Source: Phycisphaerae bacterium | GTDB taxonomy: Bacteria; Planctomycetota; Phycisphaerae; Sedimentisphaerales; Sedimentisphaeraceae | Direction: 5' to 3' | DNA length: 39,166 nucleotides | Assembly (NCBI GenBank): GCA_015493385.1 | Contig: WGDE01000010.1 | Span: 1-39,166, forward strand | In this document: positions 1 to 39,166 of the stretch, piece after piece | Numbering within the stretch: position 1 is the first letter of the stretch | How the letters are laid out: each line of letters starts with the position of its first letter | Translations under genes and position numbers: made by a program | The notes under the pieces: model-generated | Seen by the model: only the letters and a program-made list of their open reading frames with translations | Told to the model about the DNA's origin: nothing | Databases searched by the model: none

Positions 1-1164
1 ACAGTTAATAATCTGACTATACAATTCTATAAGTTCTTTGGCGTGTCTCTCGATTGAGATTTGTTCGCTTAGAGAGTCGTCTTCTATTGCTTTTTTAGCT
101 CGCTCTAGATTTTCTCTGTTTAGATAATATTTTATTGCCTCGCTTAGAGCATTTATATTGCTAGGTTTATCAATAACCATCCCATGTCTCTTATCTGTGA
201 AGAGGTCGCAAGTGCCATTGAGAGATGTTGTGATAACTGGTTTTTGCATTGCCAATGCCTCAATCGTAAAGCGGCTAGCAGGGTCGTAATAGGTTGGCAA
301 TACTGCCACATCGCAGGCATTGAGTATCGTATCGATGCTGCCAATATGCCCGAGGAAGACAATATTATCTTCTATGCCTAGCGACATGATTAGTTTCTTG
401 TATTTGGCTTGCTTTCCGCTGCCTGCAATAACCAATCTAGCAGATTTCCCTTTTTCTTCTTTTGTAACTATTGCCAGAGCGAGCAAGAGTTCTTTCAATC
501 CTTTGAGTCTAAAATTGTTTGCAGCAAAAATAAATAGAGTGTCTTTTTTAGAGTGAGCTGGAAATTTTGCAAGAAGCTCATTTCTCTTCTCTAGCACTTG
601 AGACTCATCAAGGATTGTCTCGGGTAATTTTACCGCATTTCTAATAAGTGCTACTCTTTTATCGGGAAGATTATAATGAGAGATGAACGCTCTCTTAACA
701 GGGTTACTAAGCGCAGCGACTATCGTCTTACCCTTAGCAGAACAGAGTTTCTTTTCTGCGTTGACTAGCTTTAGTCTGCGAAGATTCGTCCAATGGGTTG
801 CCTTCTTGAATTCTGAAAGAAGTCCGCCATAACTATCGGCATTGCGCAAAAACGCTTCCTTATAGCTACCGCCTCTTGGTTGATAAACGTCGCAAAAATT
901 AAATGGTAGGGTGCTATGAATAATATCAAAGTTTGTCGTTGCAAGGTACTCTTTAAGTCTTGTTGCAAAGAGATCCATATTGACTCGCTTGGATTTTACG
1001 TCTGCGCAAAGAAGCTTTACATTCGCAGACGCACTCTTGCCAGTAGCGGCGAGTAATTCTACGTTGCAACCAGAAGAACTTAACTGCTCCGTTAGCTGCG
1101 CAATGCTTCTCTCGGCACCGCCGAGATCTATATTAAATCTTTCAATTATGATTGCTATTTTCAT
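1..1164 (-). CDS. Glycosyltransferase family 4, WaaG-like (partial, 3' end outside window)
   Basis: This reading frame is open from an ATG at 1162-1164 to the window edge (388 codons, no stop seen), so its C-terminus is missing. It is absent from the ORF track because it runs off the window. The translation begins MKIAIIIERFNIDLGGAERS, a typical GT-B N-terminus with a glycine-rich acceptor loop. It contains 'YQPRGGSY' near residue 90 and, in the C-terminal half, a donor-binding region 'LPTYYDPASRFTIEALAMQKP' with the E-x7-E-type signature of GT4 enzymes. Family members such as WaaG transfer a hexose from a nucleotide sugar to inner-core heptose on the cytoplasmic side of the inner membrane. 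It lies 22 bp downstream of a WaaP-like kinase gene and behind the rhamnose genes, which supports a role in LPS core assembly. The exact donor and acceptor cannot be told. Confidence 0.85.
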   Translation of the reverse strand, partial: MKIAIIIERFNIDLGGAERSIAQLTEQLSSSGCNVELLAATGKSASANVKLLCADVKSKRVNMDLFATRLKEYLATTNFDIIHSTLPFNFCDVYQPRGGSYKEAFLRNADSYGGLLSEFKKATHWTNLRRLKLVNAEKKLCSAKGKTIVAALSNPVKRAFISHYNLPDKRVALIRNAVKLPETILDESQVLEKRNELLAKFPAHSKKDTLFIFAANNFRLKGLKELLLALAIVTKEEKGKSARLVIAGSGKQAKYKKLIMSLGIEDNIVFLGHIGSIDTILNACDVAVLPTYYDPASRFTIEALAMQKPVITTSLNGTCDLFTDKRHGMVIDKPSNINALSEAIKYYLNRENLERAKKAIEDDSLSEQISIERHAKELIELYSQIINC

Positions 1165-1186
1165 AGTTTTATTATTAGAGCTACCC

Positions 1187-2026
1187 TTAATTCTCAAATG
1201 GAATAGAACGTGATTTTTTAAGGTCGTGCCGCTTCATCTTTAATGCTTTAGCAAAGACCTGACCCAAAAACTTTTTATCCTGCGCAGTTAGCCTACTTGC
1301 GTTTATATAAGAAAGATAAAAACGCAGCTTCATAGTCCTTGAATATACACTCGACGGACTCGAATAGAATAGCTGCGCAATATCTTTGACTCTAAATCTC
1401 TGGGCAAAGATTGGCTTAAAGACTCTCTGCAAGTCAATTAAATAGAAGCCAGCTTCTCTGCCCCAGAAAATGTGGCACAGATAAAAGTCGCGGTGACGCA
1501 GTCCAAGGTTATGGAAACGCTGCGCAAATTCCCCTAAATTTCTGGCAAAGTTTTTTTGTTTACTTACATCAAACTCATCACTAGATTTATCAAAAAAGCT
1601 AGGGGTGGTTTTTTCTAGGCTTGTTGCATCGTAAATATTTTCAGTGATAAGTAGGCTTATTTCTTCAAACAATAAACCTGTCTTTGCGCCATAAGCAATT
1701 ACTTTTGGAGTTTTAATGTTTGCTGCCCTGAATTCTTCAATAGGCCCCATGTCATAGTTGGCAAGTGGTGCTTTTTTGCGGTGGTCAAGCCAGTTTTGCA
1801 ATTGAAGTTTACGAGGCGCGTGGTTGTAGAGCTTAAGATAGAAGATTTTGCTATCTAACTCAAAGCGAACTCTCTTTCTAAAATTTGCCAAACCTTTTTT
1901 GTCTAAGAACTCACCTCCTTGAAAATTATTAATTTTTTCAATGGAGTCTAGCCCTGCATCTTTAAAGAGTTTGGTGTATTCTCTATGAATCCACAACCCT
2001 TTGGATATTTGATCGAAGTCTCTCAT
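1187..2026 (-). CDS. WaaP/RfaP-like lipopolysaccharide core kinase
   Basis: This 279-residue protein has the Kdo/WaaP kinase fold. The catalytic loop reads 'LRHRDFYLCHIFWG' at about residue 175, matching the HRDxYxCH signature of the E. coli heptose kinase WaaP, and the metal-binding aspartate follows in 'FYLIDLQRV'. An N-terminal glycine/lysine segment ('FRKRVRFELDSKIFYLKLY') would form the nucleotide-binding lobe. WaaP enzymes phosphorylate inner-core heptose I with ATP in the cytoplasm, which stabilises the outer membrane. The start overlaps the rfbB stop by four bases (ATGA), indicating translational coupling, and a WaaG-like gene follows. No signal peptide or membrane helix is seen. The kinase family is secure; the precise sugar acceptor is inferred from context. 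Confidence 0.85.
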   Translation of the reverse strand: MRDFDQISKGLWIHREYTKLFKDAGLDSIEKINNFQGGEFLDKKGLANFRKRVRFELDSKIFYLKLYNHAPRKLQLQNWLDHRKKAPLANYDMGPIEEFRAANIKTPKVIAYGAKTGLLFEEISLLITENIYDATSLEKTTPSFFDKSSDEFDVSKQKNFARNLGEFAQRFHNLGLRHRDFYLCHIFWGREAGFYLIDLQRVFKPIFAQRFRVKDIAQLFYSSPSSVYSRTMKLRFYLSYINASRLTAQDKKFLGQVFAKALKMKRHDLKKSRSIPFEN

Positions 2027-3036
2027 CTATCTTCGTACATCTCGTTATAATAATTTAGATAATCACCGCTGGCAACATTTTTTAGCCAAGTTGTATTCTC
2101 AAGATACCATTCGATTGTTTTTTCTATCTGCTCTTCAAATGTTACCGTAGGGCTCCAGCCGAGCTGTTGTTTGATTTTGCTAGAATCTATTGCGTATCTC
2201 CTATCATGGCCTGCTCTATCGGTTACATGTTTGATTAGAGATTTGTCTTTGCCTAGCTTGGATAAGATTAGCTCTATAACTTCAATGTTTGTTTTTTCGT
2301 TATTACCTCCGACATTATAAACCTCGCCGGATTTGCCATGTGTTAATACTTCCCAAATTGCGGTGCAATGGTCGTACACCCAAAGCCAGTCACGTATTTG
2401 AAGCCCATCTCCATAGACTGGCAAGTCTTTATCGTGCAGGGCATTGTTAATCATCAGAGGAATCATTTTTTCTGGGAATTGAAATTCTCCGTAGTTGTTG
2501 CTACATCTTGTTATATTGTAGCTAAGCCCATAGCTATGGCCAAAGGCGGCGACTAACATATCTGCTGAGGCTTTGCTTGCAGAGTAGGGCGAGTTTGGGC
2601 TAAGCGGTGTTTGCTCGGTAAATAAACCATCCTCTCCTAGCGAGCCATAAACTTCGTCTGTTGATACCTGTAAAAATTTCTCAATTTTTTTCTCAACAGC
2701 AGCGTTTAGTAAAGTGAGTGTGCCTTGGACGTTCGTCTCAATAAATATGCCTGGGTTGGTTAGCGATCTATCTACATGGCTCTCTGCGGCAAAGTTTACA
2801 ATTGAAGTAATTTCATATTTGTCTATTAGATTTGCAACAAGCTGCGCATCGCAAATGCTGCCTTTAACAAAGCAATGATTAGGATTATTTTGGTAACCAT
2901 CCAAGTTTTCTAGGTTTCCGGCGTATGTAATGGAATCGAGATTAAGCACAAATGTATCATCGTGATTGTCCAAAATCATCCTAACAAAGCAACTGCCGAT
3001 AAACCCTGCTCCACCTGTCACTAAAACATTCTTCAT
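2023..3036 (-). CDS. rfbB: dTDP-glucose 4,6-dehydratase
   Basis: Converts dTDP-glucose to dTDP-4-keto-6-deoxyglucose, the second step of dTDP-L-rhamnose synthesis, in the cytoplasm using bound NAD. The Rossmann motif 'GGAGFIGS' lies at the N-terminus, the catalytic 'STDEVYG' segment is in the middle, and the YxxxK pair is in 'YSASKASAD'. The ORF track starts at 3042, but an AAGG sits directly against that ATG; the second ATG at 3034-3036 has the same AAGG six bases upstream and gives the family-typical start MKNVLVTGG, so I choose it (337 aa). It follows rfbD by about 60 bp and overlaps the WaaP-like gene by 4 bp. Full length for the family. Confidence 0.95.
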   Translation of the reverse strand: MKNVLVTGGAGFIGSCFVRMILDNHDDTFVLNLDSITYAGNLENLDGYQNNPNHCFVKGSICDAQLVANLIDKYEITSIVNFAAESHVDRSLTNPGIFIETNVQGTLTLLNAAVEKKIEKFLQVSTDEVYGSLGEDGLFTEQTPLSPNSPYSASKASADMLVAAFGHSYGLSYNITRCSNNYGEFQFPEKMIPLMINNALHDKDLPVYGDGLQIRDWLWVYDHCTAIWEVLTHGKSGEVYNVGGNNEKTNIEVIELILSKLGKDKSLIKHVTDRAGHDRRYAIDSSKIKQQLGWSPTVTFEEQIEKTIEWYLENTTWLKNVASGDYLNYYNEMYEDR

Positions 3037-3082
3037 ATTCATCCTTAACCATTTTTATCAATGCGTTCGTAGTAGAAAATCT

Positions 3083-3100
3083 TTAAGGGGTTTCCCTTAA
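3083..3100. repeat. Short palindrome overlapping the rfbD stop codon
   Basis: A perfect 7-bp inverted repeat, TTAAGGG-gttt-CCCTTAA, includes the rfbD stop codon (complement of 3097-3099). A near-identical palindrome overlaps the rfbC stop at 4062-4075. No T-tract follows, so it is not an ordinary terminator. It may be a small transcript-processing or termination-codon context element. Confidence 0.6.
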
Positions 3101-3945
3101 GCGAGTCTAATATACTCATCAAGCATTTCTTGCCAAGTAGGGAGCTTGCGACCTAGCAATTTTTCAATCTTTGAACAGTCAAACTTACTGTTTAACGGTC
3201 TTTTTGCAGGAGCAGGAAACTCATCACTTGAACAGGGGAATATTTTAACCTCAATTCCAAGCTTTTCAAAGAGGTATTTAGCCATTTCAAATCGGCTTGT
3301 GTAACCATTAGCCGCAAAGTGGTAGATTCCTGTAGGGAATTGTTTTAGCAGTAAAATATCTCGTAGCGACTTTGAGACTTCTACGGTATGTGTAGGTGAG
3401 CCAATTTGATCATTAACTACTTTGATTTGATTTCTAGTGCGGGCAAAATCTTGGATTTTTGTAATGAAGTTTGCGCCATCTTTGCCGTACGTCCATTCAA
3501 CACGTATAATGCAGGCGTCTGCGTCAGAATCAAGAAGTAGATTCTCACCAAGTAATTTTGATGAGCCGTAAATACTAAGCGGTGCAGGTTTATCGAGTTC
3601 GGTGTAGGGTGATTCTTTCTTGCCATCAAACACAAAATCCGTGCTAATATGTATGACTGGGATTTTGAGTTTCTTGGCAATTCCTCCAAGCTTTCCAACG
3701 CTATAGCCGTTAACCTCATTTGCGACTATCTCATCAGACTCAGCTTTGTCAACGTTAGTATAGGCAGCGCAATTTATAACAAAATCACTGCCTTGCATGG
3801 AATCTTCAAGTTGTGAGGTATCTGTTATATCGAAATCTGGAAGATCGTAGCATTTAATATCAAATCCGCTAGAGAGCAATGTCTGTTGCAGATCGCTACC
3901 AAGCATTCCGTTTGCGCCGAGTATTGTTATTGTCTCTTTACTCAT
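3097..3945 (-). CDS. rfbD: dTDP-4-dehydrorhamnose reductase
   Basis: Reduces dTDP-4-dehydro-L-rhamnose to dTDP-L-rhamnose with NAD(P)H, the last step of the pathway. The 282-aa protein starts with the Rossmann loop 'LGANGMLGSDL', followed by 'INCAAYTNVDKAESD', 'STDFVFDG' and the catalytic 'YGSSKLLGE' (YxxxK), all diagnostic of RfbD/RmlD. The length is normal for the family. It follows rfbC by 127 bp, the longest gap within the rfb group, with no terminator visible there. The stop codon lies within a short palindrome. The ATG at 3943-3945 is the only reasonable start because the nucleotide-binding loop begins at once. Confidence 0.95.
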   Translation of the reverse strand: MSKETITILGANGMLGSDLQQTLLSSGFDIKCYDLPDFDITDTSQLEDSMQGSDFVINCAAYTNVDKAESDEIVANEVNGYSVGKLGGIAKKLKIPVIHISTDFVFDGKKESPYTELDKPAPLSIYGSSKLLGENLLLDSDADACIIRVEWTYGKDGANFITKIQDFARTRNQIKVVNDQIGSPTHTVEVSKSLRDILLLKQFPTGIYHFAANGYTSRFEMAKYLFEKLGIEVKIFPCSSDEFPAPAKRPLNSKFDCSKIEKLLGRKLPTWQEMLDEYIRLA

Positions 3946-4061
3946 TGTTTTGTTGCCTTTGTATTGCTATTTTGGGTCCATATTGTGGGGTTATATGTAT
4001 GTGTATCTGTGATTTATTGTTATATGCTATTTTTTCTCACCCCAATTCGGCGGTAGATTTC

Positions 4062-4075
4062 TAAGGGTTCCCTTA
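4062..4075. repeat. Short palindrome overlapping the rfbC stop codon
   Basis: TAAGGG-tt-CCCTTA is a perfect 6-bp inverted repeat that contains the rfbC stop codon (complement of 4073-4075). It matches the palindrome at the end of rfbD. In the coding direction both read TTAAGGGAA(A)CCC(C)TTA. Confidence 0.6.
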
Positions 4076-4624
4076 AAATTTAGGTAACATATTCTCGTCA
4101 ATCTCAGAAAGCCGTAAACCATTGCTGTCTTTTTCAGATAAATTAGGAGTATTGACAGGCCAATTAATATCCAAATCGGGATCATTCCAAATAATTGCAC
4201 CTTCGTAGTCTGGCTTGTAATAGTTGGTGCATTTATACGCAAAGAGGGCAGTTTCGCTCAATACACAAAACCCATGTGCAAATCCTTCTGGAATATAGAA
4301 CTGCCTTTTATTCTCACTATTTAGAATTACGCTCTCTGTTTGCCCAAATGTTGGTGACCCAACTCGTATATCAACGGCAACATCAAATACTTCGCCGTCT
4401 AATACCTGTACCAGCTTGCCCTGTGGGCTTGGATTTTGGTAATGAAGCCCACGTAAAACGCCTTTGGCTGAAAGGCTCAAATTGTCTTGTACGAAGGTAA
4501 CATTGAGCCCCACATCATGATATCTCTTTGCGTGATAAGTTTCTGTGAAGAAGCCTCTCTTATCTCCAAAAACTTTGGGTTCTATTATTAAAGCACCATC
4601 TAATTTTGTTTTTATAACATTCAT
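4073..4624 (-). CDS. rfbC: dTDP-4-dehydrorhamnose 3,5-epimerase
   Basis: Epimerises C3 and C5 of dTDP-4-keto-6-deoxyglucose to give dTDP-4-keto-L-rhamnose. The 183-aa cupin protein carries the catalytic histidine in 'LRGLHYQNP', the '[18 protein letters not shown]' strand and the 'PEGFAHGF' motif of the RmlC family, plus the typical '[19 protein letters not shown]' C-terminal part. Its start overlaps the rfbA stop by four bases (4621-4624), so the two are translationally coupled. Gene order is rfbA-rfbC-rfbD-rfbB. Length is family-normal. Confidence 0.95.
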
Positions 4625-5493
4625 CGATTTATCATCTCAATAAGATACTTGCCATATTCATTGTTCTTTAGAGGCTCGGCTTGATTAATGACTTCTTGCG
4701 CAGTTATCCATTTGTTATGAAAAGCTATTTCTTCGGGGCAGCAGACCATCAATCCTTGTCTTTGTTGTATTGTTTGCACGTAATTTGAAGCTTGGAGCAT
4801 TGCTTCGTGCTCTCCAGTATCTAGCCATGCAGTTCCACGCCCTAGCATCTTAGCGTTGAGCTTGCCGAGTTTGAGATATTCTTTGTTCAAATCTGTTATC
4901 TCTAACTCTCCTCTAGCTGATGGTTTGATTTGTTCGGCTAGCTCGCTGACCTGTGAGTCGTAGAAGTATAAACCGACCGCAGCATAGTTAGATTTTGGAT
5001 TTATTGGTTTTTCTTCTAGACCTAAAACCTTGCCATTATTGTCGTATTCAATCACACCGTAACGCTGCGGGTCTTTGACGTAGTAACCAAATATTGTAGC
5101 GTTATCTTTATCAGCGTTTGCTGCTTGGAGATCTTCGATTAGTCCATGCCCGTAGAAAATATTATCGCCTAGAACTAAAGCGGCGGGAGAGTTATCTAGA
5201 AACTCTTTACCTATTATAAATGCCTGCGCAAGACCGTCAGGGGATGGTTGTTCTGCGTAGCTTAGCGATAAACCCCACTGTGAGCCATCACCCATAAGCT
5301 TTTTGAATAGGGGTAAATCTTGCGGTGTAGAGATAAGCAGGATTTCCCTAATTCCTGCAAGCATTAGCGTAGAGAGAGGGTAATAAATCATTGGCTTATC
5401 GTAGATAGGTAGTAATTGCTTACTAACCGAACGAGTTAGCGGGTAAAGCCTCGTACCAGAGCCACCAGCTAGTATTATTCCCTTACGTTGCAT
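4621..5493 (-). CDS. rfbA: Glucose-1-phosphate thymidylyltransferase
   Basis: Makes dTDP-glucose from dTTP and glucose-1-phosphate, the committed step to dTDP-L-rhamnose. The 290-aa protein has the nucleotidyltransferase signature '[20 protein letters not shown]' at residues 10-29, '[10 protein letters not shown]' (metal-binding Asp) and '[14 protein letters not shown]', all typical of short-form RmlA. It is the first gene of the rhamnose set. An AAAGG lies about 8 bases before the ATG. The best promoter match is so close to the ATG that the transcript would be nearly leaderless, so readthrough from the msbA unit 59 bp upstream may also feed this operon. Confidence 0.95.
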
Positions 5494-5505
5494 ATTACTC
5501 TGCCT

Positions 5506-5534
5506 TTTATAATAATCTTAAATACATGTGTCAG
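5506..5534 (-). promoter_or_regulatory. Candidate sigma70 promoter for the rfbA operon
   Basis: On the minus strand, CTGACA (5529-5534) and TATAAA (5506-5511) are separated by exactly 17 bp. Predicted transcription would begin only about 6 bases before the rfbA ATG. Either the mRNA is nearly leaderless or this match is fortuitous. Confidence 0.45.
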
Positions 5535-5552
5535 CTAAATATGCAGTCACGC

Positions 5553-7715
5553 CTATTTTAATAACTGCGTCTCGTATAGTCGCTTATAGATAGCGCAGTT
5601 TTGCGCTAGTTCGTCATGAGTTCCTTGAGCGATTACTTCACCAGCATCTATTACTGCAATAGAGTCTGCTGATATTACAGTGCTAAATCTATGCGCGATC
5701 AAGAAGCAGGTTCTTCCCTTCATTATAGTTGACAGGGCGTTGTGAATCTTCATCTCACTATCTGCGTCAACCTGACTCATTGCTTCATCAAAAATTAGAA
5801 TGGCAGGGTTTTTAAGTATCGCTCTAGCGATAACTATTCTTTGCAGTTGCCCGCCACTGAAACCAGAGCTATGCTCACCTATCATGGTGTTGTAGCCATC
5901 AGGGAGCCGCTCAATGAATTCGTGTGCAAAAGCTTTTTTAGATGCTTCAACTATCTCTTCCATTGTCGCATCTGGTTTGCTATAGCTTATGTTATTGGCG
6001 ACAGTGTCGTTAAAAGTAATGATACCCTGAGTTACCATACCAATCTGACTGCGCAGGCTTTTTGCGGTTGCTTTGTGGATATCTTTTCCGTCAATAGTAA
6101 TTTGCCCACTGTCAGGGTCGTAGAATCTTGGTATGAGATTAATTAAAGTCGACTTACCACTTCCGTTTGACCCAACAATGGCGATTGTCTGACCCGCCTT
6201 TACTTTTAGGTTTAAGTTTCTAAGGGCTGCCGACTGGGCGTTAGGGTAAGTAAATGTGATATCCTTAAAGACAATTTCTTCTTTCATTGGCTCAAGCTCG
6301 AACGCATCAGGCTCTTCATGTTCGAGTGGATAATCAATGACTTCAAAAACCCTCTCTGCAGCGGCATTTGCAGCTTGGACATTATTCCAAACACCGCTTA
6401 CTTTTCTGATTGAATCTGCCGCAGTGCCAAGGAAAGCGAGTAGGACGAAGAATTCAGACGGTTCTATATTTCCCTTAGTTACCCATGACGCTCCAAATAT
6501 CAATGCGGCCGCGCAGGCTATCATGCCGAGCACTTCTAGTAGAGGGTTTGTCATCCTCTCAATTCGAGAGACCTTCAAGAGCCTTTTGATTAGAATTTCA
6601 TTTGCCTCTCTATAGCTTTTAACTTCATGGTCTTGGCGATTGTAGACTTTAATAACTCGAAGGGCTGCCATTGCTCCTTGGATAAGTCCGAGCATTCGAG
6701 ATGTAGATTGTAGAGATCGTTTGCTAGCTTTCTTAATCTTTCTACCTAATATGCCAAATGCAGCAATGGTAAATGGCGCGGCAGCTATAAATATTAATGT
6801 CATCTGCCAATTTATACATACAGCCATTCCAATACAAGAAGCGGCTTTGATTGGCTCTCTGATTGTTTTGCCAAGAAGAACTTTGACCCCTTTTCCGCAT
6901 TGAGCCACATCATTAATCAAGCGACTTGTTGTATCGGAAGTTCCCTTACTAGAGAAGAAACCAACTGGCATATTGACGATATGCCTGAATAGGTCGTCTC
7001 TGAGTTGGCCTACGGCGATATTCATAATTTTGTCTGCTAAATACGTTTGGAAGAATCTAGCGATACAACGAAATATTGTTAGTGCCAACATGACAATCAT
7101 TACGATAATGATTGCCTTAGCTTTAACATCTTTGGTTTCATTGCGTGGTAAGAAGCTTGCCGGCCATTGCATTGTATCGTAGTAGAAATGATATTTGGGC
7201 GGCTTGGCATGGATTTCTTTTCTCTCGGTTTCTCCTAGAGAATTGGTACGCAAAAACTGAATTGTAAGATCAGATACATTTTTTGTTGTAGCTAGTTCTT
7301 CAAGAAGTTTGGTTGAAGGAATATTTGGGATTTTTTCACTGATTGCGTTGCCAACTCCAATGATTCTATCTTGGCTCATTAACCCAGCTTCATCAGCCCA
7401 TCCTTCTTTATTTACCTTTGTTATTAAGAGGTAGTGGTTAATTCCTCCGTCTGAACTGTCGTTTTGATAATCTGTGATGTCTGGAACATAAAATTTCATA
7501 TCGTATCTATTGCTAGAAATTTTACGATCCACCCATCCGTGTAGCCCCTCGCTACCCATCATAACTTTTAAAATTGGCAAGAGTGTTAAGAAGCTCGTGG
7601 TAAACATCATTGCGATTAGTATAGACCACAAGACTACACCGATAACTCGCTGCCACTGGTTCCAAACATATTTCCATATACGTTTAAATGCTGCTAAATT
7701 GTCTTTTTTTTTCAT
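5553..7715 (-). CDS. MsbA-type ABC exporter with PDZ-like insert after TM1
   Basis: A 720-aa fused membrane/ATPase half-transporter of the MsbA/ABCB type. The C-terminal ATPase shows Walker A 'GSNGSGKST', the Q-loop region, signature 'FSGGQ' (usually LSGGQ), Walker B 'AILIFDEA' and H-loop 'LIAHRFST'. The first helix spans about residues 24-46 and the second about 199-217. Between them lies a roughly 150-residue segment, far longer than the short loop in MsbA. Residues ~93-172 read as a PDZ domain: 'ITKVNKEGWADEAGLMSQDRI' then a helix 'STKLLEELATT' and strands 'LTIQFLR'. By topology this segment is periplasmic. The neighbours lpxI, lpxD and rhamnose/core genes suggest that it flips lipid A-core or another glycolipid. 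It has its own promoter and a hairpin leader. Confidence 0.9.
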   Translation of the reverse strand: MKKKDNLAAFKRIWKYVWNQWQRVIGVVLWSILIAMMFTTSFLTLLPILKVMMGSEGLHGWVDRKISSNRYDMKFYVPDITDYQNDSSDGGINHYLLITKVNKEGWADEAGLMSQDRIIGVGNAISEKIPNIPSTKLLEELATTKNVSDLTIQFLRTNSLGETERKEIHAKPPKYHFYYDTMQWPASFLPRNETKDVKAKAIIIVMIVMLALTIFRCIARFFQTYLADKIMNIAVGQLRDDLFRHIVNMPVGFFSSKGTSDTTSRLINDVAQCGKGVKVLLGKTIREPIKAASCIGMAVCINWQMTLIFIAAAPFTIAAFGILGRKIKKASKRSLQSTSRMLGLIQGAMAALRVIKVYNRQDHEVKSYREANEILIKRLLKVSRIERMTNPLLEVLGMIACAAALIFGASWVTKGNIEPSEFFVLLAFLGTAADSIRKVSGVWNNVQAANAAAERVFEVIDYPLEHEEPDAFELEPMKEEIVFKDITFTYPNAQSAALRNLNLKVKAGQTIAIVGSNGSGKSTLINLIPRFYDPDSGQITIDGKDIHKATAKSLRSQIGMVTQGIITFNDTVANNISYSKPDATMEEIVEASKKAFAHEFIERLPDGYNTMIGEHSSGFSGGQLQRIVIARAILKNPAILIFDEAMSQVDADSEMKIHNALSTIMKGRTCFLIAHRFSTVISADSIAVIDAGEVIAQGTHDELAQNCAIYKRLYETQLLK

Positions 7716-7738
7716 AGTTATCCATTATTTAACCGTAG

Positions 7739-7763
7739 GGGACCTCTCATAATTAGAGGTCCC
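7739..7763 (-). promoter_or_regulatory. Perfect 9-bp stem-loop in the msbA-type leader
   Basis: GGGACCTCT-aattatg-AGAGGTCCC (read on the minus strand) is a perfect inverted repeat with a 7-nt loop. It begins about 9 nt after the predicted start of the msbA-type transcript and ends 23 nt before the ATG. No T-tract follows on either strand, so it is better read as a 5'-leader hairpin or operator than a terminator. Confidence 0.6.
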
Positions 7764-7778
7764 TTCATATTGCAGGGA

Positions 7779-7807
7779 ATTTTACCAGAGAACTAAGGTT
7801 TGGTCAA
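7779..7807 (-). promoter_or_regulatory. Sigma70-type promoter of the msbA-like gene
   Basis: On the minus strand TTGACC (7802-7807), a 17-bp spacer and TAAAAT (7779-7784). This places the start of transcription near 7772, about 57 nt before the ATG at 7715. Confidence 0.65.
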
Positions 7808-7862
7808 AGGCATTCTACTATGATATGGGCGCAATATTGCGCTTGATATATAGTGTTAGTCG

Positions 7863-7914
7863 TCAGTGATTAGGGGGTAGCGTTGCAAGCGTTACTCAAC
7901 GTTCATCTGCGTTT
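7863..7914 (-). repeat. Dispersed intergenic repeat, degenerate copy
   Basis: A 19-bp block GGTAGCGTTGCAAGCGTTA (7876-7894) recurs exactly at 21231-21249, both preceded by GTCAGT within a few bases. Weaker similarity continues for about 30 bp (…CAA..TTC.TC.GC..TT..). It includes 'GTTCATCTGCGTTT', a motif often seen in eroded intergenic repeats of environmental bacteria. The surrounding stretch 7808-7969 otherwise holds no gene. Confidence 0.6.
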
Positions 7915-7969
7915 AAAATCTTTTGGTCGTTTATGAAGATAAACCGCTCTAATCCGTTCCGTTTGTGGG

Positions 7970-8827
7970 TCAGTGGCCAACAATGGCTATTTTTAGTTTG
8001 TCTGCGAGTTCAATTGTTTCTGGTTTGTCGATGATTATAGTCTTGCCCGCTTCAATGACGAGGCATTTGGCATTAGCTTCTTTTAAGCCCTTAATCGTTT
8101 CTACGCCAACGCAAGGAACATCAAAACGCATATCTTGGTCTGGTTTTGCTGTCTTTATTAGAGTCCAGCCGCCTTTTTTGCAAAGCTCGCCAGCGCGTTT
8201 TATCATTCTTGCGGTTCCCTCAATAGCCTCGACTGCTATGATGTCGCCGTCGCTAACGGCAATCGCTTGACCAATATCAAGCTCTCCCATTTTTTTGACG
8301 AGTTTCCAGCCAAACTCTATATCATCTAAAACACCAGAACTCGGTTTGGTTTTTGTCATAGTACCTTTAGTTGCCAAATGCTCCTTGCAGTATTTTGTTG
8401 AGTCTATCAAATTGATTCCTCCGCTTGAGAGTTCATCTGCTAATGCGCACAGAAGGGTGTCGTTTCGTTTGTCTTTGCCGCGCAGCCTGATAAAGTATGT
8501 CCTAAGAACTCGCCAGTCTGGTAAGTATGCTAAGATAAGCTTGAAGATGGAACCGTCTTGAAGTCGCTTCTTTGAAACTCTACCTACCATTACAGTGTCA
8601 CTTGCACCATATTTTCTAAGTTTTGATATCCAAGCGCCAAGCCGAGCGATTGGGACTTCGTGAAATTCATCTACAAGGCTCGCAAGTTCCGGTTCGGCAT
8701 TACCGCTCAGAGCCGCGCAGACAACACGGACGCCGCGTTTCTTGGCACCTTGGGCGATTATGAAGGGCAACCTACCCTGACCTGCAATAAGACCAATAAT
8801 TTGCTCAGATGAATTTTTCACTCTCAA
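7970..8827 (-). CDS. lpxI: UDP-2,3-diacylglucosamine pyrophosphatase LpxI
   Basis: LpxI hydrolyses UDP-2,3-diacylglucosamine to lipid X and UMP, the fourth step of lipid A synthesis, in organisms that lack LpxH. The 285-aa protein begins with 'IGLIAGQGRLPFIIAQGAKKRG' and has the internal 'MVGRVSKKRL', 'SSGGINLIDSTKY' and C-terminal 'FDVPCVGVETIKGLKEANAKCL' blocks of the LpxI (formerly DUF1009) family. The start is TTG at 8825-8827, with AAGGA about 7 bases upstream; a GTG six bases further in (8819-8821) is the alternative. It lies 18 bp behind lpxD and shares its promoter. Confidence 0.92.
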   Translation of the reverse strand: MRVKNSSEQIIGLIAGQGRLPFIIAQGAKKRGVRVVCAALSGNAEPELASLVDEFHEVPIARLGAWISKLRKYGASDTVMVGRVSKKRLQDGSIFKLILAYLPDWRVLRTYFIRLRGKDKRNDTLLCALADELSSGGINLIDSTKYCKEHLATKGTMTKTKPSSGVLDDIEFGWKLVKKMGELDIGQAIAVSDGDIIAVEAIEGTARMIKRAGELCKKGGWTLIKTAKPDQDMRFDVPCVGVETIKGLKEANAKCLVIEAGKTIIIDKPETIELADKLKIAIVGH

Positions 8828-8845
8828 TGAGCCTTCCTTGAGATA

Positions 8846-9877
8846 TTATTGTTTGCTCTCTAATTCATCAAGACGTTTTTTAAGTTTATTTATTGTCTGC
8901 CGCATCTCTGGGAGTTTTGCAAATGTTCGATATGCTCTTTTAGCCTGAGAAGCTTCTATCGCTGGAGAACCTGCCATAATCTTCCCATCTTCGACATCGT
9001 TGATAATTGCCGACCCAGCCGCTAGCATCACCATATTGCCGACTTTCAAATGGCCAGTAACGGCAGATTGACCGCCGATTACACAGTATTGACCAAGTTC
9101 GGCAGTTCCTGCAATTCCAACCTGTGGAACAAGTAAACAGCCTGCGCCAATTTTTGCCCCATGACCAATCACTACAGAGTCCCCAATTTTAGCTCCAGTA
9201 CCAATGACTGTATCCATTAAAGAACCACGCTCAATAGCAGCGTTGGCTCCTATTTCTACATTATCCTCAAGGATTACCTTACTTATGTGAGGGATCTTGT
9301 GATGCTCTCCATTATGAGTTGCAAAACCAAAACCATCTTGGCCAATTGTTGCGTTTGCCTGAATAATAACGCCACTACCAACGATGCAGTCATCAAAAAT
9401 AACGGCGTTTGGGTATAAAATACAGTTGTCTCCGATTTTTGTGTTTGGCCCTACAAAAACGCCAGGATAAATATTGCAACCAGAGCCAATCTCTACATTA
9501 TCAGAGATTGTTACAAAATCTTGAATATTGCTATTTTCTCCAATCTTGGCAGTTTTGCTTACACTTGCCTTTTCACTTATTCCGCAAGAGGGGTGCTTGC
9601 GATGGCCAAACATAAACTCTGCTATCTGGCAGAATGCATAGTATGGATCGTCAACAAGCAAAAGTGCCTGCGCAGATGAGGATGTTTCTTTATCTGTAAT
9701 TACCGCAGAGGCTTTTGTTGTTGTTAAGTGCTTTCTGTATTTTTTGTTTGATAAAAAGCTGATATCTCCAGCCTTTGCCTCCATAAGCGGTGCGATATTG
9801 GTTATTGTGAGATTTTCATCTCCAATTACTTTGCCACCTACAGACTCAGCAAGCTCACCAAGAGTTTTATTTTGCAT
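8846..9877 (-). CDS. lpxD: UDP-3-O-acylglucosamine N-acyltransferase LpxD
   Basis: Adds the N-linked acyl chain to UDP-3-O-acylglucosamine, the third step of lipid A synthesis, using acyl-ACP. Residues 1-100 form the LpxD uridine-binding domain ('AKAGDISFLSNKKYRK'); residues ~100-310 are left-handed beta-helix hexapeptide repeats; a C-terminal helical arm ends 'INKLKKRLDELESKQ'. The catalytic histidine is probably that of 'VVIGHGAKIGAG', aligning with His239 in E. coli. The length of 343 aa is normal. An AAGGA precedes the ATG and a near-consensus promoter lies 40 bp upstream. lpxD-lpxI form a two-gene unit. Confidence 0.95.
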   Translation of the reverse strand: MQNKTLGELAESVGGKVIGDENLTITNIAPLMEAKAGDISFLSNKKYRKHLTTTKASAVITDKETSSSAQALLLVDDPYYAFCQIAEFMFGHRKHPSCGISEKASVSKTAKIGENSNIQDFVTISDNVEIGSGCNIYPGVFVGPNTKIGDNCILYPNAVIFDDCIVGSGVIIQANATIGQDGFGFATHNGEHHKIPHISKVILEDNVEIGANAAIERGSLMDTVIGTGAKIGDSVVIGHGAKIGAGCLLVPQVGIAGTAELGQYCVIGGQSAVTGHLKVGNMVMLAAGSAIINDVEDGKIMAGSPAIEASQAKRAYRTFAKLPEMRQTINKLKKRLDELESKQ

Positions 9878-9917
9878 GATCGATAAATTCCTTAAAGGTT
9901 CTTTGTTCTAATCCCAA

Positions 9918-9946
9918 ATTATATAGCCCAATAAGGATAAGGTCAA
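9918..9946 (-). promoter_or_regulatory. Near-consensus promoter of lpxD-lpxI
   Basis: On the minus strand TTGACC (9941-9946), 17 bp, TATAAT (9918-9923). The palindromic repeat starts only 3 bp upstream of the -35 box at 9949, so that element could influence this promoter. Confidence 0.8.
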
Positions 9947-9948
9947 AT

Positions 9949-10095
9949 AGTAAAACTGGGACTGGTACGTTCGGCCTTCGGCCGGTTGCAGGTGTCCCAG
10001 TTTTACTGCGATTGAAAGTGACGTACTGGGTTGGACCGTAAAGCCGGTACAGGTACAACCGGTCTTCGACCGAACATACCAGTCCCGGTTTTACT
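9949..10095. repeat. REPIN-like doublet of two inverted 59-bp palindromic repeats
   Basis: Copy A (9949-10007) has perfect 14-bp ends, AGTAAAACTGGGAC…GTCCCAGTTTTACT, around an inner hairpin CGGCC-ttc-GGCCG. Copy B (10037-10095) is the same element in the opposite orientation, with degenerate outer arms and an inner hairpin CGGTC-ttc-GACCG. The two are separated by 29 bp. A third copy with the remnant of a second lies at 17481-17578. Copy B overlaps the stop codon of the GT9 gene (10091-10093). The nested stems and T-rich arms could also act as a terminator for the pyrK operon. Confidence 0.85.
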
Positions 10096-11167
10096 TCAGC
10101 ACTTCCGTAGTAATATTCACAAGTTCGTCAACTGCGTCTTTGCTGTATTGGGCAAATGCACTACTACTTTGCTCTACAATTTTCACTTTGGGCCCGATAG
10201 GGGAATATGTCGCAGGATTAGTCTTTCCAAAGATTGCTACTGTTGAGATTCCAGTTGCCCCAGAAAGGTGCGATACTCCGCTGTCGTTACCGATAAATAC
10301 GTCGGCGTTTGAGATTAACTCTGTTAGCTCGATAGTGTTTAGAGATGATACTGTTGGTGCGATTTTCTTGAGCGTATCAATCTCAGATGGCTTCATTCTT
10401 TCAAGTTCGCTAGGGCCAAGGATAAATAGAACGTTAGTCTTCTTGTCTTTTAAATCTAATGCAAGTTGTTTGTAGTTGTCTATGTGCCAATTTTTCTCAA
10501 TACTACCGCTACCGGGGGCAATTATTATTGTAGGGTGGTCTGTATTTGGTAAGTATTTGTGTAGAAGTTTTTCCCCGTTGGCCTTTTGTGAATCGCTGAG
10601 GTTTATAGTTGGTTTCTCGAAGTCGAATTTCCAATCTTCTGGCGGGGTAAACGCTTCAATCGCAGCGTATTTTTCGTTTACAAGATCATCAATATGGAAC
10701 TTACTTATATGATGCGCATATTCAGCAGGTGGTTTTGCGCCGAGAGTAACAACATCTCCAGATGTTGTGTGGTAGAGTGTAGAGATTAGGTTCTTCTCAA
10801 AGTTGCCACCTTTATCACCTATGAAATTAAATATCCAGTCGTATCCTGCCAAGTCTGCCACAAGTTTGGGTTCATTATCTGGGGAGAATTCACTAGGGTC
10901 TATAAATAATTTCGAAAAATCTATACTGTTTATACTGCGGGTTTTGTCCACAACCGTTTTGCCGGGGAATAGGGCGATATGATCGATATTGCCAACATAA
11001 TCAAGGACATCTATTCGCATATGAGATTTAATGAAATCGCACAGATGAAGAGTAAGGATGCAGTCTCCAAGCGCTCCTGGGTGAATTAACATTGCTTTGT
11101 GTTTCTTTTCTTGAGATTTGCAACGTGCTGTAATGTTACCATCATCGAATATGCTATTAAAGGTCAT
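10091..11167 (-). CDS. Glycosyltransferase family 9 (ADP-heptose:LPS heptosyltransferase-like)
   Basis: A 358-aa GT-B enzyme of family 9. After a 25-residue N-terminal extension comes 'AMLIHPGALGDCILT', the GT9 N-terminal G-x-GD segment. The donor half has 'IIIAPGSGSIEKNW' and the family signature 'FIGNDSGVSHLSGATG'. Family members transfer L-glycero-D-manno-heptose to the LPS inner core in the cytoplasm. The ATG overlaps the mnmA stop by one base (TAATG), so translation is coupled. It is the last gene of the pyrK operon, and its stop codon lies inside a palindromic repeat. Which heptose position it modifies is not visible, so no symbol is given. Confidence 0.88.
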   Translation of the reverse strand: MTFNSIFDDGNITARCKSQEKKHKAMLIHPGALGDCILTLHLCDFIKSHMRIDVLDYVGNIDHIALFPGKTVVDKTRSINSIDFSKLFIDPSEFSPDNEPKLVADLAGYDWIFNFIGDKGGNFEKNLISTLYHTTSGDVVTLGAKPPAEYAHHISKFHIDDLVNEKYAAIEAFTPPEDWKFDFEKPTINLSDSQKANGEKLLHKYLPNTDHPTIIIAPGSGSIEKNWHIDNYKQLALDLKDKKTNVLFILGPSELERMKPSEIDTLKKIAPTVSSLNTIELTELISNADVFIGNDSGVSHLSGATGISTVAIFGKTNPATYSPIGPKVKIVEQSSSAFAQYSKDAVDELVNITTEVLK

Positions 11168-12225
11168 TATCTATCCTCCCCGCTAGAGAGAATCCAACCG
11201 CCTCCAAGCAGTCTTGTGCCATGGGCGTCCTCTCTATAGATTGCAGCCACCTGACCTGGAGTTATTGCCGATATCTCTTCATTGAATCTAATTGTTGCGC
11301 AATCATCTTCTGGGGTTACTGTTGCTTTGGCTCCGCTGTGGTTGTAGCGTACTTTAACAATCGCATCAAACGCTTCTTTTGGTTTTGCGCAAAGCCAATT
11401 CAGGCCATCCGCGACAAGTGAGCTTGTCATTAAATCTTTCTTTTCGCCTAGAACGACAGTATTTGTTTCCAAATCAAGCTTGACTACGTAAATTGGCGAG
11501 CCAACTGCAACTCCAAGCCCACGTCGTTGTCCGATTGTGAATCTGTGGAGTCCACTGTGTTTGCCAAGAACTCTGCCATCTGTAAAAACTATATCGCCTT
11601 CTTTTGCGAGCTCCGGTCTTTCTTGTTCTAATCTTGCAATATAGTCATTGTCTGGAATAAAGCATATTTCTTGAGAGTCTGCCTTGTCCTCAATGCCAAG
11701 CTCTAACTCCGCCGCGATTTGGCGGATTTGTTGTTTTTTTAACTCTCCCAAAGGAAGAAGTATGTGCTTAATCACTTCTTTGTCAATCATTGAGAGTACA
11801 TACGATTGATCTTTTGATAAATCACTTGCTCTGTATAAGCACTTATCGCCATCAATATCCAGAGAGCGTATGTAGTGACCTGTAGCAAAAAAATCACAAT
11901 TCTTTTTTTTTGCGTAGTCCCAAAGATAACCAAACTTTATCTCTCGATTGCAGAAAACGCAGGGGTTTGGAGTGCGTGCAAGGCTGTACTCTGTGCAGAA
12001 ATATTCTATAACCTTTTCAAACTCACCGCGCAAATCCAGAATTTCTAGGCTCAAGCCAAGCTTATCGGCAATTTTCTTTGCTTCCAAGCTCTCATGCTTG
12101 CCACCATCGTGAGTTATCATATGAACGCCAAGGCAGTCGTAGCCTTGTTTCATTAATAAAGCCGCAGCGACGCAGCTATCAACTCCGCCGCTGAGGGCTA
12201 TACATACTTTCTTGTTGTGTTTCAT
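11167..12225 (-). CDS. mnmA: tRNA-specific 2-thiouridylase MnmA
   Basis: Thiolates U34 of tRNA-Lys, -Glu and -Gln in the cytoplasm with ATP and a sulfur relay. The 352-aa protein has the PP-loop 'ALSGGVDSCVAAALL' near the N-terminus, the first catalytic cysteine in 'TPNPCVFCNREIKFG' and the second in 'DSQEICFIPD', followed by the 'HRFTIGQRRGLGVAVG' motif and a C-terminal beta-barrel. All key residues are present. It lies 12 bp behind the AsmA-like gene and is coupled to the heptosyltransferase. Confidence 0.96.
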   Translation of the reverse strand: MKHNKKVCIALSGGVDSCVAAALLMKQGYDCLGVHMITHDGGKHESLEAKKIADKLGLSLEILDLRGEFEKVIEYFCTEYSLARTPNPCVFCNREIKFGYLWDYAKKKNCDFFATGHYIRSLDIDGDKCLYRASDLSKDQSYVLSMIDKEVIKHILLPLGELKKQQIRQIAAELELGIEDKADSQEICFIPDNDYIARLEQERPELAKEGDIVFTDGRVLGKHSGLHRFTIGQRRGLGVAVGSPIYVVKLDLETNTVVLGEKKDLMTSSLVADGLNWLCAKPKEAFDAIVKVRYNHSGAKATVTPEDDCATIRFNEEISAITPGQVAAIYREDAHGTRLLGGGWILSSGEDR

Positions 12226-12237
12226 GTGCTACTCTTG

Positions 12238-13122
12238 TTACTTCTTATCTTTTTTGAATAGATTGCCTATGCCATCAAGTGTTCCCTTAGTGGCATCTTC
12301 AATTTGATTAAGCGGGTCTTTTTTGTTTTTATTGTCAAGCATTTTCCCGATGCTATTTTCAAGTAAATCGCCAGGCTTGATATCCTTGATTCCATTTAGG
12401 GCGTCGGCAGGTATGATATTGCCAGCTTCTTTAGTCAATTGATCTGTTATTTTCAAGAAGATTATTTCTGTAAGCTTAGAAAGGTCAACCTTCTTTGATT
12501 TTCCAATATCCTTGAATTCCATTTTGGAGAGCGTTACCGACATATCTTTCTTATTACCCAACCCAGGTAGCATTTTTACCTGAACTTTCACATTTGTGAT
12601 TAACAAGTCGTCAATTACTAGGCTCTTACCACCTTGAGAAGATTCATCCTCTTTTGCAACATCTTTATCTTGCTCTTCTTTGCTTTTCTCTTCTTTATCA
12701 TCTTTTGAGCTTCCACTGTTTGCAGTAGCAGCTTTTAATAATGTTGAGACGTTACTTTTTAGGCCTTCTTGTTCGAATGAGAGGACTATACCGTCAAGCT
12801 TGATTTGTTTTATGACTACCGTATCTTTGAATAGAGAACCCATATCGATATCTGCGTAGACTTGATTGGCTTTTAAAATGTATGGCATTTTAAAACCGGC
12901 AGGGTTTGCAACATTTAGACCAGTAATTTCCATTTGACCTCTTAGAAGACTCAAGTCTAATCCTTCAACACTAACATCAACATTAAGAGCTTTTGTTCCA
13001 GCAGTTTCGATTGCTACTTTGATAGCGCGCTCACCAAAAAGGACGAAGAGGCCAATGAATATAAGTATGAGTAAGATTATGATACTTATGACTTTGCCTA
13101 TGATTTTCTTGATTGGTTTCAT
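12238..13122 (-). CDS. AsmA-like inner-membrane-anchored protein
   Basis: A 294-aa protein with one N-terminal membrane helix (about residues 10-30, 'VISIIILLILIFIGLFVLFG') and a periplasmic part whose 'VDVSVEGLDLSLLRGQMEITGLNVANPAGF' is typical of the AsmA/DUF748 group, relatives of bridge-like lipid transfer proteins. A charged low-complexity stretch rich in K, E, D and S (about residues 137-168) splits the conserved part from 'SLVIDDLLITNVKVQVKMLPG'. The C-terminus is polar with short repeats of Asn/Lys/Asp. It is far shorter than full AsmA, so a complete lipid channel is unlikely. A role in envelope upkeep is inferred from the family and the LPS context. Confidence 0.7.
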   Translation of the reverse strand: MKPIKKIIGKVISIIILLILIFIGLFVLFGERAIKVAIETAGTKALNVDVSVEGLDLSLLRGQMEITGLNVANPAGFKMPYILKANQVYADIDMGSLFKDTVVIKQIKLDGIVLSFEQEGLKSNVSTLLKAATANSGSSKDDKEEKSKEEQDKDVAKEDESSQGGKSLVIDDLLITNVKVQVKMLPGLGNKKDMSVTLSKMEFKDIGKSKKVDLSKLTEIIFLKITDQLTKEAGNIIPADALNGIKDIKPGDLLENSIGKMLDNKNKKDPLNQIEDATKGTLDGIGNLFKKDKK

Positions 13123-13134
13123 CTGACTATCTCC

Positions 13135-14835
13135 TTATTTTTCGACAATTTTTTTAAGTCTCTCTAGAAGACTCTCCTGTACGCTAAATCCGTTTTTCTT
13201 TGCAAGATTTAAATATCTCAAAGCATTTTTGTAATCTCTAATATAGTAGTAATCTAGCCCTAGAGCATTATATCCCTCTCCACTGTGAGGAGCTAACTCT
13301 ACAAAGAGAAGATGATACTTCAGAGCCTTCGAATATTCTTGCATCATAACGTAAGATGCCGCAAGATTGTATAGAATATCTGGTGATTGTGGCGATATTT
13401 CTAGTGCTATTTCGTAATTCTTGGCGGCATTTTCATATTCTTGCTCTTGGTAATAGGTGTTTGCCAAATTTGTCATTACAGAAAGATTATCTGGTTCTAA
13501 TTCTAAGAGTCTCTCGTAGGTTTTTATCAGTGCATAGTTGTTCCCTAAGTTTTTGTATGCGATTGAGAGCCCTATATATGCGTTTATTGCATCTGGAGAA
13601 TCGGCAACTGCTATATCAAAATACCCAATAGCTTCTTTGTAGAGCCCAAGATTTAATTTAGAGAAGCCCATGCCGATGTTTGCGCTAGTGGAATTGGGAG
13701 CAAGCTCAAGCGTTTTTAGGTAGTTCTCTATTGCCATATCGTATTTGCCAAGCGTTCGGTATATATTTGCAAGTGAAAGGTATATCGTTGGGTCTTTTGT
13801 GTCGATAGATGATGCCTTCTCAAGCCAATATATGGCTTTGTTAATAGTACCTTCTTCTTTGTAAATCAAAGCGATACTCTTGTATGGCTTGGTGTAGTTT
13901 GGATTAAGATTTATCGCAGTTTCATAAGAATTGATTGCGTTGGCTGTTTGCCCTAATTGGTTATACGCATTGCCAATATTGTAATTGATCTGTGCATTAT
14001 CAGGCAAGATTTCCAGTGCTGCTTTGTATTGGTTTAGAGCTAGTTTAGGCTTGTCTTCTTTTAAGTAAACATTACCAAGATTGAGCTTTGCCTCTACTAA
14101 CGAATCGCCAAGGTCGCTTGAGAGTTTTAAAATATATTCAGCATTTTTTATCTCACCCGATTGCATATAGCAGTTGCCTAGATTATTGAAAAAACAGGCT
14201 AGGGTTTCGCGTGATGTTAGATTCTTCATATAGATGCTGTTTTTTGGCGGAGAGAACCTTCTGATATAGTCCTTGTCTGAGATTGATGCGCCAGAACTTG
14301 TTGTTTCTATGTTGAATCGATATTCACCATCATCGTAGCGTACAAAGAAATGGCCAGGAACTACAACGCCGTAGAGTGGTAATCCTAGGCGCTCAGAGAT
14401 TGATAGGTATAAAATTGATAGGCTAAGACAGTAGCCACGTTTTTTATTGATTACGCTGTGCAGGAAAAGGTCTTGCGGGTCATCAGCATTTGGGGTAGGG
14501 CGGAACCCTTTTTCCTCAAAGAGATATTTATTAATTACAGGGATTGCTCTATAATCACGGGGAATATTCTCTTTATCCAAACGCTTCAATATCTCACGGC
14601 TCATATCGTCTATAATATATCGATATCTAAGTACATTGCTATTTGTAGACCAATATTTTGAGAAATGAAGCGCCGCAGAAGCGATGTCTATATCGCTATC
14701 CTCAAGAGAGAGAAGCTTATCTATAGTGCGAACATCAATGCCAGTCTTATCTGCGTTGTATAGTTTCTGCGCAAACAACGTTGTTGCTAACATTAAGATT
14801 ACAACAAAAGATAATGTTGAGATTAATCGACTCAT
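13135..14835 (-). CDS. Secreted transglutaminase-like / TPR repeat protein
   Basis: A 566-aa protein with an N-terminal signal segment ('LISTLSFVVILMLATTLFAQ'). Residues ~90-200 resemble the SirB1/transglutaminase-core fold, with cysteine in 'KKRGYCLSLSILYLS', histidine in 'VVPGHFFVRY' and an acidic residue in 'FNIETTSSG'. From about residue 215 on there are around ten tetratricopeptide repeats ('ALNQYKAALEILPDNAQINYNIGNAY' pattern). The combination suggests a periplasmic scaffold whose N-terminal domain either cleaves or binds peptide. It sits 8 bp behind yggU and 12 bp before the AsmA-like gene. Substrate and partners are unknown. Confidence 0.75.
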   Translation of the reverse strand: MSRLISTLSFVVILMLATTLFAQKLYNADKTGIDVRTIDKLLSLEDSDIDIASAALHFSKYWSTNSNVLRYRYIIDDMSREILKRLDKENIPRDYRAIPVINKYLFEEKGFRPTPNADDPQDLFLHSVINKKRGYCLSLSILYLSISERLGLPLYGVVVPGHFFVRYDDGEYRFNIETTSSGASISDKDYIRRFSPPKNSIYMKNLTSRETLACFFNNLGNCYMQSGEIKNAEYILKLSSDLGDSLVEAKLNLGNVYLKEDKPKLALNQYKAALEILPDNAQINYNIGNAYNQLGQTANAINSYETAINLNPNYTKPYKSIALIYKEEGTINKAIYWLEKASSIDTKDPTIYLSLANIYRTLGKYDMAIENYLKTLELAPNSTSANIGMGFSKLNLGLYKEAIGYFDIAVADSPDAINAYIGLSIAYKNLGNNYALIKTYERLLELEPDNLSVMTNLANTYYQEQEYENAAKNYEIALEISPQSPDILYNLAASYVMMQEYSKALKYHLLFVELAPHSGEGYNALGLDYYYIRDYKNALRYLNLAKKNGFSVQESLLERLKKIVEK

Positions 14836-14843
14836 TTAGCTTC

Positions 14844-15134
14844 CTAAATATCTAGCTTCTCTAAAATAGTTTTGTCAGCCATTTTGATTTCCAATTGTTT
14901 TAGTGGATTTGTGTGCCCTGAGATTACAGAAATATCACGTTTTTTTACGCCGAGTTTTTTTGCAAGAAAAGATATAAGCTCTTTATTGGCCTTTCCCTTT
15001 TCCAGCTGCGCGGCTATTTTAACTTTTAGCATTCCATCAAATAAGCCTTCAATTGAAGTCTTGCTACTGCCTGGTACTATCTTGGCGAATATGATTAGAG
15101 AATCTTTGGTTTCTTTACATCGCACTTCATTCAT
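14844..15134 (-). CDS. YggU/DUF167 family protein
   Basis: A 96-aa protein matching the DUF167 (YggU) family by its 'FAKIVPGSSKTSIEG' start, the 'LKVKIAAQLEKGKANKELISFLAKKLGV' helix and the final 'ISVISGHTNPLKQLEI' strand. The family is widespread, small and of unknown biochemical role. It starts 1 bp after the preceding gene, so it is part of the pyrK operon. Confidence 0.88.
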   Translation of the reverse strand: MNEVRCKETKDSLIIFAKIVPGSSKTSIEGLFDGMLKVKIAAQLEKGKANKELISFLAKKLGVKKRDISVISGHTNPLKQLEIKMADKTILEKLDI

Positions 15135-15135
15135 A

Positions 15136-15435
15136 TCAAGCGTCTTCTCTGATATTTTGCCCGACTGCGCATTGGATGTATTTATCGATTTGGTTTGCTA
15201 ATTCGCCAAGCGATTGAATTTGAAAATCTTCTCTATGTCCAGGCACAAACTCTCCGTTTAGAGCCTTCTTGGAAATCTTAACGCGAATAATAGAAGGAGT
15301 CTTCCCTATACTGCAAAAGTTAGACTCTTTATGCTCGGTAAGTTCCACTCGGAAATCTTCGCTGATAAATATTAAGCTCTTGCCAGTAAATACTGCTGTT
15401 GGAAAGAAATCGTATAGTAATTTTATTGTTTCCAT
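15136..15435 (-). CDS. Conserved-looking hypothetical protein (99 aa)
   Basis: I do not recognise this protein. It is 99 aa, has no signal peptide, and alternates beta-like strands ('KSLIFISEDFRVELTEHK', 'SIIRVKISKKALNG') with a C-terminal helix ('SLGELANQIDKYIQCAVGQ'). It starts with ATG 46 bp behind pyrD and ends one base before yggU. Tight spacing on both sides argues that it is a real gene of the operon rather than a chance frame. Confidence 0.6.
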   Translation of the reverse strand: METIKLLYDFFPTAVFTGKSLIFISEDFRVELTEHKESNFCSIGKTPSIIRVKISKKALNGEFVPGHREDFQIQSLGELANQIDKYIQCAVGQNIREDA

Positions 15436-15481
15436 ATATCTACGCTCTCAAGTATCGTTATAGTCTCAGCGTTTTCTCATT

Positions 15482-16405
15482 TTACTCTAGGCAGCCAATA
15501 ATGCTTGAGAGTTTGCTGATATTTTTGCGTTGGCAATACTCTCTCAAATCTTCTGCGATGCGCTGCGTCGCGTTTGGCTCGACAAATGTTGCCGTTCCAA
15601 CAGAAACTACGCTAGCCCCTGCAATCATAAACTCAATACAATCGCTTGCAGACTGAATTCCGCCTAGTCCCATTATTGGTATTCCAGCTGGCTTTGCCAC
15701 TTCGTTGTAAACTTTGTTAACCAGATACACGGCAATTGGTTTTATTGCAGGCCCGCTCAAGCCGCCTGTTCTATTTGATAGCACGGGCTTTCTCTTTTCA
15801 ATATCAATTACCATAGCCGTAAAGGTGTTGACCAGACTAAGCGCATCCGCTCCAGCATTAACCGCCGCCTGCGCGGTAACGCTAATATCCGTTACCGTTG
15901 GCGTAAGCTTGACAATCATTGGTTTGCCAGAGGTGGCTTTTTTGACCTCGCTGGTAATCTTTTCTATCGCTTTTGGATCGGTACCGAAAGTTATGCCGCC
16001 AGCCTTAACGTTTGGGCAGCTAATATTAAGCTCAAAACCTGCGATAGAATCGTATTCTGCAAGTGCTTTTGTGACGTTGACATAATCTTCAATTGTCTCA
16101 CCTGCCAGATTAACGAAAACAGGGACGCTGCATTTCTCGATGATTGGCAGTTTCTCTTTAACAAATTTCTCAAGCCCAATATTTGCCAAACCAATCGCAT
16201 TTATCATACCGCAGTTAGTCTCTGCCACTCTAGGAACTTTGTTTCCCATGCGCGGTTTGATTGAGATGCTCTTGGTGATGAAGCCGCCAAGAGAGTTTAT
16301 ATCCATATAGTTGCCGAGCTCGTCAATATAGCCGCATGTTCCAGAGGCAGTAAAGACGGGGTTTTTAAGTTTTAGACCAAGAAAATCAATGCTTATATCA
16401 CTCAT
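15482..16405 (-). CDS. pyrD: Dihydroorotate dehydrogenase B, catalytic subunit
   Basis: Oxidises dihydroorotate to orotate in pyrimidine synthesis; as a class 1B enzyme it passes electrons through PyrK to NAD+. The 307-aa TIM-barrel protein shows 'PVFTASGTCGYIDELG', the 'AIGLANIGLEKF' block, 'ELNISCPNVKAGG' with the class 1 active-site cysteine (Cys of NISCPN), 'GGLSGPAIKPIAVYLV' and the C-terminal FMN-phosphate loop 'IMGLGGIQSASD'. It starts 3 bp behind pyrK, and the pair being adjacent confirms type 1B. Confidence 0.96.
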   Translation of the reverse strand: MSDISIDFLGLKLKNPVFTASGTCGYIDELGNYMDINSLGGFITKSISIKPRMGNKVPRVAETNCGMINAIGLANIGLEKFVKEKLPIIEKCSVPVFVNLAGETIEDYVNVTKALAEYDSIAGFELNISCPNVKAGGITFGTDPKAIEKITSEVKKATSGKPMIVKLTPTVTDISVTAQAAVNAGADALSLVNTFTAMVIDIEKRKPVLSNRTGGLSGPAIKPIAVYLVNKVYNEVAKPAGIPIMGLGGIQSASDCIEFMIAGASVVSVGTATFVEPNATQRIAEDLREYCQRKNISKLSSIIGCLE

Positions 16406-16408
16406 AAA

Positions 16409-17362
16409 TCACCAAATCACTTCTTTAGAATTAAAGACAGGCCCATCCTTGCAGCAAAGCTTGTAGGTGGTCTCTGTGCTGTTATCGTTTGTTTGATTGT
16501 CTGGCTTTTTCTCTACCTCTACCGCGCAGCTCTGGCAAAGCCCGATTCCGCATGCCATCATCCGCTCAAGGCTAACTTGAGCTTCAATATTTGATTTCTC
16601 CGCTAGTTTGGATAGATTTGCCAGCATCGGTTCAGGGCCGCAGCTTAGGATTAGAGTTTTGTTTGTATCTATTTTGTTTGCGCTGAGCCATTTGCCGAGC
16701 CTATCGGTAACAAACCCACTATCGCCAAACGAGCCATCATCAGTCGTTACAAAAGTTTCTACGCCAATAGATTCGAGTTCTTCGATGGTTTTAGCGTCAG
16801 CTTTCTGGGTACTCGCAAACGGCAGGTGCCCCTTGCTTCTTGCCCCAATAAACGCTACTGTTTTTACATCTTTTCTGTTTTTAGTTAGCCAGTTTGCGAC
16901 ATGCTCAATCGGAGGAACTCCAACTCCGCCGGCGACGAGAATTACGCAGTCTTTGCTGCTATCAATCGAGAATCCGTTTCCAAGAGGCCCTGTAATGCTT
17001 AGCTCATCTTGAGGGCAGATTGTCGTCATACGAACGGTGCTGGCTCCTGTGACTAGATATATGATGTCAACAACAGTTTTATTCTCATCTATTTCTTGAA
17101 TATCAACAAAACTAAACGGCCTGCGCAGTAAGACGTTTCTTCTAGAAGCATCGCGCAGATGCTCTGGGATATCCAAGATAGCGGGGTTTGATAATGTATT
17201 GACTTTAATCTCAAGAAATTGCCCCGGCTTTGCCTTAGCAAAGCTCGCCGCACCTTTGCCAGAGAATTCGAGACTAAGCCGATAGTAGTAGTCTCCAATT
17301 GGCTCGTTATATCTAACCTGCGCCAAAAAGACGCCTTTGTCGCTCTTATGATTTTCGCACAT
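16409..17362 (-). CDS. pyrK: Dihydroorotate dehydrogenase B, electron-transfer subunit
   Basis: Carries FAD and a [2Fe-2S] cluster and links PyrD to NAD+. The flavin domain has 'LLRRPFSFVDI', the NAD domain has 'VILVAGGVGVPPIEH', and the C-terminal cluster cysteines are in 'MMACGIGLCQSCAVEVE' and 'YKLCCKDGPVF'. The ORF track begins at 17428 with TTG, but a good promoter (17430-17458) would start transcription near 17423, downstream of that TTG; the ATG at 17360-17362 is therefore the likely start (317 aa, MCENHKSDKG). At this length it is still slightly longer than typical PyrK. It is the first gene of an eight-gene operon. Confidence 0.93.
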   Translation of the reverse strand: MCENHKSDKGVFLAQVRYNEPIGDYYYRLSLEFSGKGAASFAKAKPGQFLEIKVNTLSNPAILDIPEHLRDASRRNVLLRRPFSFVDIQEIDENKTVVDIIYLVTGASTVRMTTICPQDELSITGPLGNGFSIDSSKDCVILVAGGVGVPPIEHVANWLTKNRKDVKTVAFIGARSKGHLPFASTQKADAKTIEELESIGVETFVTTDDGSFGDSGFVTDRLGKWLSANKIDTNKTLILSCGPEPMLANLSKLAEKSNIEAQVSLERMMACGIGLCQSCAVEVEKKPDNQTNDNSTETTYKLCCKDGPVFNSKEVIW

Positions 17363-17429
17363 AATTCTGTTTACCCTAAGTGGTATATAGCCTAAAACCG
17401 AAATTAAGAAACTCTTAATATTTTCCAAG

Positions 17430-17458
17430 AGTATAACAGCGATTTAGCTTTTTTTAAA
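17430..17458 (-). promoter_or_regulatory. Promoter of the pyrK operon
   Basis: On the minus strand TTTAAA (17453-17458), 17-bp spacer, TATACT (17430-17435). It implies a start near 17423 and excludes the TTG at 17428 as the pyrK start. Confidence 0.65.
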
Positions 17459-17480
17459 AGATTAAATTCTTTATTAGGGG

Positions 17481-17578
17481 CAGTTTTACTTGTGTTTGGA
17501 CTTTGCGTAAGGGTTGGGCCGTAAAGCCGGGACGCCTGCAACCGGTCTTCGACCGAACGTACCAGTCCCGGTTTTACT
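17481..17578. repeat. Second, partly eroded copy of the palindromic doublet
   Basis: Copy C (17520-17578, 59 bp) matches copy B in orientation and has CGGTC-ttc-GACCG inside arms GTAAAGCCGGGAC…GTCCCGGTTTTAC. Upstream, CAGTTTTACT at 17481-17490 matches the last 10 bases of copy A at the same 29-bp distance, so most of an A-type partner has been lost. The end of C overlaps the larC stop codon (17577-17579). Confidence 0.8.
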
Positions 17579-18824
17579 ACGTTTGGATGGCAAGGGATTC
17601 GGCTAGGGCGGCTATTTCTCTAGTTGTTCTTTGGCTTTCTTGCGCGGCTTCTTTAGCGTCTCTATGTTCTGCCTTTACAAAGACTATTTTTCCCTCTGCG
17701 CCACCAAGGCGACCGAGTTTTACGTTTATATTGCCGTAGTCTGTTTTGACCTTTACAAACTCTCGATAGAGTTTCTTTCTCTCTGCCCTGTATTTGCGCA
17801 CTCCAAGTGTTAGTCCTGTGGTGAGGATTTTGTCAGCTATTTTCTCACTGTCTTTTGTGGTTGCCATTATGCTTAGCTTGATTGCGGCTCTTGCATTTTT
17901 CATTGTTATTGCTTGGTAGCTGATATCGAGAACACCAGAGATGTCTTTTAGGGATTCTATTGAATCAGCAATCATTTCTCCCGTTGCATCGTCAATATTG
18001 CATTCTAAGATATCAATTGAGTCTTGCTCGAAGCTCTTCTGTTCGTCTATCTCGCCAATGACAACTCTGGTGGCATTTGCAAATTCACTCGGGTCGAGCG
18101 AACCTGCTCCGTAACCAGTCGCCGAGATTGTCATCTGGGGCATTGCTCCAAACGAAGAGCTGTAATATTTCAAGATTGCCGCAGCGGTTGGAGTGAGAAG
18201 TTCCTTTTCGATTAATCCTGGCTGAGTTGGTATACCGTGGATAAGCGCCAATGTTGCTGGTGCTGGGACGCAGACAACTCCGTGTGCGCAATGTACATGC
18301 CCGCTGCCGAGTGTTAGTTTGCTTGAGTAAACCTTTTCTATACCAAGATAGTCTATACAAAGGCATGCGCAGACGATATCTGTGATTGAGTCTACTGCGC
18401 CAACCTCATGGAAATGAACACTATCTATATCAACACCATGCGCCTTTGCTTCCGCTTGTGCTAACAATTCAAATATTGCGATTGAATCGGCTTTTACCTT
18501 ATCAGGCAGCTTGTCGTTTGATTTAATCAGCTCTGTTATAGTAGAGAGATTCCTATGTTCGTGGTGATGATGATGTTTGTGGCTATGTTCATGCTTATGC
18601 TCGTGGTCATCATGATGGTGGTGCGTCTCTAGCATAGGAGTGAATTTTGTGGCGGAGATTCCGCATCTTATAACCTTCTCAAGTGCGAGTTCCTTGAGCT
18701 CTTTCATCTCAAATGCATCTATTGAGCTGCGCAGATATTCAATACTTGCACCAGCCTCGATTAATGCACCGCAGATCATATCTCCTGCGGCTCCAGCAAA
18801 ACAGTCAAAATAAGCGACTTTCAT
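17577..18824 (-). CDS. larC: LarC-type nickel insertion protein
   Basis: LarC inserts nickel, with CTP, into the pyridinium-3,5-bisthiocarboxylate mononucleotide cofactor of lactate racemase and related enzymes. The protein begins 'KVAYFDCFAGAAGDMICGAL', has 'HFHEVGAVDSITDI' and 'TPTAAAILKYY', and carries a histidine-rich stretch near residues 70-95 ('HHHHDDHEHKHEHSHKHH') suited to nickel storage. The ORF track starts at 18842, but ATG 18822-18824 has AGGA about 8 bases upstream and gives the family start, so I choose it (415 aa). No larA, larB or larE is nearby, so the enzyme it serves is unknown. Confidence 0.9.
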   Translation of the reverse strand: MKVAYFDCFAGAAGDMICGALIEAGASIEYLRSSIDAFEMKELKELALEKVIRCGISATKFTPMLETHHHHDDHEHKHEHSHKHHHHHEHRNLSTITELIKSNDKLPDKVKADSIAIFELLAQAEAKAHGVDIDSVHFHEVGAVDSITDIVCACLCIDYLGIEKVYSSKLTLGSGHVHCAHGVVCVPAPATLALIHGIPTQPGLIEKELLTPTAAAILKYYSSSFGAMPQMTISATGYGAGSLDPSEFANATRVVIGEIDEQKSFEQDSIDILECNIDDATGEMIADSIESLKDISGVLDISYQAITMKNARAAIKLSIMATTKDSEKIADKILTTGLTLGVRKYRAERKKLYREFVKVKTDYGNINVKLGRLGGAEGKIVFVKAEHRDAKEAAQESQRTTREIAALAESLAIQT

Positions 18825-18877
18825 ATCGTGTCCTATCGTCATTATTTATGGTTGGATTGTAATTTCCGAAATTCTAG

Positions 18878-18905
18878 ATTATCTTATAAATACGGATCTG
18901 GTCAA
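18878..18905 (-). promoter_or_regulatory. Candidate larC promoter
   Basis: On the minus strand TTGACC (18900-18905), 16-bp spacer, GATAAT (18878-18883). A weaker divergent match, TTGTAA-17-TATCTT (18857-18885, plus strand), could serve dacB and would overlap it. Confidence 0.55.
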
Positions 18906-19019
18906 GTTCTTTTGCTGTCATACTTGAATTTATCTGTTATTTCTGGTATCTATCTTTTAAACCAAAATCTAGTAAGCATAGGATGCTCAATTATTCAAGG
19001 ACGATTAAAAGGTAAACCA

Positions 19020-20456
19020 GTGATTTTAGCCCGTTATATAAAAATTGTAGTGATTCTCTCGCTTTTCTGCGCCAATGTATTTGCTTCTAATTTTTCCAGC
19101 AAGCTTAATAAAATAATTTCCTCACGCAAGGTGTCTAAAGTTAGATTTGGTGTTATTGTTGTTGACGCTGATACCAAGAAAATATTGTATTCCCACAACA
19201 GCAAGCTTGGGCTTGTTCCTGCATCAAATATGAAATTACTAACGACAGCCTCTGCGATTAAATACCTTGGCAGTGACTACGAGTTCCAAACTAAAGTTTA
19301 TCTCCAAGACGATAGTCTCATTATTGTAGGTAGCGGCGACCCTCTCTTGGGTGATAGAGATACCGACAAAAAATATCATAGGGAATCTGGCTGGGTGTTT
19401 GAGAAAATAGCGGCGGCTCTTAAGAATATCAAAGTTAATCGAATCAAAAATATCTATGTGGATAGCTGTGTCTTTGACGACCAGAGAATCCATCCATCTT
19501 GGCCGCTATCTCAGCTTAATAGATATTATGCCTCTCAGGTTTGTGGTTTAAATTACAACGGAAACTACATTGAAGTTGCAGCAAAAGTAAAGGGCAACAG
19601 AGTCGTCGCGCATTTGATTCCAGAGACAAACTATGTGAATCTGATAAATAAGGCAAAAGTAAACAAGAAGAAACGCAACACGCTATGGTGTGCAAGACCT
19701 GCCAACTCTAATAATATTACCTTATATGGAAAATGCTATCGAAGTAGTGTTCCTGTTAAGGTTACGATTGATAGGCCAGCATCTTATTTCGGTGTTTTGC
19801 TTGCCGAGAAGCTCATCTCTAGCGGAATATCGGTTGAGGGTAGTGTTGTAGAACAGTATATGGCAGACAAGCTCAATTCAAAGCCAATTGTTACGATATC
19901 GGATAGTATTAGCGATGTTATGCAGCGCTGCAATAGAGACAGTTTTGGGCTTGCGGCTGAGTCTCTTATGAAAACTCTCTCTGCTCATTTCACACAAAAG
20001 CATATCAATGGCCAATGGGCTCATGCCAACACAATAAGGGCGAAATATCTCGGCGAGCTTGGAGTTGACAAAAGTGAATACATTCTCGATGATGGTAGCG
20101 GGCTTAGCGCAAAGAATAAAGTCTCAGTTAATGCGTTCGCTAGAATCTTGCAAGATGTCTATGACAGCGATTACAGAGAACTATTTATCTCAACTCTAGC
20201 GATTGGTGGAGTTAGAGGTTCTGCCCCAGTACGTTCTCATTTTAAAGAAAAAGCATATAGAGGCAAGATATTCGCCAAGAGCGGTACGATAAATGGAGTC
20301 AAGGCGCTGAGTGGTTTTGTACGAAACGGTAGCGGTAACTATATATTTTCAATAATTGCAAACAAGGCTAACGGAGCAAGTAGGGCAGCGATAAATGATA
20401 TCGTAAAAGCTGTGGTTGATAATAAAGGGACCCATAGGCAGAAGAATCTAAGATAG
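19020..20456 (+). CDS. dacB: D-alanyl-D-alanine carboxypeptidase/endopeptidase (PBP4 type)
   Basis: A periplasmic class-C penicillin-binding protein that trims or cleaves peptidoglycan cross-links. The ORF track starts at 18828 (GTG), inside larC; the GTG at 19020-19022 has AAAAGG 7 bases upstream and leads directly into a signal peptide ('IKIVVILSLFCANVFA'), giving 478 aa. The SxxK motif is 'SNMK' in 'PASNMKLLTTASAIKYLG', and KTG appears as 'KSG' in 'FAKSGTINGVKALSG'. The SxN motif position reads 'NRDSFGLAAESL', that is SFG. 'DDGSGLSAKNKVS' is also family-typical. Presence in a possible planctomycete fits the now accepted presence of peptidoglycan in that phylum. Confidence 0.88.
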   Translation: MILARYIKIVVILSLFCANVFASNFSSKLNKIISSRKVSKVRFGVIVVDADTKKILYSHNSKLGLVPASNMKLLTTASAIKYLGSDYEFQTKVYLQDDSLIIVGSGDPLLGDRDTDKKYHRESGWVFEKIAAALKNIKVNRIKNIYVDSCVFDDQRIHPSWPLSQLNRYYASQVCGLNYNGNYIEVAAKVKGNRVVAHLIPETNYVNLINKAKVNKKKRNTLWCARPANSNNITLYGKCYRSSVPVKVTIDRPASYFGVLLAEKLISSGISVEGSVVEQYMADKLNSKPIVTISDSISDVMQRCNRDSFGLAAESLMKTLSAHFTQKHINGQWAHANTIRAKYLGELGVDKSEYILDDGSGLSAKNKVSVNAFARILQDVYDSDYRELFISTLAIGGVRGSAPVRSHFKEKAYRGKIFAKSGTINGVKALSGFVRNGSGNYIFSIIANKANGASRAAINDIVKAVVDNKGTHRQKNLR

Positions 20457-20563
20457 CTTTAACATATTAAACAGAAAAACACAGTCTTTTTAATTTGCTG
20501 CATGTTATGCTTACTAGATATTTACTGCAGTTCCTTATCAATCTTTACCAGAAAGGGTGAAAT

Positions 20564-21187
20564 ATGAATCATATACTTGAGCATACAATTACAGTTTTTC
20601 TCGCATTCTTTGCAGTTATGAATCCTGTTGCTAATACAGTTGTTTTTGCCGCATTAACGGCTGATAAGTGCAAGTCTGAACAAATTAAGATTGCTCGTAA
20701 ATCTATAATGATAACATTTATTATAATTTTGCTATTTGCAGTTTTAGGAAAAATAATATTTCATCTCTTTGGCATAACCCTCCCCGCACTTCAAATAGCA
20801 GGGGGTGTTTTAGTTTTTCTTATTGGTTACCATATGCTTCACGGAGAAAATTCAAAATTACATACAGCCAAAGAAAGTGATGATGCAGATATCGCCGTGT
20901 CTCCTTTGGCTGTCCCGATTCTTGCCGGACCTGGAACTATTGCAACCGCAATGAATTATTCAGCTGCAGGGGGCTGGACTGATGTTACAGTAACAATTGC
21001 TACATTCACATTTCTATGCTTTATTACTTTCTTTTGTTTTATCTTTAGCTTAAAGATAACAACTGTTGTAGGCGAAAACAAGCTTAGTATCGTTACCCGT
21101 TTAATGGGGCTAATTCTTGCAGTGGTTGGAGTACAAATGCTAGTTGTTGGTGTAAAGGCTGCTATGGGCATTCCAGTTACACAATAG
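20564..21187 (+). CDS. MarC family integral membrane protein
   Basis: A 207-aa protein of the MarC/UPF0056 family with about six membrane helices. The N-terminal 'FLAFFAVMNPVANTVVFAALT' and the central 'SPLAVPILAGPGTIATAM' are the family's two conserved blocks. The biochemical function of the family is unproven; the old link to multiple antibiotic resistance was withdrawn. A clear GAAAGG lies before the ATG. It is a single gene, converging on the RND operon, with a shared terminator at 21331-21362. Confidence 0.92.
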   Translation: MNHILEHTITVFLAFFAVMNPVANTVVFAALTADKCKSEQIKIARKSIMITFIIILLFAVLGKIIFHLFGITLPALQIAGGVLVFLIGYHMLHGENSKLHTAKESDDADIAVSPLAVPILAGPGTIATAMNYSAAGGWTDVTVTIATFTFLCFITFFCFIFSLKITTVVGENKLSIVTRLMGLILAVVGVQMLVVGVKAAMGIPVTQ

Positions 21188-21225
21188 AGAATCAAAACAA
21201 ATAAAACTGTAGAGCAACTTTTTTG

Positions 21226-21314
21226 TCAGTGGTAGCGTTGCAAGCGTTAAGCAATATTCCTCAGCAATTCCAAACTTCATCGCATCCTTCATGATCTTCA
21301 ATTTCTTCATGGTA
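21226..21314 (-). repeat. Dispersed intergenic repeat, long copy
   Basis: Read on the minus strand this gives 'CCATGAAGAAATTGAAGATC' followed by ATGAAGG, TTTGGAATTGC and TTAACGCTTGCAACGCTACC. The same order of blocks, diverged, occurs on the plus strand at 30588-30674; the TTAACGCTTGCAACGCTACC end alone recurs at 7876-7894. Confidence 0.65.
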
Positions 21315-21330
21315 AAAAACTAATAAAAAA

Positions 21331-21362
21331 AGCCCTCCATTGACTTATCTCAATGAAGGGCT
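21331..21362. terminator. Bidirectional terminator between marC and the RND operon
   Basis: AGCCCTCCATTGA-cttatc-TCAATGAAGGGCT pairs over 13 bp with a single mismatch. It is followed by TTTT on the plus strand and by a T7 run on the minus strand (A-run 21324-21331), so it can serve both converging units. Confidence 0.9.
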
Positions 21363-21390
21363 TTTAGTTTTAACGGAAACTTCGTATCTG

Positions 21391-24300
21391 TTACTCTTCT
21401 TTTTCTTCTTTAATTCCAAAGAATGTTGCATAGAGAACCGGTACAACAATCAGTGTTAGTATTGTTGCGAAAGTCAATCCGAACATAATGGTAACAGCCA
21501 TTGCAACAAAGAAAGCATCTGTAAGCAAAGGTATCATTCCAAGCACAGTTGTTGCCGCTGCCATAACAACAGGGCGAATACGTGTAACACCAGAATTGAT
21601 AACTGCATCGAAAGGTGCAACACCAGAGTTAAGTTGATTATTAATCTCATCAATAAGCACAACAGAGTTCTTTATTAGCATACCAGTTAAACTCAAGAAT
21701 CCTAGCAGTGCCATAAACCCAAACGGCTGGTCCATAACAAGCAGGCCAAGAGTCACGCCTATTATCGCTAGTGGGACTGTTGCAAAGATAACAAGAGGCT
21801 TCTTGAGTGAGTTAAAGAGCATTATAACTATCAAAACCATAAACAAGCATATAGTTGGAAGCATTGCAGCCAAACCTGATTGAGCACGAGTAGAATTTTC
21901 ATACTCACCTCCCCATTCCATGCTGTAGCCTTCAGGGAGCGGGATAGCTTCAATCTTTGGTCGTAGTTTTTCAAATACAACCGTTGCAGGCCCACTCTTT
22001 GGGTCGCAACGAACTGTAATAGTTGGTAATCTATCACGTCTGCGTATTATCTGATTCTCAGAAACAATCTTGAAATCAGTAACAACCTGTCTGATAGGAA
22101 TAAAGCCTTGTGATATCGGGCTGTATATTTGGATGTCTGAGAGCTTTTGAACGTTTGAACGTTCATCTGCAGGAGCGCGGTATACAACCGGAATAAGCTC
22201 ATCTTTCTCTCTGTAATAGCCAACTGTCGTTCCTGCGGTCGCTGATTGGAGTGCTTTTGCAATTTCTTTGCGAGTTAGTCCCGCATTGCGTGCGGCTGCG
22301 TCTGATATGATTGGACGAAGCAAAGGGACCTTTTGTCGCCAATCTGTATTTATATCGACAGCTCCAGGCTCTTCAATCATAATCTGCTTGACATTATCAG
22401 ATAATTGACGCAATACATCTGGGTCAGGGCCTCTTAGTCGAACCTGTATTTTATTTGCATCTCCAGGGCCGAGCATAAAGCGTCTACAGAATGTCTGTGC
22501 GTCTTGGCAATTTGCCTTTAAGAACTTATTGCATCTTGCCATAAGGTTGTTAATGGTGTGATAGTCTTTGACTGAAACTAAAACTAGACCATAGGCAGTA
22601 TTAGGTTCTTCTGCTGTATAAGTTAGAATGAACCTTAGAGCACCTTGCCCGATAACTGAAGTTATATCGGTAACTTCAGGTTGCTTGCGTATCCATTTCT
22701 CAAAAATCTCTACCTGCTCTTGAGTCTTTTCAATTTTAACTCCTTGAGGCATCCAGAAGTGCACCATAAATTGAGGTCTTGTCGAATCTGGAAAGAAACT
22801 CTTCTTGACGAATCCAAATCCATAAATAGCAACAGCTAGTAGTACTACTAGGAGAGTTATTGTTATATATTTTTGACGTACACAGAATATGAGCATCTTG
22901 CGGTATGCTTGGTAGAATTTTCCAGCGTATGGATCTGTTTCACCTTCAAGTTTTTCCACACGTAGGAAATGGATTCCAGCAAGCGGGGTGATTGTTATTG
23001 CCAAAATCCAACTTAGCATAAGTGAATATAGTAATACTTGGTATAGTGAGCGGCAGAATTCACCGGTGCTATCCTGCGAAGTTCCAATCGCGGCAAATGC
23101 TAAAATTGCTACACAGGTAGCACCAAATAAAGGCCAAGTCGTCTGTTGGACAACTTTGATTGCAGCATCTTTTTTACTTTCTCCTCTTTGGCCACCAATT
23201 AGTATGCCATCAACGACAACAATCGCATTGTCTACCAACATTCCAAGTGCAATAATCAAAGCACCAAGACTAATCCTTTGCAGCATTACATGGTTAATGT
23301 CCATTATTATGAATGTTGCTAGGATAACTAGAAGTAGTATGCCACCAATTAGCAAACCACTGCGCATTCCCATAGCAAATACAAGGACTACGATTACAAT
23401 AATAATCGCTTCAATCAAGTTGACAACGAAACTGTCTATTGATTCTATAACAGTCTCAGTTTGATCAGACACTACACCAATTTCCATTCCAATTGGAGTT
23501 TCGGCTTGCAATTCTTTGAGTCTCTTACTAACAGCTTTACCCATAACGACAACATTGCCACCGCTGACGGTTGAGATGCCAAGCCCGACAGCAGGTTTTG
23601 AATTGAAACGGAATATCACGTTTGGAGGGTCTACATAACCGCGGCGTATAGTTGCGATATCCTTGAGGTATAACTTTGTTTTTCCATCAGCCGCTAGTAT
23701 AGAAACGTTTCCGATGTCTTCAATAGATGTTAGTTCTCCTGTAGGGAAGATACGCACATACTGGCTCCCAATGTCAATATTGCCGGCAGGTGCAACTGCA
23801 TTTTGTCCTGAGAGAGATGCATAAATCATTTGCGGTGAAATACCAAGTTGTGAAATTCTCTCTCGTGACATCTCAACGTAAACACGTTCTTCTTTAACAC
23901 CAAAAAGCTTAACATCCGCGACATCTTTAACTAATAGAAGTTCACGGCGAAGCACCTTAGCATACTCGTAAATTTCTTTGTAGCTGTAGCCGTCTCCATA
24001 AATAGCATAGAAGATTCCATATACATCACCAAAATCGTCCCACACCAAAGAAGTTGAAGTTCCGGGTGGTAGATCGGATTGGGCATCGTTGACCTTGCGT
24101 CTTAGCTCGTCCCATATCTGCGGCAAGTCTTTTGCCATATACTTATCTTTGATTTCGACTTCAACAGATGAGAAGCCTGGCATTGACAAACTTTTTACAT
24201 TCTTAACCTGACCAAGTTTCTGGATGGCTGTTTCAATCTTGTCAGTAACTTCCTCCGAAACCTCCATTGCAGTTGCGCCGGGATAGTAGGTTATCACCTT

Positions 24301-24435
24301 AGCTATTTTGATTGTAAACTCAGGGTCTTCTAAGCGTCCAAGGTGTTTGTACGATTTAATGCCGCCAAAAAAGAGCAACACCGTTATTACTATCGTGATA
24401 ATCTTCTTATCAATTGCTAGTTTAGCAAAATTCAT
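21391..24435 (-). CDS. RND efflux transporter permease (AcrB/TriC-like)
   Basis: A 1014-aa inner-membrane proton/drug antiporter of the hydrophobe/amphiphile efflux RND family. It has two halves, each with a membrane helix, a large periplasmic domain and a helix bundle. The TM4 motif is 'GMLVDNAIVVVDGI': the first aspartate of the AcrB Asp-Asp pair is kept and the second is Asn, as in TriC-like members. The second half has 'GMLIKNSVVLIDEI'. Residues 'YYPGATAMEVSEEVTDKIE' near the N-terminus are typical of the porter domain. It is the last gene of an OMF-MFP-RND operon, 12 bp behind the adaptor gene. The substrate cannot be predicted. Confidence 0.93.
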   Translation of the reverse strand: MNFAKLAIDKKIITIVITVLLFFGGIKSYKHLGRLEDPEFTIKIAKVITYYPGATAMEVSEEVTDKIETAIQKLGQVKNVKSLSMPGFSSVEVEIKDKYMAKDLPQIWDELRRKVNDAQSDLPPGTSTSLVWDDFGDVYGIFYAIYGDGYSYKEIYEYAKVLRRELLLVKDVADVKLFGVKEERVYVEMSRERISQLGISPQMIYASLSGQNAVAPAGNIDIGSQYVRIFPTGELTSIEDIGNVSILAADGKTKLYLKDIATIRRGYVDPPNVIFRFNSKPAVGLGISTVSGGNVVVMGKAVSKRLKELQAETPIGMEIGVVSDQTETVIESIDSFVVNLIEAIIIVIVVLVFAMGMRSGLLIGGILLLVILATFIIMDINHVMLQRISLGALIIALGMLVDNAIVVVDGILIGGQRGESKKDAAIKVVQQTTWPLFGATCVAILAFAAIGTSQDSTGEFCRSLYQVLLYSLMLSWILAITITPLAGIHFLRVEKLEGETDPYAGKFYQAYRKMLIFCVRQKYITITLLVVLLAVAIYGFGFVKKSFFPDSTRPQFMVHFWMPQGVKIEKTQEQVEIFEKWIRKQPEVTDITSVIGQGALRFILTYTAEEPNTAYGLVLVSVKDYHTINNLMARCNKFLKANCQDAQTFCRRFMLGPGDANKIQVRLRGPDPDVLRQLSDNVKQIMIEEPGAVDINTDWRQKVPLLRPIISDAAARNAGLTRKEIAKALQSATAGTTVGYYREKDELIPVVYRAPADERSNVQKLSDIQIYSPISQGFIPIRQVVTDFKIVSENQIIRRRDRLPTITVRCDPKSGPATVVFEKLRPKIEAIPLPEGYSMEWGGEYENSTRAQSGLAAMLPTICLFMVLIVIMLFNSLKKPLVIFATVPLAIIGVTLGLLVMDQPFGFMALLGFLSLTGMLIKNSVVLIDEINNQLNSGVAPFDAVINSGVTRIRPVVMAAATTVLGMIPLLTDAFFVAMAVTIMFGLTFATILTLIVVPVLYATFFGIKEEKEE

Positions 24436-24447
24436 GCGTGATTCTCC

Positions 24448-25560
24448 CTACTGATTACTGTTGAGCTTGTATTCTCTTACTGGTTGTCCTTCACGCAGTA
24501 GGCTAACGCCATGAGACGCAATTCGATCGCCTTTTTCCAAACCGTTTAGAATTTCAATATTATCGCCAATTGCTTTGCCAACTGTTACATCTTGGCGATG
24601 TACTACAAAAGTTTTGCCAGTCTTTTGTACTTTCCAAACGTAATACTGACCCTGCCCATCAATTGGTACTGTATCTATTGGAGCAATTAAGTTGTCAGTT
24701 TTCTTAAGTTTGCTTGCTATAGGAGTTTCAGTCAGGGTCGCTGTCATTCCAGGTAGAATGGTGTATTTGTCTTGCATTGGCATGGTAAATGTTATTGTGT
24801 AAGTTTGAGTCTTGGGATCTGCCTTTGTTGTGAACTCTCTTAAACTAACATCAAACTTAACTCCAGGCAATGAATCAAAAGTTACGCTATAGCTAAAATC
24901 ACCTCTTGTTTTATTGGCTTCAAGAATGCGTTCTTGTGGAACATACGCTTCGACCTGAATATAGTGTATATCTTGGATGCCAAGAATAGGTTTGTTTGGA
25001 GCTACCATTTCAAAGCATTGAATGTATGTGTCAGAGACGATTGCATCGTACGGTGCTCTTAGAATTGTGTCTTGGAGGTTTTTCTTGGCAATCTCTAAAT
25101 TTGCAAAAGCTTGTTCGTAAGCAGATTGGGCGTTTGTTAAATCTGTCTTAGAGACTGCGCCAGAGGCAACGGCTTTTTCAATCCTTTGAAGATATATCTT
25201 TTTCTGATTGTAAGATGCCTTAGCTGAATTATAGCGATTTTTGTAATCTCGGTCATCAAGTTTGGCGAGTATGTCACCTTTTTTAATGCGTTGTCCTTTT
25301 AAGGTAGGAAAATCAATCACTTGACCTCCAACTTGAAAAGAGAGATCGGCTTTATCCTTAACAGTCACTTTACCGGGATATTCACGAGATGAAATACCAG
25401 CAAGATCTCCAACTGTAAACATCTTTAATGGGCGAGCAACCATAGGTTCTTCTGGTTTTTCCTTCTTGAAGTTAATTAGGAAAACACCCGCAATAATTGC
25501 AGCCACCACAATTAAACCGACTAAGTATTGTAAAATTTTCATTTTTGATTTTGCTGCCAT
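24448..25560 (-). CDS. RND efflux periplasmic adaptor (membrane fusion protein)
   Basis: A 370-aa HlyD/AcrA-type adaptor. One N-terminal helix (about residues 11-29, 'LVGLIVVAAIIAGVFLINF') anchors it; there is no lipobox, unlike AcrA. Then follow the lipoyl half-motif 'SFQVGGQVIDFPTLKGQRIKKGDILAKLDDRDY', a coiled-coil hairpin (about residues 110-165), the second lipoyl half 'DTILRAPYDAIVSDTYI' and the beta-barrel and membrane-proximal domains. It starts 2 bp behind the outer-membrane factor gene. It joins the pump to the channel in the periplasm. Confidence 0.93.
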   Translation of the reverse strand: MAAKSKMKILQYLVGLIVVAAIIAGVFLINFKKEKPEEPMVARPLKMFTVGDLAGISSREYPGKVTVKDKADLSFQVGGQVIDFPTLKGQRIKKGDILAKLDDRDYKNRYNSAKASYNQKKIYLQRIEKAVASGAVSKTDLTNAQSAYEQAFANLEIAKKNLQDTILRAPYDAIVSDTYIQCFEMVAPNKPILGIQDIHYIQVEAYVPQERILEANKTRGDFSYSVTFDSLPGVKFDVSLREFTTKADPKTQTYTITFTMPMQDKYTILPGMTATLTETPIASKLKKTDNLIAPIDTVPIDGQGQYYVWKVQKTGKTFVVHRQDVTVGKAIGDNIEILNGLEKGDRIASHGVSLLREGQPVREYKLNSNQ

Positions 25561-25562
25561 GC

Positions 25563-27098
25563 TTATTTCTCCTCTACGGGATTAATTATATTTGAGTTGT
25601 CATTCTTAGCTGTTACGGGATTATCTTTTTGTGTATCTTCTTTTATAGTTGGTGTGTCAACAGTCCAGCCACCACCTAATGCTGTGTATATGTGAGCTAA
25701 GTTTTTAGCCACTAATCCGCGGCTCTCAGCTAGTTGATCTTCTTGTTTTGTCAAAGATCTTTGCATATCAAGAACATTTTGGAAATCGGTTAATCCAATA
25801 TCATAAGTGTCTTGAACTAATTCGAGCGATTTTTTCGCAGCATCAACAGAAACCTGCAAAGATTTGAGACGCTCCTGTTCGCGTGCATAGGCATTCATAG
25901 CATTTTCCACTTCTTCAAGTGCCAAGAGAACAGTGCGTTCATAGTTAATCAAAGCTGCTTGAGTGCGTGCTTCTTGAGCCTTGATATAGTTACGCACGCG
26001 GTCTCCATCAAAGAGATTCCACCGCATTGATGGGCCAATTCCCCATGTGTGGCTATCACCTGTATCGCCAATACCCTTGAGTTGCTGCGCTTCAAGAGCG
26101 AATGTTCCAGAGAGCGAGAATACTGGGTAGAGTGATGCTGTTGCAATGCCAATTCGTGCTGTCTCGGCAGCTAGGTTTCGCTCTGCACGGCGAATGTCAG
26201 GTCGCTGTCTTAGCAACTCTGTTGGTAAGCCAACGGTGACAATATCTGGCACTTTTGGAATATCTGCAGGCTTTGATAGTTTTTCGTATAGAGCGGCAGG
26301 CGGTTGAGCTAGAAGTACGCTCAAGCGGTGTATTGATTCAGCTTCAAGCTGACGCAATCGAGGCAAGAAGGATTTGGTACTCGATAAAACAAGCTTTGCT
26401 TGTTGAACATCCAATTCTGCGACTAGCTCAACTTTGCGTCTATCTTGAATCAGTTTTAGCATCTTCTCTTGGAGCTTAATGTTTTCTTGAGTATAGTGTA
26501 TTCTAGATTGCAGGGCTCTTAGAGTAATATATGTTTGTGCTACATCTGAGTATAGACTCACCAAAACATCTCGATAGTCTTCAATTGATGCTCCTAGTGA
26601 AGCTTGCGAGGCCTCGATCGAGCGGCCAATACGGCCAAATAGGTCTATTTCCCATGTTGCGTCCAAACCGATCGAGTGCAAATTCATTGAATCATAGTCT
26701 GCGCCTTTAATTCCCTTGAGAGCGCCTCTCTCACTTGGTTCAGAATTTCTGTAGCTGCCAATCGCGTCAACTCTAGGTGAATTACTTCCACTTGCAACGC
26801 CAAGCATTGCGCGAGCTTCTAAGAGTCTGGTATATGCAGTCTTTAGATCTAAATTTTCTGTTCTAGCTTCACTAATTAACTCATTTAGTGTTGGATCATT
26901 AAAGACTTCCCACCAGCTTTCTATATTAGAAGATGTACACTCCATACTTCTAATGGCATTCTCTTGCCACTGATCAGGTACTTGATAGTTTGGAGCCTCG
27001 TAGTCTGGGCCTACTTTGCAACCTTGCAGTGTTAGTAGTAGGAAAAAAAAAGATGTAATTGTGAGAGTTGTTTTAGCAATACAACACCGATGGCTCAT
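25563..27098 (-). CDS. Outer-membrane efflux channel lipoprotein, NodT/OprM family
   Basis: A 511-aa TolC-type outer-membrane factor. The signal peptide ends in a lipobox 'LTLQGC', so the mature N-terminal cysteine is lipidated. 'KVGPDYEAPNYQVPDQW' is the standard NodT-family start, and the paired repeats 'YSDVAQTYITLRALQSR' and 'LPTELLRQRPDIRRAERNLAAETARIG' are characteristic. The C-terminal ~40 residues are polar and disordered. It is the first gene of the efflux operon, with TAGGAG before the ATG. No regulator gene is adjacent, which is unusual for RND operons. Confidence 0.94.
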   Translation of the reverse strand: MSHRCCIAKTTLTITSFFFLLLTLQGCKVGPDYEAPNYQVPDQWQENAIRSMECTSSNIESWWEVFNDPTLNELISEARTENLDLKTAYTRLLEARAMLGVASGSNSPRVDAIGSYRNSEPSERGALKGIKGADYDSMNLHSIGLDATWEIDLFGRIGRSIEASQASLGASIEDYRDVLVSLYSDVAQTYITLRALQSRIHYTQENIKLQEKMLKLIQDRRKVELVAELDVQQAKLVLSSTKSFLPRLRQLEAESIHRLSVLLAQPPAALYEKLSKPADIPKVPDIVTVGLPTELLRQRPDIRRAERNLAAETARIGIATASLYPVFSLSGTFALEAQQLKGIGDTGDSHTWGIGPSMRWNLFDGDRVRNYIKAQEARTQAALINYERTVLLALEEVENAMNAYAREQERLKSLQVSVDAAKKSLELVQDTYDIGLTDFQNVLDMQRSLTKQEDQLAESRGLVAKNLAHIYTALGGGWTVDTPTIKEDTQKDNPVTAKNDNSNIINPVEEK

Positions 27099-27239
27099 TT
27101 TGTAACTCCTATTCCAGCGTAATTTCTAGACATAATAATCTATACCAAGATTGTCATGTAAGAACTAACAGAAATCAAGTGAATTAACAAAATAATCGTC
27201 ATACTTGCCGAAGTGGCTATTTGAGTAAAATACTACTCT

Positions 27240-28241
27240 CTAACAAACGCTTATCTCGCCTATGATTTCTTGGGCAAGGTCTTTGATTGTTACAATACCT
27301 AGCGGTATATAGTTAGATTTTCTTTGAGGTTTTGCAATCAAAGCAATGCGCAGTTTGTCATCGTGCATTTTGTTTAGTGCTTTAATCACGACAGTCTCAG
27401 GTGTGAATCGATAGATCGGTTCTAGGTGTTTATCTATGCTAAACTCACCGTTATCAGTTAGAGCGTTAAATACATTGACATAACCAACTATATCATTGCG
27501 TGTTTTATCGCATACTAGAAATCGAGTGTAGGGGTATTTTTTGAATACATCAAATAGCTCATCTTTGCTAGAGTCTAGATTAACTGTTGCGACATTATTC
27601 ATTTTTGTCATCACTGACGTTATCTTTATTTGAGAGATATTTAAGACTCTATTGGCTATATCATTTTGTACATAGCTTAGATATCCCTCGTTTTTTGTGT
27701 CTTGGAGAATTCCTTCGATGTGCCTTTTCGCTGTGGAGATTAGAGTCTCTTTTTCAGCCTCTGGCGTGTGCGTGATACGCTCAAAAATACGAGTCATCAA
27801 ACGCATAGCACTGATTAGGCCTGCCATAGTGAATAGCCTATTTGAGAACCACAACAGCGGGCTTGATTTTGGCATATAGCTATCGCATTTGTAGTAATAA
27901 ATGCTTTTTGGCAGGATTTCTCCGAATATTAGCAACGTCGGTGTCATTATAATAGTGGCGTAATATTCTGAATTGTCAGCTCCAGATAGTTTTGCTACAA
28001 GCACAGTTGCAATACTTGTGGCAAGTGCGGTGGAGATATTGTTTCCAATAAGAATTGAGAATATTAGCCCTTGAGAATCTTCGAGCATCGATTGTAGTAG
28101 TAAATGCAATCTGTTTCCCTCTTCGGCAGAGAGTCTATTTTTTAGCCTGCTCACACGGTATAGCCCTGTCTCTGAGCCAGAGAAAAGGGCGGAGGAGCAT
28201 ATTAGTAAAATTAAGGCAGCTATTAGGATTACGGTTATCAT
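27240..28241 (-). CDS. CNNM-type (DUF21 + CBS) transmembrane protein
   Basis: A 333-aa membrane protein of the CNNM/CorC family. The N-terminal DUF21 region has four helices with the signature 'SSALFSGSETGLYRVSRLK' and 'IFGEILPKSIYYYK'. A CBS pair follows from about residue 190 ('ISQIKITSVMTKMNNVATV', 'RIALIAKPQRKSNYIPLGIVTIKDL'). There is no C-terminal CorC_HlyC domain, unlike its neighbour. Family members transport or sense Mg2+ or other divalent cations. The start overlaps the upstream gene by four bases, and the two probably act as a pair. Confidence 0.88.
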   Translation of the reverse strand: MITVILIAALILLICSSALFSGSETGLYRVSRLKNRLSAEEGNRLHLLLQSMLEDSQGLIFSILIGNNISTALATSIATVLVAKLSGADNSEYYATIIMTPTLLIFGEILPKSIYYYKCDSYMPKSSPLLWFSNRLFTMAGLISAMRLMTRIFERITHTPEAEKETLISTAKRHIEGILQDTKNEGYLSYVQNDIANRVLNISQIKITSVMTKMNNVATVNLDSSKDELFDVFKKYPYTRFLVCDKTRNDIVGYVNVFNALTDNGEFSIDKHLEPIYRFTPETVVIKALNKMHDDKLRIALIAKPQRKSNYIPLGIVTIKDLAQEIIGEISVC

Positions 28242-29506
28242 TGGCTATCCTCGTTTTCACTGTCGATGTTGAATGTGAGCCTTATACTCTTCACTCTATA
28301 TCTATCCATCTCTTCTACTGTAAATCTTATGTTCTCGTGTATTACGCTATCGCCTTTTTGTGGAATCTTCCTGATTAGCGCAGTTACAAAACCTCCGAGC
28401 GTTGACGAGCTATCATTTTCTACCTCAAGACCAAGAAAATCAGCCCAATCGTGAAACGCTAGGCTCCCAGAGAGTATGCACTCTTGGTCTGTTACCTGTT
28501 TGAGCGTTTCTTCAAGGTCGCTAGAGCTAGTCCCTAGTAATTCAGAGATGATATCTTTCATAGTTAAGAGTCCGGCAACACCGCCATACTCGTCAACCAC
28601 AATTGCTATATCGAGTTTCTCTTTCTTGAAAAATTCCATCAAAGATTCAACGCTCTTTTGTTCTGGCACAAATACGGCTTCTGAGATTAAGTCTTTGATT
28701 GATTTATCTCTGTGCAGGAGCGCGTCTCGAAGTAACAATACGCCTTGAATATTGTCAATTTTACCATCATATACAGGCAGTTTTTTTACGCATTTATCTA
28801 CCATCATCTCGATTGCATTTTCTAATGAATCATCAATGCTGCAAAATAGCATATCCACTCTAGGCTTCATCAGATGCCTAAGCTTTAAGAAGCTAAGCTC
28901 AAGAACTTCTGAGATTAGCAGGTTTTGATCCATTGTCATTGAGCCTTTTTTACTGCTAATCTCTATTAGTTTTTTTAGCTGCGAGATATTGAAATCCTGC
29001 TTACTCTTTTTTGCCGGTATGCAGAGGCGAATAATTGGTTCTACGATAAGCGTGTTTAAGATAGCTATTGCAGGGGTGAGTATTAACTTTAGAATGTAGC
29101 AGGGCAGTGCGGCTGTTAGCGCGATATTTTTTGACCTAGAATACGCAATCGATTTTGGGAGCATCTCGCCAAACACAACTAAGGCGCCAAAGGCTAAAAT
29201 GGCAAATAGTAAACCAGCTGTTTTTCCGTTAGTTTCTATGATATCTATGCTGATAACGCTTGATGTGGCGAAAAAGAGTACGTTGATTAGCATATTTCCA
29301 AAGAGCAGTGTTGTGAGGAGTTTCTTGGGAGTTTTTAGTAGACGAAAAACGAGACGTGAGAATTTATTTTGTGAATCTCTAAGCTCTAAACTTTCTCGGC
29401 GTGAAAGATTGAAAAAAGCAGTCTCACTTCCAGAGAAGAAGGCCGAGACTAGCACAAGCGCAGACATGAAAACGATATCAATTAAATGTTGATTTAATGT
29501 AGGCAC
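28238..29506 (-). CDS. CNNM/CorC-type hemolysin-family protein
   Basis: A 422-aa protein with DUF21 ('SAFFSGSETAFFNLSRRESL', 'VVFGEMLPKSIAYSR'), a CBS pair ('LSFLKLRHLMKPRVDMLF', 'IAIVVDEYGGVAGLLTMKDI') and a C-terminal CorC_HlyC domain ('LGGFVTALIRKIPQKGDSV'). These domains define the CorC/HlyC group linked to Mg2+ export; the 'hemolysin' label is historical. The start is GTG at 29504-29506, 2 bp behind the histidine kinase stop. It is longer than the second CNNM gene by the C-terminal domain. Confidence 0.9.
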   Translation of the reverse strand: MPTLNQHLIDIVFMSALVLVSAFFSGSETAFFNLSRRESLELRDSQNKFSRLVFRLLKTPKKLLTTLLFGNMLINVLFFATSSVISIDIIETNGKTAGLLFAILAFGALVVFGEMLPKSIAYSRSKNIALTAALPCYILKLILTPAIAILNTLIVEPIIRLCIPAKKSKQDFNISQLKKLIEISSKKGSMTMDQNLLISEVLELSFLKLRHLMKPRVDMLFCSIDDSLENAIEMMVDKCVKKLPVYDGKIDNIQGVLLLRDALLHRDKSIKDLISEAVFVPEQKSVESLMEFFKKEKLDIAIVVDEYGGVAGLLTMKDIISELLGTSSSDLEETLKQVTDQECILSGSLAFHDWADFLGLEVENDSSSTLGGFVTALIRKIPQKGDSVIHENIRFTVEEMDRYRVKSIRLTFNIDSENEDSQ

Positions 29507-29508
29507 TC

Positions 29509-30312
29509 TTATGCTTCACTTACTTCTGTGGTATCATCTGCGCGTAGTGGAATAGCTATCTTAAACTCTGTTGCAATGTTTGGCGAGGATGTAACGCTAA
29601 TTCTACCATCATGCGCATCTACGATTCTTTGGCAGTACGCAAGCCCAAGCCCGCTGCCGGCGCTGTGCCTTTGGTCGCTGCGAGATTTGGTGGTGAAAAA
29701 TGGCTCGAATATTTTCGTTAGATTCTCTTCGCTTATCCCGCTGCCAGTATCTTTGACGCTAAATATAGTCTCATCATTTTCTGTGCGAGCTTCTATTGTT
29801 AGCGAACCGCCCCCTGCGAGCATCGCTTCTCTAGCATTCAATATTAGATTCAGCAACAATTGCTGTATGGCAATAGAATCGCAATATATATCAGTGTCTT
29901 CTTTAATATTTAGTGTAACTACAATCCCGTCCTTTTTAAGGTCTCGAGCGAGGCAAGAGAATGTTTCGTCTAATATCTGAGAAAACTTGTTCATTGAGCG
30001 GGTCTGGGAGTTTCCCTTAGACATATTTAGCAGGGAACTGAGAATCTTGGTAGCTCTTTGGCTATTACTAGCGGCCTTTTGTATGGCCTTGTTAACAATG
30101 TAAGTATCTTGGGGATTGTTGATCGCCATCTCGGCATAGCTTCCTACAGGCGTAAGGATATTGTTGATCTCATGGGCAATCATAGCTGATACCATACCAA
30201 CATTTGCGAGCGATTCGAATTTTTCAAGCTTAGATAATAACTCGTTATTGAGTTGTTGTTGCTCTTTAAGTTCTACATGCAATGATGCTCGTTTAGAAAT
30301 AATACTTTGCAC
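29509..30312 (-). CDS. Cytoplasmic sensor histidine kinase without input domain
   Basis: A 267-aa kinase. An N-terminal coiled coil (residues 10-35, 'ELKEQQQLNNELLSKLEKFE') leads to the phosphoacceptor His in 'AMIAHEINNILTP' and an HATPase domain with N box 'LLLNLILNAREAM', G1 'VKDTGSGIS', F box 'FEPFFTTKS' and G2 'GSGLGLAYC'. No membrane helix, PAS or receiver is seen. The start is GTG at 30310-30312; no ATG or other good start lies between it and an upstream in-frame stop. It heads a unit with two CNNM genes. No response regulator is nearby. It may receive its signal through a partner protein. Confidence 0.88.
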   Translation of the reverse strand: MQSIISKRASLHVELKEQQQLNNELLSKLEKFESLANVGMVSAMIAHEINNILTPVGSYAEMAINNPQDTYIVNKAIQKAASNSQRATKILSSLLNMSKGNSQTRSMNKFSQILDETFSCLARDLKKDGIVVTLNIKEDTDIYCDSIAIQQLLLNLILNAREAMLAGGGSLTIEARTENDETIFSVKDTGSGISEENLTKIFEPFFTTKSRSDQRHSAGSGLGLAYCQRIVDAHDGRISVTSSPNIATEFKIAIPLRADDTTEVSEA

Positions 30313-30416
30313 GGATAATCTAGCCTCAAAAATTAGGGTGTCTCTAATTAATTAACATTACTTGCGACTTATCGACAACGAATATAATAATTCTGCAGAA
30401 AACACTACGTTTTTAC

Positions 30417-30445
30417 TTGAAAACACAAGATTTTAATAGTAAATT
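30417..30445 (+). promoter_or_regulatory. Promoter of the tRNA gene
   Basis: TTGAAA (30417-30422), 17-bp spacer, TAAATT (30440-30445). It would start transcription near 30452, about 18 nt before the mature tRNA. Confidence 0.6.
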
Positions 30446-30469
30446 ACTCGCCTTGCTTAAAAAAGCACG

Positions 30470-30542
30470 GGCTCTTAGCTCAGTTGGTTAGAGCTACGGA
30501 CTCATAATCCGTCGGTCGTTGGTTCGAGTCCAACAGGGCCCA
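30470..30542 (+). tRNA. tRNA with CAT anticodon (Ile2 or elongator Met)
   Basis: A complete cloverleaf: acceptor GGGCTCT/AGGGCCC, anticodon stem ACGGA/TCCGT with loop CTCATAA, T arm GTTGG-TTCGAGT-CCAAC, discriminator A. CCA is not encoded (CTA follows). A C4-G69 pair and the 'GGTCGTTGGTTC' variable/T-arm region recall ileX-type tRNA-Ile2, whose C34 is made into lysidine by TilS; elongator tRNA-Met cannot be excluded. Confidence 0.93.
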
Positions 30543-30550
30543 CTATCATA

Positions 30551-30584
30551 AAGCCTTGCAAGGTGAATACTTGCAAGGCTTTTT
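30551..30584 (+). terminator. Intrinsic terminator after the tRNA
   Basis: AAGCCTTGCAAG-gtgaata-CTTGCAAGGCTT is a perfect 12-bp stem followed by a short T run. The arms share AAGCCTTGCA with the terminator after trpB (34099-34135). Confidence 0.92.
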
Positions 30585-30587
30585 GCG

Positions 30588-30674
30588 TTTACCATGAAGA
30601 ACGCGAAGGCCATGAAGGGGTGATGGATTTTGGAATCGCGGATTCGCGTTGGTTAACACTTGAGACTTGGGTCT
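30588..30674 (+). repeat. Dispersed intergenic repeat, plus-strand copy
   Basis: Starts ACCATGAAGAACGCGAAGG, then CATGAAGG, TTTTGGAATCGC and GGTTAACACTTGAGACTTGG. It is homologous along most of its length to the minus-strand copy at 21226-21314. Confidence 0.65.
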
Positions 30675-31265
30675 ACGTGCCTTTTAAGCTGTTTTTCCTT
30701 ATTAGAGTTTTAAGTGAATAGCTTGTTCGCTGTTAAGTGTTTAGAAAATATTATTTACCAAATAGATTGAAATGTGAGATTGAAAACTCTAACAGGTTTT
30801 GTTGAGTGGCAGGAAGTCAGGACTTTTTAACTTAGCTCGAATAATGGAGACCAATATAATTGAACGTTGTCGCTAACACTGAAATTTGTCGAGGGTCTTG
30901 GCTTAACAAAGCAAATATGGCAACAGCTAATCTTGCTAAGAAACCAGGTGTATAACTGTATCTTGTGATATCCAATTGCCTATCTTAACAATTTGCAAAA
31001 AAAAAACTTAGTACAATATTTACACTTGAAAAACTATAATCATAGTAGTAGATTACCCGAAACGTGTTCGATATTCAATTTTGGAATTTAGTGGCATATT
31101 GAGTTGTAGTTTTAGATGCTGGAAATGTTTATCTAACTCCGATTTTATGTTGATTGAAGGTGATTACTGAAATTCTTCAATATTTGTGCTTAAAATGTTT
31201 AAGTTAAGAGTTATTTGTGGTCGACGATGTAGTATCGTTGTTATGAGGATTTTGTAATTGTATTT
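30675..31265. other. AT-rich intergenic stretch with no gene seen
   Basis: About 590 bases without a supportable open frame on either strand. It contains an A9 run near 30998-31006. It ends in an AAGGGA ribosome-binding site before the beta-barrel gene. I could not place a confident promoter, although TTATTT-16-TATCGT near 31219-31246 is a weak candidate. Confidence 0.5.
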
Positions 31266-31280
31266 TTAAGGGATTAAGAA

Positions 31281-32117
31281 ATGAAAAAAACAATGGTTAT
31301 TCTAGTGGCTATGTTGCTACTATCGGCGTTTAGCGTAAGTGCTACCGCTGAGAATGCTGGAGCTGGCAAAAGTGTTGACAACGCTAACGTTAACAACAGC
31401 GCTGATTTGTCAGTTGGAAAAGACATTAAGGTTGCTCTAGACTTAACTTACATGAGTAAATATATGTCTTACGGTTATGAGGGCTATGAGTCTGATAGTG
31501 GTATCTTTGCTCATACTATCATCGATTTCTGGGACAGTGGTTTCGGAATGAAAATTGGCTATCAAGGTGCCAATGGTGGTGGTCATGTTGATGATCAAAG
31601 ATTCAACTACAACTTCTTCTACAATGGTGTTGCCTTTGAAGATCAGAGCTATGTAACAAAGTATAACCTCAACGCAAGATATGAGCATTACTATCGTACA
31701 GCTCACACTAATAAATATGCTCAAGAATACACAGTTAGCCTTTCTTGGCCAGAAATTCTTGGTGTAGAAAATCTTTCTCCTTACTTCATTTATGACTATG
31801 AGCAAGGTAGAAATAGAGCTACTGGTCACAACAGAAGTGATGATCTTGGAGTTATTGGTCTTGCATACCTACTACACGTACAAGAGTTAGAAAACCCAAT
31901 CAAACTAACATCAGATATTACTTACTGTGATGGTTTCTATGGTGGAGCTAACAAATGTTACGATTGGTCACATGTAACTTTTGGTGCTTCAACTAAGTTC
32001 AAAGTATCTGATAATTTAACATTCACTCCTGGTCTATACCAACAGATTTCAATGGACAAGGCTGTTTGTGATGGCGACGTTACATACTGTAGCTTGAATC
32101 TAAGATACACATTCTAA
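31281..32117 (+). CDS. Putative outer-membrane beta-barrel protein
   Basis: A 278-aa protein with a clear signal peptide ('MVILVAMLLLSAFSVSATAE') and many alternating aromatic/polar strands ('HTIIDFWDSGFGMKIGYQG', 'EYTVSLSWPEIL'). It ends 'CSLNLRYTF', with the C-terminal phenylalanine expected of a BAM-assembled barrel. I do not recognise a named family; it resembles small putative porins with a 'SKYMSYGYE' first strand. Four cysteines lie in the last quarter, which is unusual for a porin. Codons are restricted and U-ending (GCT, GGT), unlike neighbouring genes, suggesting high expression. It has AAGGGA before the ATG and a strong terminator. Confidence 0.78.
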   Translation: MKKTMVILVAMLLLSAFSVSATAENAGAGKSVDNANVNNSADLSVGKDIKVALDLTYMSKYMSYGYEGYESDSGIFAHTIIDFWDSGFGMKIGYQGANGGGHVDDQRFNYNFFYNGVAFEDQSYVTKYNLNARYEHYYRTAHTNKYAQEYTVSLSWPEILGVENLSPYFIYDYEQGRNRATGHNRSDDLGVIGLAYLLHVQELENPIKLTSDITYCDGFYGGANKCYDWSHVTFGASTKFKVSDNLTFTPGLYQQISMDKAVCDGDVTYCSLNLRYTF

Positions 32118-32136
32118 GCTTCGTTACACAATATTT

Positions 32137-32173
32137 AAGCCAGAGCGGTTGTTAACTGCTCTGGCTTTTTTTT
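32137..32173 (+). terminator. Terminator of the beta-barrel gene
   Basis: AAGCCAGAGC-…-GCTCTGGCTT with a long T run (32166-32173), 20 bp after the stop codon. Confidence 0.93.
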
Positions 32174-32179
32174 GTTTAT

Positions 32180-32240
32180 AGAGAACCGCTTTAACGCAAC
32201 AGAACGCTAAAGGCCAAGGGACGCAAACGAAACGGAATAG
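32180..32240. repeat. Eroded 'GACGCA'-type intergenic repeat
   Basis: AACCGCTTTAACGCAACAGAACGC…AAGGGACGCA matches the better kept copy at 38943-38995 over about 45 bp. The stretch up to 32373 also contains 'TTCGTGCATTCGTGGC' (near 32359), another motif common in such intergenic repeats, and no gene. Confidence 0.55.
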
Positions 32241-32373
32241 AACAGCTTGTTTTATTTAAAAGCATAAAAGGCTAAAAGATGTTGATATAAAAAAAGCAAC
32301 CACCATGGAGAGTTTTTACGATCGATCTTATTCATTTGTAATTTATAAGTGAAATAAATTCGTGCATTCGTGG

Positions 32374-32414
32374 CAAAAAAAACGAGAGTTTGCAATTAAG
32401 CAAAACTCTCGTTT
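32374..32414 (-). terminator. Terminator of tRNA-Tyr
   Basis: On the minus strand AAACGAGAGTTTTGC-ttaatt-GCAAACTCTCGTTT followed by T runs (32373-32380 in complement). It has one bulged base and lies directly downstream of the tRNA. Confidence 0.88.
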
Positions 32415-32416
32415 AG

Positions 32417-32499
32417 TGGGCCGAGCTGGATTCGAACCAGCGAAGGCTTTCGCCAACGGGTTTACAGCCCGTCCCCTTTAGCCACTCGGGCATCGACCC
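32417..32499 (-). tRNA. tRNA-Tyr (GTA)
   Basis: A class II tRNA: acceptor GGGTCGA/TCGGCCC, anticodon stem ACGGG/CCCGT with loop CTGTAAA (anticodon GTA), a long variable arm and T arm GCTGG-TTCGAAT-CCAGC. CCA is not encoded. Confidence 0.96.
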
Positions 32500-32512
32500 T
32501 TTAAGTTGGTGA

Positions 32513-32540
32513 ATTCTATATATTTTCGGCTAAAAAGCAA
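32513..32540 (-). promoter_or_regulatory. Candidate tRNA-Tyr promoter
   Basis: On the minus strand TTGCTT (32535-32540), 16-bp spacer, TAGAAT (32513-32518), about 14 bp before the tRNA. Confidence 0.5.
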
Positions 32541-32766
32541 CCTAAAAATAGTAAGTTTCCAAAAAAAATAAAAGTGTACGCAAGGGCAGTTCTAATAATT
32601 GCTTTTGAGCGGTAAGTAGATATTTTTTGTTGAGCGGCAAGGAAGGCGAATCAGACTTATTAGTGGGAAGGATCGCTTTTGTATGACGCAGTCCGGCGAC
32701 AAAAAGGTTCGCTTGAGTGCCAAATGATTTTTTAGAGGTCACCTTAACTGGCTATAGTTATTTCCC

Positions 32767-32795
32767 TTTACAATATATCCGATACTTAGTATTAT
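32767..32795 (+). promoter_or_regulatory. Promoter of trpB
   Basis: TTTACA (32767-32772), 17-bp spacer, TATTAT (32790-32795). It implies a leader of about 50 nt before the ATG at 32853. No leader peptide with Trp codons or attenuator hairpin is seen. Confidence 0.7.
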
Positions 32796-32852
32796 GTTTC
32801 TTTGCAGAGAAACAAGAAACGAGATTGTCCATTTTGTGTGAAAGGTTTTGTA

Positions 32853-34064
32853 ATGACTGATTTTTCTTTGAATATGCCAGATAAAAATGGTTATTTTGGC
32901 GAATATGGTGGTTCGTTTGTGCCGGATGTCCTCAATGATATTTTAGCTGAGATCACAGTGGCTTACGAAAATATAAAGGATGATCCTTCTTTCACTAAAG
33001 AACTTGCTGATTTGTACAAGAGTTATGTTGGCAGACCAAGCCCTATTTTTCACGCTAAGAATCTTTCAAAGAAAATTGGCGGAGCTCAAATCTACTTTAA
33101 AAGAGAAGATTTAAATCATACCGGTGCGCATAAGATCAATCACTGCCTAGGAGAGGCTCTATTGGCCAAGAAGATGGGCAAGACTAAGCTTATAGCTGAA
33201 ACAGGCGCAGGTCAACACGGCGTTGCTCTAGCGACTGCCGCAGCTATTTTAGGGCTTGAGTGCGATATACATATGGGCGAGGTTGATATAAAAAAAGAGC
33301 ACCCAAATGTTATAAGGATGAAAATTCTTGGAGCTAAAGTTATACCTGTTAGCCACGGCTTAAAAACTCTGAAAGAAGCCGTAGATTCAGCTTTTATGGC
33401 ATATCTTGAGGATCCTGTAAATCAGCTATACGCTATTGGTTCTGTGGTTGGGCCGCATCCATTTCCGATGATGGTAAGAGATTTTCAAGCTGTTGTGGGC
33501 CGCGAAGCTAAGAAGCAATTCGAAGAGATGGTTGGAAAACAACCAGATAGTCTTGTTGCCTGTGTTGGCGGTGGCTCAAATGCGATTGGTTTATTTACAG
33601 CGTATTTGAATGATGAAGATGTTGATATTTATGGGGTAGAGCCTGCGGGTACTGGGTTTAAAGTTGGCGAGCATGCAGCAACTTTAACGCTTGGCACACC
33701 GGGAATTATACATGGCTTTAAGTGTTACCTGCTCCAAGATGAGAATGGAGAGCCTTCTCCTGTTCATTCTGTTGCATCTGGCTTGGATTATCCAGGAGTT
33801 GGACCAGAACATAGTTACCTAAAAGATATTGAGAGGGTAAACTACAAAACAATCTCTGACGATGAGGCTATCGACGCATTCTTTGAAATATCAAGAGAAG
33901 AGGGCATTATTCCAGCGATCGAGAGTGCGCATGCTATATCCTATGCAATGAAACTTGCTGCAGAGAAGAAGCCTGACGAGACGATTCTTGTAAATCTTTC
34001 TGGTAGAGGTGATAAGGATATTGATTATGTAGTTGAGACTTACGGCAAAAAATACGGTATATAA
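32853..34064 (+). CDS. trpB: Tryptophan synthase beta chain
   Basis: Condenses indole with serine to form tryptophan, using PLP, normally in a complex with TrpA. 403 aa from the ATG at 32853, preceded by AAAGG; the track's extra 17 residues start at a TTG and are not family-like. It shows '[14 protein letters not shown]', the PLP lysine in '[16 protein letters not shown]', '[11 protein letters not shown]', the phosphate-binding 'GGGSNAIG' and 'LSGRGDKDI'. This is the TrpB1 type. No trpA or other trp gene is adjacent, so it is a single-gene unit with its own promoter and terminator. Confidence 0.97.
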
Positions 34065-34098
34065 TCGTTTCAAACTGTGATTTAAATTCGACACACAA

Positions 34099-34135
34099 AA
34101 GCCTTGCAGGTTGGATAACCTGCAAGGCTTTTTTT
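34099..34135. terminator. Bidirectional terminator between trpB and the HNH-like gene
   Basis: AAGCCTTGCAGGTT-ggat-AACCTGCAAGGCTT is a perfect 14-bp stem. T5 follows on the plus strand (stop of trpB 35 bp upstream); on the minus strand it follows the end of the 34823 gene by a few bases and has a TTTT run. Confidence 0.93.
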
Positions 34136-34823
34136 ATCGTGAAAATGCGAAGAGAACGAGTTTGTCCCAGAATTTTATCTTAAAGATGCCGCTTTGCGGG
34201 TCGTCTTGTGCGAAAGCTACTGTTATTGTAACACCTTCTCCGCAGATAGATTCACTCTCAAGCGATTCCATCGCTTCCTCTACGGGCTTAATTTCTAGCT
34301 CATGCGCAAAGAATATTTCTAATGTGTGGTCTTTCTCGACAAGACTATCGTTTAGAGCCCAAACTAAGCCACGTACTAGTTTGGCGGTGAGGCGTTTGAT
34401 GTCTAGGATAGATGAGTAGTTGCCGCTTTTTTTGACCTTCTCAACGATTTTTGAATCAATTTTGGCACCGCGCAGAATCTGTCTGAAGAGAATTTCATCG
34501 ATTGTACTTTTCTCGCTTATGCCTTTGCGTGAGTCTTGTGTTTTTGCATTGATAAAATCAATAGTCTCTTTGCTGATACCAAGCATCTGTACTTCGATAG
34601 GCGAAAAGAGAGAACCAATTCTAATAAGGAAGTCATGCTCAATTTTATCAAACTTACTCGTACAGTCTAGACATGCGCTAACCTGCCAACGGGCAGTATT
34701 TTCGGGGGAGCAGCTTCCTTGCCATGTATGGCCAAATATGTTGTCAGATAAGAGATTATCTGTTTCTTTTAGGCAATATACACATCTCTTAGGTTGCCCT
34801 TTTTTTTTAGTACTAGCTCTCAT
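34134..34823 (-). CDS. Zinc-finger protein with HNH-like N-terminus
   Basis: A 229-aa protein not assigned to a named family. The N-terminus has paired cysteines 'RCVYC' (residues 14-18) and 'ACLDC' (about 50-54) with 'SKFDKIEHDFLIRIG' following. This is the layout of HNH-type treble-clef proteins of the 'C-x2-C…EHVFPxxW…C-x2-CN' kind, but the usual Asp/Glu-His is 'SDNIFGHTW', so the catalytic His may be lost or shifted. The rest is helical and charged, ending in strands. It may bind nucleic acid or be a degenerate nuclease. It has a near-consensus promoter and stands alone. Confidence 0.6.
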   Translation of the reverse strand: MRASTKKKGQPKRCVYCLKETDNLLSDNIFGHTWQGSCSPENTARWQVSACLDCTSKFDKIEHDFLIRIGSLFSPIEVQMLGISKETIDFINAKTQDSRKGISEKSTIDEILFRQILRGAKIDSKIVEKVKKSGNYSSILDIKRLTAKLVRGLVWALNDSLVEKDHTLEIFFAHELEIKPVEEAMESLESESICGEGVTITVAFAQDDPQSGIFKIKFWDKLVLFAFSR

Positions 34824-34873
34824 AGCGGTGTACTCTCTTTTTTTGGAAAAGAAAAATCATTGTGATTTCCGTA

Positions 34874-34902
34874 AATATAACTTTAATAGATATTTATGTC
34901 AA
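34874..34902 (-). promoter_or_regulatory. Promoter of the HNH-like gene
   Basis: On the minus strand TTGACA (34897-34902), 17-bp spacer, TATATT (34874-34879): one of the strongest matches in the window. It gives a leader of about 45 nt. Confidence 0.8.
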
Positions 34903-34950
34903 GCCTAAGGGCAAATAATAGCCGCAGGGGATGCTGGCTGTAATTGCTTC

Positions 34951-34978
34951 TTGCAAAAAAAACTCATCAGGCTAAAAT
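34951..34978 (+). promoter_or_regulatory. Candidate promoter of the E2-domain gene
   Basis: TTGCAA (34951-34956), 16-bp spacer, TAAAAT (34973-34978), about 50 nt before the transcript's ATG at 35038. Confidence 0.6.
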
Positions 34979-35037
34979 GCCTCTCTAGTAAGTTTTCTAT
35001 TAATCATTAAAACAGTTAGCGAAGTGGAGTTATCTAG

Positions 35038-35739
35038 ATGGGCAATTCGGAGCAACCGTGTCTCGGTTCCCAGTTTAAAATTAGCCGCATACAAAAGCTG
35101 ATTGGTAAGCGTATGCTCGATTCAAAACGCGAGTTGCCTTGTTTCTATCTCAACGTACCTGCGGACTTGACTGAGCTGAATAAGTTTAGACGTACCAAGT
35201 CTAAAGAGCTCAAGGCGAGACTATCCACAAATGATTTCTTCTTTGCAGCGATGTCAAAGGCGATTAGGAGTTATCCTTTAATGTCTGCGCAATTGGCAGA
35301 GGATTCACTTCTAATATCTGAGCATATAAATGTGGGCTTTGCAGTTGCAGCGCCGCAAGGTTTGGTTGTTCCTGTTATAAAAGAAACAGAATCTAAAAAT
35401 ATCGTAGCGATATCAAGAGATACGCAAGAGCTTACAAAGAAAGCTAAGAGCGGAAAATTAACACCAGACCAGATGAGCGGGGCGAATATAATCCTTAGTA
35501 GTCTTGGAATGTTTGGTACGAATAGCTTTATTGCAGTCTTGCCTCAAGGTGCAGTGAGTATTCTTGCGATTGGAAAACTTGTATCTAAAATTGTATATAG
35601 GAATGGAGTTTATGAGCCTCGAAAAATAATGGCTCTCTCGCTTGCAGTGGACCATCGTATCGTTGATGGTGTGTATGCGGCAAAATTCCTCAAGCTGATA
35701 GTTGATTTGCTTGAAAATCCTGAGATGTTAATTAGTTAA
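35038..35739 (+). CDS. Stand-alone 2-oxoacid dehydrogenase acyltransferase (E2) catalytic domain
   Basis: A 233-aa protein consisting only of the E2 catalytic (CAT-like) domain. It begins 'FKISRIQKLIGKRMLDSK', the usual start of that domain, has 'INVGFAVAAPQGLVVPVI', 'LSSLGMFGTNSFIAVLPQGA' and the active site 'DHRIVDG' (residues 205-211) with His206 and Asp210. There is no lipoyl domain, hinge or E1/E3-binding domain in the frame, and the start codon follows directly on a promoter and leader, so it does not look truncated by mutation. E1, E3 and lipoyl genes are not nearby. Its acyl acceptor is unknown. A phnA/yjdM gene follows after 30 bp. Confidence 0.88.
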   Translation: MGNSEQPCLGSQFKISRIQKLIGKRMLDSKRELPCFYLNVPADLTELNKFRRTKSKELKARLSTNDFFFAAMSKAIRSYPLMSAQLAEDSLLISEHINVGFAVAAPQGLVVPVIKETESKNIVAISRDTQELTKKAKSGKLTPDQMSGANIILSSLGMFGTNSFIAVLPQGAVSILAIGKLVSKIVYRNGVYEPRKIMALSLAVDHRIVDGVYAAKFLKLIVDLLENPEMLIS

Positions 35740-35769
35740 TCAATAGGTCTAAGAGAAAGTGTTGTTGTT

Positions 35770-36111
35770 ATGAGTGAATTGCCAAATTGCCCAAAATGCG
35801 GGTGTGAATATACATATGAAGATATGGGGCTTATCATTTGCCCAGAATGCGCGCATGAATTTACTAAAGAGTCTCTCTCTCAAGATGAAGACAAACAGGA
35901 AGTGGTAAAAGACGCCAGCGGCAATATTCTAGAGAGCGGTGATAGTATAACCGTCATAAAAGATCTCAAAGTTAAAGGCACTTCACTGGTTGTTAAAGTT
36001 GGTACTAAAGTGAAGAATATCAGAATTGTCGGCGGAGACCATGCTATTGACTGCAAAATCAATGGTATTGGGGCGATGAAGCTAAAGAGTGAGTTTGTTA
36101 GAAAAGCATAG
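35770..36111 (+). CDS. yjdM: PhnA/YjdM family zinc-ribbon protein
   Basis: A 113-aa protein with an N-terminal zinc ribbon ('[21 protein letters not shown]') and the C-terminal PhnA domain '[16 protein letters not shown]'-type core, here '[19 protein letters not shown]', ending '[12 protein letters not shown]'. The family was named from the E. coli phosphonate locus but is not needed for phosphonate use, and its role is unsettled. It lies 30 bp behind the E2-domain gene, probably in the same transcript, and is followed by a strong terminator. Confidence 0.92.
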
Positions 36112-36142
36112 GGTAGTCTAGAGGATGAGTAAATAAATTGAA

Positions 36143-36173
36143 AAGGGCGGTCTTTTTTAAAAAGACCGCCCTT
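36143..36173. terminator. Bidirectional terminator between yjdM and pgk
   Basis: AAGGGCGGTCTTTT-tta-AAAAGACCGCCCTT, a stem of about 14 bp between two converging genes. T-rich flanks are present on both strands, though interrupted. Confidence 0.88.
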
Positions 36174-36206
36174 ATTTATTGGTTTAAAAGAGTTCCCTAG
36201 CTTAGC

Positions 36207-37445
36207 TTACTTTTCGTCAAGAATGCTGATAACTTTGAAATTCTTGCCTTCCATCATTTCCAGTGAAGCGCCGCCGCCAGTTGATACGTGGCTAACCTTA
36301 TCTTCTAGCCCCATAATCTTAATTGCTGATGCGCTATCACCGCCACCAACAACAGTTCTTGCGCCATTTGCGGTCGCTTTGGCTAGGGCGTTTGCAACTG
36401 CTTTAGTTCCGCTAGCAAATGCTTCCATCTCGAAGACCCCCATTGGGCCATTCCAAACTACAGTCTTTGCTGATTCAATCTTGTTGACAAATAATTCGGC
36501 AGTTTTTGGACCAATATCCAATCCCATCCATCCCTCTGGAATATCACCTTCGACGATTTGAGTGTTTGCATTAGCATCAAACTTATCCGCAGCTTTACAG
36601 TCTACTGGGAGAAGAATTTCGCATTTACCATCTTTGCTCATCTCAAGTAATTCGGCTGCCTTTGATACGAAATCGTCTTCGCATAGACTGTCTCCAATCT
36701 CTATACCCTTTGCTTTTGCGAAGGTATATCCCATACCGCCACCAATGATGATTGTGTCAACTTTTTCCATTAGGTTTTCGATAACTTGAAGTTTGTCCGA
36801 TACTTTAGCACCGCCAAGGATTGCAACAAATGGCTTCTCTCCATTGTTTATAGTTTCGCCTAGGAACTCGATTTCTTTCTCAATTAGGAAACCAGCGACT
36901 ATTGGTTTGCCCTGCATAAAACAAGGGACCGTGTACATTGAAGCATTATCGCGGTGCGCGGTGCCGAACGCATCGCAAACATATACATCGCCTAGCTCTG
37001 CGATTTTCTTTGCGAAGTTGTCTTTTGCTTCTCTTAGCTGCGCATCTTCTTTGGCGGCTTTATCTTTGATAGTCTCTTCTTTATAGAAACGCAAATTCTC
37101 AAGTAGCATCACATCGCCAGCTTTTAGAGCCGAAGCTTTTGCCTTGACATCGTCGCCAATACAATCATCTGCGAAAATGACATCTTTGCCAAGAATTTCA
37201 CTAAGACGCTTTGCTACGGGAGCCAGTGAGAATTTTGGATTCTTCTCGCCTTTTGGTCGGCCGAGGTGGCTCATCAGTATTACCGAACCACCATTGTCTA
37301 TGATGTGCTGTATTGTCGGCATTGCCTTTGTGATACGCGCATCGTCTGTGATATTCATATTCTCATCAAGAGGCACGTTAAAGTCTGCTCTCATTATAAC
37401 TTTCTTACCTGCCACATCAATGTCAGCAACTGTTTTCTTAGCCAT
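36207..37445 (-). CDS. pgk: Phosphoglycerate kinase
   Basis: Interconverts 1,3-bisphosphoglycerate and 3-phosphoglycerate in glycolysis. The track starts at 37598, but the first 51 residues are not family-like and lie across the promoter; ATG 37443-37445 with AAAGGA upstream gives 'MAKKTVADIDVAGKKVIMRADFNVP' (412 aa). It has 'RADFNVPLD', 'SHLGRPKG', 'YVCDAFGTAHRDNAS', 'ILGGAKVSDKL', 'WNGPMGVFE' and the C-terminal nucleotide loop 'VVGGGDSASAI…VSTGGGASLEMMEGK'. It is a single gene; gapA is not adjacent. Confidence 0.97.
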   Translation of the reverse strand: MAKKTVADIDVAGKKVIMRADFNVPLDENMNITDDARITKAMPTIQHIIDNGGSVILMSHLGRPKGEKNPKFSLAPVAKRLSEILGKDVIFADDCIGDDVKAKASALKAGDVMLLENLRFYKEETIKDKAAKEDAQLREAKDNFAKKIAELGDVYVCDAFGTAHRDNASMYTVPCFMQGKPIVAGFLIEKEIEFLGETINNGEKPFVAILGGAKVSDKLQVIENLMEKVDTIIIGGGMGYTFAKAKGIEIGDSLCEDDFVSKAAELLEMSKDGKCEILLPVDCKAADKFDANANTQIVEGDIPEGWMGLDIGPKTAELFVNKIESAKTVVWNGPMGVFEMEAFASGTKAVANALAKATANGARTVVGGGDSASAIKIMGLEDKVSHVSTGGGASLEMMEGKNFKVISILDEK

Positions 37446-37497
37446 CTTCAAAATTCCTTTATAGAGATATCGATTCTGTTTATAGTAAACGCACGCA

Positions 37498-37526
37498 ATC
37501 ATACAGAGGTTTTGCTGAAATTTCAA
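37498..37526 (-). promoter_or_regulatory. Promoter of pgk
   Basis: On the minus strand TTGAAA (37521-37526), 17-bp spacer, TATGAT (37498-37503). Transcription from near 37491 gives a leader of about 46 nt and excludes the longer ORF-track start. Confidence 0.75.
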
Positions 37527-37910
37527 AATTAAAAATACTGAAATACGCTTGAGATTGGTAAAAAAGATGTGTGTGGAGATTGTATTTTGACATATCAAGA
37601 AATCTTTGACTTACGAATCTAACCATGCAATAGCTAGAAATAATTGCTATGATAATTACAGATATTTCCCAGTATATTACGAGGGAGGTTGCAATTATTG
37701 CGTTTATTAAGTCTTAAAACGGTATTAATCTTCTTGAAACAGGAATATGCTACTATACAATAAGGGTCGGTATTTCAAGGGAGAATGGGTAAGTGTGAAA
37801 AACTCTTTTGGCATCTAGAGATGCATGAGGGGGTTGTTTGCACCGAGTGTTTATGTGAGAGTTGACTTCTCGTTCATTGGTGCAGAGCGAGACGAGATGG
37901 GAATGGAGTA
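37527..37910. other. Intergenic region upstream of the dockerin/SUMF1 gene
   Basis: About 380 bases with no supportable gene. An extended -10 element TGC-TACTAT (37748-37756) may start the downstream transcript, which would have a leader of roughly 160 nt. The upstream half is AT-rich and featureless to me. Confidence 0.4.
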
Positions 37911-37924
37911 TCGGAGGTGTAGCT

Positions 37925-38929
37925 ATGAAACACCTAGCTATTTTGGTTTTAATTGTCGTGCTTTTAAGCGTTGTTTGTGTTGATGCGCAGACAACGGTTC
38001 TCAATATTGGTAATCTTACAGATAGCCCTAGGATAGACCTAATTGCCTTTGCTAAGTTTGCCTCATCATGGCAATTGTCAATTGGTGATTCTGGCTATCT
38101 AGCCGATTGTGATTTTAACGATGATGGCACTGTTGATATTTTAGATTTTGTGATATTTAGTGAAAATTGGCTACATCCATCTGGAATGGTATGGGTCTAC
38201 ATTGATGATGACGGCTTTGGTATGAAAGATATAAATGGTAATCCAATAAGCCATGGCGGCTTTACCGGTTTTATGAGCAAATATAAAACAACCAATGCTC
38301 AATATTGCGAATTCTTAAACGCAGCCCTTGCCTCTGGCGATATTACTGTTGGCGCAGACAATGTTGTTTATGGTGCAGATGGGAGTAACGCCGGCGCAGA
38401 TTTTGTCGGTGAGCCTTATTTTGAGACTTTCGCAGCAAATTCATATAGCAATATAATCTATGCCAATCAAGCATTTACTGTGCGCAACCGCGATGGATTC
38501 GATATGAGTAATCATCCGGTTATTGAAGTTAGCTGGTATGGCGCAATGGCATTTTGCAATTTCTACGCTGATTACAACCTCCCGACCCAGTGGCAATGGC
38601 AGGCCGTCGCTGATTATGATGGTAGCTATATTTATGGTTGCGGCGAGACAATAGACCACAGCAAAGTGAACTACGACCTAGAGAATCCTCTTGGATTTGC
38701 GACTACGCCATATACCTCTCCTGTAGATTTCTATGCGTCCTTTGGTTATGGGCTAAATGATATGTCTGGAAATGTAAGAGAGTGGACTCGGAGTGTCTAT
38801 AGCGGTGAATCCTATATTCTTTGCGGCGGAAGTTGGTTTACTACTGCAACTGATTGCAAGGTCGCCTACAGAGATTATTATGGCACATATCATATGTATT
38901 ACGATCTTGGTTTCCGAGTTTGCCGCTGA
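37925..38929 (+). CDS. Secreted dockerin-like / SUMF1 (formylglycine-generating-enzyme-like) protein
   Basis: The ATG at 37925 has GGAGGTG upstream and opens a signal peptide ('LAILVLIVVLLSVVCVDAQ'), so the track's 21 extra residues are dropped (334 aa). Residues ~25-85 form two EF-hand-like dockerin repeats ('LIAFAKFASSWQL…CDFNDDGTVDILDFVIFSENWL'). Residues ~90-334 are an FGE-sulfatase domain: 'KYKTTNAQYCEFLNAAL', 'HPVIEVSWYGAMAFCNFYAD', 'GLNDMSGNVREWTRS', 'CGGSWF' and terminal 'DLGFRVCR'. The paired catalytic cysteines of true FGE are not evident ('GGSWFTTATDC'), so it is more likely a binding or lectin-like member. This architecture is typical of Sedimentisphaerales and related Planctomycetota. 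Confidence 0.85.
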   Translation: MKHLAILVLIVVLLSVVCVDAQTTVLNIGNLTDSPRIDLIAFAKFASSWQLSIGDSGYLADCDFNDDGTVDILDFVIFSENWLHPSGMVWVYIDDDGFGMKDINGNPISHGGFTGFMSKYKTTNAQYCEFLNAALASGDITVGADNVVYGADGSNAGADFVGEPYFETFAANSYSNIIYANQAFTVRNRDGFDMSNHPVIEVSWYGAMAFCNFYADYNLPTQWQWQAVADYDGSYIYGCGETIDHSKVNYDLENPLGFATTPYTSPVDFYASFGYGLNDMSGNVREWTRSVYSGESYILCGGSWFTTATDCKVAYRDYYGTYHMYYDLGFRVCR

Positions 38930-38942
38930 TGACTAAAAGACT

Positions 38943-38995
38943 AACTGCTTTAATGCAAGAGGACGCAGAGGACGCAAGGGACGCAGGTGAAGGCT
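38943..38995. repeat. 'GACGCA'-type intergenic repeat
   Basis: AACTGCTTTAATGCAAGAGG followed by three near-tandem ACGCA(G/A)(A/G)GG units. It matches the eroded copy at 32180-32240. This type of short tandem 'acgcagaggacgca' motif recurs between genes in many environmental genomes. Confidence 0.6.
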
Positions 38996-39044
38996 AGGGC
39001 TTTATTTTATTAAAAAGCGGATTCAACTCATAAGTGCAACTGAG

Positions 39045-39073
39045 TCGACAAAATTTTGATGAGCTGGTATACT
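39045..39073 (+). promoter_or_regulatory. Promoter of the IS30 transposase
   Basis: TCGACA (39045-39050), 17-bp spacer, TATACT (39068-39073), followed by GAAAGGA before the ATG at 39114. Confidence 0.65.
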
Positions 39074-39113
39074 GTCTCACTGAAATTTTGTTACCTCATC
39101 GAAAGGAACACTT

Positions 39114-39166
39114 ATGAGAGAGTACCACCAACTCACCGAAGAGGATCGTATCGAAATTTACGCGAT
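39114..39166 (+). CDS. IS30-family transposase (partial, first 17 codons)
   Basis: The frame reads MREYHQLTEEDRIEIYA and runs off the window. 'YxQLTxEERxxI' is the standard start of IS30-family transposases, leading into an N-terminal helix-turn-helix that binds the element's ends. GAAAGGA precedes the ATG at good spacing. The catalytic DDE domain lies outside the window, so whether the gene is intact is unknown. It is too short for the ORF track. Confidence 0.85.
   Translation, partial: MREYHQLTEEDRIEIYA

Follow-up and report, generated by a model that had tools for sequence, protein, structure and literature searches.

The way in which the flippase MsbA passes lipid A-core on to the Lpt bridge is still an open question, and MsbA is not known to possess a docking domain of its own in the periplasm. 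In MsbA, lipid A is contacted by R78, R148, E149 and K299 (PMC8660845). Folded extracellular domains are found in a small set of type IV exporters, among them BmrCD of Bacillus subtilis, where the extracellular domain of BmrD is reported to have the fold of the C-terminal domain of PBP4 (PMC11466899). PglK of Campylobacter jejuni, a lipid flippase of the same fold, carries a single external helix at the periplasmic boundary of the membrane, together with a band of arginines (PMC4900756).

The exporter described here is encoded in a stretch of 39,166 nucleotides (the window) from the contig WGDE01000010.1 of a Phycisphaerae bacterium (assembly GCA_015493385.1). Its open reading frame occupies positions 5553..7715 (all coordinates written with two dots refer to the minus strand) and specifies 720 residues comprising a six-helix transmembrane domain and a nucleotide-binding domain, as in a half-transporter of the type IV ABC exporters. 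Of the first 20 residues 6 are K/R, giving the protein a basic N-terminus. An elbow helix and TM1 take up residues 8-44 (7584..7694; helices 8-18 and 21-43 in the AlphaFold model), TM2-TM6 residues 199-460 (6336..7121) and the nucleotide-binding domain, with the Walker A motif GSNGSGKS and the signature SGGQ, residues 478-718 (5562..6284). Pfam recognizes ABC_membrane (PF00664) at 187-430 and ABC_tran (PF00005) at 498-646. Just upstream of the start codon lies a perfect 9-bp inverted repeat, GGGACCTCT-AATTATG-AGAGGTCCC (window 7739-7763), which lacks a T run.

E. coli MsbA is the top Foldseek match of the full-length model (mean pLDDT 74, the insert mostly at 75-87). Since MsbA residues 64-579 align with residues 202-717 of the exporter, free of gaps over TM2-TM6, the additional residues take the place of the loop between TM1 and TM2, short in MsbA but about 145 residues long here. 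Its placement between TM1 and TM2 puts it, in the MsbA topology, on the periplasmic side. Among the NCBIfam models, the MsbA model TIGR02203 gives the best match with 442 bits; because the equivalog cut-off of 602 bits is missed, as it is by 13/13 relatives, we call the protein MsbA-type and not a TIGR02203 equivalog. With this proviso, its identification as an MsbA-type flippase is well supported by the contact residues and by the gene context given below. In an alignment of 61 orthologues, R216, E287 and R437, which correspond to MsbA R78, E149 and K299, are each kept in 61/61, and R286 (MsbA R148) in 56/61, the remaining five having no Arg there. The position of MsbA R296 is Glu or Asp in 60/61, and MsbA D252 is not kept. 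The same genome encodes a second MsbA-like exporter (C207, 422 bits), in which the lipid A-contact residues of MsbA are missing.

When modelled alone, the insert reached a pLDDT of 86.6 and a pTM of 0.80, with strands at residues 73-76 (b1), 96-101 (b2), 117-121 (b3), 150-157 (b5) and 163-170 (b6) and helices at 106-109 (aA) and 134-143 (aB). Foldseek comparison of this model with the PDB gave a probability of about 1.0 and a best E of 6.3e-5 among the 50 matches listed, which, judging by their descriptions and families, are PDZ-containing proteins (HtrA, DegS, CtpB, Prc and EpsC among them). Run against PDB sequences, a profile of the insert also retrieved PDZ proteins, the best being DegQ at an E of 1.1e-8. 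In Pfam, the PDZ family PF00595 matches residues 89-153, scoring 20.1 bits (E 8.7e-4) on the full-length sequence and 22.7 bits when the insert is taken by itself; both values fall short of the gathering cut-off of 23.2 bits. This sub-threshold match is not due to chance. PDZ-type Pfam matches at E<=0.01 were obtained with the 61 orthologues (PDZ_6 in 33/61, PDZ_2 in 22/61, PDZ in 17/61), and homologues from two other families of the class Phycisphaerae exceed the Pfam cut-offs, L164 with PDZ_6 (35.9>27) and PDZ (23.3>23.2), L166 with PDZ_2 (36.4>27).

According to the model, the insert has a PDZ fold of the circularly permuted bacterial type. The original prediction, made from the letters of this DNA, had announced an MsbA-type exporter with a PDZ-like domain at about residues 93-172, between TM1 and TM2. 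The exporter type, the insert, its periplasmic side and the PDZ fold have all been borne out, neither a cytoplasmic placement nor a structure devoid of a PDZ fold having been obtained. The start of the domain has to be revised, since its first strand is at 73-76 and the domain extends over residues ~70-172.

Conservation along the insert, as measured on the alignment of the 61 orthologues, is uneven. The membrane-proximal segment directly after TM1 (residues 45-71, PILKVMMG-S-EGLHGWVDRK..., 7503..7583, delimited by the AlphaFold model and the alignment) is the most conserved part, with a mean entropy of 0.59-1.13 and with E56 and R64 invariant in 61/61. The PDZ domain follows at residues 72-172 (7200..7502), as defined by Pfam, the PDB profile search, AlphaFold and Foldseek; its mean entropy is 1.08 in b1 and the preceding loop, 1.83 in aB, 2.55 in b5 and 3.18 in b6. 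A107, G111, D116 and I118, all PDZ-structural residues, are at least 90 % conserved. A candidate carboxylate-binding loop, RYDM (residues 70-73, 7497..7508), was located from the orthologue alignment and from the PDZ_2 match of L166, which begins here. It reads RYGM in most orthologues and RLGV in others, and its glycine (Y-G-hydrophobic) is kept in 55/61, the window protein having Asp72 instead (Y-D-M). A linker with a short helix (residues 173-198 in the AlphaFold model, 7122..7199), in which P190-R191 are conserved, leads to TM2.

Homologue searches recovered the same insert across the class Phycisphaerae, well beyond the single protein on which the prediction had been based. The exporter was matched in 59/59 relatives searched, nearly always over the insert, and the insert was covered in 26/30 genomes of a second family (f107). 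A sample of the class, consisting like the rest of the comparison mostly of metagenome-assembled genomes, gave exporter matches at E<=1e-28 in 153/198 genomes. Most of these span the insert as judged by profile coverage; 20 of the sequences were read, and PDZ motifs were clear in some and degenerate in others. In L158, L162, L163, L167, L168 and L169, from several families of the class, Pfam returned no PDZ family up to an E of 0.1. Confinement of the PDZ domain to the order of the window was considered and abandoned, as the first phylum sample held class members from short-loop families only. Beyond Planctomycetota the search covered peptide patterns specific to this exporter family, and independent PDZ insertions may exist there; a search of plasmids returned only insert-less exporters and no record covering 80 % of the query. 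Some genomes of f99/f109 (G394, G410, G401, G417 and others) yield two matches each to the profile of the insert-bearing exporter. Both copies of G410 were read (L170, L171), and such twins could possibly form a heterodimer or serve a second substrate.

Other lineages differ at the same position. In the families f8-f11 the TM1-TM2 loop has 41-50 residues and no PDZ domain. A Planctomycetia-type clade (f34, f75, f84) carries a helical, coiled-coil-like insert of 83-110 residues (L125-L130, L151-L154) that follows a counterpart of the membrane-proximal motif of residues 45-71, P-x-x-K-V-L/M...L-x-x-Y/W-V, and a third clade of orthologues has about 45 residues. When maximum-likelihood trees were computed from the core after removal of the insert, the helical, the short and the f8-f11 groups each formed one clade. 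A wider maximum-likelihood tree, in which the base of the class is weakly resolved (support 88/89), places f8-f11 among PDZ-bearing class members, and because of this nesting the simplest reading is apparently that the PDZ domain was gained once, at the base of the class, and lost once, in f8-f11. In the short-loop f8-f11 members L121, L138, L139, L141, L143, L144 and L146, the basic residue at the R78 position is absent, as is often that at the R148 position; members of f8-f11 have kept LpxC despite this missing residue.

Taken as a whole, the locus is best explained, with a probability that we put at roughly 0.6, by an MsbA-type lipid A-core flippase with an accessory periplasmic PDZ domain. 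The exporter and PDZ folds, the place of the insert, its conservation within the class and the lipopolysaccharide setting come directly from the computations; for the substrate, the dimer geometry and each step of PDZ action, we infer the following scheme. Two of the 720-residue subunits would assemble into one type IV ABC exporter, in the central cavity of which a basic ring (R216, R286 and R437) would hold the phosphates of lipid A. Driven by ATP binding and hydrolysis, the lipid would then reach the periplasmic leaflet. One PDZ domain per subunit would be exposed in the periplasm, joined to TM1 via residues 45-71, so that the domain would sit at the exit of the pump and follow the movement of TM1. 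Since members of f8-f11 are devoid of the PDZ domain yet keep LpxC, the domain is considered accessory to flipping.

Docking of a periplasmic partner, for which the original prediction had suggested an Lpt bridge component or an O-antigen factor, is a plausible function for such a module. We tentatively rank it first among the roles of the PDZ domain, at nearly even odds, the groove being predicted to bind a periplasmic or inner-membrane partner by a classical C-terminal peptide or otherwise. The groove elements b1 and aB are among the better conserved parts of the domain, which fits a working groove, although these residues take part in core packing too. Against docking stand Asp72, which occupies the place of the loop glycine in the window protein, the degenerate state of the domain in many relatives and the retention of LpxC in f8-f11, where the domain has been lost. 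A more specific proposal, rather unlikely on present evidence, has the PDZ domain recruit a periplasmic or inner-membrane partner, such as an Lpt component, a core/O-antigen enzyme or some other factor of the envelope, and thereby couple flipping physically to the next step of lipopolysaccharide export. If true, this recruitment would constitute a direct link from flippase to downstream machinery, unlike anything described for MsbA.

Candidates for such a partner were sought among LptF and LptG. By the known topology their C-termini should be cytoplasmic, and as PDZ ligands they were rejected for this orientation. One LptF/LptG homologue is enlarged in several genomes, with ~530-600 residues as compared with ~365-390 (L131:3035-4636, i.e., G000:C197; L133:2084-3706; L134:2911-4506; L136:6579-8192). 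Its Pfam match is split, and the sequence suggests an insertion of ~150-170 residues in the periplasmic part. The large form is found in Phycisphaerae with and without the PDZ domain on the exporter, the homologues in the Planctomycetia-type genomes looked at being mostly of normal length. Support for the enlarged LptF as the PDZ partner is lacking, as it also occurs in the PDZ-less f8-f11 and does not co-vary with the domain.

The strong conservation of the membrane-proximal segment would suit a structural or gating role equally well. Ranked second is a role in which the PDZ domain does without any partner. Two PDZ domains lying over the exit of the dimer would move with TM1 and, as an intramolecular cap or gate, control the release of lipid A-core. 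This is a distinct possibility, albeit a doubtful one. It accounts for the fact that the part linked to TM1 is better conserved than the rest of the insert, and the helices that take the place of the PDZ domain in the Planctomycetia-type clade look as if bulk outweighed the exact fold. There is also a precedent in BmrCD, where the outer domain of BmrD twists open (PMC10632425). However, a PDZ domain would be an odd choice in the absence of a bound ligand, the strand and helix that form the groove vary less than the outer strands, and f8-f11 manage with neither type of insert.

The choice of lipid A-core as the substrate of the favoured flippase draws on the genomic setting in addition to the contact residues. 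Upstream of the exporter lie lpxI, of the UDP-2,3-diacylglucosamine hydrolase family (7970..8827; LpxI_C 164.7 bits, LpxI_N 104.2), lpxD (8846..9877; TIGR01853, 330.4 bits > cut-off 242.5) and a heptosyltransferase-like glycosyltransferase of family 9 (10091..11167; PF01075, 85.6 bits). Downstream are found rmlA/rfbA, a nucleotidyl transferase gene (4621..5493; PF00483, 252 bits), the dTDP-rhamnose genes rmlC/rfbC, rmlD/rfbD and rmlB/rfbB (2023..4624; PF00908, PF04321, PF16363) and a Kdo/WaaP-type LPS kinase gene (1187..2026; PF06293, 73.7 bits > 21.3). The lipopolysaccharide context pointed out in the original prediction is thus present in the window. Its lpxD/lpxI part is local, as these genes adjoin the exporter in just 2-3 of 80 loci. 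The constant company consists of glycan genes, with recurrent glycosyltransferases, rml genes in up to 20/80 loci and, in 28/80, a same-strand gene that by eye is glycosidase/phosphorylase-like.

A few further features of these neighbourhoods may be recorded. A divergent gene, named by eye as metallo-hydrolase-like, directly precedes the exporter in 26/80 loci (L031-L110). In one genome (G008, L136:1819-8192) the PDZ exporter, a glycosidase/phosphorylase-like gene, lptG and lptF are gathered within ~6.4 kb. Upstream of the exporter, at a distance of a few genes, the window encodes a protein whose N-terminus is AsmA/DUF748-like (12238-13122); this family has been connected with lipid transport in the envelope. 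At 37862-38929 it encodes a secreted protein with, by eye, a dockerin-like repeat and a formylglycine-generating-enzyme-like domain.

Across genomes the exporter co-occurs with genes for lipid A synthesis and for the Lpt system, LpxC and LpxK each being found in 21/21 relatives and LptF/G in 20/21. In three genomes in which all candidates were scored (G009, G010, G011), the PDZ exporter is the sole full-length MsbA-like exporter reported. The probable task of the pump is to flip precursors of lipopolysaccharide across the inner membrane, lipid A-core being the most likely of them. The competing substrate is a lipid-linked oligosaccharide, for example a rhamnose-containing one, which the protein would flip in the manner of PglK or Wzk, with residues 58-71 playing the part of the PglK external helix. 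The rml genes and glycosyltransferases adjoining the exporter speak for it, and in the insert model a helix at 58-71 does follow TM1 directly, reminiscent of the boundary helix of PglK, which also has an arginine band (PMC4900756). It is nonetheless improbable, since the exporter obtains only 202 bits with NF050066 (cut-off 1000) as compared with 442 with the MsbA model, and since it is the sole MsbA-like exporter reported in some genomes whose set of lipid A genes is complete. An amphipathic character of the 58-71 helix, moreover, had to be rejected, as its hydrophobic moment is no greater than that of shuffled sequences (p 0.65). Least probable of all is a relic, i.e., a PDZ domain that would have been acquired a single time at the root of Phycisphaerae and, being only weakly selected for today, would be decaying in many lineages, one of which has lost it. 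The six homologues without a Pfam PDZ match, the fast evolution of b5, b6 and the loops and the apparent loss in f8-f11 speak for it; the retention of the exporter in every relative searched, the full-insert matches in f107 and the conservation of A107, G111, D116 and I118 speak against it.

How does this flippase with its accessory PDZ domain compare with what has been described? Consistent with the suspicion voiced in the original prediction, searches of an open-access library brought up no ABC exporter described as carrying a PDZ domain; domain-architecture databases may already list the combination. MsbA of E. coli (PDB 3b5w, 6bpl, 7ph3) is the nearest relative by order of transmembrane and nucleotide-binding domains, family match, lipopolysaccharide context and the positions R78, R148, E149 and K299; the exporter differs from it in the R296 to Glu/Asp exchange, in its score below the TIGR02203 cut-off and in the PDZ-bearing insert that stands in place of the short TM1-TM2 loop. 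BmrCD (PDB 9cus) is likewise a type IV exporter with an outer folded domain, anchored through TM1 and TM2 of BmrD, but the domain is reportedly of the PBP4 type and belongs to a heterodimeric drug exporter of a Gram-positive bacterium. PglK shares the fold and the helix at the periplasmic membrane boundary, though without a PDZ domain and with another substrate. In fold and in sequence, the insert itself is closest to the PDZ domains of HtrA/DegQ/DegS and of Ctp/Prc, which reside in proteases, whereas that of the exporter is nested in a transporter loop without any protease domain. GspC/EpsC of type II secretion (PDB 2i4s), among the Foldseek matches listed, offers a periplasmic PDZ domain on an inner-membrane export machine, but is a single-pass secretion protein unrelated to ABC exporters. 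The exporter adds a PDZ case to the few type IV exporters that bear a folded domain on the outside, and the PDZ-bearing class together with its helical-insert and near-insertless sister lineages lends itself to comparisons of what the periplasmic side of a lipid flippase does.

Follow-up and report, generated by a model that had tools for sequence, protein, structure and literature searches.

The 59-bp palindromes described here form a real, mobile, REP/TIR-like repeat family, and the family has apparently gone undescribed in Planctomycetota until now. We consider it probable that these palindromes are short non-autonomous mobile elements moved in trans by a RAYT/TIRYT-class Y1 HUH transposase. 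In the proposed mechanism, the element would be a hairpin of about 59 bp, either REP-like or made of fused terminal repeats, found in Phycisphaerae and other Planctomycetota and present either alone or in tail-to-tail pairs separated by a spacer of about 29 bp. We posit that a Y1 HUH transposase would recognize the single-stranded hairpin in trans via its asymmetric head and tail, excise or copy it, and then insert it. Insertions at gene ends would persist, since the encoded protein stays intact.

Paired palindromes at two gene ends

The window, i.e., the whole stretch of 39,166 nucleotides that was analyzed, is contig C10 of the draft genome (here, G000) of an uncultured member of the Phycisphaerae (Planctomycetota); the draft comprises 2.09 Mb in 244 contigs and is 88% complete. 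Read directly, it contains three 59-bp near-palindromes, and a repeat search of the window returned these same copies, A, B, and C, as its top family. Copy A (AGTAAAACTGGGACTGGTACGTTCGGCC-TTC-GGCCGGTTGCAGGTGTCCCAGTTTTACT; positions 9949 to 10007, plus strand) is identified by its sequence, its folding, and a covariance-model score of 83.8 bits (E = 3e-19). As the initial annotation had it, and as the sequence confirms on direct reading, copy B (10037 to 10095, minus strand; 80.6 bits) is inverted relative to A at a distance of 29 bp (10008 to 10036). The tails of A and B face each other across this spacer. The partial second doublet of equal spacing that it placed at 17481 to 17578 is also there: it consists of copy C (17520 to 17578, minus strand; 81 bits), a 29-bp spacer (17491 to 17519), and a directly readable 10-bp tail remnant of C's lost partner (CAGTTTTACT; 17481 to 17490, plus strand). 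The string GTAAAACNGGGACTGG, with up to three mismatches, matches five times in the window versus 0.57 times expected, and no shuffle reached five. Relative to shuffled sequence, the folding z-scores are -6.0 for A, -4.0 for B, and -2.4 for C, and the A-B doublet folded as a single long structure reaches -7.1.

A glycosyltransferase family 9 gene (10091 to 11167, minus strand; PF01075, E = 4.5e-24) ends in copy B and takes its stop from that copy's TAA at 10091 to 10093. Similarly, a LarC-like (nickel insertion) gene (17577 to 18842, minus strand; PF01969, E = 4e-122) ends in copy C, whose first two bases complete its TAG stop. Downstream of the A-B doublet lies an lpxD-like acyltransferase gene (8846 to 9877, minus strand; PF04613) with a promoter-like site, TTGACC-17-TATAAT (11/12; 9918 to 9946, minus strand), and only 2 bp separate this site from copy A's outer end; the doublet occupies the gap from the upstream gene's stop codon to this strong site. 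Rfam covariance models found two tRNAs only in the window and no match to the palindrome, and a plasmid comparison likewise left the palindrome without a match.

A dispersed family in which complete doublets are rare

When distinct loci are counted at an E value of ≤1e-3, a covariance model derived from 19 of the copies finds about 27 in G000 and about 18 in G001, a sister species of the same genus; the window's three copies are members of a dispersed, genome-wide family. Across the order, the palindrome occurs patchily in 15 of 148 genomes (families f1, f6, and f7), and the highest count outside the genus is about 28 matches in one genome. A degenerate pattern searched against 84,980 named genomes matched 16 stretches, all in Planctomycetota metagenome-assembled genomes, and a literature search with exact core strings of the palindrome found no paper.

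The initial annotation proposed a REPIN-like composite unit of about 147 bp. Tail-to-tail doublets with a conserved spacer do exist, but they do not appear to be the common form: two complete doublets are present in each of the two genomes. Those in G000 are A-B and one on contig C30 with two different outer arms; those in G001 are longer, at 207 to 209 bp, with units of about 33 bp repeated between the hairpins. Spacer-like sequence follows the tail in at least 12 of the roughly 27 G000 copies (about half). Either doublets were formerly commoner and have probably since eroded, or single hairpins also move. Is the family, then, a true REPIN/BIME, in which a cognate RAYT carried by the lineage moves the whole 147-bp inverted doublet as the mobile unit? 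The fixed 29-bp spacer seen twice in the window, the spacer remnants, the longer G001 doublets, and the RAYT-like genes of G000 all speak for it; however, most copies are single hairpins, the GTAG/GGAG foot is absent, and no Y1 gene of G000 or G001 is flanked by the palindrome. We consider this reading unlikely as a whole. The initial REPIN-like interpretation thus holds in part, in that the family is dispersed through the genome and mobile.

Beyond four of the copies (L006, L018, L023, and L025) lies another stretch that they have in common. It ends in AAATAGGTARYYGTCCC-like sequence and apparently represents the terminus of a TIRYT-type element that has become fused to the palindrome.

Asymmetric halves and maintained pairing

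The copies compared give the consensus AGTAAAACnGGGACTGGTAYGTTCGGYC nnn GRCCGGTTGY(ACC or AGG)TGTCCCnGTTTTAC. Its halves are not equivalent: there is an asymmetric head, GGGACTGGTAYGTT, and a tail of GGTTGYACC or GCAGG followed by TGTCCC. Two mismatches are retained, T22.T38 in all 23 copies examined and T15.T45 in 20 of them, and these retained T.T mismatches argue that the palindrome sequence is read by a protein.

The change of the inner stem from CGGCC/GGCCG to CGGTC/GACCG, to which the initial annotation drew attention, is real, and pairing is kept by two-sided changes in copies from across the genome. Of the two innermost pairs, scored in 23 copies, one is C-G in 17 and T-A in 5, and the other is C-G in 18 and T-A in 4. 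Across 19 copies, 9 of 26 pairs show changes on both sides, a number as high in none of 500 shuffles, and a wider alignment, produced by model fitting and with some copies entered from both strands, holds 207 both-side-change cells versus 68 in shuffles. The outer arms vary by lineage (AGTAAAAC, GCAAAAAC, GGAAAAAG, and GATTAATTA) yet remain largely complementary. This covariation establishes maintenance of the palindrome. Taken alone, it does not establish selection on RNA or cruciform structure, as had been suggested, because palindromes can self-correct during replication, and such self-templated correction of quasi-palindromes could also give rise to the both-side changes.

Copies differ between sister species

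To what extent do the two sister species share their copies? We compared orthologous 3' ends in G000 and G001, whose flanking DNA is 77 to 95% identical in the main matches. For ten compared 3' ends with a G000 copy, no G001 ortholog carries a significant model match. The G001 ends orthologous to those on C38, C60, C70, and C196 have no copy; at C21 and C138, G001 carries different hairpins at that stop codon (AAAGGTGTCAGACACCTTT and GAGCGAACCTATGTGTTCGCCC); at C103, a different hairpin breaks up an apparent palindrome remnant; and at C30, just the start of the palindrome is kept. Within the window, copy A is common to both species and is the only significant model match among the compared G001 sites, copy B is decayed or replaced in G001, and at the site of copy C the G001 copy is decayed and a toxin-antitoxin-like insertion of about 2 kb is present. 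By eye, this insertion (L283, 7463 to 9483; G001 contig C35) encodes XRE/ImmA-IrrE-like and PIN-like proteins. At three G001 loci (L327, L329, and L334), AAAGGTGTCWGACACCTTT and GAGCGAACC...TTCGCCC-like hairpins lie directly after stops that the palindrome occupies in G000. A precise two-sided empty site was not recovered in this comparison because the two sisters have diverged in their intergenic DNA, although the coding 3' ends do align. The palindrome is mobile, given that its presence and absence differ between sister species.

In another genome, G127, one copy lies in frame within the open reading frame of an IS200-like Y1 transposase, inside a 33-amino-acid insertion missing from four homologs, and a second copy lies 17 bp past the stop codon of that same gene.

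Takeover of native stop codons

In G000, the palindrome overlaps or abuts a gene stop in 11 of 22 insertion units, compared with 2.8 expected from random placement in the same gaps; without zero-gap sites, the figures are 9 of 20 and 0.82 (P < 1e-5). The corresponding count in G001 is 5 of 15 units versus 1.1 expected (P = 5e-4). The test covers G000 and G001, since simple ORF scanning cannot be relied on where genomes are GC-rich. The stop is supplied by the palindrome's own TAA or TAG, and the native G001 stops are located at the corresponding G000 position or no more than about four codons away; therefore, the proteins are essentially not truncated. The precision of this stop-codon takeover is the unusual part and is new here.

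Could the insertion machinery target stop codons or marks of them, such as DNA exposed at terminating transcription or a GTAA-like target, with the host stop replaced each time by the element's TAA or TAG and several unrelated hairpin families competing for those sites? We regard such targeting as unlikely. A look for a target motif in the flanks of 38 copies gave no strong consensus on the head side. Alternatively, the palindrome could be a selected cis-acting RNA or cruciform, i.e., a bidirectional terminator or a stop-proximal hairpin tuning translation and mRNA decay, with mobility secondary. Its location on stop codons and between convergent genes, its strong hairpins, and its two-sided changes are in keeping with such a role, but a terminator search called no terminator-like site at the palindrome, copies decay in G001 and are missing at most orthologous ends, and the T.T mismatches, conserved as they are, would be unusual in a pure terminator, all of which leaves this explanation improbable to our minds.

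Y1 transposases and the candidate mover

We return to the preferred reading, movement in trans by a Y1 HUH transposase, and ask which enzyme that might be. As first noted, no Y1/RAYT gene is apparent in the window. G000 has four Y1/IS200-like transposase genes, three of them RAYT-like (MARPKR type); the one MARPKR gene tested gave a weak REP_Tyr_transpos match below NCBI's cut-off. The initial annotation had also looked to a RAYT gene flanked by the same palindrome, and here the outcome was negative: the palindrome flanks no Y1 gene in G000 or G001, with the three G000 MARPKR genes lying at contig ends. The fourth G000 gene has a different repeat on either side, a 35-bp perfect inverted repeat of its own, CGCTTAGCGCGGTGGCGCAAGCCGCCCGATGTAAA (L031, 1180 to 1214 and 1927 to 1961; contig C234). 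Sequence similar to CGCTTAGCGCGGTGGCGCAAGCCGCCCGATGTAAA adjoins the C30 copy, and for this reason G000 may hold a second REP-like family with its own short Y1 transposase.

The search was extended across Y1 loci with similar outcome. The covariance model found no palindrome within about 1.5 kb of the first 54 loci (MARPKR-type and other), and the 30 HHITQ-type loci yielded just a distant relative, beside the RAYT gene of G038 (L208). Among about 90 Y1 loci, there was no RAYT/TIRYT gene with the exact palindrome ends (GGGACTGGTACGTT / GGTTGTACCTGTCCC). On contig C2 of G102, a copy and a Y1 gene lie about 390 bp apart, but this gene was rejected as the cognate enzyme, its own flanks being other repeats. 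In G044, which has 17 palindrome matches, the sole Y1 gene found is a distant one, and a search of G104 found none. Might the palindrome instead be a MITE that derives from a classical TIR (DDE) transposon, or some other unknown element with no relation to Y1 enzymes? Near-perfect inverted repeats and a cognate Y1 gene that was not found would both suit such an element. Against this, target duplication is not evident at the palindrome boundaries, the asymmetric halves and fixed mismatches fit single-strand recognition, and the GGGAC half-sites resemble TIRYT ends. We hold this origin to be very improbable.

The ends of the order's own Y1 elements point toward TIRYT. In the order, inverted ends GGGACAG(T/C)CACCTATTT, also given as GGGACAGTCACCTATTT, are common at HHITQRGNN-type Y1 genes, and these ends overlap or closely follow the gene's own stop in 15 of 31 cases (at least 12 matching bases), compared with none in shuffles; MARPKR-type genes have AATTAAAGGGGTCAGAC-like ends in 20 of 36. 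Both types correspond to published TIRYT genes, which have GGGGWSAS ends (PMC3733652; PMC6006769). In L200 to L229, HHITQ-type terminal repeats GGGACAGTCACCTATTT...AAATAGGTGACTGTCCC overlap the transposase stop or lie shortly after it, and L219 has a MITE-like fused form near the gene. The palindrome tail, GGGACAGG or GGGACACC, fits the GGGGWSAS motif on the tail strand only (GGGACAG or GGGACAC, with the first G variable in G000), whereas the head strand GGGACTGG does not. Based on the fit of the tail, the mover would most likely be a TIRYT acting in trans.

Relation to known repeat systems

Integron attC sites are imperfect palindromes of near 59 bp next to stop codons. The palindrome is likewise imperfect, about 59 bp long, and next to stop codons, but it stands by scattered single-copy genes rather than in a cassette array; an attC identity was rejected, as there are no GTTRRRY/RYYYAAC core sites and the palindrome ends are GTAAAAC / GTTTTAC.

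Like GTAG-tagged REPs and REPINs (PMC3116915; PMC2817692), the palindrome has a mismatched stem, forms inverted pairs, and is extragenic and mostly downstream of genes. It differs in having AGTAAAACnGGGAC as its foot in the copies compared in place of GTAG/GGAG, in its length of 59 bp versus 20 to 40 bp, in carrying a GGGAC foot on both sides, in its low copy number, and in the lack of a flanking RAYT in G000. Double-foot REPs, and REPs inserted in frame in tnpA-REP genes (subclass 2.4; PMC6006769), resemble the palindrome in the foot on both sides and in the in-frame G127 copy, respectively, but their foot is GT[AG]G and not GGGAC. GTAG REP ends are known to give ORFs their TAG stop (PMC3733652), and the present family adds clear-cut cases in which a mobile hairpin coincides with a native stop codon. 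Successive occupation of one gene end by several hairpin families makes targeting versus survivorship testable.

The remaining comparison is with TIR repeats and TIRtrons and their TIRYT enzymes (Di Nocera et al., 2013, PMC3733652; TnpA-REP subclass 2.1, PMC6006769). No TIRYT gene with the palindrome as its ends was found, the head half is GGGACTGG, and the inner sequence differs from the TIRs of the order (GGGACAGTCACCTATTT). Nonetheless, the tail core GGGACA[GC] fits GGGGWSAS, the palindrome is dispersed as singles and dimers, its bacterial order holds Y1 enzymes with long inverted ends, and the GGGACA core recurs in the order's TIRYT terminal repeats, which likewise overlap stop codons. In total, the palindrome looks more like the TIR-repeat family of TIRYT transposases than like a REPIN, and it adds to Planctomycetota a repeat family whose copies differ between sister species.
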